The notes under the pieces were generated by a model. That model was not told where the DNA came from and ran no database searches. It saw only the letters and a program-made list of their open reading frames with translations. Made by a program: the position numbers and the translations under genes. A stretch of 64,000 bases of DNA. It comes from Neotamlana laminarinivorans (GTDB taxonomy: Bacteria; Bacteroidota; Bacteroidia; Flavobacteriales; Flavobacteriaceae). The stretch covers positions 62,001 through 126,000 of the forward strand of contig NZ_JAJAPW010000001.1 of assembly GCF_020523925.1 (NCBI RefSeq). The letters are read 5' to 3'. Shown here piece after piece: positions 1-64,000 of the stretch (the stretch's first letter is position 1; each line of letters begins with the position of its first letter).

Positions 1-19
1 TTTAATTAAGAAGTGATAA

Positions 20-1621
20 ATGAGAATGCCAGAAATCCTTAAAAGTATATGTTTAAGCCTGCTTTTTATAGGTTGTAACTCATCAGATTCAACAAAAAAT
101 AAATTTAATGTTGTTAATAAACGATATGATGGAAGTTGGGAAGCTCTTCAAAAAATGCCAGTTCCAGATTGGTTTAACGATGGTAAAATAGGAATATTTA
201 TTCATTGGGGACCATATAGTGCTATTGGGCACAGAAAAGGCGGAAGTGGGTATGCCGAACATGTTCCAAAGCTTATTTATAAAGATTCTGCTTATTACTA
301 TCCTTATTTAAGAAAACGTTGGGGTGCAGCCCCACCTGAGTTAGGTTATAAAGATATTATTGAAGAGTTTAAAGCTGAAAATTGGAATCCGGAAGAATGG
401 GCAAAATTGTTTGCAAAAGTAGGTGCAAAATATGTAGTGTTAACAGCCGAACATCATGATGGTTGGGCTAATTGGGATTCTGATTTAACACCCTGGAATG
501 CCATGGATAAAGGGCCTAAACGTGATTTGGTGGGCGATTTAGGTAAAGCTGTTAGAGCGCAAGGTTTAAAATATGCACCATCGTACCACAGAGAGCGACA
601 TACCAGTTTTTTTACCACAGAGCAATACAAGGTTAATGCTATTGCCCAAAACGATATTTTAGAAGAAATTAAAAGAAATCCTGAAGCAAAATCTTTATAC
701 GGGCCTTTTGGATTTAGTAAAGAGGCCGTAGATGAGTATGTGGCCAGATGGAAGGAAATTCAGGATAAATATAATCCTGACTTTTTGTGGATTGATGATA
801 TTCCAATTTTTACAAGAGATGGAAATAATACGCAAGTTGAGCCCAAAGTATTTAAACCAGAAATTCAATATTATTATGACCAATGTAGATTGATGATTAC
901 AGATTTCATGAATAATGGAATAAAGAATAAAAAGGAAGTCTATGTAAATAATAAAGGTAAAAACAGAAACTGGCCAGATGGAATTGGGTGTTTAGAAAAA
1001 GATAACTTAAAACTAAAAGTAATTGGTCCTAAATGGCAAAGTTGTACAACATTTGGTACTTCTTTTGGGTATTTAGAAAATGATAAATATAAATCTGCTA
1101 ATACTATTATTGATGAAATGATAGAAGTCGTTGCTAGAAACGGAAACTTTTTGGTAAACATTGGTCCTAAACCAGATGGAACCATACCAGAAGAGCAAAT
1201 AGACCTACTAAACAAAATGGGAGATTGGTTAGCTATAAATGCAGATGCTATTTATGGAACTCGTTATTGGAAAGAAAATCACCAAGAAAACGGAAATTTA
1301 GCTTTTACTACCAAAGGAACAAAATTATTTGCCATTGCTTTGGATGAGCCAATACATGCAATTTTAATAGAAGCAACTAAAGATTGGACAAATAACGATG
1401 TAAAATCTGTTAAATTGTTAGGATCAGAAGCTGATGTGTCTTGGGAAATGACAGCTCAAGGTTTAAAAATTATTCCTCCAGAAAACTTAGGAAAAAGTAA
1501 CTATGCATGGACTTTTGAAATTGAAACTAATAAAAACCAGCACACACCAAATGTTATTCAAACCGACCCAACAAAAGCATTAAAAGGTACAAAAAAAGTA
1601 GATTTAGATGGTGAGCATTAG
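20..1621 (+). CDS. Alpha-L-fucosidase, GH29 family, lipoprotein
   Basis: This 533-residue protein looks like a retaining fucosidase that removes alpha-L-fucose from glycans or algal polysaccharides. A lipoprotein signal ends at Cys19 (FIGC), so it is probably anchored in an envelope membrane. The GH29 barrel begins with GKIGIFIHWG (residues 55-64), followed by EHHDGW near 142-147. The LWID segment at 256-259 is where the family nucleophile aspartate sits; here it reads LWIDD, where Gly usually follows the Asp. Length is normal for a barrel plus a C-terminal beta domain. An alternative start lies two codons in (ATG at 26). No other sugar-use gene follows within the window, so any locus would have to extend upstream. 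The family call is firm; the substrate is inferred. Confidence 0.88.
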   Translation: MRMPEILKSICLSLLFIGCNSSDSTKNKFNVVNKRYDGSWEALQKMPVPDWFNDGKIGIFIHWGPYSAIGHRKGGSGYAEHVPKLIYKDSAYYYPYLRKRWGAAPPELGYKDIIEEFKAENWNPEEWAKLFAKVGAKYVVLTAEHHDGWANWDSDLTPWNAMDKGPKRDLVGDLGKAVRAQGLKYAPSYHRERHTSFFTTEQYKVNAIAQNDILEEIKRNPEAKSLYGPFGFSKEAVDEYVARWKEIQDKYNPDFLWIDDIPIFTRDGNNTQVEPKVFKPEIQYYYDQCRLMITDFMNNGIKNKKEVYVNNKGKNRNWPDGIGCLEKDNLKLKVIGPKWQSCTTFGTSFGYLENDKYKSANTIIDEMIEVVARNGNFLVNIGPKPDGTIPEEQIDLLNKMGDWLAINADAIYGTRYWKENHQENGNLAFTTKGTKLFAIALDEPIHAILIEATKDWTNNDVKSVKLLGSEADVSWEMTAQGLKIIPPENLGKSNYAWTFEIETNKNQHTPNVIQTDPTKALKGTKKVDLDGEH

Positions 1622-1623
1622 TC

Positions 1624-2535
1624 TTACAAAATCATATCATTATAGTTTATTACCGTTTTAAATCCTTTGTTTTTAAAATATTTGCTAGGGTTATTTTCTG
1701 ATGCTACCAAAACAAAATCGCCACCCCAAGCTCCTAAACTTTTAATACTTCCGTTAAAATCAGAAAAAAGTCTTTCTTTAACAGGAGTTTGGTTTGTAAT
1801 TTCTGCAATTAATGTTTCATGCTCATTAATAAGTTTAAAAAAGTCATTTAATGTTTTACAAGAAATAATTTTAAGGGTTATTACGTTAATTTTGGCTATA
1901 ATTTCAGTAACGTTATTTCTGTTGTTTTTGTAGTGTTTTATACCATCTCGACTGTTTTGTTTTTGGTTTAAATGCACAAAGTATAAGTGCTTTTTAAATT
2001 CAGGAAGAAAAGAAACAGCTTCAACAATAGGTGTTTTGTTTTGTAAACAATAAGTTATTGGTGTATTGTGTTGTGCACAAGCAATGTCGTAACCACTGCC
2101 GCCAAAAGTAAATTTCAACAACTTAAAAGCATCAATATTAGCCCATTGCGCTATGTTATTTATTAAGGTTGATGAGGTGCCAAGTCCCCAATTATTTGGA
2201 AAATTTAGTTTTGTGCTCACTTTAAAGCCTTCTTTTTTATTTAAAAAATCAGGGTTTAATTGCTTGGCGGCATTTAAAATTTCTATTAATCTGGTAGAAA
2301 TAGCATTGTTAGTGCTTTCATGTATTATAAAGCCTTCATTTATATGTATTTCATCAGTAAACCAAAGCTCATTTTCACTGTTAAAACTTTGCCACAATAG
2401 AGTTCCTTGGTTGAAGGGTTCAATTTCTAAAGTTTGGCCATATTTTGTAGGTACAGCTAAAGCGTTTGCACCATCGAGCACAACATATTCACCTGTAATT
2501 AAAAGTTTGCCGTTACTATAAAAGCGTTGTTTCAA
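1624..2535 (-). CDS. GYDIA-family GHMP kinase, probable mevalonate-pathway kinase
   Basis: This is a small-molecule kinase of the GHMP superfamily. Visible motifs are the N-terminal SNGKLLITGEYVVLDG, the ATP-binding loop GLGTSST (117-123), the signature GYDIA (148-152) and the C-terminal glycine motif SLGAWGGDF (266-274). Its 303 residues suit the family. The start is TTG, only two bases after the stop of the HMG-CoA reductase gene, so translational coupling is likely. Because the neighbour makes mevalonate, I infer phosphorylation of mevalonate or phosphomevalonate, but the exact step cannot be read from the sequence. It runs convergently into the fucosidase gene with a two-base gap. Confidence 0.85.
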   Translation of the reverse strand: MKQRFYSNGKLLITGEYVVLDGANALAVPTKYGQTLEIEPFNQGTLLWQSFNSENELWFTDEIHINEGFIIHESTNNAISTRLIEILNAAKQLNPDFLNKKEGFKVSTKLNFPNNWGLGTSSTLINNIAQWANIDAFKLLKFTFGGSGYDIACAQHNTPITYCLQNKTPIVEAVSFLPEFKKHLYFVHLNQKQNSRDGIKHYKNNRNNVTEIIAKINVITLKIISCKTLNDFFKLINEHETLIAEITNQTPVKERLFSDFNGSIKSLGAWGGDFVLVASENNPSKYFKNKGFKTVINYNDMIL

Positions 2536-2537
2536 AA

Positions 2538-3857
2538 TTAATTATTTGCTCTTAGGTTAGTAATAGCTTCAACCACTGCGCTGTGGGAAACTGTTTGGTT
2601 TTCAAATTGTTTGCTTAGGATTTCTTTTTCGGTTTTAGTAGCTTCAAACTGATTTAAAATATTCATTAAATGCATTTTCATGTGCCCTTGCTGAATACCT
2701 GTAGTTGTAAGCGAACGTAAAGCGGCAAAATTTTGTGCTAAACCTGCAACAGCAACAATTTGCATTAATTCTTTAGCCGATGGTTTTCCTAACATTTCTA
2801 AGGCTAATTTTACTAAAGGGTGTAAGCCTGTTAATCCGCCAACGGTACCTAAAGCCAAAGGGATTTCCATCCAAAAGGTGAAAACACCATCTTCAATTTT
2901 GGCATGAGATAAACTACTATATGTACCGTTTTTACAAGCATAGGCATGCACACCAGCTTCAATGGCTCTAAAATCGTTTCCCGTAGCCAGTACTACGGCG
3001 TCAATACCATTCATGATACCTTTATTGTGTGTAACTGCCCGGTATGGTTCTACTTCGGCTATGTTTACTGCTTGTACAAATTTTTCCGCGAAAGCGTTAC
3101 CTTCAATATTTTTTTCAGTTAAATCGTCTACTTTACAACTAACTTCTGCGCGAACCAAGCATTCTGGAACATAGTTAGATAGAATACTCATTACAATTTC
3201 AATTTGTTTTTCTTCTTCAGAAAATAAATCAAAATTTAAAGCTTCAGTTTTTAGGGTTTTTGCAAATTGCTCAAGGCAGGAATTTATAAAATTAGCACCC
3301 ATAGCGTCTAACGTTTCAAACGAAACGTGAAGCTGATAGTAGTTTGCTAAACTTTCGGTTTTATCGCGTAATTCTATATCTAAAATACCACCACCACGCT
3401 TTTCCATATTTTGCGTAATGCTTTTGGCATCTATTAAAAGTTGAGGTTTTACTATTTTAAAAAACTGTTTAAGTTTTTGTTTATCACCTTTATAATTAAA
3501 ATGAACTTGACCAATTTTTGTGGTTGAAATTACTTTGGTTTTAAATCCGCCTCTTTCCATCCAAAATTTTGCAGCTTTACTTGCGGCCGCCACCACCGAG
3601 CTTTCCTCGATAGCCATTGGTATGGTATAAATTTTATTGTTTATAGAAAAATTAGGGGCGACACCAAGGGGTAAATAATAGTTTGTAATGGTGTTTTCTA
3701 TAAATTCATCATGCAATTGTTGAAGCTTTTCATCGCTATTCCAGTATTGTGTTAGTACGTTTTTAGCATTTTCAGAATCAGAAAAATAGGTGTTAACAAT
3801 CCAATCAATTTTTTGTGTTTTCGATAGTTTCGAAAAACCAGAAATAGTTTTACTCAT
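2538..3857 (-). CDS. Hydroxymethylglutaryl-CoA reductase, class II
   Basis: This enzyme interconverts HMG-CoA and mevalonate and is the committed step of the mevalonate isoprenoid route, which many Flavobacteriaceae use. It has 439 residues. Catalytic residues of the class II (Pseudomonas mevalonii-like) type are visible: Glu84/85 in IEESSVVAAAS, Lys279 in HNKGIMNG, Asp295 in ATGND and His392 in QQGHMKMH. Class II enzymes were first described as degradative, but pairing with a GHMP kinase here argues for biosynthesis. ATG start; a TATCTTTG promoter element lies about 20 bases upstream. The GHMP kinase follows after two bases, so this is a two-gene operon. Confidence 0.93.
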   Translation of the reverse strand: MSKTISGFSKLSKTQKIDWIVNTYFSDSENAKNVLTQYWNSDEKLQQLHDEFIENTITNYYLPLGVAPNFSINNKIYTIPMAIEESSVVAAASKAAKFWMERGGFKTKVISTTKIGQVHFNYKGDKQKLKQFFKIVKPQLLIDAKSITQNMEKRGGGILDIELRDKTESLANYYQLHVSFETLDAMGANFINSCLEQFAKTLKTEALNFDLFSEEEKQIEIVMSILSNYVPECLVRAEVSCKVDDLTEKNIEGNAFAEKFVQAVNIAEVEPYRAVTHNKGIMNGIDAVVLATGNDFRAIEAGVHAYACKNGTYSSLSHAKIEDGVFTFWMEIPLALGTVGGLTGLHPLVKLALEMLGKPSAKELMQIVAVAGLAQNFAALRSLTTTGIQQGHMKMHLMNILNQFEATKTEKEILSKQFENQTVSHSAVVEAITNLRANN

Positions 3858-3876
3858 AAGGTATTAAGTTGCAGCG

Positions 3877-3884
3877 CAAAGATA
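3877..3884 (-). promoter_or_regulatory. Bacteroidota -7 promoter element for the HMG-CoA reductase operon
   Basis: The minus strand reads TATCTTTG followed by CGC, a perfect match to TAnnTTTG, 19 bases before the ATG at 3857. No TTG was found at the usual upstream distance, so only the -7 half is supported. Confidence 0.55.
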
Positions 3885-4009
3885 CTATTCTTCATTTAGT
3901 TTTAAATAACCAATTAATACAAGCTTCTTATTAAAGTGTTAATTTTAGGTAGTTTTTGCATAATTTTTAGTAAACTTGGGCACATTTTGAAAAATAAATA
4001 TCTTTTTTA

Positions 4010-6247
4010 ATGAATAACCTAAAATTATCCTTTTTGTTTTGCCTTTTTATATCTTCAATAAGTATAGCGCAAACAAAAGAAATTACCCTAGAAGACATTT
4101 GGAAAAACAGAACCTTTAGCACAGAACATATGGATGTGTTGCATTCCATGGCTAATGGGCAACAATATTCTGTATTAAATTTTAATAGAGCAGAAAGAAG
4201 CACTTCAATAGATATTTACGATTATAAAACACTAGAGAAGGTTAAAACTTTGGTTAGTTCTGCTAATTTAGATGAAATACCGTACTTTACAAATTACACA
4301 TTTAGTGAAGATGAAACTATGGTTTTACTTGCAACAGAAGAAGAAGCTATATTTCGTCGTTCATCTTTAGGAAAGTATTTTGTGTATAATGTTAAATCAA
4401 AAACTTTACAAAGTGTAAGCGATTTTAAAATACAAGAACCTACGTTTTCACCTAACGGGAAATTTATAGCCTACGGTTATCAAAACAATTTATATTATAA
4501 AAATTTAGAAACTAATGAAGTTACACAAATAACTTTTGATGGTAAGAAAAATGAAATTATAAACGGTATTACAGATTGGGTTTACGAAGAAGAATTTAGC
4601 TTTGTTCGTGCTTTCGATTGGAATTCAGGAAGTAACAAAATTGCATTTATTCGTTTTGACGAAACTAACGTTCCAGAATTTTCAATGGATGTTTATGGTA
4701 ATGCGCTTTACCAAACTCAACATGTTTTTAAATATCCAAAAGCAGGAGAAGCTAACGCTTTAGTTTCATTACATATTTTTGATGCTGAAACTGGTAAAAC
4801 AGAAGAAGTAAAGGTAGATAAGGCTTACAATGATTTTTATATTCCTAGAATAAAATGGACAAATAATCCAGATGTTTTAAGTGCACAATACATGAACAGA
4901 CACCAAAATGAACTAGATTTATGGTTTGTAAATGCAGCAAAAAATACATCAAACTTAGTTTTAGCCGAAACCGATAAAGCTTATATTGACGTAACGTTTA
5001 ACTTAACCTTTTTAAAGGATAATAGTTTTATCTGGACTAGTGAAAAAGATGGATACAACCACATTTATCACTACGATAAAACAGGGAAATTAATTAACCA
5101 AGTTACAAAAGGAAATTGGGAAGTAACCGATTATTATGGGTTCGATGAAAAAACAAAAACTATTTTTTATCAATCTGTAGAAAATGGTTCTATTAATAGA
5201 GATGTTTATTCTATTAAATTAAACGGAAGAAATAAAAAGCGCTTAACTAAAACCGAAGGAACAAATCAAGCTGCTTTTAGTGCCGACTTTTCATATTTTA
5301 TAAATACTTTTTCAAGTGCAACTACTCCTTACGAGTATACTTTAAATAGTGCCTCATCAGGGAATTTAATAAAGAGTATAAAAGATAACGATAAATTATC
5401 GCAAAAACTTGCAGATTATAAAACATCAAAAAAAGAGTTTAGTACCATACATGTAAACGGTAACGATTTAAATATGTGGATGATTAAACCTGCCGATTTT
5501 GATGAAACTAAAAAATATCCGCTTTTTATGTATCAATATTCTGGTCCTGGTTCGCAGCAAGTGGCTAATAAATGGAACAGTTCTAACGATTATTGGTACC
5601 AAATGTTAGCCCAAAAAGGTTATATAATTGTTTGTGTAGATGGCAGAGGAACAGGTTTTAAAGGAGCCAATTTTAAAAAGGTTACACAAAATGAACTTGG
5701 AAAATATGAAGTTGAAGACCAAATAGCCGCAGCTAAAAAACTTAGAGAATTACCATATATTGATGCTAACAGAATAGGAATTTGGGGCTGGAGTTTTGGT
5801 GGTTTTATGAGTAGTAATTGCTTGTTTAAAGGAAACGATGTGTTTAAAATGGCTATTGCGGTTGCTCCAGTAACTAGCTGGCGTTTTTACGATACCATTT
5901 ACACAGAACGTTATATGACAACTCCACAGGAAAACCCAACTGGTTACGACGAAAATTCACCAATAAATCACGTAGATAAGTTAAAAGGCGATTTTCTTTT
6001 AGTTCATGGTACTGCCGATGATAATGTACACGCCCAAAACGCTATGCGATTAACAGAAGCTTTAATTCAAGCGAATAAACAATTCGATTGGGCTATGTAT
6101 CCAGATAAAAACCATGGCATTTACGGTGGAAATACAAGACTGCATTTGTATACTAAAATGAGCAATTTTATCGATGAAAACTTAGGCGATAAAATAATAT
6201 CCGAAAAGCAAGAAGAAACAAAAACCAAATCAAATATTAAAGGATAA
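4010..6247 (+). CDS. Dipeptidyl peptidase IV (S9B prolyl oligopeptidase family)
   Basis: This exported serine peptidase removes X-Pro or X-Ala dipeptides from peptide N-termini. It has 745 residues: a signal peptide (about 1-20), an eight-bladed propeller (about 40-470) containing DWVYEEEF, which carries the glutamates that bind the substrate amino group, and an alpha/beta hydrolase domain. The triad is visible as Ser595 in GWSFGG, Asp670 in HGTADDN and His702 in KNHGIYGG. Two proton-coupled peptide transporters follow, the first after 27 bases, so dipeptides released in the periplasm could be taken up directly. Start ATG after a T-rich stretch; no Shine-Dalgarno sequence. Confidence 0.94.
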   Translation: MNNLKLSFLFCLFISSISIAQTKEITLEDIWKNRTFSTEHMDVLHSMANGQQYSVLNFNRAERSTSIDIYDYKTLEKVKTLVSSANLDEIPYFTNYTFSEDETMVLLATEEEAIFRRSSLGKYFVYNVKSKTLQSVSDFKIQEPTFSPNGKFIAYGYQNNLYYKNLETNEVTQITFDGKKNEIINGITDWVYEEEFSFVRAFDWNSGSNKIAFIRFDETNVPEFSMDVYGNALYQTQHVFKYPKAGEANALVSLHIFDAETGKTEEVKVDKAYNDFYIPRIKWTNNPDVLSAQYMNRHQNELDLWFVNAAKNTSNLVLAETDKAYIDVTFNLTFLKDNSFIWTSEKDGYNHIYHYDKTGKLINQVTKGNWEVTDYYGFDEKTKTIFYQSVENGSINRDVYSIKLNGRNKKRLTKTEGTNQAAFSADFSYFINTFSSATTPYEYTLNSASSGNLIKSIKDNDKLSQKLADYKTSKKEFSTIHVNGNDLNMWMIKPADFDETKKYPLFMYQYSGPGSQQVANKWNSSNDYWYQMLAQKGYIIVCVDGRGTGFKGANFKKVTQNELGKYEVEDQIAAAKKLRELPYIDANRIGIWGWSFGGFMSSNCLFKGNDVFKMAIAVAPVTSWRFYDTIYTERYMTTPQENPTGYDENSPINHVDKLKGDFLLVHGTADDNVHAQNAMRLTEALIQANKQFDWAMYPDKNHGIYGGNTRLHLYTKMSNFIDENLGDKIISEKQEETKTKSNIKG

Positions 6248-6274
6248 TAATTAACTAACTATCAAAATATATTT

Positions 6275-7828
6275 ATGACTAACTCTAACACAGAAGCATA
6301 TAAGCGAGAACTTTTTGGGCAGCCAATAGGTTTGTATATTCTATTTTTAACTGAAATGTGGGAGCGATTTTCCTATTACGGAATGCGTGCACTTTTGGTA
6401 CTTTATATGACTACTTCTTCTTCAGGAGAAGACCCGAGAGGAGCTGGTTTAGACTGGACAAGTAAAGAAGCACTTGCTCTTTATGGTTGGTATACAATGC
6501 TGGTATATGTAATGTCTATTCCAGGTGGTATGATAGCGGATAAAGTTATTGGACAAAAAAAAGCAGTTTTATACGGAGCTGTTGTTTTATGTTTAGGGCA
6601 TGGTGTTCTAGTTTTAACTGATGTTTGGGCTTTTTACACTGGCTTAGCTTTAGTTATTTTAGGAGTTGGGTTATTAAAACCTAATATATCTACTATGGTT
6701 GGGGGATTATATAAACAAGGTGATATAAGACGTGATAAAGGATTTAGTATTTTTTACATTGGTATTAACTTAGGTTCTTTATTAGCAACATTAACTGTTG
6801 GTTTAGTAGTAGCTAAGTGGGGTTGGCATGCTGGTTTTGGTCTTGCAGGTATAGTTATGGTATTAGGTTTAATAAATTATATTATCGGACAAAAATACTT
6901 AACTCATGTTGGTAACTTGAGTAAAAAAGAAAATAATCAAGAGGTTTCATATGGAAAACTATACGGAAAATTAGCGTCTTCAAGAAAACAATTAATTATT
7001 ACATTAGCTTTATTGGTCTTGTCCATATTTGGATGGTATAAAATGGGATGGGGTTATGGTATGTTGTTTATGTTTTTAACAGCTATAACTTCTTTATTAA
7101 TGATGATATATAAAGATCTAAATTCAAATATATATAAAGATAGGTTTGTAGTTCTTTTATTATCATTTATAATGGTTATAATATTTTGGGGAGCGTTCGA
7201 GCAAGCAGGAGGTTTAATGAATCTTTATACAGATACCAAAACAGATCGAGTATTATTCGGTTGGACTATACCAACCGTTATGTTTCAAAGTTTAAACGCT
7301 GGTTTTATAATTATATTTGCAACAATAGTTGCTGGGTTTTGGGCAAAAAGGAAATTAAAAGGTAAGGAAGCCTCTTCACTTTTTAAAATGGCTTTAGGGA
7401 TTATTATTATGGGATTTGGATTTCTTTTTATGGTATTTGCTGCAATGGAATATGAAAAATCGGGAAGCTCTAGTATGATTTGGCTTGTTTTAGCTTATTT
7501 ATTTCATACGTTGGGGGAGCTTTGTATATCTCCAGTTGCATTATCTTTTATTACAAAATTAGCCCCGGTTAAATATGCTTCTTTAATGATGGGGGTTTAT
7601 TTCGCAGCAACGGGTTTAGGTAATAAAGTAGCTGGAATTGTTGGTGAATCAGCTTCAAAATATGGTGAGTATACTATATTTACAGGAATATTAATTTTTA
7701 CAGTTATTATAGGTGTTCTTTTTATTGCAATACTTAAACCTTTAAAACGACTTACTCACAAAGCAGAAGATAACGAGCGCAAAATTGGCATAGACGAAGC
7801 AGAAGGCTTTGAGTTAGCAGATAATTAA
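6275..7828 (+). CDS. Proton-dependent oligopeptide transporter, POT/PTR family (copy 1)
   Basis: This is an inner-membrane symporter that imports di- and tripeptides with protons. The POT signature ExxERFxYYG is present at residues 27-36. About 14 hydrophobic segments span its 517 residues. Typical features such as AFEQAGG in the second half and a conserved GELCISP near residue 415 are present. It is followed after ten bases by a paralogue with the same signature, and preceded by dipeptidyl peptidase IV, which supports a dipeptide-scavenging operon. Confidence 0.93.
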   Translation: MTNSNTEAYKRELFGQPIGLYILFLTEMWERFSYYGMRALLVLYMTTSSSGEDPRGAGLDWTSKEALALYGWYTMLVYVMSIPGGMIADKVIGQKKAVLYGAVVLCLGHGVLVLTDVWAFYTGLALVILGVGLLKPNISTMVGGLYKQGDIRRDKGFSIFYIGINLGSLLATLTVGLVVAKWGWHAGFGLAGIVMVLGLINYIIGQKYLTHVGNLSKKENNQEVSYGKLYGKLASSRKQLIITLALLVLSIFGWYKMGWGYGMLFMFLTAITSLLMMIYKDLNSNIYKDRFVVLLLSFIMVIIFWGAFEQAGGLMNLYTDTKTDRVLFGWTIPTVMFQSLNAGFIIIFATIVAGFWAKRKLKGKEASSLFKMALGIIIMGFGFLFMVFAAMEYEKSGSSSMIWLVLAYLFHTLGELCISPVALSFITKLAPVKYASLMMGVYFAATGLGNKVAGIVGESASKYGEYTIFTGILIFTVIIGVLFIAILKPLKRLTHKAEDNERKIGIDEAEGFELADN

Positions 7829-7838
7829 AATTATTTTC

Positions 7839-9371
7839 ATGAATTCAACCGAAAACACTGCAGAATTTAGTCTGTTAGGTCACAAACCGGCTTTATTTGT
7901 TTTATTTTTTACCGAAATGTGGGAGCGTTTTTCATATTACGGTATGCGCGCCATATTTGTACTATTCTTGGTAAAAAGCTGGGATTGGAGTAATGAACGC
8001 GCCGTAGGATTATTAGCTATTTATACAAGTACGGTATATTTAACACCATTGGTTGGTGGAATTATAGCCGATAAATTATTAGGTTACCAAAAAGCAGTTG
8101 CTTTAGGTGCTTTAGCCATGACGTTGGGGCATGCCTCCATGGCTTTAGAAACCGAAATGACATTGTACATAGGTATAGCCTGTTTAATAATAGGAAATGG
8201 TTTATTTAAGCCTAATGTAACATCAATAGTTAGTGGTTTATATGAGAAATATCCAGATAGAAAAGATGGGGCATTTACTATTTTTTATATGGGGGTTAAC
8301 GCTGGAGGCTTTTTAGGAGTTTTACTATGTGGTTTTTTAGCTAGTAACTTAAGTTATTCTTGGGGATTTGGTTTAGCTGGAATTTTTATGTTTTTAGGAA
8401 CATTACAATTTTGGTTTGGTAGATCTATTTTTGAAAATGTTGGAACAGAACCAAACAAGAAATCAGATATAGAAAAGATAGGAGTTTCAGAAGTTGTTAA
8501 TGAAGAATTAACGCCAAAAAATATACAACGAGATCGTTATATTGTTGTTGCGCTTTTAGCTTTTTTTACAGTGTTTTTCTGGACAGCTTTCGAGCAAGCC
8601 AGTGGTTCTATGACTATTTTTGCTAGTGATTACACGCAAAGAAACTTACAAGGCAATTCAGCACTAATTTTCAAAGTTGTAGATGTATTAGTTTCCACAG
8701 TTCCGTTACTTATTATTTCATGGGTACTTTTAAAATTATTTGGGCAAACCTTTAAAAAAATATCATTGTCTAATATTGTTTTAGGTATTAGTTTTTTAAG
8801 TATTTGGGCAATTGTAATCTGGAAATTAAGTATAATAATACCAAAAGAAAATGCAGAAATAGAGCCGTCATGGTTTCTAATTTTAAACTCATTATTTATT
8901 ATTTTCTTAGCACCTTTATTCTCAAAGTGGTGGGAAAGTAAATATAATCCGTCAGCAGCTGTTAAGTTTGGTGTAGGTATGTTGCTTTTAGGTATAGGTT
9001 TTGGAGCATTGGCTTATGGTTCTAGCGGAATTCCACAAGGCGCAAAATCGGCATCAGTAAGTTTAATTTGGTTAGTTATTGCTTACTTGTTTCATACTAT
9101 GGGTGAGTTATGTGTTTCGCCTACTGGTTTATCCTATGTATCCAAATTAGTGCCAGCTAAAAAAATAGGAATGATGTTTGGTATATGGTATTTAGTAAAT
9201 TTCTTAGGAAACTTAACAGCAGGAACAGTAGGTAAATATATAGATACTATTGTAGAGCAATATTCAATGTCTCATTTTTTCTTAATATTTACGGTTATAC
9301 CTGGAATTGTGGGTGGTATTTTCTTAATTCTAAACCCATTAATTAAAAAACTTATGCACGGTATTCGATAA
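7839..9371 (+). CDS. Proton-dependent oligopeptide transporter, POT/PTR family (copy 2)
   Basis: This 510-residue paralogue of the preceding gene carries the POT signature at residues 26-35 and the same AFEQASG and GELCVSP landmarks. The two copies share motifs but differ over most of their length, so the duplication is old and they may differ in substrate range. The central cytoplasmic linker (about residues 205-228) is charged and variable. A hairpin terminator closes the operon about 30 bases after the stop. Confidence 0.93.
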   Translation: MNSTENTAEFSLLGHKPALFVLFFTEMWERFSYYGMRAIFVLFLVKSWDWSNERAVGLLAIYTSTVYLTPLVGGIIADKLLGYQKAVALGALAMTLGHASMALETEMTLYIGIACLIIGNGLFKPNVTSIVSGLYEKYPDRKDGAFTIFYMGVNAGGFLGVLLCGFLASNLSYSWGFGLAGIFMFLGTLQFWFGRSIFENVGTEPNKKSDIEKIGVSEVVNEELTPKNIQRDRYIVVALLAFFTVFFWTAFEQASGSMTIFASDYTQRNLQGNSALIFKVVDVLVSTVPLLIISWVLLKLFGQTFKKISLSNIVLGISFLSIWAIVIWKLSIIIPKENAEIEPSWFLILNSLFIIFLAPLFSKWWESKYNPSAAVKFGVGMLLLGIGFGALAYGSSGIPQGAKSASVSLIWLVIAYLFHTMGELCVSPTGLSYVSKLVPAKKIGMMFGIWYLVNFLGNLTAGTVGKYIDTIVEQYSMSHFFLIFTVIPGIVGGIFLILNPLIKKLMHGIR

Positions 9372-9399
9372 ATAGCAATAAAACATAAAAAAATATTAC

Positions 9400-9428
9400 A
9401 AAATGCTCCTTTTAAGGGGCATTTTTTG
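9400..9428 (+). terminator. Rho-independent terminator of the peptidase/POT operon
   Basis: AATGCTCC pairs with GGGGCATT (one G-T pair) around a short TTTTAA loop and is followed by a run of T. It lies between the second POT gene and the next signal-peptide protein. Confidence 0.8.
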
Positions 9429-9462
9429 TAAGTTCGGAACAACTTTTGTTACTTAAGTAATT

Positions 9463-10011
9463 ATGAAAAAGATACTTTATACATTAATAGTAATTTTAGC
9501 TTTTAGCTTTAATTGTAAAGCTCAAGACATAAATTGGTTGAGTTTAAACGAAGCTTTAGAGCTTCAAAAAACAGCACCTAAAAAAATACTCATGGATGTT
9601 TACACAACTTGGTGTGGACCATGTAAAATGTTAGATAAAAATACCTTTCAAAACGAAGACGTTTCAGCTTATATAAACGAGCATTATTATGCGGTTAAAT
9701 TTAATGGAGAAGGTAATGAAGAGTTAATTTATAACGAACAAACTTTTGGTAATGCAGAGTATGATGCCTCAAAGGCTAATTCGAGAAACTCACCTCATGA
9801 TTTTGCTAGGTATTTACAAATTAGCGCATATCCAACAATTGTGTTTTTTGATGAAAAAGGTAATTTAATAACGCCGTTAAGAGGTTATCAAACCCCGGCA
9901 CAGATCGAAATTTACTTAAAAATGTTTAAAAACGATCATCATAAAACCATAACATCTCAAGAAGAATTTAATACTTATTACGAGAATTTTAAACCAGAAT
10001 TTAAGGGTTAA
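9463..10011 (+). CDS. Secreted thioredoxin-fold protein with WCGPC
   Basis: This is a 182-residue periplasmic thioredoxin-like protein. A signal peptide ends near AQ (20-21). The redox motif WCGPC lies at residues 50-54, with the cis-proline region AYPTIVFFD further on. An insertion between the active site and the cis-Pro (about 80-115, rich in N and A) is typical of the DUF255/thioredoxin_7 group. It probably reduces or isomerises disulfides in exported proteins, but the partner is unknown. A second thioredoxin-fold protein follows after 13 bases. Confidence 0.85.
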   Translation: MKKILYTLIVILAFSFNCKAQDINWLSLNEALELQKTAPKKILMDVYTTWCGPCKMLDKNTFQNEDVSAYINEHYYAVKFNGEGNEELIYNEQTFGNAEYDASKANSRNSPHDFARYLQISAYPTIVFFDEKGNLITPLRGYQTPAQIEIYLKMFKNDHHKTITSQEEFNTYYENFKPEFKG

Positions 10012-10024
10012 AAAATGAAATGCT

Positions 10025-10501
10025 ATGAAAAAAAATCTACTTATAATTTTTATTACAATTGGTTTTTCTTTTGTAAGTAAAGCTCAAGAAGAAGCATTAA
10101 CTTGGCATACAGATATGAATAAAGCCTTTGAAAAGGCTAGCTTAGAAAACAAACCGTTGATGATTTTTTTTACCGGATCAGATTGGTGCGGATGGTGTAT
10201 TAGGTTACAAAACGAAGTTTTTAAAACGCCAGATTTTAAAACCTGGGCAAAAAATAATGTTATTTTAGTAGAGTTAGATTTTCCTAGAAAAAAACAATTA
10301 GAACGTGAGCAACTTATGCAAAACTATCAGCTTCAAAAAATGTTTAAAGTAACAGGGTATCCGTCAGTTCATTTTGCATTAGCAAGTTCTACACAAGACG
10401 GTAATAAAAATTTAAACAGTTTAGGAAAAACAGGTTATGTTCGTGGTGGCGCAGTAAAATGGTTAGAAATAGCCAATAATATTGTTAATCAAGCCAATTA
10501 A
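10025..10501 (+). CDS. Secreted thioredoxin-fold protein with WCGWC
   Basis: This 158-residue exported protein has a signal peptide to about residue 20 and the active site SDWCGWC (Cys55, Cys58), characteristic of thioredoxin_7-type proteins. A cis-proline segment GYPSVHFA is present. The bulky Trp between the cysteines differs from the Gly-Pro of its neighbour, so the two proteins probably have different redox potentials or partners. It converges on comEC with only four bases between the stops and no terminator-like hairpin. Confidence 0.85.
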   Translation: MKKNLLIIFITIGFSFVSKAQEEALTWHTDMNKAFEKASLENKPLMIFFTGSDWCGWCIRLQNEVFKTPDFKTWAKNNVILVELDFPRKKQLEREQLMQNYQLQKMFKVTGYPSVHFALASSTQDGNKNLNSLGKTGYVRGGAVKWLEIANNIVNQAN

Positions 10502-10505
10502 AAAC

Positions 10506-12545
10506 TTAATAATTTATAATAAAAGCGCCCTTTTTACTGGTTTGGTGAAAAGGGATTTCTTTTTTTAAACAAATGCGTTCCCAATGTGCTATGTAGCTTT
10601 TATAGTTACTTCCATCTGCAATAATCTGTTTAGGTTTAAGCGAATCAATCAATCGGTTTAAATTAATTTTTGGTGATTGCCGCAGTAATACATAATCTGG
10701 TTTTACGGATTTATAATTATAAATTCCCAGGCTATCAATAACTAAAACATATTTATCCTTTAGCTTAAATAGCGTTTTTAAATTTTCTTTTTCAACAGAT
10801 TTAATATGGTTTCCTACGGTATAATCTTTTATAATTTTATTGTTATTTTTTAATAAGCTATCTAAATCATCAAAAACAATAATATTATCATTTTTCACAT
10901 CTGCAAGTAAACTATATCTACTTTTATGAAATACAATAAATGTATTTGTTGGTTTCTTAAACTTGGTATAAAAAATAGCAAGTTGTACAACTATTATTGA
11001 AATTAGAAAAAACTTAAAAGAAGCAACGTGTTTTTTTATTAAAAACCATACTAATGTTATTATAAAAATATATGAAGCAAAAACATACCAAATATTAAAG
11101 GGAATGTCTTTAAATATAAAGGCTTCTTGGTAAGATACCCAACTTATAAAATTATTCATTAAGCGTATAATGTACCCAAATGTTGAAGCTACAAAATTGT
11201 ACGGAATGTTGCATATTGCTAGCAAGATTACTAAAATTCCTAATGCTAAAACAATACCTAATAACGGAATTACAACAAGATTTGAAATAAAAAATAAACC
11301 AGGAAATTGATGAAAATAACATAAACTAATAGGTATAATACCTAGTTGTGCAGAAATGGTTATTGTAAAAGTATGCCAATATTTATCTAGAATCCAGTTT
11401 TTGGGCTGCCAAATTTTATACAAAAAAGGATCTATTGTTACTATTGAAAATACAGCCAAATAACTTAATTGGAAGCCAACATCAAACAAAAACATGGGTT
11501 TAATTAATAAAAGAACAAAAACCGATATAGCCAACGTATTAAATATATTGGTTGGGCGTTTTATGTTCATAGCTATGGCCACAATACTAAACATAGTTAC
11601 AGCTCGTGTTACAGAAGCCGATAAACCGGCAATAACAGCAAAGCACCACAGTATAAATACCAGAAGAATAGTTTTTAAAATGCTGCCATATTTTAATTGC
11701 GTTATAGGTTTTAAAATAAAATTTAATATTATTAAAATAATACCCACATGTAATCCTGAAACGGCTAAAATATGTATTGCTCCAGCATTAGTGTAATTTG
11801 TGTAAACAGCTTTACTTATATCTTGACGTTGACCTAAAAATAAAGCATTAATTATTGCCAATTCATCGGTTTTAAAATTGTAAGCCTCCAACTTTTTATT
11901 AATAAAAATCCTAATATTATCAGCAAGACCAAGTAAGCTGATTTTTTTTGAGCCACTATAATAAAGCGCATTGTTAGTAGTAAATACTTGATGATAAATG
12001 TATTGTTTCTCTAAATACTTTTTATAGTCAAATTGATGAGGGTTTAAAGGATGAATTAAATCTTTAAATTGTAATTTACTAATGTATATATCATCAACTT
12101 TTAAAAGATTGTAGGTTGTGTCCTTTTCAATATTTATAAGAATTTTGCCTTTAGTGGTTTCATCCTCAAGACTAAGTATATCAACAATGTATTTATCATA
12201 ATAATTTCCAGGTTTTAAAACCTCACGCACTTTAAACTTAATAGTATGGGTTGATGTATTGTTTAGCGAGACTTTTTGCGTGTAATGGTTTTTAAAATTA
12301 ATTGGATTATGAAGCTTTACAGTTAAAGCACCAATAATAATCATAGAAATAAAGGTAAATAAGCCAAACCAAACAGATTGTTTAAACTTATTTTTATTTA
12401 TTATGTAAATAATAAATAATATAAAAATAAAAACAAAAGCAATTACAAGTAAAAGAGTCAAGTTTATAGAAGTGAAGTAGCCTAATAATATTCCTGTAAT
12501 TAAGCAAATAGTTAATTTAATTATGGTAAAACTAAGCAACTTCAT
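10506..12545 (-). CDS. comEC: ComEC/Rec2-family DNA uptake channel, no metallo-beta-lactamase domain
   Basis: This is the predicted inner-membrane channel that passes single-stranded DNA during natural transformation. It has 679 residues: N-terminal membrane segments, a soluble DUF4131/OB-like region (about 90-200), then the competence domain with AIHILAVSGLHVG (about 252-264) and many membrane segments up to about 530. The last 130 residues are soluble but contain no HxHxDH, so the metallo-beta-lactamase domain of the longer ComEC form is absent. It is last in a run with surE, lpxB and nlpC. ATG start, 47 bases after the nlpC-like stop, with an inverted repeat in that gap. Confidence 0.88.
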   Translation of the reverse strand: MKLLSFTIIKLTICLITGILLGYFTSINLTLLLVIAFVFIFILFIIYIINKNKFKQSVWFGLFTFISMIIIGALTVKLHNPINFKNHYTQKVSLNNTSTHTIKFKVREVLKPGNYYDKYIVDILSLEDETTKGKILINIEKDTTYNLLKVDDIYISKLQFKDLIHPLNPHQFDYKKYLEKQYIYHQVFTTNNALYYSGSKKISLLGLADNIRIFINKKLEAYNFKTDELAIINALFLGQRQDISKAVYTNYTNAGAIHILAVSGLHVGIILIILNFILKPITQLKYGSILKTILLVFILWCFAVIAGLSASVTRAVTMFSIVAIAMNIKRPTNIFNTLAISVFVLLLIKPMFLFDVGFQLSYLAVFSIVTIDPFLYKIWQPKNWILDKYWHTFTITISAQLGIIPISLCYFHQFPGLFFISNLVVIPLLGIVLALGILVILLAICNIPYNFVASTFGYIIRLMNNFISWVSYQEAFIFKDIPFNIWYVFASYIFIITLVWFLIKKHVASFKFFLISIIVVQLAIFYTKFKKPTNTFIVFHKSRYSLLADVKNDNIIVFDDLDSLLKNNNKIIKDYTVGNHIKSVEKENLKTLFKLKDKYVLVIDSLGIYNYKSVKPDYVLLRQSPKINLNRLIDSLKPKQIIADGSNYKSYIAHWERICLKKEIPFHQTSKKGAFIINY

Positions 12546-12548
12546 AGG

Positions 12549-12575
12549 TCTGTAAGTTAATAAAAATCTTACAGA
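12549..12575. repeat. Inverted repeat just ahead of comEC
   Basis: TCTGTAAG and CTTACAGA are perfect 8-base complements separated by 11 bases, four bases before the comEC start codon on the minus strand. There is no T run, so it is not a standard terminator. It could hide the comEC start in the mRNA. Confidence 0.4.
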
Positions 12576-12592
12576 TTTGTGGCTTTCCGAAT

Positions 12593-13102
12593 TTAAAGTA
12601 TGCTTCGAGCTTCAACAAAAGCATTTAGCCAATACTTCTCATTTAAACCAGAAACAATAACACCTTTACTAGTTGTGGCGTGAATAAATTTAATATCATT
12701 ATTTCTTATATCAACTATAAGTCCTACATGGTTAATAGTACTACGTTTATTTTTTCCTGTTTTAAAAAATAATAAATCACCTTTATGCACATTTTTTAAA
12801 CTAATTTTTGTGCCACGTTTAGCCATGTCTCTAGATATTCGTGGTATTTGTACATTGTTAGCTGTAAAAGAGGTGTAAATTAAGCCAGAGCAATCCATTC
12901 CTTTTTTTGTAGTGCCACCCCATTTATATTTTACACCTTTAAATTGAGTAGCGTAATTAATAATATTTTGAGCTTTAGAGCTACTTTTAGTAGATTTTGT
13001 AACTGTTTTTTTTGTAGATGATTTTGTGCTTTTTGCAGTTTTTGAAGATTTACAGTTGCTAAATGAAATGGTTAAAATAAGTAGGAAAATAATTTTTTTC
13101 AT
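12593..13102 (-). CDS. NlpC/P60 cell-wall peptidase, lipoprotein
   Basis: This is a C40-type cysteine peptidase expected to cut peptidoglycan stem peptides. It has 169 residues. A lipobox ends at Cys17 (FSNC), followed by a Lys/Ser/Thr-rich linker (18-44) and the catalytic domain with Cys71 in MDCSGL, His125 in NHVGL and the third polar residue His141 in FIHATT. All catalytic positions are intact. It lies five bases after lpxB and ahead of comEC, a mixed envelope operon. Confidence 0.9.
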   Translation of the reverse strand: MKKIIFLLILTISFSNCKSSKTAKSTKSSTKKTVTKSTKSSSKAQNIINYATQFKGVKYKWGGTTKKGMDCSGLIYTSFTANNVQIPRISRDMAKRGTKISLKNVHKGDLLFFKTGKNKRSTINHVGLIVDIRNNDIKFIHATTSKGVIVSGLNEKYWLNAFVEARSIL

Positions 13103-13107
13103 GTAGG

Positions 13108-14220
13108 TTATGAGGTTATAGATTGGTATATAAGTTTGGCTGTTTTTTCGCTTGCACCTTTGCCGCCTAATGTTTTTTCAAGCTCGTAATAGTTTAAAAA
13201 CATTTTTTTTCTGTTCTCTGTATCTAATATTTTATCAAGCTCTAGTTTTAGTTTTTTAGTATTAAAATCGTTTTGTATAAGTTCGGTAACAACTTCTTTA
13301 TCCATAACCAAATTTACTAATGATATATATTTAAGTGTAATTATACGTTTAGCTATTTGGTATGAAATATTACTAGCCTTGTAGCAAACAACTTGCGGAA
13401 TTTTAAATAGGGCAGTTTCTAAAGTTGCGGTGCCAGAAGTTACCAACGCAGCTGTAGATATACTTAGTAAATCATAAGTTTTATTACTTATAAATTTTAC
13501 ATTTTTTGAGCTTATAAAGGTTTCGTAAAAACTATAATCTTGACTTGGAGCACCAGCTATAACGAATTGATAATTTGGGTAATCATCAATTAAACTTAAC
13601 ATTACTGTAAGCATTTTAGTTATTTCTTGTTTGCGGCTTCCTGGTAAAAGGGCTATGATGGGTTTATTTCCTAAGTTATAGGTTACTCTAAACTGTTTTT
13701 CTTCAATTTGAGTTCTATCTGCGATGGCATCTATTAGTGGGTGGCCAACAAAGTTTACTTTATAATTATATTTTTTATAAAATTCTTCAACAAAAGGTAA
13801 AATAACGTACATGGCATCAATATCACGTTTTATGTCGTGTACACGTTTTGCACGAGAGGCCCAAACTTGTGGTGAAATATAGTAGTTGGTTTTAAAACCT
13901 TCTTGTTTAGCCCATTTAGCTATGCGTAAATTAAATCCTGAATTATCTATAAAGATAATTACATCTGGCATAAAGGCTTTAATGTCTTCTTTACAAAAAG
14001 TAATAAGTTTAAAAATTTTATTTAGGTTTAAAATAACTTCAATAAAGCCCATAAAAGCACGCTCTTTGTAATGTTTCACTAAAGTGCCCCCAACATTTTG
14101 CATAGCATCTCCTCCCCAAAATCTAATGTTAGCATTGGGGTCCTCTTTATATAAAGCCTTCATGAGGTTTGAGCCATGTAAGTCGCCTGAAGCTTCGCCT
14201 GCAAGAATGTAATATTTCAT
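13108..14220 (-). CDS. lpxB: Lipid-A-disaccharide synthase
   Basis: LpxB joins UDP-2,3-diacylglucosamine to lipid X to make the lipid A disaccharide at the inner membrane. The protein begins with the family start MKYYILAGEASGDLHG. An in-frame TTG at 14247 would add nine residues that overlap the upstream gene and match nothing, so I use the ATG at 14220 (370 residues). Further family marks are PQVWASRAKR, FVGHPLIDA and ALLPGSRKQEI in the glycosyltransferase B fold. It sits seven bases after a small membrane protein gene in the surE operon. Confidence 0.93.
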   Translation of the reverse strand: MKYYILAGEASGDLHGSNLMKALYKEDPNANIRFWGGDAMQNVGGTLVKHYKERAFMGFIEVILNLNKIFKLITFCKEDIKAFMPDVIIFIDNSGFNLRIAKWAKQEGFKTNYYISPQVWASRAKRVHDIKRDIDAMYVILPFVEEFYKKYNYKVNFVGHPLIDAIADRTQIEEKQFRVTYNLGNKPIIALLPGSRKQEITKMLTVMLSLIDDYPNYQFVIAGAPSQDYSFYETFISSKNVKFISNKTYDLLSISTAALVTSGTATLETALFKIPQVVCYKASNISYQIAKRIITLKYISLVNLVMDKEVVTELIQNDFNTKKLKLELDKILDTENRKKMFLNYYELEKTLGGKGASEKTAKLIYQSITS

Positions 14221-14227
14221 TTTAAAA

Positions 14228-14512
14228 TTAAAAGAGTTTAAACACAAAGGTACAAACGGCTAAAATAACTGTAATTAACAGTACGCCTCTTGCTCTGTAA
14301 TCTTTACGTTTTTTTATAAAAACGAAAAAAGCAATAAGGTTTAAAACGGCACCCAAACTTATTAGTTTTCCTAAAAAACCTTCTTTAGCTGCGGCTTTTA
14401 TAACTGTTGTAAAATCGTCGCCACCCCCAAGTAAGGTTGCGGCAAGAATTAAACCAATGCTATTTGCAATAAGGCCAACAAGAATACCTATAAAAATATC
14501 TTTTTTAATCAT
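14228..14512 (-). CDS. Small three-helix membrane protein between surE and lpxB
   Basis: I do not recognise a named family. The 94 residues form three hydrophobic stretches (about 6-28, 47-66 and 75-93) with basic loops such as KKRKDYRARG. The ATG overlaps the end of surE by eight bases and lpxB follows after seven, so it is cotranslated with both. Position suggests an envelope role, but that is inference only. Confidence 0.75.
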   Translation of the reverse strand: MIKKDIFIGILVGLIANSIGLILAATLLGGGDDFTTVIKAAAKEGFLGKLISLGAVLNLIAFFVFIKKRKDYRARGVLLITVILAVCTFVFKLF

Positions 14513-15281
14513 TTAAATTCCATGTTTTTAATTCATTTATAAATTTATGTGCAGTTAAATCGAACTGCACAGGAACTACCGAAATATAATTGTTTTCAAG
14601 AGCCCACTCATCGGTATCTTTTCCTTCATCTAAATTAACAAATTTACCAGTTAGCCAATAATAGTTTTTGCCTTGTGGGGTTTGCCTTTTATCAAATTCT
14701 TCAACCCAATTAGATCGTGCCTGTCTTGAAATTTTTATACCCTTTATACTTTTATAGTTTACATTAGGAATGTTAACATTTAAAACAATGCCTTCTGGCA
14801 AACCATGTTTTATAACCTGTTGCGCTATGGTTTTTACAAAAGGTTTAGCTGGTTCAAAATTGGCATTATTACTATAATCTAAAAGTGAAAAACCAATGGC
14901 AGGTATGCCTTCTATACCGGCCTCAATAGCAGCACTCATTGTACCAGAATAAATAACGTTTATAGCAGAGTTTGATCCGTGGTTAATGCCAGATACACAT
15001 AAGTCTGGTGTTCTATCTAAAATTTCTCTTATTGCAATTTTTACGCAATCGGCAGGAGTACCCGAACAGCTATATTCTTTTTGTGGTCCGTTATCAATTT
15101 TTACAGGGTCGGCAAATAGTGTAGAATAGAGGGTTATGGCGTGTCCCATGCCACTTTGTGGACTGTCTGGCGCAACAACAACTACATCACCAATAGTATT
15201 CATAACAGCTATCAGTGCACGAATACCTGGAGCATTTACACCATCATCATTAGTTACTAAAATTAACGGTTTTTTTGCCAT
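14505..15281 (-). CDS. surE: 5'/3'-nucleotidase SurE
   Basis: SurE is a metal-dependent phosphatase of nucleoside monophosphates, linked to stationary-phase survival. It has 258 residues. The metal-site residues Asp12 and Asp13 lie in VTNDDGVNAPGI, Ser43 in DSPQSG and Asn100 in SGINHGSN; the GTPADCV motif follows the usual spacing. First gene of the run surE, membrane protein, lpxB, nlpC-like, comEC. It diverges from the prc-like gene across 167 bases. Confidence 0.95.
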   Translation of the reverse strand: MAKKPLILVTNDDGVNAPGIRALIAVMNTIGDVVVVAPDSPQSGMGHAITLYSTLFADPVKIDNGPQKEYSCSGTPADCVKIAIREILDRTPDLCVSGINHGSNSAINVIYSGTMSAAIEAGIEGIPAIGFSLLDYSNNANFEPAKPFVKTIAQQVIKHGLPEGIVLNVNIPNVNYKSIKGIKISRQARSNWVEEFDKRQTPQGKNYYWLTGKFVNLDEGKDTDEWALENNYISVVPVQFDLTAHKFINELKTWNLND

Positions 15282-15448
15282 AATTTATGTTTGGTTATTA
15301 ACTGCTAAAATACATAAATTACACATCAAACAATCAAATTACTCCCTTTAACAAAAAATTAGTAGCAAATGCTTATATTGGCATACTTTTTTCTACTATT
15401 TTAGTAAAAAAAGAATGTTATACTTTTTAGGGCGATTAAATTAAATAG

Positions 15449-17596
15449 ATGAGAAATATTATGAAAAGGAATTATAAAGTAGTGCTTTTAGTGTTGTTAT
15501 TAGCGTTTGCTTCGTGCAGTTTTACCACAAAAAAATTCGATAATCCAAACAAAGACAAGTTACTTATACAGATTATAACCTTTGTTTTAGAACAAGGACA
15601 TTTTGATCCTATTGAATTTGATGATACATTCTCAGAGGATTTTTTTAATGATTATATAGCAATAACCGATCCTTTTAAACGCTATTTTTACGAATCTGAT
15701 ATCAAAGAATTTGAAAAATTTAAATTAACTATCGACGATCAGTTAAGAGCCACAGATATTACATTTTTTAATGTAGTTAATCAGCGCATGTTGCAACGTA
15801 TTCAAGAATCAAAAGAAATTTATAAGTCAGTTTTATCAGAACCTTTTGATTATACGTTAAACGAATCTTACGATACAGATATGGAAAATGCTAGTTTTCC
15901 TAAAAGTAAAAAAGAAATGAAAAATCGTTGGAGAAAACAATTAAAGTTTTCTTCTATATCAAACTACGATGATTTAAAAGCTGAAGAAAAACAAAAGAAG
16001 GAAAAAGACGCCTCTTACACAATGAAAACCGATGCCCAGATTGAAAAAGAAGCTCGAGAAGCTACTTTAAAATCACTTAACATCATTTTTGAAGACTATA
16101 TAGATGATCAAACTCGTGAAGATTGGTTTGCTGTTTATGTAAATACAATAGTTGAAGAGTTTGACCCACATACCTATTATTTAGCTCCAAAAAGTAAGGA
16201 AGATTTCGACCAACGTATGTCTGGTAAATTAGAAGGAATTGGTGCGCGTTTACAAAAAAGAATGGATTATATTAAAGTTGTAGAGCTAATTTCTGGAGGT
16301 CCAGCCTGGAAAGGAGAGGAGTTAGAGGTAGAAGATGTAATTTTAAAAGTAAAGCAAGAAGATGAAGACTTACCAGTTGATATTGTAGGTATGCGTATTA
16401 ATGATGCGATTAACTACATAAAAGGACCTAAAGGAACTAAAGTAACTTTAACAGTAAAAAAAGTAGATGGAACAATAAAAGATATAACCATTACTAGAGA
16501 TATTGTTGAAATTTTAGATACTTACGCCAAAGCCTCTGTAGTTGAAAAAGAAGGTCAAAAATTTGGTATTATAAACCTACCTGCTTTTTATGCAGATTTT
16601 GATGATTATAAAAATGTTAATGCCGCTAAAGACGTTAAAAATGAAATTGAAAATTTAAAAACAGAAGGCATTGAAGGTTTAGTGTTAGATTTAAGAAACA
16701 ATGGAGGTGGATCTTTACCAACTGTGGTAGATATGGCGGGCTTGTTCATTAAAGATGGACCTATTGTGCAAGTACGTTCAACAGGAGAAGCTAAGGAAGT
16801 TTTAAAAGATAGAGATAAATCTATTTCTTGGGATGGCCCATTAGTTATTTTAGTTAACGAAATCTCAGCTTCGGCATCAGAAATCATGTCTGCAGCAATG
16901 CAAGATTATAAAAGAGCTATCATAATTGGAAGTAAACAAACTTACGGAAAAGGTACGGTGCAAAATGTTATGAATTTAAATAGCATGTTACGAAACAATG
17001 CTGTTGGTGATTTAGGTGCTTTAGCTTTAACTACACAAAAATATTATCGTATTAATGGGGGGTCTGTACAACTTGAAGGTGTTAAAAGTGATGTTACTGT
17101 TCCAGGACGTTTTAGCTATATTAATGTTGGAGAAAAAGACAAAGATAACCCATTGCCATGGGATGAAATTGACGCAGCCATTTATACGCCTTGGGAAAAT
17201 TATTTTGATTATGATGCTACCATAGCTAAAAGTAAATCACGTATGCACAATAACATGCAAATAAAGTTGATAGATGAAAATGCTAAATGGGTAAAAAGTA
17301 AAATAGATGAAACTGTATTTTCTTTAAATTATGATGAATATGTTAAGCAAAACGAAAAAAACGAATTAGAAGCTAAAAAGTTTGATGCTATAGATGATTA
17401 CAAAAACAATTTAAACTTCTATTCAACTACTTACGAAAAATCGTTATTTGAAACAGATTCAACAGACTTAAAAGAGAAAAGAGAACGTTGGCATAATAGC
17501 TTAACAAAAGATGTTTACGTAGAAGAAGCTTTAAATGTTTTACAAGATATAAAAACATCTTACCCTATTGAAAAGGTTGCTACAGTAAAAAATTAA
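15449..17596 (+). CDS. prc: Carboxy-terminal processing protease (Prc/Tsp, S41)
   Basis: This periplasmic protease degrades or trims envelope proteins from their C-termini. The 715 residues include a lipoprotein-like signal (Cys at 23 in AFASCSF), an N-terminal helical domain, a PDZ domain (about 235-350) and the S41 domain. The catalytic dyad is Ser475 in ISASASE and Lys501 in TYGKGTVQ. The C-terminal DUF3340-like helical tail is present. ATG codons at 15449 and 15461 are both possible; the second leaves a shorter, more usual signal peptide. An ABC permease gene follows after seven bases. Confidence 0.93.
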   Translation: MRNIMKRNYKVVLLVLLLAFASCSFTTKKFDNPNKDKLLIQIITFVLEQGHFDPIEFDDTFSEDFFNDYIAITDPFKRYFYESDIKEFEKFKLTIDDQLRATDITFFNVVNQRMLQRIQESKEIYKSVLSEPFDYTLNESYDTDMENASFPKSKKEMKNRWRKQLKFSSISNYDDLKAEEKQKKEKDASYTMKTDAQIEKEAREATLKSLNIIFEDYIDDQTREDWFAVYVNTIVEEFDPHTYYLAPKSKEDFDQRMSGKLEGIGARLQKRMDYIKVVELISGGPAWKGEELEVEDVILKVKQEDEDLPVDIVGMRINDAINYIKGPKGTKVTLTVKKVDGTIKDITITRDIVEILDTYAKASVVEKEGQKFGIINLPAFYADFDDYKNVNAAKDVKNEIENLKTEGIEGLVLDLRNNGGGSLPTVVDMAGLFIKDGPIVQVRSTGEAKEVLKDRDKSISWDGPLVILVNEISASASEIMSAAMQDYKRAIIIGSKQTYGKGTVQNVMNLNSMLRNNAVGDLGALALTTQKYYRINGGSVQLEGVKSDVTVPGRFSYINVGEKDKDNPLPWDEIDAAIYTPWENYFDYDATIAKSKSRMHNNMQIKLIDENAKWVKSKIDETVFSLNYDEYVKQNEKNELEAKKFDAIDDYKNNLNFYSTTYEKSLFETDSTDLKEKRERWHNSLTKDVYVEEALNVLQDIKTSYPIEKVATVKN

Positions 17597-17603
17597 CTTT
17601 TTT

Positions 17604-18698
17604 ATGGTAAAAAAATCAAATTCATTAAAACAATTAGCGCTCCAAAAATTTAAGAAGAATTTTTGGGGCGTTTTTTGCTTTATTTATATTGTAATTGTAG
17701 GGTTAATTTCTGTTTTTGCTTATGCCTTAGCACCCGATAATTCACAATACGCCAATCAAATGCATTTGGCAATACATTCAAAAAAACCAGGTTTCACTGT
17801 AAAAGTTTTAACCTTGCCATCCGAGTTAAAAACCAATCAAAGTTTAATAGATAAATTATTTTTTGGAAAAATAAATGCTAATACTGAAGTTCCAATATCT
17901 AGTTACAAAATAGAAAATGATACATTAAGATATACTGAGTATTCATCAGATGGCTTAACAGGTAATGAAAAGTTACTAAGCTTGAATGTTTTTCCTAAAA
18001 ATACAGCAGAAGCCTTTATTACCACAAAAAAATTTATTTTAGGAACCGATAAGTACGGACGCGATTTATTAAGTCGTGTGTTAGTTGGAGCAAGAATCTC
18101 CTTTTTTATAGGTTTTGTAGCTGTTTTTATTTCGTTAATTATAGGTGTTTTTATGGGTAGTATTGCGGGGTATTTTGGTGGCAAAATTGATGCTGCAATA
18201 ATGTGGATTATTAATGTTACCTGGTCTATTCCAACTCTACTTTTAGTAATAGCAATAACATTGGCTTTAGGTAAAGGGTTTTGGCAAGTATTTATAGCAG
18301 TAGGTTTAACAATGTGGGTGGAAGTAGCTCGTGTGGTGCGTGGACAAATAATATCGGTTAAAGAAATGCAATATGTAACAGCTGCAAAAGCTCTGGGTTA
18401 TAGTCATTTCAGGATAATAACAAAGCATATATTACCCAATATTATGGCACCGGTAATTGTAATATCTGCAGCCAATTTTGCATCGGCTATTTTAATAGAA
18501 AGCGGGTTAAGTTTTTTAGGTATTGGGGCACAACCACCAATGTCTAGTTGGGGAGCCATGATAAAAGATCATTACAATTATATTATTTTAGGAAAACCTT
18601 ATTTAGCAATTATTCCTGGACTATGTATTATGAGTTTAGTTATGGCTTTTATGCTTATAGGTAATGCTTTGAGAGATGCTTTAGATGTTAAAAATTAA
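17604..18698 (+). CDS. ABC transporter permease of the OppC/DppC type
   Basis: This is an inner-membrane permease for a peptide- or nickel-type ABC importer. It has 364 residues: an N-terminal membrane anchor (about 20-42), a soluble extension (about 45-140) longer than in most OppC proteins, then five membrane segments. The permease EAA loop is visible as AAKALGYSHFRIITKHILPN. No ATPase, binding protein or second permease gene is adjacent, so it works with partners encoded elsewhere. It is probably cotranscribed with prc. Confidence 0.88.
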   Translation: MVKKSNSLKQLALQKFKKNFWGVFCFIYIVIVGLISVFAYALAPDNSQYANQMHLAIHSKKPGFTVKVLTLPSELKTNQSLIDKLFFGKINANTEVPISSYKIENDTLRYTEYSSDGLTGNEKLLSLNVFPKNTAEAFITTKKFILGTDKYGRDLLSRVLVGARISFFIGFVAVFISLIIGVFMGSIAGYFGGKIDAAIMWIINVTWSIPTLLLVIAITLALGKGFWQVFIAVGLTMWVEVARVVRGQIISVKEMQYVTAAKALGYSHFRIITKHILPNIMAPVIVISAANFASAILIESGLSFLGIGAQPPMSSWGAMIKDHYNYIILGKPYLAIIPGLCIMSLVMAFMLIGNALRDALDVKN

Positions 18699-18724
18699 TA
18701 ACTTTTATTAAACAATAATTTTAT

Positions 18725-18760
18725 AAAAAAGCACATAAATTATAATTTATGTGCTTTTTT
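18725..18760. terminator. Bidirectional terminator between convergent genes
   Basis: A perfect 16-base stem (AAAAAAGCACATAAAT and its complement) with a TATA loop has A and T runs on its flanks, so it can stop transcription from the permease on the plus strand and from the cupin-like lipoprotein on the minus strand. Confidence 0.9.
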
Positions 18761-18780
18761 ACTACTATAAAATACTGTTT

Positions 18781-19485
18781 CTAATTCATTTTAGGATCCG
18801 ATCTTAAAACACCAGAATTGGTGTGTACATTTCCAACTTCTGTAATAACAGCTCCTTCTGGACCTGCCATTTGCCAATGAGACGATTCAACTTCTTTTAA
18901 ATAAGCAAAATCCCCTTCGTTAGCTTCAATAATATGATTTGTGTTTACTTTACCGTCCCAATGGTCTTTTGGTACAACAACTTCTGGAAATTTATCACGA
19001 TTGTTTTCTCCAACACCCACTATATAACTTTTACCATGCCTTACAAGCCAACCTTCCAATTTAGCAGGATTACCATCGGCTGCAAAGTGTTGGTGTTCAC
19101 CAAGCATTTGCCCTGGTAATAAAAAGATATCCATAAGCATATATTGGTCTTCTTCATTATTAACAAACATTACAGAGGCTAAACCTAATTTTGCGTAATT
19201 ACCTTTATTATAATCTGTTAGCCATATTTTTTCTCTTAAGCCATCAAAAATAGGGTAGTTGTGGTATTCTAACATTTCAATTAATGCATCTTTAGCTTTT
19301 TCTTCCAGAAAGTTACCTTCACTATCGTAAAATTGATCGTTAGTAAATTTTAATTCCTTGTTTTCTTGTTTTAAAGCAATTTCTTGTGCAGGAACTTCAG
19401 TTTTGTTGGGTTTTTCAGTTTTGTTAGCGCAGCTATTTAATAGCATGGTGGTGGCTAAAATTGAAGTTAAGAATACTTTTTTCAT
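18781..19485 (-). CDS. Cupin-like lipoprotein of unknown function
   Basis: I do not know a specific function. The 234-residue protein has a lipobox ending at Cys19 (LNSC), a charged linker, and a beta-rich domain with GEHQHF, LEGWLVRHGKSYIVGVG and DHWDG that resembles a cupin fold with possible His metal ligands. A second His-rich stretch, SSHWQMAG, follows near 203-210. It stands alone, with a terminator after its stop shared with the convergent permease. Confidence 0.65.
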   Translation of the reverse strand: MKKVFLTSILATTMLLNSCANKTEKPNKTEVPAQEIALKQENKELKFTNDQFYDSEGNFLEEKAKDALIEMLEYHNYPIFDGLREKIWLTDYNKGNYAKLGLASVMFVNNEEDQYMLMDIFLLPGQMLGEHQHFAADGNPAKLEGWLVRHGKSYIVGVGENNRDKFPEVVVPKDHWDGKVNTNHIIEANEGDFAYLKEVESSHWQMAGPEGAVITEVGNVHTNSGVLRSDPKMN

Positions 19486-19588
19486 ACAAGTTAAATTTTA
19501 GTGTACTCCAAAAGTAGTATTCAATAATTTGTTTTGTAAACTTTTTCTGTTATAATTTTTTTAAAGTTTTTTAATGTATCGTATAGTT

Positions 19589-19810
19589 TTAAGGAACTGG
19601 GTCGTAACCAGAACCACCCCATGGATGACAACGGGATATACGTTTAATAGCTAACCAGCCACCTTTAATTAAGCCATGTTTTTTTAATGCTTTTACTGTA
19701 TAGTGTGAACAAGTGGGCTGAAACTTACAAGTAGCAGGAGTTAAAGGCGAAATTAGTATTTGATAAACCTTAATTATAAATAAAAATGGTGCTATTAAAA
19801 TTTTTTTCAT
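19589..19810 (-). CDS. yidD: Membrane protein insertion efficiency factor YidD
   Basis: YidD is a small inner-membrane-associated protein that helps YidC-dependent insertion. The 73 residues contain all family marks: an amphipathic N-terminus, [20 protein letters not shown] with its two cysteines, [20 protein letters not shown] at the C-terminus. In most bacteria yidD lies near rnpA and yidC, but here it stands apart next to cysS. Confidence 0.95.
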
Positions 19811-19823
19811 CCTTTGTAAGCTT

Positions 19824-19860
19824 ACCTGAAATTTAAAGGAGGTGTTCTATATTTCAGGGT
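19824..19860. repeat. Inverted repeat in the yidD leader with an anti-Shine-Dalgarno-like loop
   Basis: ACCTGAAAT and ATTTCAGGGT pair over eight or nine bases around an 18-base loop. On the minus strand, the direction of yidD and cysS transcription, the loop contains CACCTCCTTT, the same as the usual 16S rRNA 3' end. There is no T run after it, so it may be a weak cysS terminator or a leader structure of yidD. Confidence 0.45.
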
Positions 19861-19897
19861 GTTATGAATCTTAATTTTGTAAACTAAATTAGTGAAA

Positions 19898-21382
19898 TTA
19901 ATTTACACTAAAAGTTGTTCCATCTTTACCGTCTTTAAGCTGTATACCTGCCGATGCTAATTCATCACGAATTTTATCGGATAAAGCAAAATCTTTATTT
20001 GCCCGCGCTTCCTGTCTTAGTTTTATTAAAACATCAACAGCTGCTGCTAGTTTGTCGCCTCCAGATTGGTTAGATTCACTTTCTTTTAAAAGCCCTAAAA
20101 CATCAAAAGTAAAACTGTTTAATGTATCGGTTAATAATTTTAAATCGGTTTCGTTTAAGGTTTGGCTACCTTCTTTTACTTGATTTATAATTTTAGCACC
20201 TTCAAATAAATGCGCAATTAGTATAGGTGTGTTAAAATCGTCGTTCATGGCAGCGTAACACTTTTTTTGCCATTCTTCTATATTTATTGAAGAAGTTTTA
20301 CCTGCTTTTAGGCTGGGTAAAAGCGAAAGGGCTTCCATTAAACGATTGTATCCTTTTTCACTGGCTTTTAGGCCTTCATCTGTTAAATCTAAAACACTTC
20401 TGTATGACGATTGCGCCATAAAAAACCTAATAACACTTGGTGAGTAAGCTTTACTCATTTTATCATTATCTCCTGATAATAATTCGTGTGGGTTAATAGT
20501 GTTTCCTGTACTTTTAGACATGCGTTGCCCGTTTAGTTCTAGCATGTTTGCGTGCATCCAATAATTAACAGGAGATTTGCCTAAAGCAGCTTCATTTTGT
20601 GCAATTTCGCATTCATGATGTGGGAATTTTAAATCCATTCCGCCACCATGAATATCGAAGGTTTCACCTAAATATTTTGTACTCATGGCTGTACACTCTA
20701 GGTGCCAACCAGGGAAACCATCTCCCCAAGGCGAAGGCCATCTCATAATGTGTTCTGGTTCAGCTTTTTTCCATAGTGCAAAATCTTGAGGATTTTTTTT
20801 GTCGCTTTGACCATCAAGCGTTCTGGTATTGTGAATTAAATCTTCTAACTTACGTTTACTAAGTTTTCCGTATTCATTAGATTCGTCAAACTTATGAACA
20901 TCAAAATAAACAGATCCGTTAACTTCGTAAGCAAATCCGTTATCAATTATTTTACCAATTAATTCAATTTGCTCAATAATATGGCCGGTTGCTGTAGGCT
21001 CGATACTTGGGGGTAAAAAATTTAAGGTGTTTAAAATGTTATGAAAATCTACGGTATATCGTTGTACAACTTCCATAGGTTCAATTTGTTCTAAACGCGC
21101 CTTTTTTGTTATTTTATCTTCACCAACATCGGCATCGTTTTCTAAATGTCCGGCATCTGTAATGTTTCGTACGTAGCGAACTTTATATCCTAAATGTTTT
21201 AAATACCTAAAAATAACATCAAAAGACATAAATGTGCGCACATTACCTAAATGTACATTACTGTAAACTGTTGGGCCGCAAACATACATGCCAACATAGC
21301 CATCATTAATTGGTTTAAAAATTTCTTTTTGTCCGTTAAGAGAATTGTAAATTTTTATTTGGTTATGCTGGTAAAGTTGCAT
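19898..21382 (-). CDS. cysS: Cysteine-tRNA ligase
   Basis: CysS charges tRNA-Cys. I start it at the ATG at 21382 (494 residues, [15 protein letters not shown]); an in-frame TTG at 21430 would add 16 residues without similarity to the family. Class I motifs are [13 protein letters not shown] (zinc ligand Cys35, HIGH-like HLGN), WHLECTAMS and [10 protein letters not shown] for zinc, and RMSKSTGN in place of the more common KMSKS. folE lies 66 bases upstream on the same strand. Confidence 0.96.
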
Positions 21383-21448
21383 TGTGTTTTGTTGTTTGTT
21401 GATGATGTGTTTGTTTAAAATAAAACGCAAACACGTTAATAAAACATA

Positions 21449-22126
21449 TTAAAATTTAGTGTCTAATTGAATGTAGTCTAAAAATTCGCGTCTAACCGTT
21501 TTTTCTTTAAACTTACCTCCGAATTCAGATGTTACGGTGCTACTTTCTATATCGCGAATTCCTCTTGAATTTACACATAAATGCTTTGCATCAATAACGC
21601 AAGCTACATCTTCTGTATTTAAAACTTCTTGTAATTCTTTTACAATTTGTATGGTTAAACGCTCTTGTACTTGAGGGCGTTTTGCAAAATAATCAACAAT
21701 TCTATTCATTTTTGACAAGCCAACAACGGTACCGTTAGATATATATGCAATATGTGCTCTACCAACTATTGGCAATAAATGGTGCTCGCAAGTTGAATAT
21801 AAAGTGATGTTTTTTTCAACAAGCATTTCACCGTATTTGTATTTGTTATCAAAAGTTGAGGCGCTTGGTTTTGTTTTTGGATTTAAGCCACCAAAAATTT
21901 CTTTTACAAACATTTTGGCAACACGATTTGGTGTGCCTTTTAAGCTATCGTCTGTTAAATCTAAGCCTAATGTTTCCATAATATGGCGAACATCGTCTTT
22001 AATTATTTCAATTTTTTCTTCGTTGGAAAGCTTAAAGGCGTCTGAGCGAAGTGGAGTGTTTGATGAAGTTCCAATGTGGTCTTCTCCTAAGGTATCATGT
22101 TCCTCAATGTTATTGTCAATTTTCAT
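21449..22126 (-). CDS. folE: GTP cyclohydrolase I
   Basis: FolE converts GTP to dihydroneopterin triphosphate, the first step of folate and tetrahydropterin synthesis. The 225 residues include an acidic N-terminal extension (1-30) and the conserved core. Zinc ligands Cys113, His116 (STCEHHLLP) and Cys184 (HLCVNSRGI) are visible. GTP-binding QERLT and the RPQ motif are also present. A TATCTTTG promoter element lies about 20 bases before the start. Confidence 0.96.
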   Translation of the reverse strand: MKIDNNIEEHDTLGEDHIGTSSNTPLRSDAFKLSNEEKIEIIKDDVRHIMETLGLDLTDDSLKGTPNRVAKMFVKEIFGGLNPKTKPSASTFDNKYKYGEMLVEKNITLYSTCEHHLLPIVGRAHIAYISNGTVVGLSKMNRIVDYFAKRPQVQERLTIQIVKELQEVLNTEDVACVIDAKHLCVNSRGIRDIESSTVTSEFGGKFKEKTVRREFLDYIQLDTKF

Positions 22127-22146
22127 CAGTAAACTTTTTTAGTTTG

Positions 22147-22154
22147 CAAAGATA
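22147..22154 (-). promoter_or_regulatory. Bacteroidota -7 promoter element for folE
   Basis: The minus strand reads TATCTTTG followed by CAAAC, a perfect TAnnTTTG, 20 bases before the folE ATG. No clear TTG lies 17-23 bases further upstream. Confidence 0.55.
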
Positions 22155-22233
22155 AACAATTCCCTTTTTTTATATTTCATACTTTATAAACAAATATTTC
22201 AATAGTATAATAGGTTTTGCCTATGCGATATAA

Positions 22234-22265
22234 AAAAACCTGAATTTTATTTAATTCAGGTTTTT
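22234..22265. terminator. Terminator after the OmpP1 gene
   Basis: A perfect 13-base stem (AAAAACCTGAATT and its complement) with a TTATTT loop lies 21 bases after the OmpP1 stop on the minus strand. Flanking A and T runs make it competent in both directions. Confidence 0.88.
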
Positions 22266-22286
22266 ATTATAAGTTTTTTGTATAAA

Positions 22287-23885
22287 TTATATGTTGAAAG
22301 CAAGAGATAAAGTTAGGTTTGAGTTTTTCCTGTTAATTGAAGCGGTATCAATTAAACCTAAGTTATACAGCGGCGTTGCGTAAGAACGCTCCCATTGGTC
22401 GTAAGTTAAATCTAATTTTGTTTTTCCAAAGCTAATACCTAAACCAAGAGAATAACCTTCTAAATCTCCAACAGTAATGCCGTCTTCGTATGGGCTTTCT
22501 TCAAAACGATAACCACCTCTAAAGCTAAATTGTTTATGTTTTAGTTCTCCACCAATTCTGTAGGTTGAAGAGCTTGTAAAAACATTGCTCATAATTTCGT
22601 TTTGTTCTTGGTAAAACGCATCATTTGTTGGTTGAAACTCTGTTTTACTATAGTCTTTATTAGAATAATCGAAACTAATTAAACCACGGTTTCCAAAAAC
22701 GTAAGCTAAACTTCCGGTAATTTTTGATGGGGTTTTTAATTTGTAACGTGGGTAAACGTTAACAATAGTAGAGATGAAACCAATATCGTTAGGAGCATTA
22801 TTGGAATTTATGTATTGTGTGGTTTCCTCTTCAATGGTATACCAAGTTGGTGAATCGTATGTTAACCCAATACGAAACTCTGGTGTAAGTTTGTAAATTC
22901 CGCCAACTTGAAATGAAAAACCATTTCCTGTAGTAGATAATGTGTTGTCAAAATCTATAGCAGTTATAGCCCCACCATTGTCGTTATCTTCTAGTAACGA
23001 CGTTGTACGATCGTAATTTATAAAATGCGAATTTAAATTTATACCTAAGTAAAGGTTATCCTCATATTGAGTAGCAAAATTAAAAGCTATTTTACCATTA
23101 TAACCTGTTGAAGTATATAAATAATCGTGTGTGAAATTACCTGTTCCTACATTAGCGATATATTCTGTGTTTTCATCTGTATCTTCAACTGGATCTAAAA
23201 TATAGGCTTGATATCCTAAGAAAGCTTGTTGAACTCCATAATTTTCAACTTCTCCTAAAAATTGATATCCTAGTTCATAATATAAATGAGGATTGTTGTC
23301 AAAGAATTGCTCGGGGTCATTTTGTGCTTGTGAATTGTTAATATAAAAGTAGTCAACAAGTTCTTGGCCACTTGGGGTAAAAATGTATTTTTCTAAACCA
23401 TCGGTATAATCATAAAAATAACTTGCAATAGAATTGCTAAAGTTTCCATCATCATTCGTATTAACGCCAATAGCATTCCATGAATTATTATAATCGTTCG
23501 TTTTATCGTAAGCAATACCTAAAGTTAGTTTTTTCCATGGTGAGTTTGATCGACTTGAAAAAACAAAAGCAGCACCGCCTTGGTTAACATCAAAAGTAGA
23601 TTCGTTTGTTTTTACATTATTTCCAAAATAATCAGTATTGTTTTTTGCGTTTAAATTAGAAAGCGTAAACGAGAAATGACTACGAGTAAAAACAGCAGAA
23701 CTTGCAGGGTTAATACTTACAGCACTCATGTCGCCACCTAATGCTCCAAAAGCACCGCTTAATGCTCTAAAGCGAGCAGTACCTTGGATTTCACTTTGTG
23801 AATAAAGTAGAGCATCCGATATTTCTTGGGCGTAACTAAAAGCCATAGAGAATAATCCTATGGCTAATAAACTTATCTTTTTCAT
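22287..23885 (-). CDS. OmpP1/FadL/TodX-family outer-membrane porin
   Basis: This is an outer-membrane beta-barrel channel, probably for hydrophobic molecules. The mature protein follows a signal peptide ending at YAQ (about 18-19). The N-terminal hatch segment with GTARFRALSGAFGALGG and NPASSAVF is typical of Bacteroidota OmpP1 proteins. The reading frame stays open upstream to 24152, but that part overlaps the preceding gene and looks like its low-complexity shadow, so I start at ATG 23885 (532 residues). The low-complexity lipoprotein gene ends 22 bases upstream and is probably cotranscribed. Confidence 0.9.
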   Translation of the reverse strand: MKKISLLAIGLFSMAFSYAQEISDALLYSQSEIQGTARFRALSGAFGALGGDMSAVSINPASSAVFTRSHFSFTLSNLNAKNNTDYFGNNVKTNESTFDVNQGGAAFVFSSRSNSPWKKLTLGIAYDKTNDYNNSWNAIGVNTNDDGNFSNSIASYFYDYTDGLEKYIFTPSGQELVDYFYINNSQAQNDPEQFFDNNPHLYYELGYQFLGEVENYGVQQAFLGYQAYILDPVEDTDENTEYIANVGTGNFTHDYLYTSTGYNGKIAFNFATQYEDNLYLGINLNSHFINYDRTTSLLEDNDNGGAITAIDFDNTLSTTGNGFSFQVGGIYKLTPEFRIGLTYDSPTWYTIEEETTQYINSNNAPNDIGFISTIVNVYPRYKLKTPSKITGSLAYVFGNRGLISFDYSNKDYSKTEFQPTNDAFYQEQNEIMSNVFTSSSTYRIGGELKHKQFSFRGGYRFEESPYEDGITVGDLEGYSLGLGISFGKTKLDLTYDQWERSYATPLYNLGLIDTASINRKNSNLTLSLAFNI

Positions 23886-23907
23886 ATATAATTTTGTTTT
23901 TTTATTG

Positions 23908-24990
23908 TTATCTTCTTCTGCTACCACTTGAAGATGAGCGGCTAGAGCTACTACTCCTTGTACCAGATGATGAAGATGATCTTGAAGTTGTACCTCTAGA
24001 ATAGCTTCTTGAAGACGATGATCTTGATGTTGTGCTTGGTGTATAACTTCTTGAGCTTGATCTTCGTGTATTGTAAGAGCTATTACCAGATCTAGAGGTG
24101 TTACTGTTGTAATTTCTACTGGTAGTTGATGTTCTAGATGTAGTACTAGCACTAGGTGTAGCAGTATTAGATGATCGTCTTACAGTTGATGATGTTCTTG
24201 TTCCGTTTGAGTTATAAGTGCTGTTTCTTGAAGCTGCAGACACATTATTTGTGCTATAGCTACTTCGTCTAGTAACTGTATTATATTTAGATGTTGTACT
24301 TCTTGACGTAGCAGTTGTTCCTGTGTTTACTCGAGTTGCATAGCCTCTTCTTGAAGCGCTATATGAAGCTCTTCTGTTGTAAATACCTGTAGAATATCTG
24401 TTATAATAAGGTCTGTTATAAGCCCAACCCCGGTAGTAACCACCACCATAAACATAAGGAGAGTAACCATACCAACCCCAGTTGTTGTACCAACCATTCC
24501 AACCATAATTCCAACCGGCGTTCCAACCCCAGTTGTTCCAACGGTTATAACGCCAATTATTCCAGCCCCAACCAAAACCAGCATTCCAGCCCCAATTATT
24601 CCAGCCGTTATCTATATAATTTATGGTAACATTATCTGTGGTTTGTCCCCATCCAGCGTAACCTTCGTAATCATTAACAATAGAGTCATTTTCAACAAAA
24701 TTATCACTTTCGTAGGTATCTATATCTGTGAAAATTTCAGAATCCATTGAAAGGTTTTCAGATTCAATAGATTTTGTTTTGAAATAATTTGTGTAGTAAT
24801 TATTGTTTGTGTTATTAGAAGAAACATCAGTAACAGGCTCTTCATATTCTGCAGGTGTGCTCGCAGTACCATAAATGCCATCACTATCTCCTCCAACATA
24901 TTGATAAGACCCGCAAGATACTATGCCAAATAACAAACCAAACAGGCTTATTTTTGATGCATAAGTAAATATGTAGTTTTTAAATTGCAT
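23908..24990 (-). CDS. Low-complexity surface lipoprotein (Trp/Asn/Gly block, Ser/Arg/Thr tail)
   Basis: I do not recognise a functional family. From the ATG at 24990 the protein has 360 residues: a signal with lipobox Cys26 (IVSC), an acidic Asn/Ser/Glu-rich region (30-120), a block of repeated WNNWGWN-like units rich in Trp, Gly, Asn and Tyr (about 128-205), and a basic tail made almost only of Ser, Arg, Thr, Tyr and Asn (about 205-360). An in-frame GTG at 25020 overlaps the promoter element and is unlikely to be used. The make-up suggests an adhesive or wall-binding surface protein, which is inference. An OmpP1 porin gene follows. Confidence 0.75.
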   Translation of the reverse strand: MQFKNYIFTYASKISLFGLLFGIVSCGSYQYVGGDSDGIYGTASTPAEYEEPVTDVSSNNTNNNYYTNYFKTKSIESENLSMDSEIFTDIDTYESDNFVENDSIVNDYEGYAGWGQTTDNVTINYIDNGWNNWGWNAGFGWGWNNWRYNRWNNWGWNAGWNYGWNGWYNNWGWYGYSPYVYGGGYYRGWAYNRPYYNRYSTGIYNRRASYSASRRGYATRVNTGTTATSRSTTSKYNTVTRRSSYSTNNVSAASRNSTYNSNGTRTSSTVRRSSNTATPSASTTSRTSTTSRNYNSNTSRSGNSSYNTRRSSSRSYTPSTTSRSSSSRSYSRGTTSRSSSSSGTRSSSSSRSSSSGSRRR

Positions 24991-25019
24991 AACTCTTTCT
25001 TTTTTATTGTTGAACATCA

Positions 25020-25027
25020 CAAAAATA
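25020..25027 (-). promoter_or_regulatory. Bacteroidota -7 promoter element for the low-complexity lipoprotein
   Basis: The minus strand reads TATTTTTG, a perfect TAnnTTTG, 29 bases before the ATG at 24990. It overlaps the alternative GTG, which supports the shorter coding region. Confidence 0.5.
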
Positions 25028-25090
25028 GTTAGTTTTGCTGAACTATTTTTTTATTTAACATAGTCACAATTTTTGTGCCAAAATATAGAT

Positions 25091-26569
25091 ATGAGTAAAA
25101 AACTTACAAGTAGAGCAGAAGATTATTCAAAATGGTATAATGAATTGGTTGTGAAGGCTGATTTAGCAGAGAATTCTGCAGTTCGAGGTTGTATGGTAAT
25201 AAAACCTTATGGATATGCAATTTGGGAAAAAATGCAAGCAGAATTAGATAGAATGTTTAAAGAAACAGGCCATCAAAATGCATATTTCCCATTATTTGTA
25301 CCTAAAAGTTTGTTTGAAGCAGAGGAGAAAAATGCAGAAGGCTTTGCAAAAGAATGTGCGGTTGTTACACATTATAGATTACAAAACGATCCGGATAAGC
25401 CAGGAAAACTTCGTGTAGACCCAAACGCTAAACTTGAAGAAGAATTAGTTGTAAGGCCTACCAGTGAAGCTATTATTTGGAATACATATAGAAATTGGAT
25501 TCAATCTTATCGCGATTTGCCTATTTTAGTTAATCAATGGGCAAATGTAGTGCGATGGGAAATGCGAACACGATTGTTTTTAAGAACTGCTGAGTTTTTA
25601 TGGCAAGAAGGGCATACTGCTCATGCCACTAAAGCTGAAGCTTTAGCTGAAGCAGAACAAATGAATAATGTATATGCTACTTTTGTTGAAAATTTTATGG
25701 CTATACCAGTAATTCAAGGTTTAAAAACGGAAAGCGAACGTTTTGCAGGAGCAGAAGAAACCTACTGTATTGAGGCTTTAATGCAAGATGGTAAAGCATT
25801 ACAAGCTGGAACATCACACTTTTTAGGACAAAATTTTGCTAAAGCATTTGATGTTAAGTTTGCTAATAAGGAAGGGAAGCAAGACTATGTTTGGGCTACC
25901 TCATGGGGTGTTTCTACTCGTTTAATGGGGGCTTTAATTATGACCCATAGTGATGATAACGGATTAGTATTGCCACCAAATTTAGCACCAAATCAAGTAG
26001 TTATTGTACCTATTTATAAAAATGAAGAGCAATTAAATGCTATCACAGAAGTTGTAAATAGTATAATAACAGATTTAAGAGGGAAGAATATATCGGTTAA
26101 GTTTGATAACAGAGACACACTACGCCCTGGAGCTAAATTTGCACAACACGAATTACAAGGTGTGCCATTACGTATTGCCATAGGAGCTCGCGATTTAGAA
26201 AATGGAACTGTAGAGCTTGCAAGACGAGATACTTTAACTAAGGAAGTTGTAAGTTTAGACGGTTTAATTGATAGAGTAGAAGGTTTAATGACTGAAATTC
26301 AAGAATCGTTATTTGAAAAAGCCTTAAATTTTAGAAACGAGCATATCACAGAGGTAAATTCGTTTGAAGAATTCAAAACTGTTTTAGAAAATAAAACCGG
26401 ATTTATATCTGCGCATTGGGATGGTACAGCAGAAACTGAAAACAAAATAAAAGATTTAACAAAAGCTACAATTAGATGTATTCCTTTAGAAAATAATTCT
26501 GAATCAGGGGGTTGTGTTTACACAGGGGCACCTTCAAAGCAAAGAGTTTTATTTGCAAAAGCTTACTAA
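25091..26569 (+). CDS. proS: Proline-tRNA ligase
   Basis: ProS charges tRNA-Pro. The ATG at 25091 gives 492 residues starting [17 protein letters not shown]; the in-frame TTG at 25073 is less likely. The short form without an editing insertion (eukaryote/archaeon-like, ProS type 3) is indicated by the length, by [19 protein letters not shown] and by the C-terminal zinc-type region ending in KAY-COOH. Motif 2 [20 protein letters not shown] and motif 3 [10 protein letters not shown] are visible. A perfect tRNA-type promoter follows downstream. Confidence 0.96.
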
Positions 26570-26601
26570 TTAATTTTTTTTACAAAAAAATAAAAAAAGT
26601 G

Positions 26602-26631
26602 TTGTAGCATTTAAAAAGAGTTGTATATTTG
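26602..26631 (+). promoter_or_regulatory. Bacteroidota promoter for the first tRNA-Glu/rpsT unit
   Basis: TTG (26602-26604), a 19-base spacer and TATATTTG (26624-26631) match the flavobacterial consensus TTG-N17-23-TAnnTTTG exactly. The tRNA starts 51 bases downstream. No equivalent site was found before the second tRNA copy. Confidence 0.8.
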
Positions 26632-26682
26632 CATCCGCAATCACGAATTGCTTAGTTCATTAAATAATGAAATAACCTAAAT

Positions 26683-26754
26683 GGCCCGTTCGTCTATCGG
26701 CTAGGACGCCAGGTTTTCATCCTGGTAAGAGGGGTTCGATTCCCCTACGGGCTA
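26683..26754 (+). tRNA. tRNA-Glu (anticodon TTC), copy 1
   Basis: The 72-base gene folds into a standard cloverleaf: acceptor GGCCCGT with ACGGGCT, anticodon stem CCAGG/CCTGG around a TTTTCAT loop (anticodon TTC), and T arm with TTCGATTC. CCA is not encoded. rpsT follows after 33 bases, probably on the same transcript. The gene is identical to the copy at 27148. Confidence 0.97.
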
Positions 26755-26787
26755 CAATTTTTATTAAATAAAAATATTATAAGTAAA

Positions 26788-27039
26788 ATGGCAAATCATA
26801 AGTCAGCATTAAAAAGAATAAGAAGTAACGAAGCTAAGAGAGTGTTGAATAAATACCAACACAAAACTACTCGTAATGCTATAAAAAAGTTACGTGAGTT
26901 AACAGATAAGAAAGAAGCTGAAGCTTTATTTCCTTCTGTTGTTTCTATGCTAGATAAATTAGCCAAGAAAAACATTATACATGCAAACAAAGCTGCTAAC
27001 CTTAAATCTGGTTTAGCTAAGCATGTTGCTTCTTTATAA
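26788..27039 (+). CDS. rpsT: 30S ribosomal protein S20, copy 1
   Basis: S20 is a small basic protein that binds 16S rRNA early in 30S assembly. The 83 residues start MANHKSALKRIRSNEAKR and match bacterial S20 over their full length. It lies downstream of tRNA-Glu and ends at a strong terminator. A second complete copy at 27250 differs at two residues: Ala/Ser in the KEAE(A/S)LFPSV segment and Ala/Val in IIH(A/V)NKAAN. Confidence 0.96.
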   Translation: MANHKSALKRIRSNEAKRVLNKYQHKTTRNAIKKLRELTDKKEAEALFPSVVSMLDKLAKKNIIHANKAANLKSGLAKHVASL

Positions 27040-27062
27040 GAAGAGGTTTTTAAAAATATATA

Positions 27063-27090
27063 AACCTCTCAGAAATGAGAGGTTTTTTTA
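27063..27090 (+). terminator. Terminator after the first rpsT
   Basis: AACCTCTC and GAGAGGTT form an 8-base stem with an AGAAAT loop and a following T run. It separates the two tRNA-Glu/rpsT units. Confidence 0.88.
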
Positions 27091-27147
27091 TTTTATAACT
27101 CTAGATGGTTTTTAGAGTTTAAAGATAAGTGAAAGAATAAGCTAAAT

Positions 27148-27219
27148 GGCCCGTTCGTCTATCGGCTAGGACGCCAGGTTTTCATCCTGGTAAGAGGGGT
27201 TCGATTCCCCTACGGGCTA
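27148..27219 (+). tRNA. tRNA-Glu (anticodon TTC), copy 2
   Basis: This gene is identical, base for base over 72 positions, to the copy at 26683. The flanking spacers on both sides differ from those of copy 1, so identity stops at or close to the tRNA ends. No TTG/TAnnTTTG promoter was found between the terminator of unit 1 and this gene. Confidence 0.97.
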
Positions 27220-27249
27220 CAATTTTTTAAAGAAAAATTAATAAAAGAA

Positions 27250-27501
27250 ATGGCAAATCATAAGTCAGCATTAAAAAGAATTAGAAGTAACGAGGCAAAA
27301 AGAGTGTTGAATAAATACCAACACAAAACAACTCGTAATGCTATTAAAAAATTACGTGAGTTAACAGATAAGAAAGAAGCTGAATCTTTATTTCCATCTG
27401 TAGTTTCAATGTTAGACAAATTAGCCAAGAAAAATATTATACATGTAAATAAAGCGGCTAATTTAAAATCTGGTTTAGCTAAGCATGTAGCATCGTTATA
27501 A
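27250..27501 (+). CDS. rpsT: 30S ribosomal protein S20, copy 2
   Basis: This second full-length S20 gene encodes 83 residues with two substitutions against copy 1. At DNA level I count about 23 differences in 252 bases, nearly all silent. It has its own ATG, upstream tRNA-Glu and downstream terminator. Intact length and mostly silent change point to selection on both copies, so it looks functional and not a pseudogene. Confidence 0.95.
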   Translation: MANHKSALKRIRSNEAKRVLNKYQHKTTRNAIKKLRELTDKKEAESLFPSVVSMLDKLAKKNIIHVNKAANLKSGLAKHVASL

Positions 27502-27518
27502 GCGCCAAAGAAAAATAA

Positions 27519-27552
27519 CAAAAAAGCCTTTCATAAATGAAAGGCTTTTTTG
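27519..27552. terminator. Bidirectional terminator after the second rpsT
   Basis: AAAAAGCCTTTCA and its complement form a long stem around TAAA, with A and T runs on the two sides. It serves rpsT copy 2 and the convergent LytTR regulator gene. Confidence 0.9.
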
Positions 27553-27613
27553 TTATAAATAATATTTAATAATTTTTATTAAAACTAGATACTTTACTTT
27601 AAAGCGCTAAGCT

Positions 27614-28330
27614 TTAAAATTTTTCTAGTCGTTGTAAAACTTCTTTTTTGTAGCTTCTACTTATTGATAATGCTTTGTTATTTACTGTTATATGTTCGTT
27701 GGTAAATGAGTTTATATTAGCAATAGATATAATGTATGAACGATGAATTCTAATAAATTTAGTATTAGGTAATTTAGCTTCAATAGCAGTAATAGTTTCT
27801 CGAGTTATAATTGTTTTTTTAGTAGTATGAATTTTTAGATAATCGCTAAAACTTTCAATGTAAATTATATTTTCAAAATCTATTTTAATCATTTTTCTTT
27901 CCGAACGAACAAAAATAAATTCGTGTGCTTCAATAGAAGATTTAATTTTATTTTCAGCGTTTTGGTAGGTTTCAAAGTAGCAATTTACAGCATCAAGCAG
28001 TCTGTTGTATGCAATAGGCTTTAAAAGATAGTCTACCGCTTTAAGTTCAAAACCTTCAACAGCATAATCTCTGTAAGCTGTTGTAAATATTACTTTTATG
28101 TTTTTGTTTATGGATTTTGCAAACGATATACCTGAAATTTCGGGCATATTTATATCTAAAAATACAAGATCAATTGTTTGATTGTTTATATGTTTAAAGG
28201 CTTCAATAGCACTGTTACAGCTTGCTACTACGGTAATGTTGTTAATTTTAGATAAATGGGTAGCAATTACTTCACGTGCTATAACTTCATCATCAACAAT
28301 TAAACAGTTTATATTGGTATTATATTTCAT
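27614..28330 (-). CDS. LytTR-family response regulator
   Basis: This cytoplasmic regulator has 238 residues: a receiver domain with acidic residues DD (13-14), phosphoacceptor Asp59 in VFLDINMPE and Lys in LLKPI, then a LytTR DNA-binding domain (about 132-236) containing FVRSERKMIKIDF and IRIHRSYIISIANI. Its ATG overlaps the stop of the upstream kinase gene by four bases, so the two form a coupled pair. Targets are unknown. Confidence 0.93.
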   Translation of the reverse strand: MKYNTNINCLIVDDEVIAREVIATHLSKINNITVVASCNSAIEAFKHINNQTIDLVFLDINMPEISGISFAKSINKNIKVIFTTAYRDYAVEGFELKAVDYLLKPIAYNRLLDAVNCYFETYQNAENKIKSSIEAHEFIFVRSERKMIKIDFENIIYIESFSDYLKIHTTKKTIITRETITAIEAKLPNTKFIRIHRSYIISIANINSFTNEHITVNNKALSISRSYKKEVLQRLEKF

Positions 28331-29376
28331 GAGTGCAAAATAAGTTCTACTTTGTATAGTTCGTTTGTTTTATTTATTGTTAAACTATGTTGTTTAGGGT
28401 ATAACAAGTCTAAGCGTTTTTTTATGTTTTCTAATCCAATACCTTTGGCTGTTTTGGCTTGTTTTTTATAAGAATTTGTTATAATGAATATAATTTTATC
28501 AGTATCACTTTCTAGTGTCATAATAACGTTTAAAACCCCATTTATTAAAGCGCCATGTTTAAAACTGTTTTCAACAAATGGAAGTAAAAGCATGGGAGCA
28601 ATAGTTTTAGTTTCAGTGTTGTAAATCTTATCGAAATTTATATTTAAAGTATCATTAAATCTCATGTTTTCTAAAGCAATATAGTCTTCAATATGATTAA
28701 TTTCTTCAGACAATAAAACAAAAGGCTTATCTGCTTGATAAAGAAGGTAATCTAATAAGTTAGAAAGTTTTAATATCATTTCTGGGGTTTCATCTGCTTT
28801 TTTTAAGGCGAAACCATACATGGTATTTAGTGTGTTAAATAAAAAATGCGGATGAATTTGCATTTTTAAATAGTTAAGCTCTTGCTCTTTTAATTTAAGT
28901 TGAGTATTTAATATTTTGGTTTTTAGTTTGTTGTTTTGCTCTGCGTTTTTAAGATTTAGTTTTAATAGTTTAAAGCCACTTACAACAAAAGGTACGATGT
29001 AAACTGCTGTTATAACAAATAGCATATTTTTTGTTGCAGTAGGCATTAAATTATAATCGAATTTTGAAATGTAAATAAGACTAAAAAAAATAGAAAGCAT
29101 TACTAAATATGCCGAAATAATAAAGGTATATATGCTGTATATACTAAATAGAAAGTATTGTTTTTTTATTAAATAATCTGGAATTAACTTGTAAATGCAT
29201 ACATATGAAACTGCAATGGTTACAGGCATTAAAAATAAGGAAAACAATAATGTGTCGTTAAAGTTATCGTTATCTGCCCCAAATAAAAAAGTATAAAATG
29301 CTAATACCGCTAACCAAAAAAATAGGTGTAGAAAGCCACGACCGAGTAAGTTTAAAAAAAATGTATTCGTTCTCAT
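28327..29376 (-). CDS. LytS/YehU-type sensor histidine kinase
   Basis: This 349-residue membrane kinase has four to five hydrophobic segments (about 12-138), a coiled linker (140-170) and a His_kinase domain in which His177 of HPHFLFN is the likely phosphorylation site. The C-terminal ATPase part has PMLLLPFVENSFKHG and a GIGLENIKKRLDLLY loop. It has no recognisable extracellular sensor domain, so a ligand sensed within the membrane or by a partner is likely. It is coupled to the LytTR regulator. Confidence 0.92.
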   Translation of the reverse strand: MRTNTFFLNLLGRGFLHLFFWLAVLAFYTFLFGADNDNFNDTLLFSLFLMPVTIAVSYVCIYKLIPDYLIKKQYFLFSIYSIYTFIISAYLVMLSIFFSLIYISKFDYNLMPTATKNMLFVITAVYIVPFVVSGFKLLKLNLKNAEQNNKLKTKILNTQLKLKEQELNYLKMQIHPHFLFNTLNTMYGFALKKADETPEMILKLSNLLDYLLYQADKPFVLLSEEINHIEDYIALENMRFNDTLNINFDKIYNTETKTIAPMLLLPFVENSFKHGALINGVLNVIMTLESDTDKIIFIITNSYKKQAKTAKGIGLENIKKRLDLLYPKQHSLTINKTNELYKVELILHS

Positions 29377-29443
29377 TTTTATAAAATTACAATAATAGTA
29401 TAATTTTATAGTCCTTTTTTGTTTTGTAGACGAACTACAGTTT

Positions 29444-29474
29444 TTGTTCCCGATATAACATTTTAGTAAATTCG
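29444..29474 (+). promoter_or_regulatory. Possible promoter of the ExbB-like gene
   Basis: TTG (29444-29446), a 20-base spacer and TAAATTCG (29467-29474, one mismatch to TAnnTTTG) fit the flavobacterial promoter. The ATG lies about 80 bases further on, a long leader. Confidence 0.4.
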
Positions 29475-29561
29475 CTTACTAAATAAGTTACTCATCGCAT
29501 TTTAAATTAACGCCCATATTTAGGTGTTAAGTTTGAAGAAATTATTAAAAACAATATTATT

Positions 29562-29993
29562 ATGAGTTATTTTCTAGTTACTTTTTTAACAAAAAAACTA
29601 ATTATGCCGTTACAAATTGCTGACAGGTTTGTTGAGGGTGGTTCGTTATTTATGTCGTTAATATTAATATGTTTACTATTATCTATGGGTTTTGTTTTTG
29701 CTGGATTTTTTAATCTGAAGAGAAACCCTAATCGATCTAAAAAGTATATTAAATTAACAACAGATGCTAGTTTACTTGGTTTAGTGTTAGGTTTTTTAGG
29801 TTCTGTTATTGGCTTAATAACGGCTTTCGATACTATTGAGGCAATAGGAAGCCCAAGCCCAGAAATTTTTGCAGGTGGACTTAAAGTGTCTTTATTAACT
29901 GCAACTTTTGGACTCTTTACTTTTGTAATTGCACGTATAGGTATTTTAATTTTAAGATGGTTAAATAAGCCCGATAAAGCTGTAAGTTTATAA
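29562..29993 (+). CDS. Short MotA/TolQ/ExbB-like membrane protein
   Basis: The 143 residues hold three hydrophobic segments (about 27-49, 70-92 and 105-133). The middle and last segments have the small-residue pattern GLVLGFLGSVIGLITAFD and LKVSLLTATFGLFTFVI seen in the proton-channel family. It is shorter than typical ExbB or TolQ (about 200-240), and no ExbD-like gene is nearby, so whether it forms a proton channel is uncertain. A hairpin terminator follows directly. Confidence 0.65.
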   Translation: MSYFLVTFLTKKLIMPLQIADRFVEGGSLFMSLILICLLLSMGFVFAGFFNLKRNPNRSKKYIKLTTDASLLGLVLGFLGSVIGLITAFDTIEAIGSPSPEIFAGGLKVSLLTATFGLFTFVIARIGILILRWLNKPDKAVSL

Positions 29994-30007
29994 AAAAAAA
30001 ATTAAGT

Positions 30008-30033
30008 GCCTTTCAGTAATGAAAGGCTTTTTT
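30008..30033 (+). terminator. Terminator after the ExbB-like gene
   Basis: GCCTTTCA and TGAAAGGC form a perfect 8-base stem with a GTAA loop and a T6 tail, 14 bases after the stop. Confidence 0.9.
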
Positions 30034-30141
30034 ATACACGCTTTTAAAATGTTATTTTCAAGTTAATTGTTTAAAAAAAATGGGTTAGAAAAATATTTAT
30101 ATTAAATTAAAGATTAAGATTTAAGGCTTAAACATAATAGT

Positions 30142-31008
30142 ATGAATAGCGAAAACAGGTTTCATTTTAAACATTTACCAAAATTATTAATAGATACTTC
30201 TAAAAATTGGCTGGATAGTAATCCGTTTCAATTAAGTGCTATAGTTGCTTATTACGCTATTTTATCTTTACCAGCGCTCTTGGTTTTAATTTTAAATATT
30301 GTTGGTAATGCTTGGGGTAAAGATATTGTACAAGGAGAACTACTAGATGAAATTACCAATTCTATTGGTATTGAAGCGGCAGAATTTGTAAGGAAAATGA
30401 TGTTAGACAGGGGAGATGAATCGGTTTCTATATTTACAACTATAGTTGGTGTTTTAACCTTGCTTTATGGAGCAACAGGTGTATTTTATCAATTACAAGA
30501 GGTTTTTGACAAAATCTGGGAAGTTAAAGTTCAATCTAACTTAAATAGTATTTTACAAACTATATTAGATCGCTTGAAGAGTTTTGGATTTATTTTAATC
30601 ATTGCTTTTCTGTTACTAATTAGTTTTGTTATTACTTCATTAATCAGTGCTTTTAGTAAGCGTATTGAAGATTTTTTACCAGAAAACCTTTTTGATTTAG
30701 TTTATATTTTTGATGTTATAATTTCGAGTTTATTTATATATGTTTTGTTTGCTGCAATGTTTAAGTATTTACCTAGTAAAAAAATTAAATGGAAAGCTGT
30801 TAGGGTAGGAGCAGCACTAACCGCATTGTTGTTTGTGCTAGGTAAGTTTTTATTAGCGTGGTATTTTAAAGAAATGAACCCCGCATCTACTTACGGAGCT
30901 GCGGGGTCTGTGGTGTTAATTATGTTATGGGTTTCGTACTCTAGTTTAATTTTATTTTTTGGTGCTAATTTTACAAAAGTGTTTTCTGATAGATATTTGT
31001 TAACCTAA
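30142..31008 (+). CDS. YihY/BrkB-family inner-membrane protein
   Basis: This 288-residue polytopic protein of the YihY family (once mislabelled RNase BN) has about six hydrophobic segments. Family marks are QLSAIVAYYAILSLPALLVL, GATGVFYQLQEVFDKIWEV and TYGAAGSVVLIMLWVSYSSLILFFGANF. The biochemical role of the family is not settled. Its end overlaps the convergent acetolactate synthase-like gene by nine bases. Confidence 0.9.
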   Translation: MNSENRFHFKHLPKLLIDTSKNWLDSNPFQLSAIVAYYAILSLPALLVLILNIVGNAWGKDIVQGELLDEITNSIGIEAAEFVRKMMLDRGDESVSIFTTIVGVLTLLYGATGVFYQLQEVFDKIWEVKVQSNLNSILQTILDRLKSFGFILIIAFLLLISFVITSLISAFSKRIEDFLPENLFDLVYIFDVIISSLFIYVLFAAMFKYLPSKKIKWKAVRVGAALTALLFVLGKFLLAWYFKEMNPASTYGAAGSVVLIMLWVSYSSLILFFGANFTKVFSDRYLLT

Positions 31009-32619
31009 GAGCTTTTCGTTTAAAGAATAATCTATGGCTAAATCTATGACATGAACTCCTTTTTCATTTATAACTTTTTCAAAAATACTTTTAAAAGCTT
31101 CAACTGAATTAGGTTTATAACCATTAGCTCCAAAACTTTCGGCATATTTTATAAAATCTGGGTTTTTGTATTTTAATCCATAATCTTTAAAACCTTCTTT
31201 GTTTTGTTTCCACTCTATCATACCATATGCGCTATCATTTAAAATAATAACAACCAAATCTAAATTTAATCTTACGGCGGTTTCCAATTCCTGAGAGTTC
31301 ATCATAAAACCACCATCACCATTTATTGAAACTACTTTTTTGCTTGGATGCAATAATTTGGTCATTATAGCCGAAGCAAAACCAGCTCCCATAGTAGCTA
31401 AAGCATTATCTAATAATAATGTGTTTAGGCTGTATGTTGGGTAGTTTCTAGAAAACCATAGTTTATAAATACCATTATCTAAAGTAATAATACCATCTTC
31501 TGGTATAATGTTTCGGGCTAATTTAACTAGATTTTGTGGTAAGATAGGGAAACGATTATCGTCTGCATAAGGTTGGTTTTCTTCAATAATTTTATTTTTT
31601 ATATCTAAAAAATATTCATTTTTAGTTTTTAAGTCATTTTTTAAAACTTTGGTTAGTTCTGTTACTGTTGTAGCAATATCTCCTATTAAATTTAAATGCG
31701 GAAAATAAACCTCGTTAATTTCGGCTTCAAAAAAATTGATGTGTATAACTTTTGTATCATCATTATGGCTCATTACAAAAGGTGGTTTCTCAATAGTATC
31801 ATGGCCTACATTAATAATTAAATCGGCATAATCTATAGCTTTATGCACTATGTCGTTTGCGCTTAAGACGGCTGTACCTATGTATAAATCATTTCGTTCA
31901 TCAATAATACCTTTAGCCATTTGTGTGTCTATAAAAGGTATTTTTAAAGTGTTTACCAATTTAGTTAATGCGTTACAACATCTTTTTCTGTTAGCATCTG
32001 CACCGATAAGTAAAAGTGGATGTTTTGCGTTTAGAATGAGTTGTTTCGCATCGCTTAAATTGTCGTGATTTACTGTTGGAATTTTATTGGATATGACATC
32101 AAAAATTGTAAAATCTTTCACATCTTCTTTAGCAACATCTTCAGGAATTTCTAAATGCACAACTCCTGGACGTTCTTCTTCAGATTTTCTAAAAAGCTCT
32201 CGAATTGTAGATGTTGCATTTTCACCGTAGGTTAATTGTTTAGATGTTTTTGTTAGCGGTTGAAGCATTTTTACAACATCTATTATTTGAAAATTACCTT
32301 GTTTTCTGTCTTTTAAAGGTTTTTGGCCTGTAAGCATTAGCATAGGCATTGCTCCTAATTGGGCATATGCTGCTGGATTAAATAAATTTAAAGCACCAGG
32401 GCCTAAAGTTGCCATACATACACCAGCTTTTCCTGTTAAGCGCCCATAGGTTGCAGCCATATATCCGGCACCTTGTTCATGCCTCACTGTAATCATTTTA
32501 ATTTGGTCAGATTTTCTAATGGATTCTAAAAGGTCTAAATTTTCTTCTCCTGGTAATCCAAAAATATATTCTACACCTTCGTTTTCTAAGGCTTTAACAA
32601 TTAAATCTGATGTTTTCAT
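31000..32619 (-). CDS. Acetolactate synthase-like ThDP enzyme (AlsS type)
   Basis: This 539-residue ThDP-dependent enzyme probably condenses two pyruvates to acetolactate. Glu48 in RHEQGA is the cofactor-activating residue, and the ThDP motif begins GDGGFMMNSQELETA. The AMLTGQKPLKDR and AYGMIEWKQ segments resemble catabolic AlsS more than the biosynthetic IlvB. There is no regulatory small-subunit gene or AlsD decarboxylase nearby. Alternatives are other ThDP oxidases or decarboxylases. It is a single gene with a divergent peroxiredoxin. Confidence 0.8.
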   Translation of the reverse strand: MKTSDLIVKALENEGVEYIFGLPGEENLDLLESIRKSDQIKMITVRHEQGAGYMAATYGRLTGKAGVCMATLGPGALNLFNPAAYAQLGAMPMLMLTGQKPLKDRKQGNFQIIDVVKMLQPLTKTSKQLTYGENATSTIRELFRKSEEERPGVVHLEIPEDVAKEDVKDFTIFDVISNKIPTVNHDNLSDAKQLILNAKHPLLLIGADANRKRCCNALTKLVNTLKIPFIDTQMAKGIIDERNDLYIGTAVLSANDIVHKAIDYADLIINVGHDTIEKPPFVMSHNDDTKVIHINFFEAEINEVYFPHLNLIGDIATTVTELTKVLKNDLKTKNEYFLDIKNKIIEENQPYADDNRFPILPQNLVKLARNIIPEDGIITLDNGIYKLWFSRNYPTYSLNTLLLDNALATMGAGFASAIMTKLLHPSKKVVSINGDGGFMMNSQELETAVRLNLDLVVIILNDSAYGMIEWKQNKEGFKDYGLKYKNPDFIKYAESFGANGYKPNSVEAFKSIFEKVINEKGVHVIDLAIDYSLNEKLLG

Positions 32620-32797
32620 AACGTTTTTCTTTTTTACTTAAACTACAAATAATAAGCTTGTTAGCTCTTATGTTTTTATATAAATAAACGTTAAGGTTTT
32701 AGTAAATATGTTATAGTTTGTTAAGTAGTTGGCTATTAAATAATATGGTGTTAGTTTATATGGAGATTTTAAGTTTAATAAAAATTGAAATAGAAAA

Positions 32798-33307
32798 ATG
32801 ATAAAACCAAGAGAGAAAACACCAGATTTGAAAGTTAATTTAGTAAACGGAAGTACATGGGAGTTAAGTGATCAAAATCCAGATAATTTTACACTAGTTT
32901 TATTTTATCGTGGAAAACATTGTCCAGTTTGTAAAATGCAACTTGAAGAGTTAGAGAATAAATTATCTGAATTTAAAGAAAGAGGAATTAACGTACTTGC
33001 TGTAAGCGCAAATACTGAAGATTTAGCAAAAGAAACATACGAAGAGTGGAATATTAAAAACATTCCGTTGGGTTATGGTTTACCAATAGAAGAAGCAAGA
33101 GCGTGGGGACTTTTTATTTCGGAAGCTATTTCTGATAAAGAACCTGAACATTTTTTTGAACCAGGTTTGTTTTTAATTGATAAAGACCAAAAAGTTTACT
33201 GGGAATCTATACAATCGATGCCTTTTGGTAGGCCAAGTTTTAAAGATGTAATTAATGGAATTGATTATATTTTAAAGCAAGGCTATCCTGCAAGAGGTGA
33301 AGCTTAA
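32798..33307 (+). CDS. Peroxiredoxin-like AhpC/TSA family protein
   Basis: This 169-residue thioredoxin-fold protein contains YRGKHCPVCKMQLEELE, with Cys42 at the peroxidatic position and Cys45 three residues later. A CxxC in place of the standard TxxC threonine marks the peroxiredoxin-like_2 group and suggests a disulfide within the loop. The sequence VLAVSANTEDLAKET follows. No signal peptide is seen, so it is cytoplasmic. It may remove peroxides or act as an oxidoreductase. A shared terminator lies after the stop. Confidence 0.85.
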   Translation: MIKPREKTPDLKVNLVNGSTWELSDQNPDNFTLVLFYRGKHCPVCKMQLEELENKLSEFKERGINVLAVSANTEDLAKETYEEWNIKNIPLGYGLPIEEARAWGLFISEAISDKEPEHFFEPGLFLIDKDQKVYWESIQSMPFGRPSFKDVINGIDYILKQGYPARGEA

Positions 33308-33317
33308 TAGTGTAAAA

Positions 33318-33350
33318 CAAAAAACTCTCAATTTTATTGAGAGTTTTTTG
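33318..33350. terminator. Bidirectional terminator, peroxiredoxin and nuclease genes
   Basis: CAAAAAACTCTCAA and its exact complement form a 14-base stem around TTTTA. A and T runs on both sides fit termination of both convergent genes. Confidence 0.9.
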
Positions 33351-33351
33351 T

Positions 33352-34134
33352 TTAAAATAAATCGTTTAAAATTTTAGCAAGCCTAATTCCAGCAATTTGT
33401 AATTGTTTTCTAACGGTTGTAAAATTGTTATAAGAATATCTGTATCTTAAATTCTCATTAAGTTCTGCAGACTTGTATACTATTTTAGCTAATTCGTGGG
33501 TTTCGTTTACCCAATCAACTACAGAGCCCTCTTGTAAATTTTTAATATCAGTTTTGTTTAATAATTCTGCATTATCAGCCAGTTCATCATAACTCATATT
33601 AAATTCCTCAATCATGTCAGAATCCCAAACACGGTGTAGGTTCGAGTCTTTATAATGCCATTGCACCTTAATATCGTTACCACCTTTATCTTCCTTTAAA
33701 CCAACATGCATTGGCTGGTGTAAATCGCCAACTAAATGTATTAATAGTTTTAGGTAAAAAGCTTTATCGTTATTACTAGAGTTTTCATCTTTAATTACAG
33801 AAATACATTTATTTATTCCTGTTACTAAATCGCCATCAGGATTTTTAATAGCTGTTTCGTAGCTTTCTTCAAAGGGCATGTTAATATAATGCCAAGAATA
33901 AAATTTATTATATTTTTTATCCGATTTAATTTCATCTGCATAAGTAGATACAAATGCAAGTGATTGATTTTTTAAAAGTTTGTTTATTTTTCGTTTAGCT
34001 TTTCTAGAAAGATGCTTTTCTGCAATTTCTCCAACAACACGATGTCCTGTAGGCCCCCAAAACTCATTATAAGCCAAAGATTGTTTTGATATTAACAGTG
34101 TAAATAATAAGATAATAATTATTAAGTATTTCAT
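33352..34134 (-). CDS. S1/P1-type secreted nuclease
   Basis: This zinc-dependent nuclease degrades single-stranded nucleic acids outside the cytoplasm. The 260 residues begin with a signal peptide whose cleavage after SLA-Y exposes the metal-binding region WGPTGHRVVGEIA (Trp26, His31). Other metal ligands lie in FYSWHYINMP, HLVGDLHQPMHVG and GGNDIKVQW, HRVWDSD. All motifs are intact. It could supply phosphate or nucleosides from environmental DNA and RNA. Confidence 0.93.
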   Translation of the reverse strand: MKYLIIIILLFTLLISKQSLAYNEFWGPTGHRVVGEIAEKHLSRKAKRKINKLLKNQSLAFVSTYADEIKSDKKYNKFYSWHYINMPFEESYETAIKNPDGDLVTGINKCISVIKDENSSNNDKAFYLKLLIHLVGDLHQPMHVGLKEDKGGNDIKVQWHYKDSNLHRVWDSDMIEEFNMSYDELADNAELLNKTDIKNLQEGSVVDWVNETHELAKIVYKSAELNENLRYRYSYNNFTTVRKQLQIAGIRLAKILNDLF

Positions 34135-34340
34135 AAATTATATTTTATGCTAATTTATAAATATAGCAGATTAATTATTGTATTTAAAGAAGTTTTAACG
34201 AACGCTTTTTTTATTTTTTTTGTAAAAAATGTGACTATTTAAATAAAAGTGTTTCAAATACAGACAACTAGCACACACATAAAAACTTTATCTTTTAAAA
34301 TAGAGGGTAATTATTATGATTAAGTGCAAACTAATAGTTT
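34135..34340. other. AT-rich intergenic region between the nuclease and the 57-residue gene
   Basis: This 206-base stretch holds the divergent leaders of the nuclease and the small gene. A TATCTTTT at 34289-34296 is one mismatch from the -7 consensus for the small gene, but no upstream TTG fits. A short ATG frame at 34318 stops after 13 codons. I see no RNA gene or repeat. Confidence 0.5.
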
Positions 34341-34514
34341 ATGGAAGACTCTTATAACCCAGACGAAAAGCCTTTAAAAAAAGTGCCAGAGGATTTAAAA
34401 CCCAAGGTTATGGAAGATATCGCATCAGCAAATCAATTAAAGGATATTTTGAATAAGTTTCCTAATAAAGTTGCAGATATATTTAATATTATTAGAGGTA
34501 AAAAAAATACTTAA
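34341..34514 (+). CDS. Small charged protein of 57 residues, function unknown
   Basis: This short frame starts ATG GAA GAC and encodes 57 residues beginning MEDSYNPDEKPLKKVPEDL and ending IIRGKKNT. It is acidic at the N-terminus, basic at the C-terminus, hydrophilic, and likely helical from about residue 22. The composition looks like a real protein with balanced codons, and it fills an otherwise long gap. I do not recognise a family. It ends 88 bases before the sigma factor frame and could be cotranscribed with it. It has no signal peptide. Confidence 0.6.
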   Translation: MEDSYNPDEKPLKKVPEDLKPKVMEDIASANQLKDILNKFPNKVADIFNIIRGKKNT

Positions 34515-34602
34515 TAGTTATCTTTTACAATCTTTTTCAGCATTACTAAATCCACTTATAACATTCAAAAATATTTAAAATAAGTTTTTTCTTACCTCTT
34601 AA

Positions 34603-35268
34603 ATGTTGTTTAATCGATTTTATTTGGTTTTAATCGATTTTATTATCCGGGTTCTTTATAAAACTTCGAACTGTTCTTCAATCTATAATATTGTCATATC
34701 ATTAACCGAAAACCAATTAATTTTGAAAGACGAAGCCATTATCTCAAGAATTTTAGATTTAAACGAAACGCATTATTTTGAAACTATTTACGATAGATAT
34801 TCAACTCATATTTATAATAAATGTTTCTCTTTTGTAAAGAATGAAGCTGAGGCAAAAGATTTAACTCAAGATATTTTTTTAAAGTTATATTTAAAATTAT
34901 CTAGTTTTCAAGGGAGGTCTAAGTTTTCAACTTGGGTTTATTCATTCACATATAATTATTGTATAAACTATGTAAATAGAAATGCAAAAAGAAAATATGA
35001 AATGCGATTGAATGAGGATTTCGATTTAGAAAATGTTGGAGAATGCATAGATACAACTTTAACTAAACAAGTACAGGCAGAAGAACAACTTATAAAAGCA
35101 ATGGAACAATTGCCTGTTAAAGACAAAATGATTTTAGAATTAAAATACTTGCAAAAGCTTAGTGTAAAAGATATTGAAACTAAATTAAACTTAGGGTCTA
35201 GTGCCGTTAAAATGAGAATAAAAAGAGCTAAAGAACGCTTAGCAGATACTTATGCAACAGTGGCTTAA
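34603..35268 (+). CDS. Sigma-70 family (ECF-type) RNA polymerase sigma factor
   Basis: This ECF-like sigma factor has region 2 (about 53-115: YFETIYDRYSTHIYNKC, AKDLTQDIFLKLYLKL, SKFSTWVYSFTYNYC) and region 4 (about 160-215: QLPVKDKMILELKYLQKLSVKDIE, SSAVKMRIKRAKERL). The start is uncertain. The only upstream ATG (34603) adds about 33 hydrophobic residues unlike the family; the normal N-terminus seems to begin near residue 34 (SLTENQ), where the codons are ATA/TCA/TTA. TTG at 34723 is another option. No anti-sigma gene is adjacent. It converges on the hybrid kinase with six bases between. Confidence 0.82.
   Translation: MLFNRFYLVLIDFIIRVLYKTSNCSSIYNIVISLTENQLILKDEAIISRILDLNETHYFETIYDRYSTHIYNKCFSFVKNEAEAKDLTQDIFLKLYLKLSSFQGRSKFSTWVYSFTYNYCINYVNRNAKRKYEMRLNEDFDLENVGECIDTTLTKQVQAEEQLIKAMEQLPVKDKMILELKYLQKLSVKDIETKLNLGSSAVKMRIKRAKERLADTYATVA
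34611..34644. repeat. Two tandem 14-base direct repeats at the start of the sigma factor frame
   Basis: TAATCGATTTTATT occurs at 34611-34624 and again at 34631-34644, a 20-base period. It covers what would be the first codons of the sigma factor and may be non-coding leader or a protein-binding site; 20 bases is about two DNA helical turns. Confidence 0.55.
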
Positions 35269-35274
35269 GTAAAA

Positions 35275-36786
35275 TTATTTTAAGTGTTTTTTAATGCTTT
35301 CTAGAAGTTTATGTTTATCAAAAGGTTTTACCAAAACATCATTAATGCCATTTTTCTTATAACGCTTTATATCGTCTTTATAGCCTTGTGTAGATAAAAC
35401 AATAATTGGTGTTTTTTTGTATTCTTTTGATAGACTTCTAATAGAAGCAGATATATTAGAGGCAGAATACCCTTGAATAGTATTTGATAGTAGTATTAAA
35501 TCGACCTTTTGGTCTACTAGATTAGGAATAACTGCTTCACCATCAGAAATTATATTAATGAAAAATAAACCTGTAGATGCCAAAATTTTTAAAATCGATA
35601 ATTGAATTATCTCAGAATCCTCAACTAATAAAATATTATATTTTTGCTTCAATTCTGGAAGCTGGTTATTTAATAGTTCTTCTTTTTGATCTTGAGTATA
35701 GTTTGATGTTTTAAAGCTAACATTGAATATAAAAGTAGATCCTTTGTCTATTTTACTTTCAACTTTAATATTTCCTTGCATTTCAGAAATTAGGTATTTT
35801 ACAATAGCTAATCCTAGGCCAACGCCGGTTTGTTCTTCACCTGTTTCAATTTTAGTAAATCTATCAAAAATAGATTCTAGGTTTTCTTCTGCTATACCAC
35901 ATCCAGTGTCTTCAACTTCAAAATGTAAATTAACTTTGTTTGCTCTAGAGTGGTTATGCGAAACTTTAATGTGTAAATGCCCCTTGCTTGTATAGCTTAA
36001 AGCATTGGTTAATAAGTTTGCTAAAATTTGTTTTAATCTATATTGATCGCCCTCAATAAAAGTTGGCACTTTTTCTCCTATTTCTAATTTAAAAGATAAC
36101 CCTTTTTTACTTGCTAAGTAGTTATAAATAACTTCAATATTTTTTAGCAATTCTTTTAAATTAAAAACTTTACTAACCAAAATTAGTTTGCCAGATTCAA
36201 TTTTGCTTATATCTAAAATGTCTTCAATGCGTTGTTTTAAATCTTTATTTGCCGATTGAATTATTTCTAGATAATTTTTTTGCTCGTCGTTTAAGTTGCT
36301 ATTTATTAATAAATCGCTAAATATTGTTGATGCTGTTATTGGGTTACGTAACTGGTGACTAAAATTGGCTATAAAATTATTTTTAAAAGTTTCTTTTTCA
36401 AGCAAATATTCGTTTTTAAGTACAAGAATTTGTGAGTTTATTATAGATTCGTTTCTGGTTTGTGCTGTAAGTTGGTAATTATTATAATGCTTGGTTAGGT
36501 TTTCAATAATTACCAAGTTATTGTTGTTGTGGGTTTTTAATGTAACATCAACAACTAAAGGTTCTTGATTATTAAAATCTAGATTTATACACGAAAACTC
36601 AAAACTTTCATTTACTGTAGTGAGTAAATGCGTTAATATCTCGAAAAAAGGATGAATATCTTGAATTTTTTCGCCAATTATTGTTGGTAAAATAGGATGA
36701 TCTTGTTCTAAAACAACACCTAAATCGTCAACTAAAATGTATTGAAAATTATTTTTGTGATATTTATCTTTTAATTCTTTAAGCAT
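35275..36786 (-). CDS. Hybrid histidine kinase with a degenerate receiver domain
   Basis: The 503 residues comprise an N-terminal PAS-like region (1-110), a coiled linker, HisKA with His144 in FSHQLRNPI, a HATPase domain (N box ILANLLTNAL, G1 DTGCGIAE, G2 GVGLGLAIVK) and a C-terminal receiver (383-503). The receiver keeps Glu389-Asp390, Ser465/Thr466 and Lys487, but the phosphoacceptor position is Ser434 (LILLSNT) in place of Asp. It has no membrane segment, so it is cytoplasmic. The ATG follows the stop of the upstream GTPase gene with no gap. I infer that it reports or receives a state from the GTPase module. Confidence 0.9.
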   Translation of the reverse strand: MLKELKDKYHKNNFQYILVDDLGVVLEQDHPILPTIIGEKIQDIHPFFEILTHLLTTVNESFEFSCINLDFNNQEPLVVDVTLKTHNNNNLVIIENLTKHYNNYQLTAQTRNESIINSQILVLKNEYLLEKETFKNNFIANFSHQLRNPITASTIFSDLLINSNLNDEQKNYLEIIQSANKDLKQRIEDILDISKIESGKLILVSKVFNLKELLKNIEVIYNYLASKKGLSFKLEIGEKVPTFIEGDQYRLKQILANLLTNALSYTSKGHLHIKVSHNHSRANKVNLHFEVEDTGCGIAEENLESIFDRFTKIETGEEQTGVGLGLAIVKYLISEMQGNIKVESKIDKGSTFIFNVSFKTSNYTQDQKEELLNNQLPELKQKYNILLVEDSEIIQLSILKILASTGLFFINIISDGEAVIPNLVDQKVDLILLSNTIQGYSASNISASIRSLSKEYKKTPIIVLSTQGYKDDIKRYKKNGINDVLVKPFDKHKLLESIKKHLK

Positions 36787-37281
36787 TTATTTTTGTATTA
36801 AATCTTGGGCTAGTTTGGCAAAGAGTTTTTCAACTCTGCTTCCTGTTTTAGCACTAACAAAATAATCTACAACATTATCAAACTGTTCGCTATGCTCTTT
36901 TAAATATATTTTATTTACTAAATCTACTTTGTTGCCAACTACTTTAACAGGAACGGTTGAGAAGTTTTCTTTTAAAAAGGCTAATTCATCATTAAGATGC
37001 TCGAAAGTTACTGGTCTGGTTAAATCGAAAACATATATAAAACCGTTGGTACCCAGTAGGTAAGAAGGTCTGGTTTTTTTTATATCGTCTTGTCCTTCTA
37101 AATCCCAGATAATTAATGAAATATCTTCATTTTCAGAAATATTTATAGTTCTTTTAGAAATATGTACGCCAATGGTAACTTTGTAGTCTTCGGTAAAGGT
37201 GTTTTCAACAAAACGTCTTATTAAAGAGGTTTTACCAACACCAAAGTGCCCAATTAAAACAATTTTCTTAGATATCGTCAT
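36787..37281 (-). CDS. Ras/Rab-like small GTPase
   Basis: The 164 residues are a complete stand-alone small GTPase. G1 is GHFGVGKTS (11-19), the switch I Thr is Thr36 (DYKVTIG), G3 is WDLEGQD with Asp60, Gly63 and the catalytic Gln64, G4 is NKVD (117-120) and G5 is SAK (143-145). Gln64, absent or displaced in MglA-type proteins, is retained, so intrinsic hydrolysis may be Ras-like. There is no C-terminal prenylation motif or membrane segment. It overlaps the upstream roadblock-like gene by 14 bases and abuts the kinase gene. Its role is not known. Confidence 0.92.
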   Translation of the reverse strand: MTISKKIVLIGHFGVGKTSLIRRFVENTFTEDYKVTIGVHISKRTINISENEDISLIIWDLEGQDDIKKTRPSYLLGTNGFIYVFDLTRPVTFEHLNDELAFLKENFSTVPVKVVGNKVDLVNKIYLKEHSEQFDNVVDYFVSAKTGSRVEKLFAKLAQDLIQK

Positions 37282-38086
37282 TCTTAAAAAATTCTTCTAG
37301 TTTTTTTGATAATAATGGTTTGTTTTGTAGTAGCTTAGCTATTTTATGTTTGTCTGCAAATTCTAAAAGTTCATCTTCTAAATCGTCTTTAAAAATAACA
37401 TTATACACTCCAGAAATTACTACGGCTATATAAAATGAAGAAAAATTTTGAATATGTATATGGTATAAATCGTACTCTATATATTGTAAACTTTGGTCTT
37501 CTTTTATAAAGGCATCTTCAACAAAACTTTTAATGGCTGTTAGCATACCAGCAACCATATCTTCATCGGCCATTTTGTTTTTAGAATATTCTGCAAGCAA
37601 TAGTCCGGATCCTTTTTCAATAACTATAATTTGTTCAATTTTTGCATTATTGTGGTCTTGTAAAATTAAATCGGATTCGCTTACCCCAGCTGCTTTAGAC
37701 TTTGCTCTTCTGAAAAAACGTTTAAAAGAAAAGGTTTTATTTACCTGATTATTTATTTTTTCGGAAAGCATTTTCATTTCATGTTGTACATAGCGTTTAA
37801 TCATTTTACCCATAATAGGGAAAAGTGCTTCTACAACAGCATCTTGTGAGTTTTTAATTTCAGCTTTTAAAGTACTGGTTATGGTTGGGCCGAGGGTTTC
37901 GGGAATGTCTTTAACGAAATTATTTAGTTTTGAGTCGATTATAGGATTAACTTTTTCAGATAATTCCTTTTGTTTGTTAATTGTGTTTTCTAGAATTTGT
38001 ATTTTTTTTTCAATAGATGAGACAAACTCCCGCTCGTCGGTAAGTAAAATATCCTTAATAATATTTAGTTTCTCGTCTTGGTTCAT
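37268..38086 (-). CDS. Coiled-coil protein with roadblock/LC7-like domain, possible GTPase partner
   Basis: This 272-residue protein has no signal peptide. Residues 1-80 form a charged helical region; about 81-135 contain VVEALFPIMGKMIKRYVQHE and FSFKRFFRRAKSKAAG, a helical pair I recall from N-termini of proteobacterial and cyanobacterial proteins annotated as OmpA-family. Residues about 150-230 (IEQIIVIEKGSGLLLAEYS, MVAGMLTAIKSFVEDAF, HIQNFSSFYIAVVISG) have the beta-alpha-beta rhythm of roadblock/LC7 domains, which act as GTPase activators or scaffolds. The OmpA domain is absent here. The gene overlaps the GTPase gene. The fold assignment is inferred from pattern only. Confidence 0.72.
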   Translation of the reverse strand: MNQDEKLNIIKDILLTDEREFVSSIEKKIQILENTINKQKELSEKVNPIIDSKLNNFVKDIPETLGPTITSTLKAEIKNSQDAVVEALFPIMGKMIKRYVQHEMKMLSEKINNQVNKTFSFKRFFRRAKSKAAGVSESDLILQDHNNAKIEQIIVIEKGSGLLLAEYSKNKMADEDMVAGMLTAIKSFVEDAFIKEDQSLQYIEYDLYHIHIQNFSSFYIAVVISGVYNVIFKDDLEDELLEFADKHKIAKLLQNKPLLSKKLEEFFKNDDI

Positions 38087-38100
38087 CTATTAAATTAAAA

Positions 38101-38457
38101 CTACTCAGCAATTTTTTCACCTAATTTAATAAAAAGCTCGCTCAGTAATTTTCTGTCGGCTTTTTTATCTCCTAAGTCGTCTAACTTATCGTTTACTGTA
38201 TTTTCTAATTCGGTTACGCGAATGTTAATATCGGTACTAAGTGAATCAATACTTTGTAATAATTCAGATTCTACGGTACTAATTAACTCTTGTAATTCTT
38301 GTTTTTTATTAAGAATATCTTTTTTAAGTGTTTCGAACTCTTCGTTATATTCTTGAATATTTTCACCGAAAATAAGCTCTTTTATAGCATCAATTTTAGA
38401 TGCATTACTTTTTTCTGAACCGTTTACATTTTTAGTAATGTCTTCGTTATTCTTCAT
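38101..38457 (-). CDS. Coiled-coil protein, first gene of the GTPase operon
   Basis: This 118-residue hydrophilic protein has heptad-like spacing of Leu/Ile from about 40 to 105 and no signal peptide or membrane segment. KIDAIKELIFGENIQEY (21-37) resembles the opening of the 272-residue neighbour (LNIIKDILLTDEREF), so the two may share a common N-terminal helix. It is 14 bases upstream of that gene and probably forms part of the same complex. Function is unknown. Confidence 0.8.
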   Translation of the reverse strand: MKNNEDITKNVNGSEKSNASKIDAIKELIFGENIQEYNEEFETLKKDILNKKQELQELISTVESELLQSIDSLSTDINIRVTELENTVNDKLDDLGDKKADRKLLSELFIKLGEKIAE

Positions 38458-38546
38458 TTTAATAGATAGTTTGCTAGGTATAAGAAATAAAATTAACTAT
38501 AAGTTTTAAATAAACAATATTTTTTGTTTAAATAGTTGTATGAATT

Positions 38547-39899
38547 TTATTTCTTTTTATTGCGTTTGTTATAGTTTTTATCGCCTCTAGTTTTAGGTTT
38601 TTTGTATTTTTTTGCGATCTTAAATTTATAAGATCCACCTAAGTTTTCTTTTTGATTTTTAGCCTTTTTTTCATGAAAGGCTGGTCCTGGCGCATCTTCA
38701 TCTCGTTGTTTGTGAGGGTTATTACGCTCTTTAATTTGTGGGCGTTCTTCAGGAATTAATTCTGTAGAAACTTCAACAGCTTCAGGTAATTCTGCTAAAG
38801 GAATTTCCATTTGCATTAAGCTCTCAATGGCTTCAATGGCTTCGTATTCTTTTTCGGTTGAAAACACTAAAGCTTCACCTTTACGTTCTGCACGACCTGT
38901 TCTACCAATGCGATGCATGTAGTTTTCTGGGTATTCTGGAGTATCAAAATTTATAACATGGCTAACATTATCAATATCTAAACCACGCGCCATAACATCT
39001 GTTGCAACTAAAATGCGGTTTACGCCTTCGCGGAATTGCTCAATACTGCGTAAACGATAGTTTTGGGTTTTGTTGGAGTGAATAACACACAACTCTTCTT
39101 TAAAATATTCGTCTAATTTTTCGAATAATCTATCTGCCATTCGCTTATAAGCCACAAAAACAATAACTTTATTAAAGGTTTCTTGGTCTTTAAGTAAATG
39201 TACCAATAAATTAACCTTTGTATAAAAGTTAGGAACTTTGTATTTGGTTTGTGTAATATTTTCAAGAGGTGTACCCGAAACAGCAATAGATATTTGCTCT
39301 GGTCTAATAAAGAAATCGTTAATTAAAAGCTCAACATCTTGCGTCATTGTGGCCGAAAACATAATGTTTTGGCGCTTTTGCGGAAGAATATCAAATATAT
39401 TAATAAGCTGATGCCTAAACCCTAAATCTAGCATAACATCAACTTCATCTATAACTAATTTCTGAATCGATTTTAATTGCAACGTTCTACTTAAAGCTAA
39501 ATCGTAAAGTCTACCGGGTGTGGCCACTAAAATATCTAAACCTTCGGCTACAGCTTGTTTTTGGGTATTAATGTTTGTTCCACCGTATACACCTAAAACA
39601 CGATTGTTAATGTATTTTGATAGTTTTTCAATTTCATCAACTACTTGTACTACCAGTTCCCGGGTAGGTACCAGTACCAAAACTCTAGGGTTGTCTTGTT
39701 TCGAGAACTTTAAATTTTTTAAAATGGGCAGCATATAGGCAAAGGTTTTACCAGTACCTGTTTGTGCTATACCAACCATATCTTTTCCCGAAGCAACCAC
39801 ATTAAAAGCTTCTGCTTGAATGGGAGTTGGGGTTGTAAAGCCTAAATCGTTTATGGCGTTATATAGCGGTGTGTTTAAATTTAAATCTTCAAAAGTCAA
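38547..39899 (-). CDS. DEAD-box RNA helicase (RhlE-like)
   Basis: This ATP-dependent RNA helicase contains the Q motif, AQTGTGKTFAY, PTRELVVQV, the DEAD-box variant DEVD, SAT and HRIGRTGR. A basic tail rich in Lys and Asn (about 400-450) ends in KKK. The family start MTFEDLNLNTPLYNAI falls on a TTG at 39899 (450 residues). The only other upstream candidate, TTG at 39920, is part of a TAnnTTTG promoter element and is unlikely. It lies 42 bases after the mutarotase gene and 89 bases before the GTPase operon, transcribed in the same direction. Confidence 0.92.
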   Translation of the reverse strand: MTFEDLNLNTPLYNAINDLGFTTPTPIQAEAFNVVASGKDMVGIAQTGTGKTFAYMLPILKNLKFSKQDNPRVLVLVPTRELVVQVVDEIEKLSKYINNRVLGVYGGTNINTQKQAVAEGLDILVATPGRLYDLALSRTLQLKSIQKLVIDEVDVMLDLGFRHQLINIFDILPQKRQNIMFSATMTQDVELLINDFFIRPEQISIAVSGTPLENITQTKYKVPNFYTKVNLLVHLLKDQETFNKVIVFVAYKRMADRLFEKLDEYFKEELCVIHSNKTQNYRLRSIEQFREGVNRILVATDVMARGLDIDNVSHVINFDTPEYPENYMHRIGRTGRAERKGEALVFSTEKEYEAIEAIESLMQMEIPLAELPEAVEVSTELIPEERPQIKERNNPHKQRDEDAPGPAFHEKKAKNQKENLGGSYKFKIAKKYKKPKTRGDKNYNKRNKKK

Positions 39900-39917
39900 A
39901 ACTACTGTATTTTGCGG

Positions 39918-39925
39918 CAAAGGTA
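39918..39925 (-). promoter_or_regulatory. -7 promoter element for the DEAD-box helicase
   Basis: The minus strand reads TACCTTTG then CCGC, a perfect TAnnTTTG, 18 bases before the TTG start at 39899. An upstream TTG at the usual spacing was not found. Confidence 0.5.
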
Positions 39926-39941
39926 AGGTTTATTCTTAAGT

Positions 39942-40832
39942 TTAAACTAAATGCTTGTCTTCAATCTCAATACTGTAACTAGCTTCAAATGCGCTACCTG
40001 CTTTTAAACTTAAAATGCCTTCTTTTTCTTTTAAATTTCCACTTGCGTTTACACTATCTGCAATACCAAGCCAAGGTTCAATACATACATAATCGCCGTT
40101 TGGTTTTGCCCAAATGCCCATATAATTAAATTTAGGGTAGCTTACCGTTAATATTTTACCATGATTTTTACTGTTAATACTTATTTTTCGAGACTTTAAG
40201 TCTTTAAAAACAAGCGCATCAACATCAAAAAGTTCGTGTTTTAAAGGTAAAATGTTGTCGTTATTAAAAACGGGTTCGGTTTCGTTTAAAATAAGTCCGC
40301 TTCCTAATTCAATTAAATAGCGACTAGAGTTTTCTTTATGTTCAAACTCTAAAAAATAGTCGTCGTAAGCTTCGTTTTCAAAAACCGGACATTTAAATGC
40401 AGGATGCCCACCAAGAGAAAAATACATGGTTTTTGTATCGGTATTTTTTACGGTATGCGAAACATTAAGTGTATTATTTGTTAATGTAAATGTAATTAAA
40501 AACTCAAATTTAAAAGGGTATATTTTAAGTAATTCAGCATTGCTTTTTAATTTAAAAGTTAAGCTGTTATCTGTTTTGTTATAAAGCGTAATGTCTTTGC
40601 TATGTCTTATAAAACCATGTCTTGGTGTGTTATAAGTTTCACCTTCAAAGGTTAGTGAACCGTTTTTTAAAGCACCAATTACAGGAAATAAATTAGGAGC
40701 AAAACTACCCCAAACATCTGGGTTTGCATCCCACATAAATTGAGTGTTATGTTTTACTGAAGAAATTTCGCAAAGTTCGGCACCAATATTTTCAATGGCT
40801 ATTTTAAGTTTATCGTTTTTTAAAGTATGCAT
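39942..40832 (-). CDS. Aldose 1-epimerase family protein (LacX-like)
   Basis: This 296-residue beta-sandwich protein of the mutarotase family probably interconverts sugar anomers. Family marks are WDANPDVWGSFAPNLFPVIG, PRHGFIRHSKD, SLGGHPAFKCP and YVCIEPWLGIADS. It is cytoplasmic, with ATG start. LacX-like members lack experimental detail, so the sugar is unknown. No sugar operon is nearby. Confidence 0.87.
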   Translation of the reverse strand: MHTLKNDKLKIAIENIGAELCEISSVKHNTQFMWDANPDVWGSFAPNLFPVIGALKNGSLTFEGETYNTPRHGFIRHSKDITLYNKTDNSLTFKLKSNAELLKIYPFKFEFLITFTLTNNTLNVSHTVKNTDTKTMYFSLGGHPAFKCPVFENEAYDDYFLEFEHKENSSRYLIELGSGLILNETEPVFNNDNILPLKHELFDVDALVFKDLKSRKISINSKNHGKILTVSYPKFNYMGIWAKPNGDYVCIEPWLGIADSVNASGNLKEKEGILSLKAGSAFEASYSIEIEDKHLV

Positions 40833-40863
40833 GTTTTTTTTGTTTGAAACTGTTTTTACAATT

Positions 40864-40896
40864 TTGAAATAAATTTAAGTATTCTAACTAAATTTG
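40864..40896 (+). promoter_or_regulatory. Promoter of pabB
   Basis: TTG (40864-40866), a 22-base spacer and TAAATTTG (40889-40896) fit the flavobacterial consensus. Transcription would start a few bases before the TTG start codon at 40916, giving a leader of roughly 10-15 bases. Confidence 0.6.
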
Positions 40897-40915
40897 CAGT
40901 ATAATTCTGTTTTAT

Positions 40916-42214
40916 TTGAGAACAACTTTTACTTACAGCAAAAAAAACATAGCACAATTTAAAATTAAATTATTGCAATGGGCACAACAGTTTGACGATG
41001 TGGTTTGGTTAGATTCTAACAATAAAAAAAACACGCAAACATATAAAAGTTACGATGCCGTTTTAGCAGTTGATGCTTTTACAAGTATAAAAACAGATTA
41101 TTTTGATGCTTTTTCTAAGTTAAATGATTACCAAAAAACGACTAACGATTGGATTTTTGGCTACCTAACTTACGATTTGAAAAACGATGTAGAGCCATTA
41201 AAATCTAATAATTTTGATGGTTTAAAATTCCCAGATTTATACTTTTTTCAGCCAAAAAAACTATTTTTAATTAAAGATAATATCGTTGAAATTCAATATT
41301 TAAAAGCGGTTGATGATGAAATTGATGCCGATTCAATTGAAATTAATAATACCGAAGAAGATTTTAATACAAAACCTTCAAACGACATAAAAATTCATTT
41401 GCGTATTCATAAAGACGCTTATTTTAATAAAGTAAATAAAATGTTAGCGCATGTGCACCACGGCAGTATTTATGAAGCTAATTTTTGTCAAGAGTTTTAT
41501 GCCGAAAACACAGAAATAAATCCTTTAGAAACCTATAAAAAGCTAAATGACATTTCCAACCCGCCATTTGCTACATATTTTAAAAGTTTCGATAAATATT
41601 TGCTTTCTGCATCGCCCGAGCGTTACATAAAAAAGGAAGGCAATAAAATTATATCGCAACCCATAAAAGGAACCGCAAAACGATCTAAAAATAAAGTTGA
41701 AGACGAGCAACTTAAACACAACTTATCGGAAGACCAAAAAGAACGTAGCGAGAATATTATGATTGTAGATTTGGTACGAAACGATTTATCGAAAACCGCT
41801 GTAAAAAATTCGGTAAACGTGGAAGAGTTGTGTAAGATTTACACCTTCGATCAAGTACACCAAATGATATCGACCATTACATCAAAAATAAACGATGACA
41901 CCAACCCGGTTGATGTTTTAAAAACCACATTCCCTATGGGAAGCATGACGGGTGCTCCAAAAATTTCGGCAATGCAAATTATTGAAGATTTAGAGGAAAC
42001 TAAACGCGGACTCTACTCTGGCGCTGTTGGGTATTTTACACCAAATGGCGATTTCGATTTTAATGTGGTAATTCGTAGTATTTTATATAACGAAACAAAA
42101 AAATACGTGTCCTTTTCGGTAGGAAGTGCCATTACAGCAAAAAGCAATCCGTTAAACGAATATGAAGAATGCTTGGTAAAGGCAAAGGCCATGCGTGAAG
42201 TGCTGGAAAACTAG
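40916..42214 (+). CDS. pabB: Aminodeoxychorismate synthase component I
   Basis: This chorismate-binding enzyme makes aminodeoxychorismate for folate, using ammonia from a PabA-type glutaminase. The 432 residues carry GTAKRSKNKVEDEQLKHNLS, KERSENIMIVDLVRNDLSKTA, VHQMISTI and PMGSMTGAPKISAM typical of the family. Anthranilate synthase is the main alternative, but the length and N-terminus favour PabB. The start is TTG; the upstream in-frame region has no ATG before a stop at 40889. No pabA gene is adjacent. Confidence 0.88.
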   Translation: MRTTFTYSKKNIAQFKIKLLQWAQQFDDVVWLDSNNKKNTQTYKSYDAVLAVDAFTSIKTDYFDAFSKLNDYQKTTNDWIFGYLTYDLKNDVEPLKSNNFDGLKFPDLYFFQPKKLFLIKDNIVEIQYLKAVDDEIDADSIEINNTEEDFNTKPSNDIKIHLRIHKDAYFNKVNKMLAHVHHGSIYEANFCQEFYAENTEINPLETYKKLNDISNPPFATYFKSFDKYLLSASPERYIKKEGNKIISQPIKGTAKRSKNKVEDEQLKHNLSEDQKERSENIMIVDLVRNDLSKTAVKNSVNVEELCKIYTFDQVHQMISTITSKINDDTNPVDVLKTTFPMGSMTGAPKISAMQIIEDLEETKRGLYSGAVGYFTPNGDFDFNVVIRSILYNETKKYVSFSVGSAITAKSNPLNEYEECLVKAKAMREVLEN

Positions 42215-42312
42215 TTTTTTACCCAGAAACATAAAAATTAATTATTCAAGTTGGTATATTTGAGTAGTACAATTATCAAAATTATAGATTGGAATTACTA
42301 TTAATTGTCAGA

Positions 42313-42326
42313 TCGAGCGCAGTCGA
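42313..42326. repeat. Palindrome-like fragment TCGAGCGCAGTCGA of a dispersed repeat
   Basis: TCGAGCGCAGTCGA lies in TGTCAGATCGAGCGCAGTCG, ahead of tilS. I recall TGTCATTTCGAGCG-AGTCGAGAAATC-type elements as common intergenic repeats in flavobacterial genomes. Only one copy is in this window, so the identification rests on memory. Confidence 0.5.
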
Positions 42327-42368
42327 GATCCAGTTATATTGAAAAATAATCCGTGAATCGGTGGAAAA

Positions 42369-43691
42369 ATGACCCAAGAATTATTCAAAAAACATATTAC
42401 TAAAAATCTAAACTTTTTAACCAAAAACAAAGTAATTATTGCTATTTCTGGCGGTATAGATAGTGTGGTTTTAACACATTTATGCCACAAAATAGGTTTA
42501 AATGTAGCTTTAGCGCATTGCAATTTTAATTTACGCGGAAACGAAAGTGATGCCGATGAAACTTTTGTTGAAACCTTAGCCGAAAGTTTAGGTTTAGAGG
42601 TGTTTATTCAAAATTTTGACACCTCATTATATGCTAAAGAACACAAGCGTTCTATACAAATGGCAGCACGCGAATTACGCTATAATTGGTTCGACGAATT
42701 GTCGTCACAATTAAAGTTCGATTATATTTTAACAGCGCATCATGCCGATGATAACTTAGAAACTTTTTTAATCAATTTTACACGTGGCACAGGTATAGAA
42801 GGTTTAACCGGAATTCCAGAAATTAACGGGAAGTTTGTACGTCCGCTATTACCTTTTTCAAGTGATGATATTGAATTGTATGCCAATGCAAACAGTATAA
42901 AATGGCGTGACGATAGTAGTAACAAATCGGTTAAATATTTACGCAATAAACTACGCCACGAGGTTATTCCTATTTTAAAAGAAATAAATCCAAGTTTGTT
43001 ACAAAGTTTTCAATCCACTTTAAATAATTTGCAAGATTCATCAACTATAATAAACGATAAAATTGATGAGTTTTTAAATAAAACTATAGAAAGAATAAGC
43101 GACAACGAGGTACGTTTTAAAATTTCAGAATTCAAAAAAGCAAAGCATCCAAAAGCGTATTTATTTGAAGCTTTAAAAGAATTTGGTTTTACAGAATGGG
43201 ACGATATTGTAAGTTTATTAGATGCTCAACCAGGAAAACAAGTGTTTTCTAACGAATTTAGGCTCATAAAAGATCGCGACTATTTATTATTAACTAAAAA
43301 GGAAGTTGAACAGTTTTCAGAAATTATTATTTCAAGTATAACCGATAAAGTTGAAACACCGTTTGGCACTTTAAGCTTTGCAGAAATTGATGCTGTTGAA
43401 ACCAACATAAAAACTGCAAAAAATAGTATTTGCGTCGATAAAAACACGCTTGAATTTCCTTTAACCATAAGAAAAAAGGAGGAAGGCGATGTGTTTTTCC
43501 CAATAGGAATGCAAGGTAAAAAGAAGCTGAGTAAATATTTTAAAGATGAGAAGTTTTCGCTTCTCGATAAGGAAAATACGTTGTTGTTATGCTCTAAAAA
43601 TCAAATTGTTTGGATTGTAAATAACCGCGCCGACGATAGATTTAAAGTAACTAAAACCACAAAGCAAATTTTAAAAATAGAATTAAAATAA
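42369..43691 (+). CDS. tilS: tRNA(Ile)-lysidine synthase
   Basis: TilS attaches lysine to the wobble cytidine of tRNA-Ile2 so that it reads AUA codons; it is essential. The 440 residues show the PP-loop SGGIDS (27-32), NLRGNESDADE and a C-terminal lysidine-binding domain ending near FKVTKTTKQILKI. It starts at ATG 42369 in a 154-base gap after pabB, in which the TCGAGCGCAGTCGA repeat sits. Confidence 0.94.
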   Translation: MTQELFKKHITKNLNFLTKNKVIIAISGGIDSVVLTHLCHKIGLNVALAHCNFNLRGNESDADETFVETLAESLGLEVFIQNFDTSLYAKEHKRSIQMAARELRYNWFDELSSQLKFDYILTAHHADDNLETFLINFTRGTGIEGLTGIPEINGKFVRPLLPFSSDDIELYANANSIKWRDDSSNKSVKYLRNKLRHEVIPILKEINPSLLQSFQSTLNNLQDSSTIINDKIDEFLNKTIERISDNEVRFKISEFKKAKHPKAYLFEALKEFGFTEWDDIVSLLDAQPGKQVFSNEFRLIKDRDYLLLTKKEVEQFSEIIISSITDKVETPFGTLSFAEIDAVETNIKTAKNSICVDKNTLEFPLTIRKKEEGDVFFPIGMQGKKKLSKYFKDEKFSLLDKENTLLLCSKNQIVWIVNNRADDRFKVTKTTKQILKIELK

Positions 43692-43786
43692 AGGTCATTT
43701 TAAAAATGATAAATTGGTTATAATAATATTTAATCTAAATTTATTTCAGAATTAACAGAACTGAAAAAGACTAACAAAAGGAGAAT

Positions 43787-45406
43787 ATGAAAGTAAAAGG
43801 TCAAATTGTAGATATACAAAATCAGCGCATTTTTAAAGGAGAAATAACGGTTGAAAATGATAAAATTGTAGCTATTACAGAACAAAATCATGATGTAGAT
43901 CACTATATTTTACCCGGTTTTATAGATGCTCATATTCATATTGAAAGCTCTATGTTAGTTCCTAGCGAATTTGCAAAACTAGCTGTAAAACATGGTACGG
44001 TTGGTACAGTTTCAGATCCGCATGAAATAGCCAACGTTTTAGGTGTTGAAGGTGTTGAATTTATGATTGAAAACGGTAAAAAAGTACCTTTTAAATTCAA
44101 TTTTGGAGCGCCTTCTTGCGTGCCTGCAACTACTTTCGAGTCGGCCGGAGCAGTTATAGATTCCGACGATATAAAAAAACTGCTAGAAAACCCAGATATT
44201 AAATACTTAGCAGAAATGATGAATTACCCTGGAGTTATTTTTGACGATGAAGAAGTTCTTAAAAAAATAGCTTGGGCAAAACATTATAACAAACCAGTTG
44301 ATGGGCATGCACCTGGAGTTATTGGCGACGATATTACTAAATATATTAGTGCTGGCATTTACACAGACCATGAATGTTTTACTTATAACGAAGCACTTGA
44401 AAAGCTTGAAAAAGGCATGAAAATTTTAATTCGTGAGGGTAGTGCTGCCAAAAATTTTGAAGCTTTAATTGATTTACTGCCAGAACATTTTGAAAACATG
44501 ATGTTTTGTAGCGACGATAAACATCCAGACGATTTACTTTTACATCATATTAATAAATTATGTGCTAGAGCAATTGCTAAAGGAATCGATTTGTTTAAAG
44601 TCCTTCAGGCAGCTTGTATAAACCCGGTAAAGCACTATGGTTTAGACGTTGGCTTGTTACAAGAGGGAGACTTTGCAGATTTTATTGTAGTAGAAGATTT
44701 AAAAACATTTAAAACGCTTCAAACTTATGTAAACGGTGCGTTGGTTTATAATGAAGATGAAAGTTTAATAACATCTGTAGCTTTTAAAAACCTGAATAAT
44801 TTTAATTGCGATAAAAAAGATATTTCAGAATTTAAAATTGAGGCAGCAGCAAAACAAATTCGCGTAATTGAAGCATTAGAAGGGCAGTTAGTAACCAACG
44901 AACTTATTGAAGAAGCGACTGTAAAAAACGGATTTTTAGAATCGAATACCAATAAAGATATATTAAAAATGGCAGTTGTAAACCGCTATAAAAACGATAC
45001 ACCTGCTTTAGCTTTTATTAAAAATTTCGGTTTAAAAGAAGGCGCTATTGCCAGTTCTGTTGGTCACGATTCTCATAATATTATTGCGGTAGGAACTACA
45101 GATGAAGCTATTTGTAAAGCCGTGAATTTAATTATAGAAAATAAAGGTGGCATTTGTGCAGTAAGTGCTTCCGAAGAAAAAATAGTACCACTTCCAGTAG
45201 CTGGAATTATTAGCGACCAAGACGGTGAAACTATAGGTAAACAATATGCCGAACTCGATAAAATGGCAAAAGCATTGGGTTCGAACTTGCATGCACCTTA
45301 CATGACGTTATCTTTTATGGCGCTTTTAGTTATACCTTCGTTAAAATTAAGCGATAAAGGGTTATTTAATGGTAAAGATTTTAAATTTACAGACTTGCAA
45401 TTATAG
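43787..45406 (+). CDS. ade: Adenine deaminase
   Basis: This metal-dependent amidohydrolase converts adenine to hypoxanthine for purine salvage. The 539 residues have HIHIESSM (metal ligands), [27 protein letters not shown] and [12 protein letters not shown], then the C-terminal beta domain. Upstream, GGAG at 43780-43783 is a rare Shine-Dalgarno-like sequence for this genome, only three bases from the ATG. A YheT-like hydrolase gene follows 17 bases downstream. Confidence 0.94.
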
Positions 45407-45423
45407 AAAATTACAACAAACTT

Positions 45424-46380
45424 ATGCCCGTAATAGAATCAACCTACAAGCCAGCATTTTATTTCAAAAATGGATTTGTATCAACTGTTTATTCTGGTTT
45501 AGTACGCCGCGTAAAATTAAATCAAGAACGCGAACGTATTACTTTAAAAGATAAGGACTTTCTAGATTTAGACTGGAGTTATTCAACAGAGAAAACTAAT
45601 AAAATAATCATTTTGCTTCATGGTTTAGAGGGGAATTCTAAACGTCCTTATATAACCGGAACAGCTAAATTGTTTAACCAAAACGGTGTTGATGCTTTGG
45701 CGGTTAATTTTAGAGGTTGTAGCGAAGAGGATAACTTGAGTTATCACACCTATCATTCTGGTTTTACTACAGATTTGCAAGAGGTGATTAATCATGTTTT
45801 ATCTAAAAACAAGTATGACGAAATATATATTAAAGGCATTAGTTTAGGAGCTAATCTCTTACTAAAATATTTAGGAGAAACTCAAAATGTTCCTAAAGAA
45901 ATAAAAAAAGCCATTGCGGTTTCTGCACCTTGCGATTTGTATGGATCATGTAAAGAAATAAGTAAGCTAAAAAACAAACCTTATCACGATAGGTTTTTAA
46001 AAAGTTTATTAGTTGCACTAGCTAAAAAACAAGAAAAATTTCCAGATAAATTAACTGTTGAAGCTGTGAAATCGATTAAAAATTTACAAGATTTTGATAA
46101 TGTTTACACCTCAAAAGCACATGGTTTTATTGATGCTGTTGATTATTATACAAAATGCAGTGCGTTACAATTTTTACCAAATATTAAAGTGCCTACTTTA
46201 ATTATAAATGCTTTAAACGATTCATTTTTGTCGCCAGAATGTTATCCTGTTAAAGAAGCCAAACAAAACCCGGAATTATATTTAGAAATGCCAAACCATG
46301 GCGGACATGTTGGTTTTATAGATAAGAAAAATGTGTACTACAATGAGAGGCGCGCTTTAGAGTTTGTAACGTCTTCTTAA
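45424..46380 (+). CDS. YheT-family alpha/beta hydrolase
   Basis: This 318-residue cytoplasmic hydrolase has LLHGLEGNSKRPYI (oxyanion region), FRGCSEEDN, the nucleophile elbow GISLGANLL with its Ser, and NHGGHVGFI carrying the likely catalytic His. These match the YheT/EMB8 group, putative esterases with unknown physiological substrate. Probably cotranscribed with ade. Confidence 0.9.
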   Translation: MPVIESTYKPAFYFKNGFVSTVYSGLVRRVKLNQERERITLKDKDFLDLDWSYSTEKTNKIIILLHGLEGNSKRPYITGTAKLFNQNGVDALAVNFRGCSEEDNLSYHTYHSGFTTDLQEVINHVLSKNKYDEIYIKGISLGANLLLKYLGETQNVPKEIKKAIAVSAPCDLYGSCKEISKLKNKPYHDRFLKSLLVALAKKQEKFPDKLTVEAVKSIKNLQDFDNVYTSKAHGFIDAVDYYTKCSALQFLPNIKVPTLIINALNDSFLSPECYPVKEAKQNPELYLEMPNHGGHVGFIDKKNVYYNERRALEFVTSS

Positions 46381-46498
46381 AACTTAAACTCATTAAAAGC
46401 TATAGTTAACTCATTTAATTATCCTGTTAACTAAATGTGGGTTTTTAAGAACAAATTAAGCTGATAATTTAGAGCTGTTAACCATTAATATTTAAATT

Positions 46499-47191
46499 AT
46501 GAAACAGCAAATTACGTTATCAATAGCAAAGCCTTGTGCGGAAAAGTTTAACTCTTTTAAAAACACTAGTGCTGGCGGTTTTTGTAGTTCTTGCAAAAAA
46601 GAAGTTATTGACTTTAGAGCTTTAAGTGATAAAGAAATTCATCAATTTTTTAAAAATAATACACAAAACACTTGTGGTTATTTTAAAACACATCAATTAA
46701 AAACTTATAAAGAGAAATCTTCAGTTAAACGAAGCAATTTGTTCAAGGTAGCAAGTTTTGCTTTAATTTCTGCTATGTCTTTACATCATATTCAAGCCCA
46801 AATGAAGAATCAAAATGTAGAAATTGTTGCTCAAGATTCAATAAATAATGCTAAAAAAGAAAAGAATACAGAAAAAGCACTATTAAAAGGAGTTATTTCA
46901 GATGAGTCAACTCCATTGCCTGGTGTAAATATTCTTTTAAAAGGAACAACCATTGGTACAACAACAAATTTTGATGGCGAATTTACATTTCCTAAACAGT
47001 TAAAAGCCGGAGATATTTTAGTAATTAGTTATATAGGTTTTAAGTCTAAAGAAATAATAATTGAAGATCAACAAAAAGAATTAGCATTAACTCTAGACGA
47101 AAGCGATTATGTTTTAATGGGAGAAGTTGCAGTAAATGAAACTTACAGAAGTAAACGTAATTTATGGCAAAAAATAAAAGGTATATTTTAA
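46499..47191 (+). CDS. Cysteine-motif protein with a CarboxypepD_reg-like domain
   Basis: The 230 residues combine an N-terminal segment with Cys13, Cys29, Cys32 and Cys59 (KPCAEKF, GGFCSSCKKEV, NTCGYFKTHQL), one hydrophobic stretch (about 81-101) and a C-terminal carboxypeptidase-regulatory-like domain (about 125-200) with GVNILLKGTTIGTTTNFDGE. I know this Cys pattern from Bacteroidota proteins without a defined function. If the stretch is a membrane segment, the Cys part is cytoplasmic and the beta domain periplasmic. The transglutaminase gene starts three bases after its stop. Confidence 0.8.
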   Translation: MKQQITLSIAKPCAEKFNSFKNTSAGGFCSSCKKEVIDFRALSDKEIHQFFKNNTQNTCGYFKTHQLKTYKEKSSVKRSNLFKVASFALISAMSLHHIQAQMKNQNVEIVAQDSINNAKKEKNTEKALLKGVISDESTPLPGVNILLKGTTIGTTTNFDGEFTFPKQLKAGDILVISYIGFKSKEIIIEDQQKELALTLDESDYVLMGEVAVNETYRSKRNLWQKIKGIF

Positions 47192-47194
47192 AAT

Positions 47195-48220
47195 ATGAAG
47201 TATTATAAAATAGCTTTTTTAATACTTTTTATAAGTGTTTTTAGTCATTCTCAAAAATCTGATTTTAAATCTGTTAATTTTAAAATAGCGGACAGTATTG
47301 CAGACTCTTATCAAGGTTTTAGGTTGCATAATATGCCTTTGTTAAGCTGTTTTTTAACTAAAGACTTAGCCACAGATATTGAAAAATTTAGAGCCATTTA
47401 CATGTGGGTTTGTAATAACATTGAAAGCGACCATTATTTTGGTGAAAAAACAATCAGGAAACGTAAAAAATTTAAAAACGATAGCACAGCTTTTTCTGTT
47501 TGGAACAAATTATCCAGAGAAAAATTCTTTTCAAGGTTACTTAATCATAAGCAAACTATTTGTACAGGATATGCTTACATACTTAAAGAATTGTGTAACC
47601 TAGCAGGTCTAGAATGTGAAATTATAAACGGTTATAGTCGTACAGTTTATACTAATGTAAATCAAATTGATATTCCAAATCACTCTTGGAATACAGTAAA
47701 AATTTGCAATAAATGGTATTTGGCTGATGCTACATTGGCAAGTGGTTTTTTTTATGTAAATGAAAATATTTTTATAAGAAATTATAATGATGGCTATTTT
47801 TTAACCTCACCCGAACTATTTTTAAAAACGCATTACCCTTTAGAAGAAAAATGGGTTTTATGTGATAATGATTTAACCTTAAATCAGTTTGTAGAACAAC
47901 CTTTAATTTATGGCAGCACCTACAAATACAATGTTATTCCTGTAGAACCATCAGTTTTAAAAAATGAAGTTGTTGAAGGAGAAAAGATATCTTTTTCTGT
48001 TAAATTACCTTCAAATTTTAATATCGATAGTTTGCAATTATTAATAGATGGTAGATTTAAGCAAGAATATATTAAAGCTACAGCAAATAATGTCTCAGAA
48101 AATATCTTAACATTAGGGTACGTTTTTAACAAAAAAGGCATTTACGATGTGCAAATTACGGTAGATGATAAAGTTGTAATTAGTTATACCGTTTTAGTAA
48201 AAAGAGGAAAGTTTATTTAA
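47195..48220 (+). CDS. Secreted transglutaminase-like cysteine protease-fold protein
   Basis: This 341-residue exported protein has a signal peptide to about residue 19, a transglutaminase-like domain and a C-terminal beta domain (about 250-340). The triad is visible as Cys123 in HKQTICTGYA, His163 in NHSWN and Asp178 in LADATLA. It may be a peptidase or crosslinking enzyme acting on envelope proteins. It is coupled to the preceding Cys-motif gene. Confidence 0.85.
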   Translation: MKYYKIAFLILFISVFSHSQKSDFKSVNFKIADSIADSYQGFRLHNMPLLSCFLTKDLATDIEKFRAIYMWVCNNIESDHYFGEKTIRKRKKFKNDSTAFSVWNKLSREKFFSRLLNHKQTICTGYAYILKELCNLAGLECEIINGYSRTVYTNVNQIDIPNHSWNTVKICNKWYLADATLASGFFYVNENIFIRNYNDGYFLTSPELFLKTHYPLEEKWVLCDNDLTLNQFVEQPLIYGSTYKYNVIPVEPSVLKNEVVEGEKISFSVKLPSNFNIDSLQLLIDGRFKQEYIKATANNVSENILTLGYVFNKKGIYDVQITVDDKVVISYTVLVKRGKFI

Positions 48221-48279
48221 TTGAGAATTTTATAATCAGTTATTATTTAGTTAAAATTAAAGCTTCATATCAGGTTAAT

Positions 48280-48310
48280 TTGGTTAGTTTATACTTAAAC
48301 AATAGATTTA
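48280..48310 (+). promoter_or_regulatory. Possible promoter of the FdhF-type oxidoreductase gene
   Basis: TTG (48280-48282), a 20-base spacer and TAGATTTA (48303-48310, one mismatch to TAnnTTTG) lie 18 bases before the ATG. Confidence 0.4.
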
Positions 48311-48328
48311 CTTTATAAATTAAATTTC

Positions 48329-50623
48329 ATGAGTAATTCTAAACTAAATAAAGCATTAACACCAGAAAAATTCACAGATATAAGTGTTAAAAAACCTTAT
48401 GAAAATAGTGCTGGTTTTCAATCTATTAAGTCTGCAATTACTCAAATTTCAAAATATACTCGTGTAAAAGATGGTGTAAAACTATCATTAAAAATAAATC
48501 AAAAAGGCGGATTCGATTGTCCGGGTTGCGCATGGCCAGATCCAGACGATGAGCGTTCAAGCATAGGTGAATACTGCGAAAATGGAATAAAAGCAATTGC
48601 AGAAGAAGCCCAAAAAAACACTATTGATAACACATTTTTTAAAAAACATTCTGTTGAAGAATTAGCCACTTGGACAGACTTTGAAATTGGTAAATCTGGC
48701 CGTTTGGCAGAACCTATGTTTTTAGCAGAAGGAGCAACACATTATCAACCTATTTCATGGGAAGATGCTTTTAGTAAAGTAGGAACACACCTTAATGCAC
48801 TTAATAATCCGGATGAAGCTATTTTTTATACTTCAGGAAGAACCACTAACGAAGCAGCGTTTTTATATCAATTATTTGTTCGCGAATTTGGTACAGCAAA
48901 TTTGCCAGATTGTTCCAATATGTGCCACGAAGCGAGTGGAAGTGCTTTGTCTGAAACTTTAGGCATTGGTAAAGGTTCTGTTACATTAGACGATTTATAT
49001 AAAGCCGAAGTAGTTATGGTTATTGGGCAGAATCCAGCAACTAACCACCCAAGAATGTTGTCGGCATTAGAAAAGTGTAAGAAAAACGGAGGTAAAATTA
49101 TAGCAGTTAATCCGTTGCCAGAAGCCGGACTTTTAAAGTTTACAAATCCGCAAGATCCTATTAAAATGCTAACAGGTGGTACACAAATAGCCGATGTTTT
49201 TGCACAAGTTACTATTAATGGCGATGTTGCTTTATTTAAAGCGATTCTTTTAAAACTATTAGAAAAAGAAGAAGAAACAGCTCATGTTTTTGATAAAGAC
49301 TTTATTGAAAAACACACTTATGGTTATGAAGCATTTATAGCAGATTTAAAAACTTATAATTTTAACGATTGTTTAAAGGCTTCAGGAATAGATGAAGATA
49401 CTTTTAATGCCATTTTTAATTTAATTCTTAACCATAATAAAATTATAATTTGTTGGGCTATGGGCTTAACACAACACCAAAACGCAGTGGATAATATTCG
49501 CGAGGTGGTAAATTTATTATTATTAAAAGGAAGCATAGGAAAAGAGGGCGCAGGTACTTGTCCTGTTCGTGGACACTCTAATGTGCAAGGTGATCGTACA
49601 GTGGGTATTTGGGAAGCTGCACCTCAAGCTTTTTTAGATAAAATTGAAGCAAAATACGGTTTTAAACCAACTACAAAACATGGTTATGCTGTAATTGATG
49701 CCATTAAAGCCATGTACGAAAACAAAGCTAAAGTGTTTTTTGGTTTAGGCGGGAATTTTATTTCTGCTGTTCCAGATACGGTTTACGCATCGCAAGCATT
49801 ACAGAACTGTAATTTAACGGTTCATGTAAGTACAAAACTTAACAGGTCGCATTTGGTTACGGGTAAAGAAGCATTGATTTTACCGTGTTTAGGAAGGACA
49901 GAAAAAGATTACCAAAAAACGGGGTTACAAATACAAAGTGTAGAGAATTCTATGGGCATTGTGTCTGCAACCAAAGGTGTTTTAGAACCTTGTTCTAAAG
50001 ATTTGTTAAGCGAAGTTGCTGTGGTTTGTGGTATAGCTAATGCCACTTTAAGTGCTAGAAGTAAAATTGATTGGTTAGCCTATAAAGACGATTATACTTT
50101 AGTTAGAAATGATATAGCCGAAGTAGTTTCGGGGTTTAAAGATTATAATACTAAGTTACAAAAGCCTTCAGGTTTTTATTTACCAAATGGCGCGCGCGAA
50201 AGGCAATTTAATACCAAAACCGGTAAAGCTAATTTTAGTATAAATAAAATGCCAACTTGGAAATTAAAAAACGACGAATTGGTGATGATGACTATTAGAA
50301 GTCACGATCAATTCAATACAACTATTTATGGATTAGACGATAGATATCGTGGTGTTTATAGCGAAAGACGCATCATTTTTATGAATAAAGATGATATGAA
50401 AGCTCGCGGATTAAAAGAATTACAAGTGGTTAATTTAAAATCGGAATTTAACGGCGTAACACGCTGTGCAAATAATTTTAAGGTGGTTGGTTATAACATT
50501 CCTAAAAATTGTTGTGCCACCTATTTTCCTGAGACTAACGTATTGGTGCCTTTAGATAATTTTGCACACACAGCAAAAACACCAGCATCAAAAAGTATTG
50601 TAATTACTCTACAGTATACCTAA
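48329..50623 (+). CDS. FdhF/YdeP-type molybdopterin oxidoreductase
   Basis: This 764-residue cytoplasmic enzyme of the formate dehydrogenase alpha-subunit-like YdeP group binds molybdopterin guanine dinucleotide. Marks include CPGCAWPDPDDERSS at 57-71, YTSGRTTNEAAFLYQLFVRE, CNMCHEASG, GQNPATNHPRM and GAGTCPVRGHSNVQGDRT. YdeP proteins have been linked to acid resistance in E. coli, but the reaction is unknown. No partner subunit is encoded beside it. Its 3' end overlaps the convergent lipoprotein gene by 20 bases. Confidence 0.9.
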   Translation: MSNSKLNKALTPEKFTDISVKKPYENSAGFQSIKSAITQISKYTRVKDGVKLSLKINQKGGFDCPGCAWPDPDDERSSIGEYCENGIKAIAEEAQKNTIDNTFFKKHSVEELATWTDFEIGKSGRLAEPMFLAEGATHYQPISWEDAFSKVGTHLNALNNPDEAIFYTSGRTTNEAAFLYQLFVREFGTANLPDCSNMCHEASGSALSETLGIGKGSVTLDDLYKAEVVMVIGQNPATNHPRMLSALEKCKKNGGKIIAVNPLPEAGLLKFTNPQDPIKMLTGGTQIADVFAQVTINGDVALFKAILLKLLEKEEETAHVFDKDFIEKHTYGYEAFIADLKTYNFNDCLKASGIDEDTFNAIFNLILNHNKIIICWAMGLTQHQNAVDNIREVVNLLLLKGSIGKEGAGTCPVRGHSNVQGDRTVGIWEAAPQAFLDKIEAKYGFKPTTKHGYAVIDAIKAMYENKAKVFFGLGGNFISAVPDTVYASQALQNCNLTVHVSTKLNRSHLVTGKEALILPCLGRTEKDYQKTGLQIQSVENSMGIVSATKGVLEPCSKDLLSEVAVVCGIANATLSARSKIDWLAYKDDYTLVRNDIAEVVSGFKDYNTKLQKPSGFYLPNGARERQFNTKTGKANFSINKMPTWKLKNDELVMMTIRSHDQFNTTIYGLDDRYRGVYSERRIIFMNKDDMKARGLKELQVVNLKSEFNGVTRCANNFKVVGYNIPKNCCATYFPETNVLVPLDNFAHTAKTPASKSIVITLQYT

Positions 50624-51644
50624 CAATTACTTCGTTATCTAAAATTACATTTGTAGACCAGATAAACTCTGCGTCGTTATTGTTATCATCAAATATATCT
50701 GTAAAATTGGTGTAAGAAGGTTTATTATTTACACCAATTTCGGTGTTTGTGTATGTTGAGGCACTAGGCCATTCAGAGTCATCAAAATTAGCGTTTGTCC
50801 AATCTGAAGGAATTTCCCAGTGTAAAGCATAATAACTTGTTCCGTCGGTAGATCCGGTGGTGTCACAATTATCAGTTAATCTAAGGTTATTTTCTTCACT
50901 TGGGCAAGATAAATCTTTAATTGGTGCTGTATAAAACGTTTGAGCTTTCCACTCGCTACCAGTTGTAGCAATTATATTTTCATCTGTATCTTTAAAAACA
51001 GCAACTACACCGCCGTCTCCGGGGTAATAGGTATATCCTTGATTTAGTTCTGAACCTACTCCTAAATTTTCTTCCCAATCAACCAAAAGCATAGCAATAG
51101 TAAAAGGTAGGTTTACTTTAAATTTAATTATATGAGAATTAAATTCTGTAAATGGTATAGCATCTTTTCCAACAGCTGTTCCGTTAATATAAAGTTCAAA
51201 ATAATTATCAGCAAAAACATATGCTGTAATTAGGTCGCCATCAGCATCTATTTCTACAATATCATTGTCATCAAAATTGATTAATGCGTCTTCAGAAGAG
51301 CTGTTTTGTGTTCCATTTGGGTTGTATAAGTCGGGTGCAAACGGAAAAGCATCGTTTTCATAATTACCTTCGGCAGGAACTGTCCAAATAATATCATCGT
51401 AGGAAGTAATTGTTCCTAGACTAGCTACTCTCGTTCCGTCGGGATATAAATTTGTAACAGTTGTTGTGGCTAAACCTTGAGAAACAGAAGCTGTTCCTGA
51501 ATAATTAGTAATATTAGATTCAAGAGAATCATCCGAAGTTTCTCCATCATTATTAGAATCTGAATTGCTACTACAGTTAAATAAGATAACAAATAATAGG
51601 AAATAAACAATTCTACTTTTAGCACGTATAACACTATTATTCAT
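50604..51644 (-). CDS. Secreted lipoprotein with lectin-like beta domains, function unknown
   Basis: This 346-residue protein has a signal with Cys24 (FNCSSNS), an Asp/Asn/Ser-rich linker (25-45) and beta-rich domains. ADNYFELYINGTAVG and WTNANFDDSEWPSA resemble galactose-binding-like folds seen in glycosidase accessory domains. A Cys pair (LSCPSEENNLRLTDNC) suggests a disulfide. No catalytic signature is seen. It diverges from the YHYH lipoprotein, so the two may act together outside the cell. Confidence 0.7.
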   Translation of the reverse strand: MNNSVIRAKSRIVYFLLFVILFNCSSNSDSNNDGETSDDSLESNITNYSGTASVSQGLATTTVTNLYPDGTRVASLGTITSYDDIIWTVPAEGNYENDAFPFAPDLYNPNGTQNSSSEDALINFDDNDIVEIDADGDLITAYVFADNYFELYINGTAVGKDAIPFTEFNSHIIKFKVNLPFTIAMLLVDWEENLGVGSELNQGYTYYPGDGGVVAVFKDTDENIIATTGSEWKAQTFYTAPIKDLSCPSEENNLRLTDNCDTTGSTDGTSYYALHWEIPSDWTNANFDDSEWPSASTYTNTEIGVNNKPSYTNFTDIFDDNNNDAEFIWSTNVILDNEVIVRYTVE

Positions 51645-51851
51645 GGTTTATCTTTTTCCTTTTTAGATGTGCTATCTCAAAAAAACTTGCGTCTATTATT
51701 TTAAATTTTTAAATGTTGTGATTAAAAAATAGTAAAATTTATACCAGAGTATTTACTAGTATTTCTAAAATCTATGCAAAAAAAAACAACATGAGTAACA
51801 AGTTTTTGGTTAAGAATGCATCTAACTAATAAACTAATAAATATAGTTACC

Positions 51852-52772
51852 ATGAGAAAATTATTTATAACTACCATTGCTTTATTAGCTATAATTTTAA
51901 ATGCTTGTAGTGGCGATAGTAGTTCTTCAAGCAGCAGTATAGAAGAAACCGAAGGAGTGTCTGTAACTGCTGTAGTTCAAGAATATTTTAAAGATGCTAA
52001 TGGCGTTACTGTAAGTGTTGATGAAGAAGCAGGAGTAATTACAATTACTAGTAGTACAGGTTTACCCGACCATAAAACGCCTTATTATGATGTTTATGAA
52101 AAGCAACATGAGTTGTATGAAGATTTTCCAACTTATTATGTTACAGACGGCATACTAGAAAATTTTTATATAGACCAAATAGCAGATAGAATATTTAGTT
52201 ACGATGAAGATGGTAATTACATTATTACATATGCCGCAAATGATAACGATGAAATTGGAGCCATTAAATATGTTATGGAAATTCCAACAAATCCTACCGA
52301 AGCAGCAATAAAAGAAGAAACCGATTTAGCAGCTATAGGTATGGTATTAAATGGTGTGCCTTTTTTTAATAATTACAATCAATCTTCTGTTCCTTTGGGT
52401 GGAGCAGATGTAAGTACTTTAGATTCGGCCGGCGGACACCCAGGAGCTCTTGCAGATTATCATTATCATGTTGGTGCAAACCCTGGAATATATGCAGATG
52501 AAAATCCAGAGATAGAATATGGTACTTTAATAGATGAAAATCAATTAGTAGGGTTTATGAGAGATGGTTTTCCTCTGTACGGTCAACAAGACCAAGATGG
52601 AGAATACCCAGACGATTTAGATGAGTATGGTGGCCACTTTGGTGTAACCGAGCATTTTCCAGATGGTATATATCATTACCATGCAAGTACAGAAGATTAC
52701 TTAGATGCGGGTTGGTATGTATTAAAGTCTGGAAAGTATTACGGTACGCCAGGTACTTTTACAAGTAACTAG
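51852..52772 (+). CDS. YHYH-domain lipoprotein
   Basis: This lipoprotein carries the YHYH domain (PF14240-type): ADYHYHVGANPG and GIYHYHAS, plus GFMRDGFPLYG. The ATG at 51852 gives 306 residues beginning MRKLFITTIALLAIILNACS with lipobox Cys19; an upstream ATG at 51816 would place a long hydrophilic lead before the signal. A Ser-rich linker follows the Cys. The tyrosine/histidine clusters could bind metal, but the domain's role is unknown. A bidirectional terminator follows. Confidence 0.85.
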   Translation: MRKLFITTIALLAIILNACSGDSSSSSSSIEETEGVSVTAVVQEYFKDANGVTVSVDEEAGVITITSSTGLPDHKTPYYDVYEKQHELYEDFPTYYVTDGILENFYIDQIADRIFSYDEDGNYIITYAANDNDEIGAIKYVMEIPTNPTEAAIKEETDLAAIGMVLNGVPFFNNYNQSSVPLGGADVSTLDSAGGHPGALADYHYHVGANPGIYADENPEIEYGTLIDENQLVGFMRDGFPLYGQQDQDGEYPDDLDEYGGHFGVTEHFPDGIYHYHASTEDYLDAGWYVLKSGKYYGTPGTFTSN

Positions 52773-52797
52773 TATGCTTAGTAAAATATTTTAAAAG

Positions 52798-52829
52798 AAA
52801 ACGTTTAGTGAAAGTTCTAAACGTTTTTT
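52798..52829. terminator. Bidirectional terminator after the YHYH gene
   Basis: AAAACGTTTAG and CTAAACGTTTT form an 11-base stem with a TGAAAGTT loop and flanking A and T runs, between the YHYH gene and the convergent NarL-type regulator. Confidence 0.88.
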
Positions 52830-52834
52830 GTTTA

Positions 52835-53476
52835 TTAAATTTTAAAAATTCCATTTTTAATGGCGTATAGTACTAAACCTATACGGTTTTTAACTTCTAA
52901 TTTTTGAAATAAATTATCACGATATCCATCTATGGTTTTTGGGCTTAAAAACATTTTTTCGGCAATTTGTTTATAGGTCATTTCAGAGCAGACATTTTTT
53001 AAAAATTCTATTTCGCGTTCTTTTAGTTTAACGTTTCCTTTGTTGCCTTCATTTAAAGAATTAATTAAAATATTTGATACATCTTTGGTGTGATAATAAC
53101 CATGAGTAATCGTTTCAATTAGAGCAGTTTCTAAAATTTCTTTTTCAACATCTTTAAGTAAGTAGCCTTTTGCTCCGGCTTTTAGCATTTTTATTATGGT
53201 AGTTTCATTTTCTTCAACAGAAAGCGCTAACACTTTTAGGTTAGGATATTCGTTTTTTAGTATTTCGGTGGTTTCAATACCATTTAAAATGGGCATATTT
53301 ACATCCATTAAAATAATTTCAGGAATGTTGGTAGGGGTTTTAAGTTTGGTTAAAAGATCTTTTCCGTTTTTACAAGTATATAAAACTGTAAATTTATTAA
53401 AAGAATTAACTAACCCTGCTATGGCTTGAGATAAAAGGTTGTGGTCTTCTACTATTACTACGCTATGTAATTCCAT
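52835..53476 (-). CDS. NarL/FixJ-type response regulator
   Basis: The 213 residues form a receiver (Asp58 in ILMDVNMP, Lys in LLKDV) and a LuxR-type helix-turn-helix (about 145-205: LKEREIEFLKNVCSEMTYKQ, FLSPKTIDGYRDNLFQKL). It overlaps the kinase gene by 14 bases. Likely a transcriptional activator paired with that kinase. Confidence 0.93.
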   Translation of the reverse strand: MELHSVVIVEDHNLLSQAIAGLVNSFNKFTVLYTCKNGKDLLTKLKTPTNIPEIILMDVNMPILNGIETTEILKNEYPNLKVLALSVEENETTIIKMLKAGAKGYLLKDVEKEILETALIETITHGYYHTKDVSNILINSLNEGNKGNVKLKEREIEFLKNVCSEMTYKQIAEKMFLSPKTIDGYRDNLFQKLEVKNRIGLVLYAIKNGIFKI

Positions 53477-54224
53477 TTACGTAAGGGTATATTATTGTTA
53501 GTTTAGTTCCTTTATTTATTTCAGATTCTATTTTGGCGGTTGCCTTAACTAAATTTGCTCTAGATTTTATGTTAGAAAGCCCAATACCAGAGTTGTTAGT
53601 TTTATAAGTATTAAAACCTAAACCGTTATCTTTTGCGGTTATTATAAGTTCACTGCTTAAATAATTTAAAGTTACGCATAAATGTGAAGCTTTTGCATGT
53701 TTAATGGTATTAGAAAAAAATTCTTGTAATATTCTAAAAAAAACAATTTCAGTTTTATGGTCTAGACTTATTATGTTGCCTTTAATTTCTAGATTAGCAT
53801 TAATAAAATTCAATCGGTTAAAACGGTTGGTTTCATCTTGTAATGCTTGTTTTAAATCAATATTTTTTAAAGTTTCTGGGTTTATTAATTTAGATAGTGT
53901 TCTTAACTCACTTATACTTTTACTAATGGTTTCTTTTACTTCATCTTTAGGTAAATTATTTGCTAATTGTATTTTAGCTAAGGTTAATAACTGGCCTATG
54001 TTATCGTGTAATTCCCAACTTATGTTTCTAAAAGTTTCTTCTCTAATTTCAATTTGAGCTTTAGCAATTTCTTGCTCAAATTTTTGTTCAGCTAATCTTT
54101 TTTCTAAAATTAAATCATTCTTCTTTTTTCTAAATAAAAGAAAAAGAGAAATCATTGTAAAACTAATAACCAGTACTACAACCGACGATATTATTAAAAA
54201 TGATTGTATTTCTGTTTCGTCCAT
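53463..54224 (-). CDS. NarX/DegS-type sensor histidine kinase, single membrane segment
   Basis: The 253 residues have one membrane segment (about 9-31), a charged coiled stretch, and the HisKA_3 dimerisation site with His73 in ISWELHDNIGQLL. The ATPase part contains ILQEFFSNTIKHAKA, DNGLGF and GIGLSNIKSRANLV. There is no sensor domain, so input probably comes from the adjacent membrane protein or lipoprotein. It overlaps the upstream gene by 31 bases and the downstream one by 14. Confidence 0.92.
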   Translation of the reverse strand: MDETEIQSFLIISSVVVLVISFTMISLFLLFRKKKNDLILEKRLAEQKFEQEIAKAQIEIREETFRNISWELHDNIGQLLTLAKIQLANNLPKDEVKETISKSISELRTLSKLINPETLKNIDLKQALQDETNRFNRLNFINANLEIKGNIISLDHKTEIVFFRILQEFFSNTIKHAKASHLCVTLNYLSSELIITAKDNGLGFNTYKTNNSGIGLSNIKSRANLVKATAKIESEINKGTKLTIIYPYVNGIT

Positions 54225-54838
54225 ATAAAGCCAATAATGTAGCAGGTATAAAGTACCAAATTAAGAAAAAATAAAATATTGGTAAACACCACGTTATCCA
54301 TTCTTACATTAAAATAATTTGAAAGTAAAATTAACGGAAACATGCCTATGTTAAAAAGTACTAATGCAGTGCTTATCCAGAAACTTAGTTTGTATTTTAT
54401 TTTTAAGGTGTAGTCTGAATTTGATAGTTGGTGTAAATGCAAACAGGTTAAAATAAGAACTAAAAGTGCTCCTATTACAAATATGTATTTGTGCATATTT
54501 AAATAAAAAATGCCTGTAAAAAATGCTATTAAAAATATAATGAAAAAGACAGAGCTTAATATTTTATGCAAAGATTTTAGCAATACTTTATAATACCACC
54601 AACAATAAAAACTAAAACTAAAACCTGTGTAAGCATAGTAAATCCATATATTATCAAACTCAAAAAAAGTTGAAAAAAAAACACCTACAACACTATCTAT
54701 AAAAAAGGTTAGCCATAAAAAATGTAAAAAGTAGCGCTCTGTAGATTGTACGTATTTTGGGTAATGTATTAACGCAAAAACCGCAGCAATTAGCTCTAAA
54801 AAGTTTACGGCATAAGATAAAACATCGCTGTAGGTCAT
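54194..54838 (-). CDS. Polytopic membrane protein of the two-component operon, unknown function
   Basis: The 214 residues have about seven hydrophobic segments starting near 8, 34, 63, 92, 118, 152 and 182. I do not recognise a named family, but the layout (seven helices, Trp and Tyr rich) suggests a membrane sensor or channel. Its gene overlaps the kinase gene by 31 bases, the tightest coupling in the operon, so I infer that it supplies the signal to the kinase. Confidence 0.75.
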   Translation of the reverse strand: MTYSDVLSYAVNFLELIAAVFALIHYPKYVQSTERYFLHFLWLTFFIDSVVGVFFSTFFEFDNIWIYYAYTGFSFSFYCWWYYKVLLKSLHKILSSVFFIIFLIAFFTGIFYLNMHKYIFVIGALLVLILTCLHLHQLSNSDYTLKIKYKLSFWISTALVLFNIGMFPLILLSNYFNVRMDNVVFTNILFFLNLVLYTCYIIGFIWTKQKYNHF

Positions 54839-54846
54839 AAATTATT

Positions 54847-55389
54847 CTATTCTTCTATTTTTTTAGGAGGTCTACCAGCGTGTCCATAATTAAGAGATGA
54901 TATACTTTCTATGTTATCGTCTCCAGTTTCATAAACTGCTAAAAACGGGTTAAACGATCCTTGAGATTGGATTTTATTTCCAGTAGGTACAAGAAACACA
55001 GTCGATTTACCAGGATCTGGATATTTTTTACTCTCTGGGTAAGCTCCAAAATATATTCTAATACCTAAATCTTTATAGCCTTGTGTTTTGGCTTCACGCT
55101 CAAAATAAGCTATGTATTGTTTTAAAGAATCTAATGAGAATAAAAATTCTCTTGAATCTTCAAAACCTAAAGTATCATTTAAAATATTAGCACGCGTTTT
55201 TATAAATTCATCTTCTAAAATATTGGCTTGAGAGTAGCTAATAGCTTGCGATGGTACTTTAAGTTGGTCTTTTTCAACAGATGTTTTTGAAATACATGAT
55301 TTAATAAAAAACATAGTGCAAAAACATCCTACGGTTACTATTATATTAAAAGTTGTTTTCATAATTGTTTTGTTTTTTGAGGGTTTCAT
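54847..55389 (-). CDS. Small lipoprotein heading the two-component operon
   Basis: The 180 residues carry a signal with lipobox Cys32 (IKSC) after two Met candidates; ATG at 55362 would give a 171-residue form. The body has FSLDSLKQYIAYFE and GIRIYFGAYPESK, TVFLVPTGN. I recognise no family. It is eight bases upstream of the membrane protein gene and is probably cotranscribed with the kinase and regulator. Confidence 0.72.
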   Translation of the reverse strand: MKPSKNKTIMKTTFNIIVTVGCFCTMFFIKSCISKTSVEKDQLKVPSQAISYSQANILEDEFIKTRANILNDTLGFEDSREFLFSLDSLKQYIAYFEREAKTQGYKDLGIRIYFGAYPESKKYPDPGKSTVFLVPTGNKIQSQGSFNPFLAVYETGDDNIESISSLNYGHAGRPPKKIEE

Positions 55390-55616
55390 AAAATTACGGA
55401 TTAATATTAAAAGTTTTATGTCTGATTGTGTTGTTGTGTTTTGTAAAGTTCTAAAAATAAATCAGTTAAAAAATAAAAGTGCTAAATAAACAGCCTTTTT
55501 CCTGTTAAATAGGGTGAAAACACCTTAATTTTTTATAAGAAATATCTTAGTAAGAATGTGTTTATACTTATGATTTAATGGATACTTTTATTACATTTAA
55601 GTTATAAACTAATTAT

Positions 55617-57152
55617 ATGCTTAAAAAAGTTTTTGGAAGCGCCGTTTTTGGCGTTGAAGCCACCACCATAACAGTTGAGGTAAATGTAGATAAAGGCATA
55701 GGTTACCACCTTGTAGGGTTACCCGATAATGCCATAAAAGAAAGTAACTACCGTATTGCAGCGGCGTTACAAAATAATGGATACAGAATTCCAGGAAAGA
55801 AAATAATTATTAATATGTCGCCAGCCGATTTACGTAAAGAAGGCAGTGCATACGATTTAACTTTAGCCATTGGTATTTTAGCATCAACCAGTCAAATAAA
55901 AGCTGATAATTTAGAGCAATATTTAATTATGGGCGAACTTTCTTTAGATGGTAGCTTACAACCCATAAAAGGCGCATTGCCTATTGCAGTTAAGGCCAGA
56001 GAAGAAGGTTTTAAAGGATTTATTTTACCAAAGCAAAATGCAAAAGAAGCTGCCATTGTTAACGATTTAGAGGTTTATGGTATTGAAAATATTAAACAGG
56101 TTATAAACTTTTTTGATAAAGGAGAAGCTCTAGAACAAACCATTATTGATACTAGAAAAGAATTTGAAAAAAGTTTAGATTTTCCCGAATTCGATTTTGC
56201 CGATGTAAAAGGGCAAGAAGGCATAAAACGCTGTATGGAAATAGCTGCCGCTGGCGGACATAATATTATTTTAATTGGACCACCCGGAGCAGGTAAAACC
56301 ATGTTAGCAAAGCGTTTACCTAGTATTTTACCACCTATGACGCTGCACGAAGCTTTGGAAACCACAAAAATTCATTCGGTAGTTGGGCGTGTAAAAGATA
56401 GCGGTTTAATGGCACAACGCCCGTTTCGGAGTCCGCATCACACTATATCGAACGTGGCTTTGGTTGGTGGTGGTAGTTATCCGCAACCCGGAGAAATATC
56501 ATTATCGCACAATGGGGTTTTGTTTTTAGATGAATTGCCTGAATTTAAACGAGAAGTTTTAGAAGTGATGCGCCAACCTTTAGAGGATAGAGAGGTAACC
56601 ATTTCTAGAGCAAAATTTACGGTAACATATCCGTCGTCGTTTATGTTGGTAGCAAGTATGAATCCGAGCCCTGGAGGTTATTTTAACGATCCCGATGCTC
56701 CGGTAACTTCAAGTCCCGCCGAAATGCAACGCTATTTAAGTAAAATATCAGGGCCACTGTTAGATAGAATTGATATACATATTGAAGTAACTCCGGTACC
56801 ATTCGATAAATTGAGTGACGACCGCAAAGGGGAAAGCTCAGTAGATATTAGAAAGCGTGTAACCCGTGCCAGAGCAATACAAACTCAACGTTTTAAGGCC
56901 AGCGATAAAGTGCATTACAACGCCCAAATGAATACCAAACAAATTAGAAAATATTGCGGATTAGATGAAGCCTCAAAACAATTATTAAAAACCGCTATGG
57001 AACGTTTAAACTTATCGGCTAGAGCTTACGATCGTATTTTAAAAGTATCAAGAACTATTGCCGATTTAGAAGCAAGCGAAACAGTTACAGGAACACATAT
57101 TAGTGAAGCTATACAATATAGAAGTTTAGATCGCGACGGGTGGTTGGGGTAG
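55617..57152 (+). CDS. YifB family Mg-chelatase-like AAA ATPase
   Basis: This 511-residue protein combines an N-terminal Lon-protease-like (S5/S16 fold) domain, an AAA domain (Walker A GPPGAGKTML, Walker B GVLFLDELPEF) and a C-terminal Mg-chelatase-like helical domain. It lies in a family linked to ComM, a branch-migration helicase that extends heteroduplex DNA during natural transformation. With comEC also in the window, DNA uptake is plausible in this organism. ATG start. Confidence 0.9.
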   Translation: MLKKVFGSAVFGVEATTITVEVNVDKGIGYHLVGLPDNAIKESNYRIAAALQNNGYRIPGKKIIINMSPADLRKEGSAYDLTLAIGILASTSQIKADNLEQYLIMGELSLDGSLQPIKGALPIAVKAREEGFKGFILPKQNAKEAAIVNDLEVYGIENIKQVINFFDKGEALEQTIIDTRKEFEKSLDFPEFDFADVKGQEGIKRCMEIAAAGGHNIILIGPPGAGKTMLAKRLPSILPPMTLHEALETTKIHSVVGRVKDSGLMAQRPFRSPHHTISNVALVGGGSYPQPGEISLSHNGVLFLDELPEFKREVLEVMRQPLEDREVTISRAKFTVTYPSSFMLVASMNPSPGGYFNDPDAPVTSSPAEMQRYLSKISGPLLDRIDIHIEVTPVPFDKLSDDRKGESSVDIRKRVTRARAIQTQRFKASDKVHYNAQMNTKQIRKYCGLDEASKQLLKTAMERLNLSARAYDRILKVSRTIADLEASETVTGTHISEAIQYRSLDRDGWLG

Positions 57153-57226
57153 AAGGTTAAGAATAAAATTATAGCAATTTTTACCTCAATATGTTATTAT
57201 AAGAGTTATTTTTCTAAATTTATTAA

Positions 57227-58345
57227 ATGAAAAAACAAATTCTAACAATCACGTTAATATCAATCTTGAGCTGTAATAATAATCAAAAAGATAAGGTTGA
57301 TGTTTTTCAAGAAACTACAGAAAAACCAGAAATAGTTGAAGTGCCTAAACTTAATTTAGAGCAAGCCAACAAATTGGCCGAATTACCCCTACATTGCTTA
57401 AATACAGAATATCCAAATAGACTTTCACAAACTTTGGGCAGCGATCAAGATTTAAAATCGCCAAGTACACTACACCCTGCATTTTATGGATGTTACGATT
57501 GGCATTCATCGGTACATGGGCACTGGAGTTTAATTTCGTTATTAAAGTATTTTCCAGAGATAGATAAAGCCGAAGAAATTAAAGAAAGTTTATTAAACAA
57601 TATTTCTGAAGAAAATATTAAACAAGAAATAGAGTACTTTAAAGGCGAACACAATAAAAACTACGAACGCACATACGGTTGGGCGTGGTTATTAAAAATG
57701 GCTGAAGAACTTCACACCTGGAATACGCCTTTGGCCAGAACTTTAGAAGCTAATTTACAACCATTAGTAGATTTACTTTGCGAAAAATATATAGAATATT
57801 TACCAAAACTTAACTACCCGTTACGTGTTGGGCAACATACCAATACAGCGTTTGGTTTAAGTTTTGCTTACGATTATGCTTTGGCAACACAACGGCTAGA
57901 TTTAAAACAAGCTATTGAAGCACGTGCTAAATATTTCTTTTTAAACGATGAAGATTGCCCAATGTCATGGGAACCTAGTGGAAGCGACTTTTTATCGCCA
58001 TGTTTAGAAGAAGCCGCTTTAATGAAGCGCTTATTACCAAAAGAAGAATACAAATTATGGCTAACTAAGTTTTTACCACAATTAGAAAATAAAAATTATG
58101 ATTTAGCACCTGGTGAGGTTTCCGATAGATCTGATGGGAAACTTGTGCATTTAGATGGTTTAAACTTTTCAAGAGCTTGGAATTTATATACAATAGCAGA
58201 AGGTTTACCAGAATACAATCATTTAAAAAACATTGCAAACAAACATATTAACTACGCTTTACCAAACATTTTTGGAGACGATTATATGGGAAGCCATTGG
58301 TTGGGCAGTTTTGCAATTTACTCCTTGAATACTACAAAAAAATAA
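57227..58345 (+). CDS. DUF2891 family protein, lipoprotein-like
   Basis: This 372-residue protein contains the DUF2891 pattern HPAFYGCYDWHSSVHGHWSL and GWAWLLKMAEELHTW, HTNTAFGLSFAYDYA, DEDCPMSWEPSGSDFLSPC and GSHWLGSFAIYSL. The all-helical alpha/alpha-barrel look resembles glycoside-processing enzymes, but no activity is known to me. A short N-terminal signal with Cys16 (LSC) suggests export. It ends at a 12-base perfect hairpin. Confidence 0.85.
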   Translation: MKKQILTITLISILSCNNNQKDKVDVFQETTEKPEIVEVPKLNLEQANKLAELPLHCLNTEYPNRLSQTLGSDQDLKSPSTLHPAFYGCYDWHSSVHGHWSLISLLKYFPEIDKAEEIKESLLNNISEENIKQEIEYFKGEHNKNYERTYGWAWLLKMAEELHTWNTPLARTLEANLQPLVDLLCEKYIEYLPKLNYPLRVGQHTNTAFGLSFAYDYALATQRLDLKQAIEARAKYFFLNDEDCPMSWEPSGSDFLSPCLEEAALMKRLLPKEEYKLWLTKFLPQLENKNYDLAPGEVSDRSDGKLVHLDGLNFSRAWNLYTIAEGLPEYNHLKNIANKHINYALPNIFGDDYMGSHWLGSFAIYSLNTTKK

Positions 58346-58359
58346 TTTTTATAAATTTT

Positions 58360-58390
58360 AAGAAATGTGACTTTTGTCACATTTCTTTTT
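58360..58390. terminator. Perfect hairpin that also matches a CRP-type box
   Basis: AAGAAATGTGAC and GTCACATTTCTT are perfect complements around TTTT, followed by TTT. It can terminate the DUF2891 gene. It also reads TGTGA-N6-TCACA, the CRP consensus, centred about 42 bases before the predicted arsR transcription start. Confidence 0.7.
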
Positions 58391-58398
58391 AAAAACCA

Positions 58399-58414
58399 AT
58401 CGTAAATTTGCGAT
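58399..58414. promoter_or_regulatory. Candidate ArsR operator and promoter of arsR
   Basis: ATCGTAAATTTGCGAT is palindromic but for one mismatched pair. It contains the -7 element TAAATTTG (58403-58410) a few bases before the arsR ATG, so a bound repressor would block RNA polymerase. A closely matching palindrome stands before the next gene in the operon. Confidence 0.65.
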
Positions 58415-58420
58415 AATAAA

Positions 58421-58726
58421 ATGAAAAGAAGTTTAGAAACAATACAATATGATAAAAAAGCAGAAGCTTTAGCAATGTATGCCAAAGCATTATCGCATCC
58501 TATGCGTGTTTCAATTTTAAATTATTTAGAAAACCAAACGTGTTGCTATACAGGAGATTTAGTTGATGTGTTTCCTTTGGCACAATCTACAATTTCGCAA
58601 CATTTAAAAGAATTAAAAAATGCTGGGTTAATTCAAGGAGAATTAAAACCACCAAAAATAAAATACTGTATAAATCAAGAAAACTGGGCTATAGCTAAAG
58701 AGTTGTTTAACCGTTTTTTTGATTAA
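58421..58726 (+). CDS. ArsR-family metalloid or thiol-responsive repressor
   Basis: This 101-residue winged-helix repressor has HPMRVSILNYLENQ, the recognition helix STISQHLKELKNAGLI and a wing ending KIKYCINQENW. Cys41, Cys42 and Cys83 are the only cysteines and could form a three-thiol site for arsenite or another thiophile, or a persulfide/disulfide switch. It heads the operon with a palindrome over its own promoter, pointing to autoregulation. The inducer is inferred, not shown. Confidence 0.88.
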   Translation: MKRSLETIQYDKKAEALAMYAKALSHPMRVSILNYLENQTCCYTGDLVDVFPLAQSTISQHLKELKNAGLIQGELKPPKIKYCINQENWAIAKELFNRFFD

Positions 58727-58744
58727 TATTTTTTTAATAACTAT

Positions 58745-58760
58745 ATCGTTTATTTACGAT
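58745..58760. promoter_or_regulatory. Second candidate ArsR operator, ahead of the thioredoxin-like gene
   Basis: ATCGTTTATTTACGAT has the same 16-base frame ATCGT-N6-(A/G)CGAT as the site at 58399-58414, with only three differences. It lies 18 bases before the next ATG and could control the four downstream genes separately from arsR. Confidence 0.6.
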
Positions 58761-58777
58761 AAACAATTAATAATATT

Positions 58778-59014
58778 ATGAGTTTAGCAATTAAAATTTT
58801 AGGAACTGGTTGTCCAAAATGTCAATCTATGGTAAGTATTGTTCAAAAAGTGGTTAAAGAAAATAATATTGATGCCACTGTAGAGAAAGTAGAAGACATT
58901 ATGGAAATCATGAAGTACAATATAATGACTACACCAGCTTTAGTAGTAAACAATGAGGTAACTATTAAAGGGAGGGTACCATCTGGCGAAGAAATATTAG
59001 CATTATTAAATTAA
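58778..59014 (+). CDS. Small thioredoxin-like protein, redox-active disulfide protein 2 type
   Basis: The 78 residues have a GTGCPKC active site (Cys12, Cys15), a cis-proline region TTPALVVNN and a compact thioredoxin fold without a signal peptide. Such proteins usually sit beside permeases in thiol or arsenical operons. In organoarsenical arsEFG clusters a small thioredoxin-like partner of ArsF is present, as I recall, which would fit this gene. Confidence 0.88.
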   Translation: MSLAIKILGTGCPKCQSMVSIVQKVVKENNIDATVEKVEDIMEIMKYNIMTTPALVVNNEVTIKGRVPSGEEILALLN

Positions 59015-59061
59015 AGCTAAGTTTACTTAATTCAATTTATAAAATATAAGGCTTTTTTAAA

Positions 59062-60039
59062 ATGTTCGACTGGATTCAACACATTGCAGATTGGTTGGTA
59101 TATAGTGTTTTTAACCTAAACACTAATCAACATTTAGCGAAAGCATTAAACTTTTTTATCTATGATTCTATAAAAATTTTAATTCTACTTTTTGTGGTTA
59201 TTTTTTTTATGGGTATTGTAAATAGCTATTTTCCAATAGATAAAGTTAGAAGTTACCTATCAAAAAATAAATTATATGGTTTAGAATATCTTTTAGCAAG
59301 TCTTTTTGGGGTAGTTACTCCATTTTGTTCATGTTCATCTGTGCCTTTGTTTATTGGTTTTGTTCGAGGTGGTATTCCATTGGGGGTAACCTTTGCATTT
59401 TTAATAACATCGCCATTGGTAAACGAAGTTGCAGTTGGGCTTTTTATAGGCTTATTTGGTGTAAAAACAACTTTAATTTATGTAATAAGTGGTGTGTTAT
59501 TAGGTACAATATCTGGTATAATACTTCAAAAATTAAAGTTAGAGCGTTTTTTAACGCCTTGGGTTAAAACAGTTTTGGCAGATGCGCAGCGAGAGCAAGA
59601 TTTATTTCAAGAAGAAAAACTAAGTTTAAAACAGCGGCTACCTATTATTTGGGCAGAAGTATTAAAAATTTTAAAAGGGATTATTCCTTACGTATTAGTT
59701 GGTATAGCTATTGGAGGATTAATGCATGGTTATATTTCTGAAGGTTTTTTTGAAAGATATATGGATAAAGATAACTTATTTGCAGTACCTATAGTAACTA
59801 TTTTGGCCGTACCAATGTATTCTAATGCTTCCGGTATTCTTCCTGTAGTACAGGTTTTGGTACATAAAGGTATTCCTTTAGGAACAGCAATTGCTTTTAT
59901 GATGGGTGTTGTTGGGCTATCACTTCCAGAAGCAATGTTATTAAAAAAGGTGATGACATTTAAGCTTATTGCAACCTTTTTTGGCGTTGTAACACTTTGT
60001 ATAATTCTATCAGGATATGTGTTCAACATTATATTATAA
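59062..60039 (+). CDS. Permease of the DUF318/ArsP_1 family
   Basis: This 325-residue inner-membrane protein has about eight membrane segments. The conserved TPFCSCSSVP (Cys89, Cys91) begins near 87 and a second half-repeat TILAVPMYSNASGILPVVQ follows. These are typical of the ArsP_1 family, which includes a methylarsenite exporter. Its substrate here is inferred as a thiophilic compound. It starts 47 bases after the thioredoxin-like gene. Confidence 0.88.
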   Translation: MFDWIQHIADWLVYSVFNLNTNQHLAKALNFFIYDSIKILILLFVVIFFMGIVNSYFPIDKVRSYLSKNKLYGLEYLLASLFGVVTPFCSCSSVPLFIGFVRGGIPLGVTFAFLITSPLVNEVAVGLFIGLFGVKTTLIYVISGVLLGTISGIILQKLKLERFLTPWVKTVLADAQREQDLFQEEKLSLKQRLPIIWAEVLKILKGIIPYVLVGIAIGGLMHGYISEGFFERYMDKDNLFAVPIVTILAVPMYSNASGILPVVQVLVHKGIPLGTAIAFMMGVVGLSLPEAMLLKKVMTFKLIATFFGVVTLCIILSGYVFNIIL

Positions 60040-60057
60040 ATTAAAAAATAACAGATA

Positions 60058-60495
60058 ATGAAATTAGTAAAAACACTTTGTGTAATAGTATTAGGCATTA
60101 TGTTTATGTCTTGCAATAGTCAAGATAAAAGCTCTAAAAAAATATTAAATACATCAATTTCAAAAATTGAAGTATTAGATTTTCATGCGACACATAGGTG
60201 CATGACTTGTAATGCAATTGAAGCTAATACAAAATATACTTTAAATACTTATTTTAAAGAAGCTTTAAGTAAAGGGAAAATTACCTTTCAAGTTGTTAAT
60301 GTAGATAAAAAAGAAAATGAAAAAATAGCTAAAAAGTTTCAAGCATCAAGTACAGCACTTTTTTTAAATGTGATAAAAAATGGTGAAGAAAAACAAATTG
60401 ATTTAACCGAATTCGCATTTTTGAATGGTAATAATAAAGAAGTTTTTTCAAAAAAATTAAAAGCCAAAATAGATGCAGAATTAAAAAATATTTAA
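60058..60495 (+). CDS. ArsF-like CxxC lipoprotein
   Basis: This 145-residue protein has a lipobox ending at Cys19 (FMSC) and the thioredoxin-type motif HATHRCMTCNA (Cys48, Cys51). TDLTEFAFLNG-type residues near the C-terminus recall Bacteroidota proteins annotated as nitrophenyl nitroreductase subunit ArsF family. A role in reducing aromatic nitro arsenicals is known only for a Shewanella homologue and is inference here. The next ATG follows directly after the stop. Confidence 0.78.
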   Translation: MKLVKTLCVIVLGIMFMSCNSQDKSSKKILNTSISKIEVLDFHATHRCMTCNAIEANTKYTLNTYFKEALSKGKITFQVVNVDKKENEKIAKKFQASSTALFLNVIKNGEEKQIDLTEFAFLNGNNKEVFSKKLKAKIDAELKNI

Positions 60496-61203
60496 ATGGA
60501 ATTTTTACAATCGCTTTTAGAGCAATACAATATTCCAATATTATCGGCATTTATTCTAGGGTTAATGGCGGCAGTTAGTCCATGCCCATTAGCTACAAAT
60601 ATTACAGCAACAGCTTTTATTACAAAAAATATAACAAATAAACGAACAGTACTTTTAAGTGGTTTACTGTATTCTTTAGGTAGAGCTTTTAGTTATACTT
60701 TAATTGGTTTAATTTTATTTTTTGGAGCTAGTAAATTTCATGTTTCTCGATTTTTTAATCAATACGGAGAAAAATTATTAGGCCCGTTATTAATTGTAAT
60801 TGGCTTGATAATGATAAATATTTTGAAAATCAGTTTTTTAGAAAAACTCAACCTTCAAGAAAAATTCTCTAATAAATTTGAAAACAAAGGCATGCTCAGT
60901 CCTTTTTTTCTTGGGGCTCTCTTTGCGTTGGCATTCTGTCCATATAGCGGAGCTTTATTTTTTGTTATTCTAATACCAATTTCAATTACATCAACAGGTG
61001 GGTTATATTTACCTATAATATATGCCTTAGGTACAGGTTTTCCTGTTATGTTATTTTCTTATTTGTTAGCCTTTACGGCAGATAAAATTGGGTTGTTTTA
61101 TAATAAAATTACTAAAGTAGAGAAAGTTATGCGCCTAATAGCAGGAATCGTATTTATAATTTCTGGATTATATTACTTATTAATATTTATAGGTTTATGG
61201 TAA
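60496..61203 (+). CDS. ArsG-like CcdA/DsbD-type membrane transporter
   Basis: The 235 residues form about six membrane segments with the CcdA/DsbD landmarks VSPCPLATN (Cys30) and FCPYSGALFFV (second Cys), the pair that shuttles electrons or thiol ligands across the membrane. Proteins of this type beside ArsF have been annotated as aromatic aminobenzyl-arsenical efflux permease ArsG. Alternatively it may be a CcdA-like reductase feeding the CxxC lipoprotein. Confidence 0.82.
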   Translation: MEFLQSLLEQYNIPILSAFILGLMAAVSPCPLATNITATAFITKNITNKRTVLLSGLLYSLGRAFSYTLIGLILFFGASKFHVSRFFNQYGEKLLGPLLIVIGLIMINILKISFLEKLNLQEKFSNKFENKGMLSPFFLGALFALAFCPYSGALFFVILIPISITSTGGLYLPIIYALGTGFPVMLFSYLLAFTADKIGLFYNKITKVEKVMRLIAGIVFIISGLYYLLIFIGLW

Positions 61204-61278
61204 AACCTAAATTTTAATTTTTAATTAGCTTTAAAAACCATTTTGAATTTAATAAATTTAATGCTTAAGCTAAAATCT

Positions 61279-62508
61279 ATGAAAAGTTGGTTTAAAAATA
61301 TAGGTCCAGGGCCATTAATTGCAGCTGCTTTTATAGGTCCAGGATCTGTAACCGTTTGCACATTAGCTGGTGCGGGTTTTGGTTATGCTTTATTGTGGGC
61401 TTTAGTATTATCAATAGTTGCAACTATTGTGCTTCAAGAAATGTCTGCCAGATTAGGTATAATTACTCAAAAAGGCTTATCTGATATCATCAGAACAGAA
61501 ATAAAGCATCCTTGGTTTAAAGGTTTTGTAATAGTTTTAATGCTATCGGCCATAGTTATTGGTAATGCGGCTTACGAAGCAGGGAATATTTCTGGTGGCG
61601 TTTTAGGCTTGCAAACTGTTTTAGGTAATCCTTCAGTTAATGTTTTTGGATACTCAATTAATATTCTTAGTATTATTTTAGGAGGATTAGCCTTTGTTTT
61701 ACTGTATTTAGGCAATTATAAAATACTAGAACGTGTGCTTTTAGCTTTAGTCATTTTAATGAGTTTAGCTTTTCTGGTTTCAGCAATATTAACAAAACCA
61801 GATGTTGTATCTATTTTTAAAGGTGCTTTTGTTCCTAGTTTTCCAGGAAATAGTTTGTTGTTAATTATAGGTTTAATTGGTACAACTGTAGTGCCGTATA
61901 ATTTGTTTTTACATGCTTCTTTAGTGAAAGAAAAATGGAATAAAACATCCGATTTAGGTCTGGCTAAAAAAGATACCATAATTGCTGTCGTCCTAGGCGG
62001 AGTAGTATCAATGGCTATCATTGTTTCGGCCGCATCAATGCAAGGAAACAATATTAGCAATGCATCAGATTTAGCAAAAGGTTTAGAGCCTTTATTTGGT
62101 AGTTTTGCAAAATATTTTCTAGCTATTGGCTTATTTGCTGCAGGTTTAACAAGTGCAATTACAGCGCCTTTAGCAGCTGCTTATGTGGCTAGTGGGTGTT
62201 TTGGTTGGTCGTCTCATTTAAAAAGTAAAAAGTTTCAATCGGTCTGGGCAATTGTTTTAATTTTAGGTGTTATATTTTCATCAGTAGGCATAAAACCTAT
62301 CGATATTATAAAATTTGCTCAAGTTTCTAATGGAATTTTACTACCGTTTATGGCTGTAATTTTATTATGGTTAGTTAACAAATCATCGGTTTTAGGAGCA
62401 TTTAAAAATTCATTAAAGCAAAATATATTGGCTATTTTAATTCTGTTAATTAGTATTTTACTTTCGGTAGCAACAATTAACAAAATATTCAACTTCAACT
62501 TATTTTAA
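61279..62508 (+). CDS. NRAMP-related transporter lacking the metal-site motifs
   Basis: This 409-residue membrane protein has about 11 helices in the NRAMP fold. Where canonical members have DPGN in helix 1, this one has IGPGSV (Gly20 for Asp, Ser23 for Asn); in helix 6 the MPH motif reads VPYN (205-208). These residues bind Mn or Fe, so canonical metal uptake is unlikely. ATG at 61279 gives MKSWFKNIGPGPL; TTG at 61243 and ATG at 61261 are in frame. The stop overlaps the pxpA start by one base, so a link with 5-oxoproline metabolism is likely. Confidence 0.85.
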   Translation: MKSWFKNIGPGPLIAAAFIGPGSVTVCTLAGAGFGYALLWALVLSIVATIVLQEMSARLGIITQKGLSDIIRTEIKHPWFKGFVIVLMLSAIVIGNAAYEAGNISGGVLGLQTVLGNPSVNVFGYSINILSIILGGLAFVLLYLGNYKILERVLLALVILMSLAFLVSAILTKPDVVSIFKGAFVPSFPGNSLLLIIGLIGTTVVPYNLFLHASLVKEKWNKTSDLGLAKKDTIIAVVLGGVVSMAIIVSAASMQGNNISNASDLAKGLEPLFGSFAKYFLAIGLFAAGLTSAITAPLAAAYVASGCFGWSSHLKSKKFQSVWAIVLILGVIFSSVGIKPIDIIKFAQVSNGILLPFMAVILLWLVNKSSVLGAFKNSLKQNILAILILLISILLSVATINKIFNFNLF

Positions 62509-63245
62509 TGCAAAATATAATCGATATAAATGCCGATGTAGGTGAAGGAATAAACAACGAAGCGCAATTAATACCGCTAGTTTCGTCTTGTAATATTGCT
62601 TGTGGTGGTCATGCAGGTGATGAAGAAACGATGCAAACCGTTGTAAAACTAGCGAAACAACATCATGTTAAAATAGGTGCGCATCCATCGTATCCAGATA
62701 AAGAAAACTTTGGAAGAGTTATTGTTGACATGCCTTTTAATGATTTAGTTGAATCTTTAAAAAATCAAATTGAAATTTTAATAAAGATTATAAATGAAGA
62801 AAACTTAAAACTTCATCATATAAAACCTCACGGTGCACTTTATAATTATGCTGCAATTAACACCGAAGCAGCTACAGCGGTAGTTGAAGTAATGAAGCAA
62901 TTATCTATTAAAGTTAAATTGTATGCGCCATATAAATCGGTTTTAGCAGATTTGGCTATTAAAAATAATATTGAAGTTGTTTTTGAAGCTTTTGTCGATA
63001 GAAATTATAATCCCGATTTAACTTTAGTGTCCAGAAACCAGGAAAATGCAGTTATTAAAGATGAAAAATTGGTGTTTAACCATGTTTATAAAATGTTTAC
63101 TCAACAAAAAGTATTAACTATAAAAAACACAGAAACACCAATAAAGGCGCAAACATTTTGTGTGCATGGAGACAACCCCAAAGCCATACAATTAATAAAA
63201 TATTTAGTGATTCAGTTAAAAAGTAAAGGCATATTTATTAGTTAG
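62508..63245 (+). CDS. pxpA: 5-oxoprolinase subunit A (LamB/YcsF family)
   Basis: PxpA joins PxpB and PxpC in the ATP-dependent opening of 5-oxoproline (pyroglutamate) to glutamate. The 245 residues start IIDINADVGEGIN and contain CNIACGGHAGDE, VKIGAHPSYPDKENFGR, HHIKPHGALYNYA and FCVHGDNP as in the family. It overlaps the NRAMP-like gene by one base, and pxpB follows after three. Confidence 0.93.
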   Translation: MQNIIDINADVGEGINNEAQLIPLVSSCNIACGGHAGDEETMQTVVKLAKQHHVKIGAHPSYPDKENFGRVIVDMPFNDLVESLKNQIEILIKIINEENLKLHHIKPHGALYNYAAINTEAATAVVEVMKQLSIKVKLYAPYKSVLADLAIKNNIEVVFEAFVDRNYNPDLTLVSRNQENAVIKDEKLVFNHVYKMFTQQKVLTIKNTETPIKAQTFCVHGDNPKAIQLIKYLVIQLKSKGIFIS

Positions 63246-63248
63246 TTT

Positions 63249-63980
63249 ATGAGTTATAATTTAACATATAAGCAATTTAATGAACGTTCCATTTTAATTG
63301 AATGGCCTAAAACCATTGATGAAGATATTTTAAATGATGTTTTACAATTTAAAGCGAAAATAAAAGCTTTAGAAATGTTTGAAATTACGGTGATAAAACA
63401 CGCGTATCAATCATTATTAATTCAGTTTAAAAATAACATTACAGATGTTGAAAGTTTAATAACTACGCTTAAAAGTATTTATCAATCTCAAACAGAAATC
63501 ATATCATTTCAAAATAAAATTTGGAAAATACCTGTGTGTTACGATCCGTTTTTTGGTATAGATTTAGCAAATTTAGCAAACAAAAAAGGTCTATCTATTG
63601 AAACGGTAATTGAAAAGCATTCGCAAGTTACTTACAAAGTCTATTTTATTGGTTTTTTACCAGGGTTTTTATATTTAGGCGGATTAGACAATGCTTTAGA
63701 AACACCACGAAAAGCGACACCACGTTTACAAATAGAAAAAGGATCTGTTGCTATTGGCGGAAATCAAACTGGAATTTACCCAAGCAATAGCCCTGGCGGT
63801 TGGAATATTATTGGGCAAACGCCTATTAATTTTTTTAACGTTAATAAAAGTGAGCCTTGTTTTGCTAGAGCAGGAGATGGTATAAAGTTTATCCCGGTTT
63901 CTAAAAAAGAGTTTTTAGATATTAAAACTTTAGTTGAACACGATGTTTATATTATAGAAAGCGAGGTGATTAATGATTAA
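63249..63980 (+). CDS. pxpB: 5-oxoprolinase subunit B (KipI/allophanate hydrolase subunit 1 family)
   Basis: The 243 residues carry the family motifs PVCYDPFFGIDL, YFIGFLPGFLYLGG, PRKATPRLQIEKGSVAIGG and GIYPSNSPGGWNIIG. Once named after the Bacillus kinase inhibitor KipI, it is now known as a subunit of 5-oxoprolinase. Its end overlaps pxpC by eight bases. Confidence 0.93.
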   Translation: MSYNLTYKQFNERSILIEWPKTIDEDILNDVLQFKAKIKALEMFEITVIKHAYQSLLIQFKNNITDVESLITTLKSIYQSQTEIISFQNKIWKIPVCYDPFFGIDLANLANKKGLSIETVIEKHSQVTYKVYFIGFLPGFLYLGGLDNALETPRKATPRLQIEKGSVAIGGNQTGIYPSNSPGGWNIIGQTPINFFNVNKSEPCFARAGDGIKFIPVSKKEFLDIKTLVEHDVYIIESEVIND

Positions 63981-64000
63981 AGTAATAAATAGAGGTTTAT
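63973..64000 (+). CDS. pxpC: 5-oxoprolinase subunit C, first codons only (cut by the window edge)
   Basis: ATG at 63973 begins MIKVINRGL, matching the usual N-terminus of the KipA/biotin-carboxyltransferase-like subunit (MIKV-x-x-x-GL). It overlaps the pxpB stop by eight bases. The assignment rests on position and nine residues, so it is provisional. Confidence 0.7.

Follow-up and report, generated by a model that had tools for sequence, protein, structure and literature searches.

The window, a 64,000-nt stretch of the Neotamlana laminarinivorans genome (contig NZ_JAJAPW010000001.1, positions 62,001 to 126,000), carries a four-gene operon of an already described kind, the Group 1 Rup gene set (Wuichet and Sogaard-Andersen, 2014, PMC4316618), of which it is a variant and not a typical member, because the Gln at the G3 position of its GTPase is confined to one clade. 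The OmpA-less branch of this system is found in Flavobacteriaceae and near kin, the operon being present in many marine flavobacteria, and is probably a G-protein-gated kinase module, which here looks entirely cytoplasmic. The missing membrane part and the catalytic residues shifted in one lineage are what sets the variant apart from the 2014 set, as the passages of that paper used here describe it. Beyond that description lie the OmpA-less branch, stand-alone Gln-bearing domains beside duplicated GTPases, and the recognition of Gln64 of the GTPase and of an Asp-less receiver as lineage traits; to these is probably to be added a roadblock/longin assignment, drawn from structure prediction, for the protein with a domain of unknown function (DUF).

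According to the same passages, no Rup protein had been characterised as of 2014 (PMC4316618), and literature searches showed none characterised since among the matches listed (for two of the searches, the best 20 of 97 and the best 25 of 61). A soluble four-protein version would let communication between a bacterial Ras-like GTPase and a histidine kinase be tested in vitro.

Gene set, order and conservation

The four genes, all on the minus strand at 35275-38457, run from a coiled-coil protein (CC) through a roadblock-like protein (RB) and a GTPase (GT) to a hybrid histidine kinase (HK) (Table 1). Rechecking of the ORF coordinates returned a gap of 14 nt between CC and RB, an overlap of 14 nt between RB and GTPase, and a GTPase stop directly abutting the kinase ATG, all as an earlier note on this DNA had placed them; the operon contains no separate response regulator.

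Table 1. Features of the operon, in positions of the window.
Feature	Coordinates	Strand	Description
CC, first operon gene	38101..38457	-	118 aa, predicted coiled coil
RB	37268..38086	-	272 aa; long N-terminal helices and C-terminal roadblock/longin-like domain, no OmpA part
Roadblock/longin-like domain of RB, residues about 137-246	37349..37678	-	Predicted a-bb-a-bbb-a; AlphaFold2, Foldseek, hhalign
GT, Ras-like small GTPase	36787..37281	-	164 aa; Pfam Ras E 4.4e-33
Gln64 codon, G3 position of GT	37090..37092	-	Sequence and family alignment
HK, hybrid histidine kinase	35275..36786	-	503 aa; PAS-like/HisKA/HATPase/receiver
N-domain of HK, PAS-like, residues 1-125	36412..36786	-	Model; bears Gln15 and invariant Gln109
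Gln109 codon of HK	36460-36462	-	Family alignment
HisKA of HK	36190..36384	-	Pfam; His144 then Gln145
HATPase_c of HK	35716..36051	-	Pfam and family alignment
Receiver-like domain of HK	35293..35634	-	Response_reg by Pfam; Ser434 at the Asp position
Ser434 codon of HK receiver	35485-35487	-	Family alignment

Among 149 loci with a short RB (some genomes being counted twice, with 139 distinct operons), CC adjoined RB in every case, a GTPase came next in 144 and a kinase-family frame was present in 143, directly after the GTPase in 143 of the 144 loci having one. By length, 135 of these frames reached at least 440 aa, three were partial and five consisted of the N-domain alone, and the RB-GTPase overlap was exactly 14 nt in 106/144 loci. 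The four-gene order is not due to chance and, being conserved in Flavobacteriaceae, is not peculiar to this strain; the signalling operon proposed in the earlier note, which brings a histidine kinase together with a Ras-like GTPase and a roadblock-like protein, is thus borne out as a conserved gene set. A plasmid search returned one relative, in Nostoc. A tie to the neighbouring ECF sigma factor gene was rejected, as only 3 of the 71 large named loci have this gene next to the operon.

In the passages of the 2014 paper used here, the Group 1 Rup neighbourhood comprises a coiled coil, a DUF protein often followed by a transmembrane helix and OmpA, a Ras-like GTPase said to be without the G3 Gln, and an output module with an invariant Gln in its N-terminal region as diagnostic, Bacteroidetes being among the taxa given; its fourth member typically encodes either a histidine kinase or a diguanylate cyclase/phosphodiesterase (PMC4316618), so that the form with a kinase, which the earlier note did not know of, was already on record. 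The gene order (143/149 loci) and the N-terminal Gln of the output protein (26/26) are shared with that description. The window differs in an RB without the frequent membrane helix and OmpA part ("often" making this not strictly defining), in the G3 Gln of its GTPase, in a receiver without Asp, and in the roadblock/longin fold in which the RB domain is here placed.

The GTPase is of the Rup Group 1 type, as assigned by gene context, and bears all of G1 to G5, with WDLEGQ as its G3 motif. Its 60 best listed solved relatives are mostly named Rab and none is named MglA; of the five Ras-family matches in the genome, it is the sole small open frame (169 aa).

Low dN/dS values against the nearest relative (CC 0.19, RB 0.09, GT 0.03, HK 0.11, receiver 0.05) mean purifying selection on CC, RB, GT and HK, as judged from codon comparison. 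At 5/149 loci (three distinct) CC-RB stood without an adjoining GTPase or kinase, and no GTPase was recognised at 5/12 loci from other Bacteroidota; since such loci exist, CC-RB may act alone as well. The solitary CC-RB pairs, together with the faster divergence of HK between close relatives (76% identity to L038, against 97% for GT), would also suit a neighbourhood kept for co-expression only, in which the GTPase associates with CC-RB while the kinase works separately as a two-component protein of its own. We regard this as improbable in view of the kinase-family frame that follows the GTPase at nearly every locus, of the Gln shared by outputs of differing kinds, and of an N-domain retained without its kinase next to a second GTPase, the last two of which are described below.

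The RB protein and its fold

CC yielded only sub-threshold helical matches in Pfam, and no Pfam or NCBIfam match at cut-off. Pfam Robl_LC7 (PF03259) matched neither RB nor any protein in the whole genome, and a Pfam scan detected no OmpA part in the RB of the window. OmpA was present in 12/12 more distant RB proteins scanned (11 from other Bacteroidota and one from Nostoc), in line with the OmpA-fused relatives mentioned in the earlier note.

In the AlphaFold2 model (mean pLDDT 70, pTM 0.45, i.e., medium confidence) the C-terminal part of RB follows the order a-bb-a-bbb-a, and Foldseek matched it to adaptor sigma chains, Ragulator/Rag, Mon1-Ccz1, dynein roadblock and longin-domain entries, with a best E of 1.4e-4, six matches at E <= 0.001 and low TM-scores (0.31 by query and 0.53 by target for the best match). 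Comparison by hhalign with Bacteroidota Robl_LC7 gave a moderate probability of 74%, against 0.4% for the GTPase, 0.1% for the receiver and a non-zero 14.3% for the kinase N-domain as controls; the N-domain against RB gave 0.3%. Searched against solved-structure sequences, the RB profile returned four weak matches in all, three of them envelope glycoproteins on helical residues 31-78 (best E 0.014) and one TRAPP Bet5 on residues 162-251 (E 0.17). The DUF of the Group 1 Rup neighbourhood therefore probably has, as far as modelling indicates, a roadblock/longin fold. The predicted structure agrees with the earlier note in its fold-level likeness to roadblock/LC7, but "MglB-type" was too specific for a protein that Pfam does not place in Robl_LC7; RB would belong to the Roadblock/LC7 superfamily by predicted fold and not by Pfam family.

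If true, the assignment would bring Rup under one plan with MglA-MglB, the conservon and the eukaryotic Rag-Ragulator, in which a roadblock or longin platform carries the small GTPase. With MglA-MglB of Myxococcus the operon shares a small GTPase and a roadblock-fold partner, while its RB is a 272-aa protein with long helices and no Robl_LC7 match and its GTPase has the Rab-named relatives given above. With the actinobacterial conservon, or AGPS (CvnA-D), as described in the sources used here, it shares a histidine kinase, a roadblock protein, a small Ras-like GTPase and one further protein, which in the conservon is CvnC, a domain of unknown function, and in the window a predicted coiled coil of no recognised family. 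Compared by description, the set is not that of CvnA-CvnB-CvnC-CvnD, since the genome has no Robl_LC7 match and CC reaches no family cut-off. The kinases differ as well: HK is a hybrid and has no separate membrane segment, while drawings of CvnA show membrane helices and HAMP.

The Gln-bearing domain and the direction of signalling

HK matched HisKA, HATPase_c and Response_reg in Pfam. Gln109 was found in 137/137 short-RB operons having that column, and a single Gln was present in 26/26 aligned outputs of differing kinds (16 short-RB loci, including one where the N-domain stands without a kinase; six kinases and three sigma-54 activators from other Bacteroidota; one Nostoc kinase); it would be the same Gln as in the logo of the 2014 paper. 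A stand-alone N-domain of about 200 aa sits between two GTPases in five loci, with a similar arrangement in a sixth (L190), and this position beside duplicated GTPases suggests that the Gln domain is the GTPase-facing part.

We infer a GTPase-gated cytoplasmic kinase, comparable to the actinobacterial conservon. CC and RB would build a scaffold whose roadblock/longin-like domain holds the small GTPase and, as a putative GAP or GEF, controls which nucleotide it carries; once loaded with GTP, the GTPase would dock, in a presumed complex, on the Gln-bearing PAS-like N-domain and alter kinase activity via the connecting helix, and in the window's clade the receiver may serve as an unphosphorylated regulatory domain. 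The cytoplasmic location is suggested by the missing OmpA part and by hydropathy, the hydrophobic stretch of RB (peak 1.48) lying within a modelled folded domain and the single peak of HK (1.8, residues 396-414) within the modelled receiver fold.

The direction of signalling might also be the opposite, with the kinase upstream, sensing a cytoplasmic signal by its PAS-like domain and setting the RB/GTPase state, so that GTPase-GTP becomes the output on a further target. The operon's lack of a response regulator of its own and the three or more changes of the receiver Asp traced on the tree fit this arrangement, as does the conservon, for which the 2014 paper, in the passages used here, proposes the GTPase as output since a response regulator is absent (PMC4316618). 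In three loci from other Bacteroidota (L132, L133 and L134), however, the fourth gene encodes a PAS/sigma-54 activator that carries this Gln domain, as would suit an output role for that gene, and we consider a kinase upstream possible but rather unlikely.

Traits of one lineage

The window's GTPase does have the Gln64 that the earlier note called catalytic, but a G3 Gln occurs in 14/139 distinct operons, N, H or T standing there in 107/139, and is absent from the other 125 short-RB operons and from 8/8 GTPases outside the short-RB branch. The receiver without phosphoacceptor is likewise real in the window and not general, Asp being present in 105/133 distinct operons having that column, and Glu occupies the position of Gln145 in 115/139 operons. 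All 14 G3-Gln rows fall in one 18-row clade (FastTree) containing the window, in which the receiver Asp is missing in 18/18, HisKA His-Glu has become His-Gln in 16/18 and Gln109 is kept in 18/18. Alignment thus indicates that both residues noted are lineage traits and not family features.

A strict pairing of G3 Gln with receiver Asp loss, 14/14 at first, was weakened by two operons with an altered kinase and a G3 without Gln (L205, Tyr; L206, His), by two with the Asp missing, the HisKA Glu kept and no G3 Gln (L043 and L045, Leu), and by ten more outside the clade with neither receiver Asp nor G3 Gln. Because every Gln row and these four named operons fall in the 18-row clade, the link is mostly the history of one lineage.

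The 2014 paper, in the passages used here, speculated that Rup outputs act as GAPs through a Gln in trans (PMC4316618). Building on this, the GTPase of the window's clade could have regained a Gln in cis while its kinase passed from His-Glu to His-Gln and its receiver lost Asp, in a switch from phosphorelay output to GTP-timed output without receiver phosphorylation. Such a switch seems unlikely, given that Gln109 is invariant throughout the clade, that the clade includes the two altered kinases without a GTPase Gln and the two Asp-less rows that retain Glu but lack the Gln, and that each change (Gln, His-Gln, Asp loss) traces to about one event within it.

Among known systems, HK also resembles the hybrid kinase ShkA (PDB 6qrj), which is gated through a pseudo-receiver and for which we know of no GTPase operon. 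When the HK model was searched with Foldseek, ShkA ranked second, aligned across 485 columns in a loose overall match (TM 0.38 and 0.41, rmsd 14).

The same losses of Asp and of His-Glu might be taken as decay, the module being degenerate in the window's lineage after its kinase side lost phosphotransfer. This we hold to be highly improbable, as dN/dS against L037 and L038 is low (HK 0.11 and 0.09; HisKA 0 and 0.008; receiver 0.05 and 0.09), the HATPase_c domain keeps those residues that the family alignment shows to be conserved, and the reading frame is intact.

An operon of the Group 1 Rup kind

The layout of the four genes, read in an earlier note from the DNA, was confirmed with its coordinates. 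Genes for a 118-aa predicted coiled-coil protein (CC) and a 272-aa helical and roadblock/longin-like protein (RB) lie 14 nt apart; the RB gene overlaps by 14 nt that of a 164-aa Ras-like GTPase, whose stop codon directly abuts the ATG of the gene for a 503-aa hybrid histidine kinase with a PAS-like N-domain (residues 1-125). Robl_LC7 had no match at E ≤0.1 in this genome, and the operon's GTPase is the only small open frame (169 aa) among five Ras-family matches, the frames of the other four being 293 to 939 aa long.

Genes of the operon and its 3' neighbour (window coordinates)
Gene	Position	Strand	Annotation
CC	38101-38457	-	only sub-threshold Pfam matches
RB	37268-38086	-	without Pfam family
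GTPase	36787-37281	-	Pfam Ras, E 4.4e-33
Kinase	35275-36786	-	Pfam HisKA, HATPase_c, Response_reg
ECF sigma factor	34603-35268		convergent into the operon 3' end

According to passages of Wuichet and Sogaard-Andersen (2014; PMC4316618), Group 1 Rup GTPases, which lack the G3 Gln and occur in taxa including Bacteroidetes, have in their neighbourhood a coiled-coil protein gene and a DUF-type protein in which a membrane helix and OmpA often follow a domain of unknown function. The output protein, typically a diguanylate cyclase/phosphodiesterase or a histidine kinase, carries an invariant N-terminal Gln, and those authors compare Rup with the conservon, the actinobacterial kinase/roadblock/GTPase operon (PMC13343842). 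Given this description, the operon is of an already described, experimentally untested kind, namely a Group 1 Rup variant whose RB lacks OmpA; on this kind of system no experimental paper was found among the literature matches listed. The earlier note took the split form with a kinase to be unreported, but histidine kinase output is already present in the 2014 paper (PMC4316618). What is new here is the probable roadblock/longin fold of RB, a branch with short RB, Gln domains that stand alone and catalytic residues that have shifted within one lineage; the mechanism of the operon is one we infer.

Conservation and relatives

Counting the genome of the window, RB relatives were found in 9 of 60 related genomes, in 87 of 397 genomes and 59 of 237 genera of the family, with a few fragments among them, and in 14 of 395 genomes phylum-wide. 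From the 468 stretches encoding one in the genome collection the best 80 were used, with a bias to close kin and Aquimarina; together with 68 loci from further genomes and the window they gave 149 short-RB loci, several genomes being counted twice. Nearly all of the 68 are from the window's family, L148 and L149 belonging to the same order but another family and L144 to the same class but another order; short duplicates (L001-L036), the fragmentary G088 and G105 and the long-RB loci were excluded.

CC lay beside RB at all 149 loci, followed by the GTPase at 144 and a kinase-family frame at 143 (135 of at least 440 aa, 3 partial, 5 N-domains of about 200 aa), and the RB-GTPase overlap was 14 nt at 106/144. 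The flanks are unconserved: the ECF sigma gene adjoins the operon in near relatives only (3/71 large loci), and a helicase occurs at 5/71, in two cases at 22% identity and distant from it. This is a real, conserved signalling operon. CC-RB pairs were also seen with no recognised GTPase or kinase adjoining (L108/L154, L114/L208, L203, and L137, L138, L141), which suggests that CC-RB may work alone or with distant partners.

The long-RB set comprised 12 loci from 11 Bacteroidota genomes, with RB frames of 598 to 738 aa. The OmpA-fused relatives mentioned in the earlier note do exist, as OmpA was present in all 11 long RBs scanned (L142 lay outside the scan) and in a Nostoc plasmid relative. At these loci CC was recognised in 9/12 and the GTPase in 7/12, on either strand, counts that the ORF filter may hold down. 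Outputs were histidine kinases at L135, L136, L139, L140, L142 and L143, a hybrid kinase with Hpt in Nostoc, and PAS/sigma-54 activators at L132, L133 and L134, a type absent from the 2014 passages on Group 1 Rup outputs (PMC4316618). These activators (L132:2902-4656, L133:8502-10256, L134:2895-4679) carry the Gln domain and a Fis-type HTH.

Predicted folds and location

The RB model (71-row alignment, mean pLDDT 70, pTM 0.45) shows two long helices followed by a-bb-a-bbb-a. Its top Foldseek matches were clathrin-adaptor entries (sigma chains by letter), Ragulator/Rag, Mon1-Ccz1 and dynein roadblock (best E 1.4e-4, TM-scores low), and a profile comparison with 21 chosen Bacteroidota roadblock domains gave a probability of 74% (E 2.8e-5 as a single comparison), against 0.4, 0.1 and 14.3% for controls. 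On these matches and this comparison the modelled RB probably has the roadblock/longin superfold; of the MglB-type roadblock proposed earlier the fold is thus likely, and kinship with MglB is unsupported.

The kinase model (mean pLDDT 86) comprises a PAS-like N-domain, a long helix, the ATPase and the receiver, and its best Foldseek matches were kinases, including GacS, ShkA, LOV-kinases and RetS. Hydropathy maxima over 19 residues were 0.38 (CC), 1.48 (RB), 1.08 (GTPase) and 1.8 (kinase); since the RB and kinase peaks fall inside folded domains (214-232 in the roadblock-like domain, 396-414 in the receiver), all four proteins are read as probably soluble.

The N-domain and the catalytic residues

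In an alignment of the N-terminal parts of 26 chosen outputs (16 short-RB loci, 9 long-RB outputs and Nostoc), Gln109 of the window kinase was present in 26/26 and Gln15 in 16/26. Six loci (L168, L170, L176, L182, L184, L190) have a stand-alone N-domain and a second GTPase, and in five of them the N-domain, about 200 aa long, lies between the two GTPases and a kinase comes last, while L190 has two N-domain pieces between the GTPases. In such operons a first GTPase with Phe at G3 is followed by the Gln domain in place of a kinase. The order N-domain, GTPase, kinase occurs at three further loci and tandem kinases at 13, L051-L062 among them (5-kb loci may hide more). Of the evidence here, the retention of the N-domain beside an extra GTPase points most strongly to it as the part that faces the GTPase.

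Across 139 distinct full operons, residues at G3 (Gln64 in the window) were N 40, H 37, T 30, Q 14, F 5, Y 4, S 3, L 2, E 2, P 1 and K 1; the HisKA His was followed by E 115, Q 16, K 5 (the kinase-less N-domains), D 1 and gap 2; and the receiver Asp position (Ser434 in the window) was D 105, S 16, K 7, A 4, T 1 and gap 6. A FastTree tree of RB and GTPase, built after masking the G3 column, places the window in an 18-row clade (SH-like support 100) that contains all 14 G3 Gln, a residue found in none of 8 GTPases from outside the short-RB branch. On this tree the Gln needs at least 4 changes, the receiver Asp at least 3 and His-Gln at least 2, counts that alone give no direction. His-Gln is expected, from other HisKA kinases, to lower autokinase activity, and working His-Gln kinases may exist.

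Against the nearest relative, L037, dN/dS was 0.19 (CC), 0.09 (RB), 0.03 (GTPase), 0.11 (kinase) and 0.05 (receiver), and against L038 0.07, 0.04, 0.04 and 0.09 for the four genes (dS 0.6 to 1.6); these ratios suggest purifying selection on each of the four genes and also on the receiver without Asp. The L038 kinase shares with that of the window 66% identity in the ATPase domain and 96% in HisKA, with 97% between the GTPases, and recombination or rapid divergence of its ATPase domain is possible. At the tandem-kinase loci the second hybrid kinase is diverged, has its own N-domain and directly follows the first.
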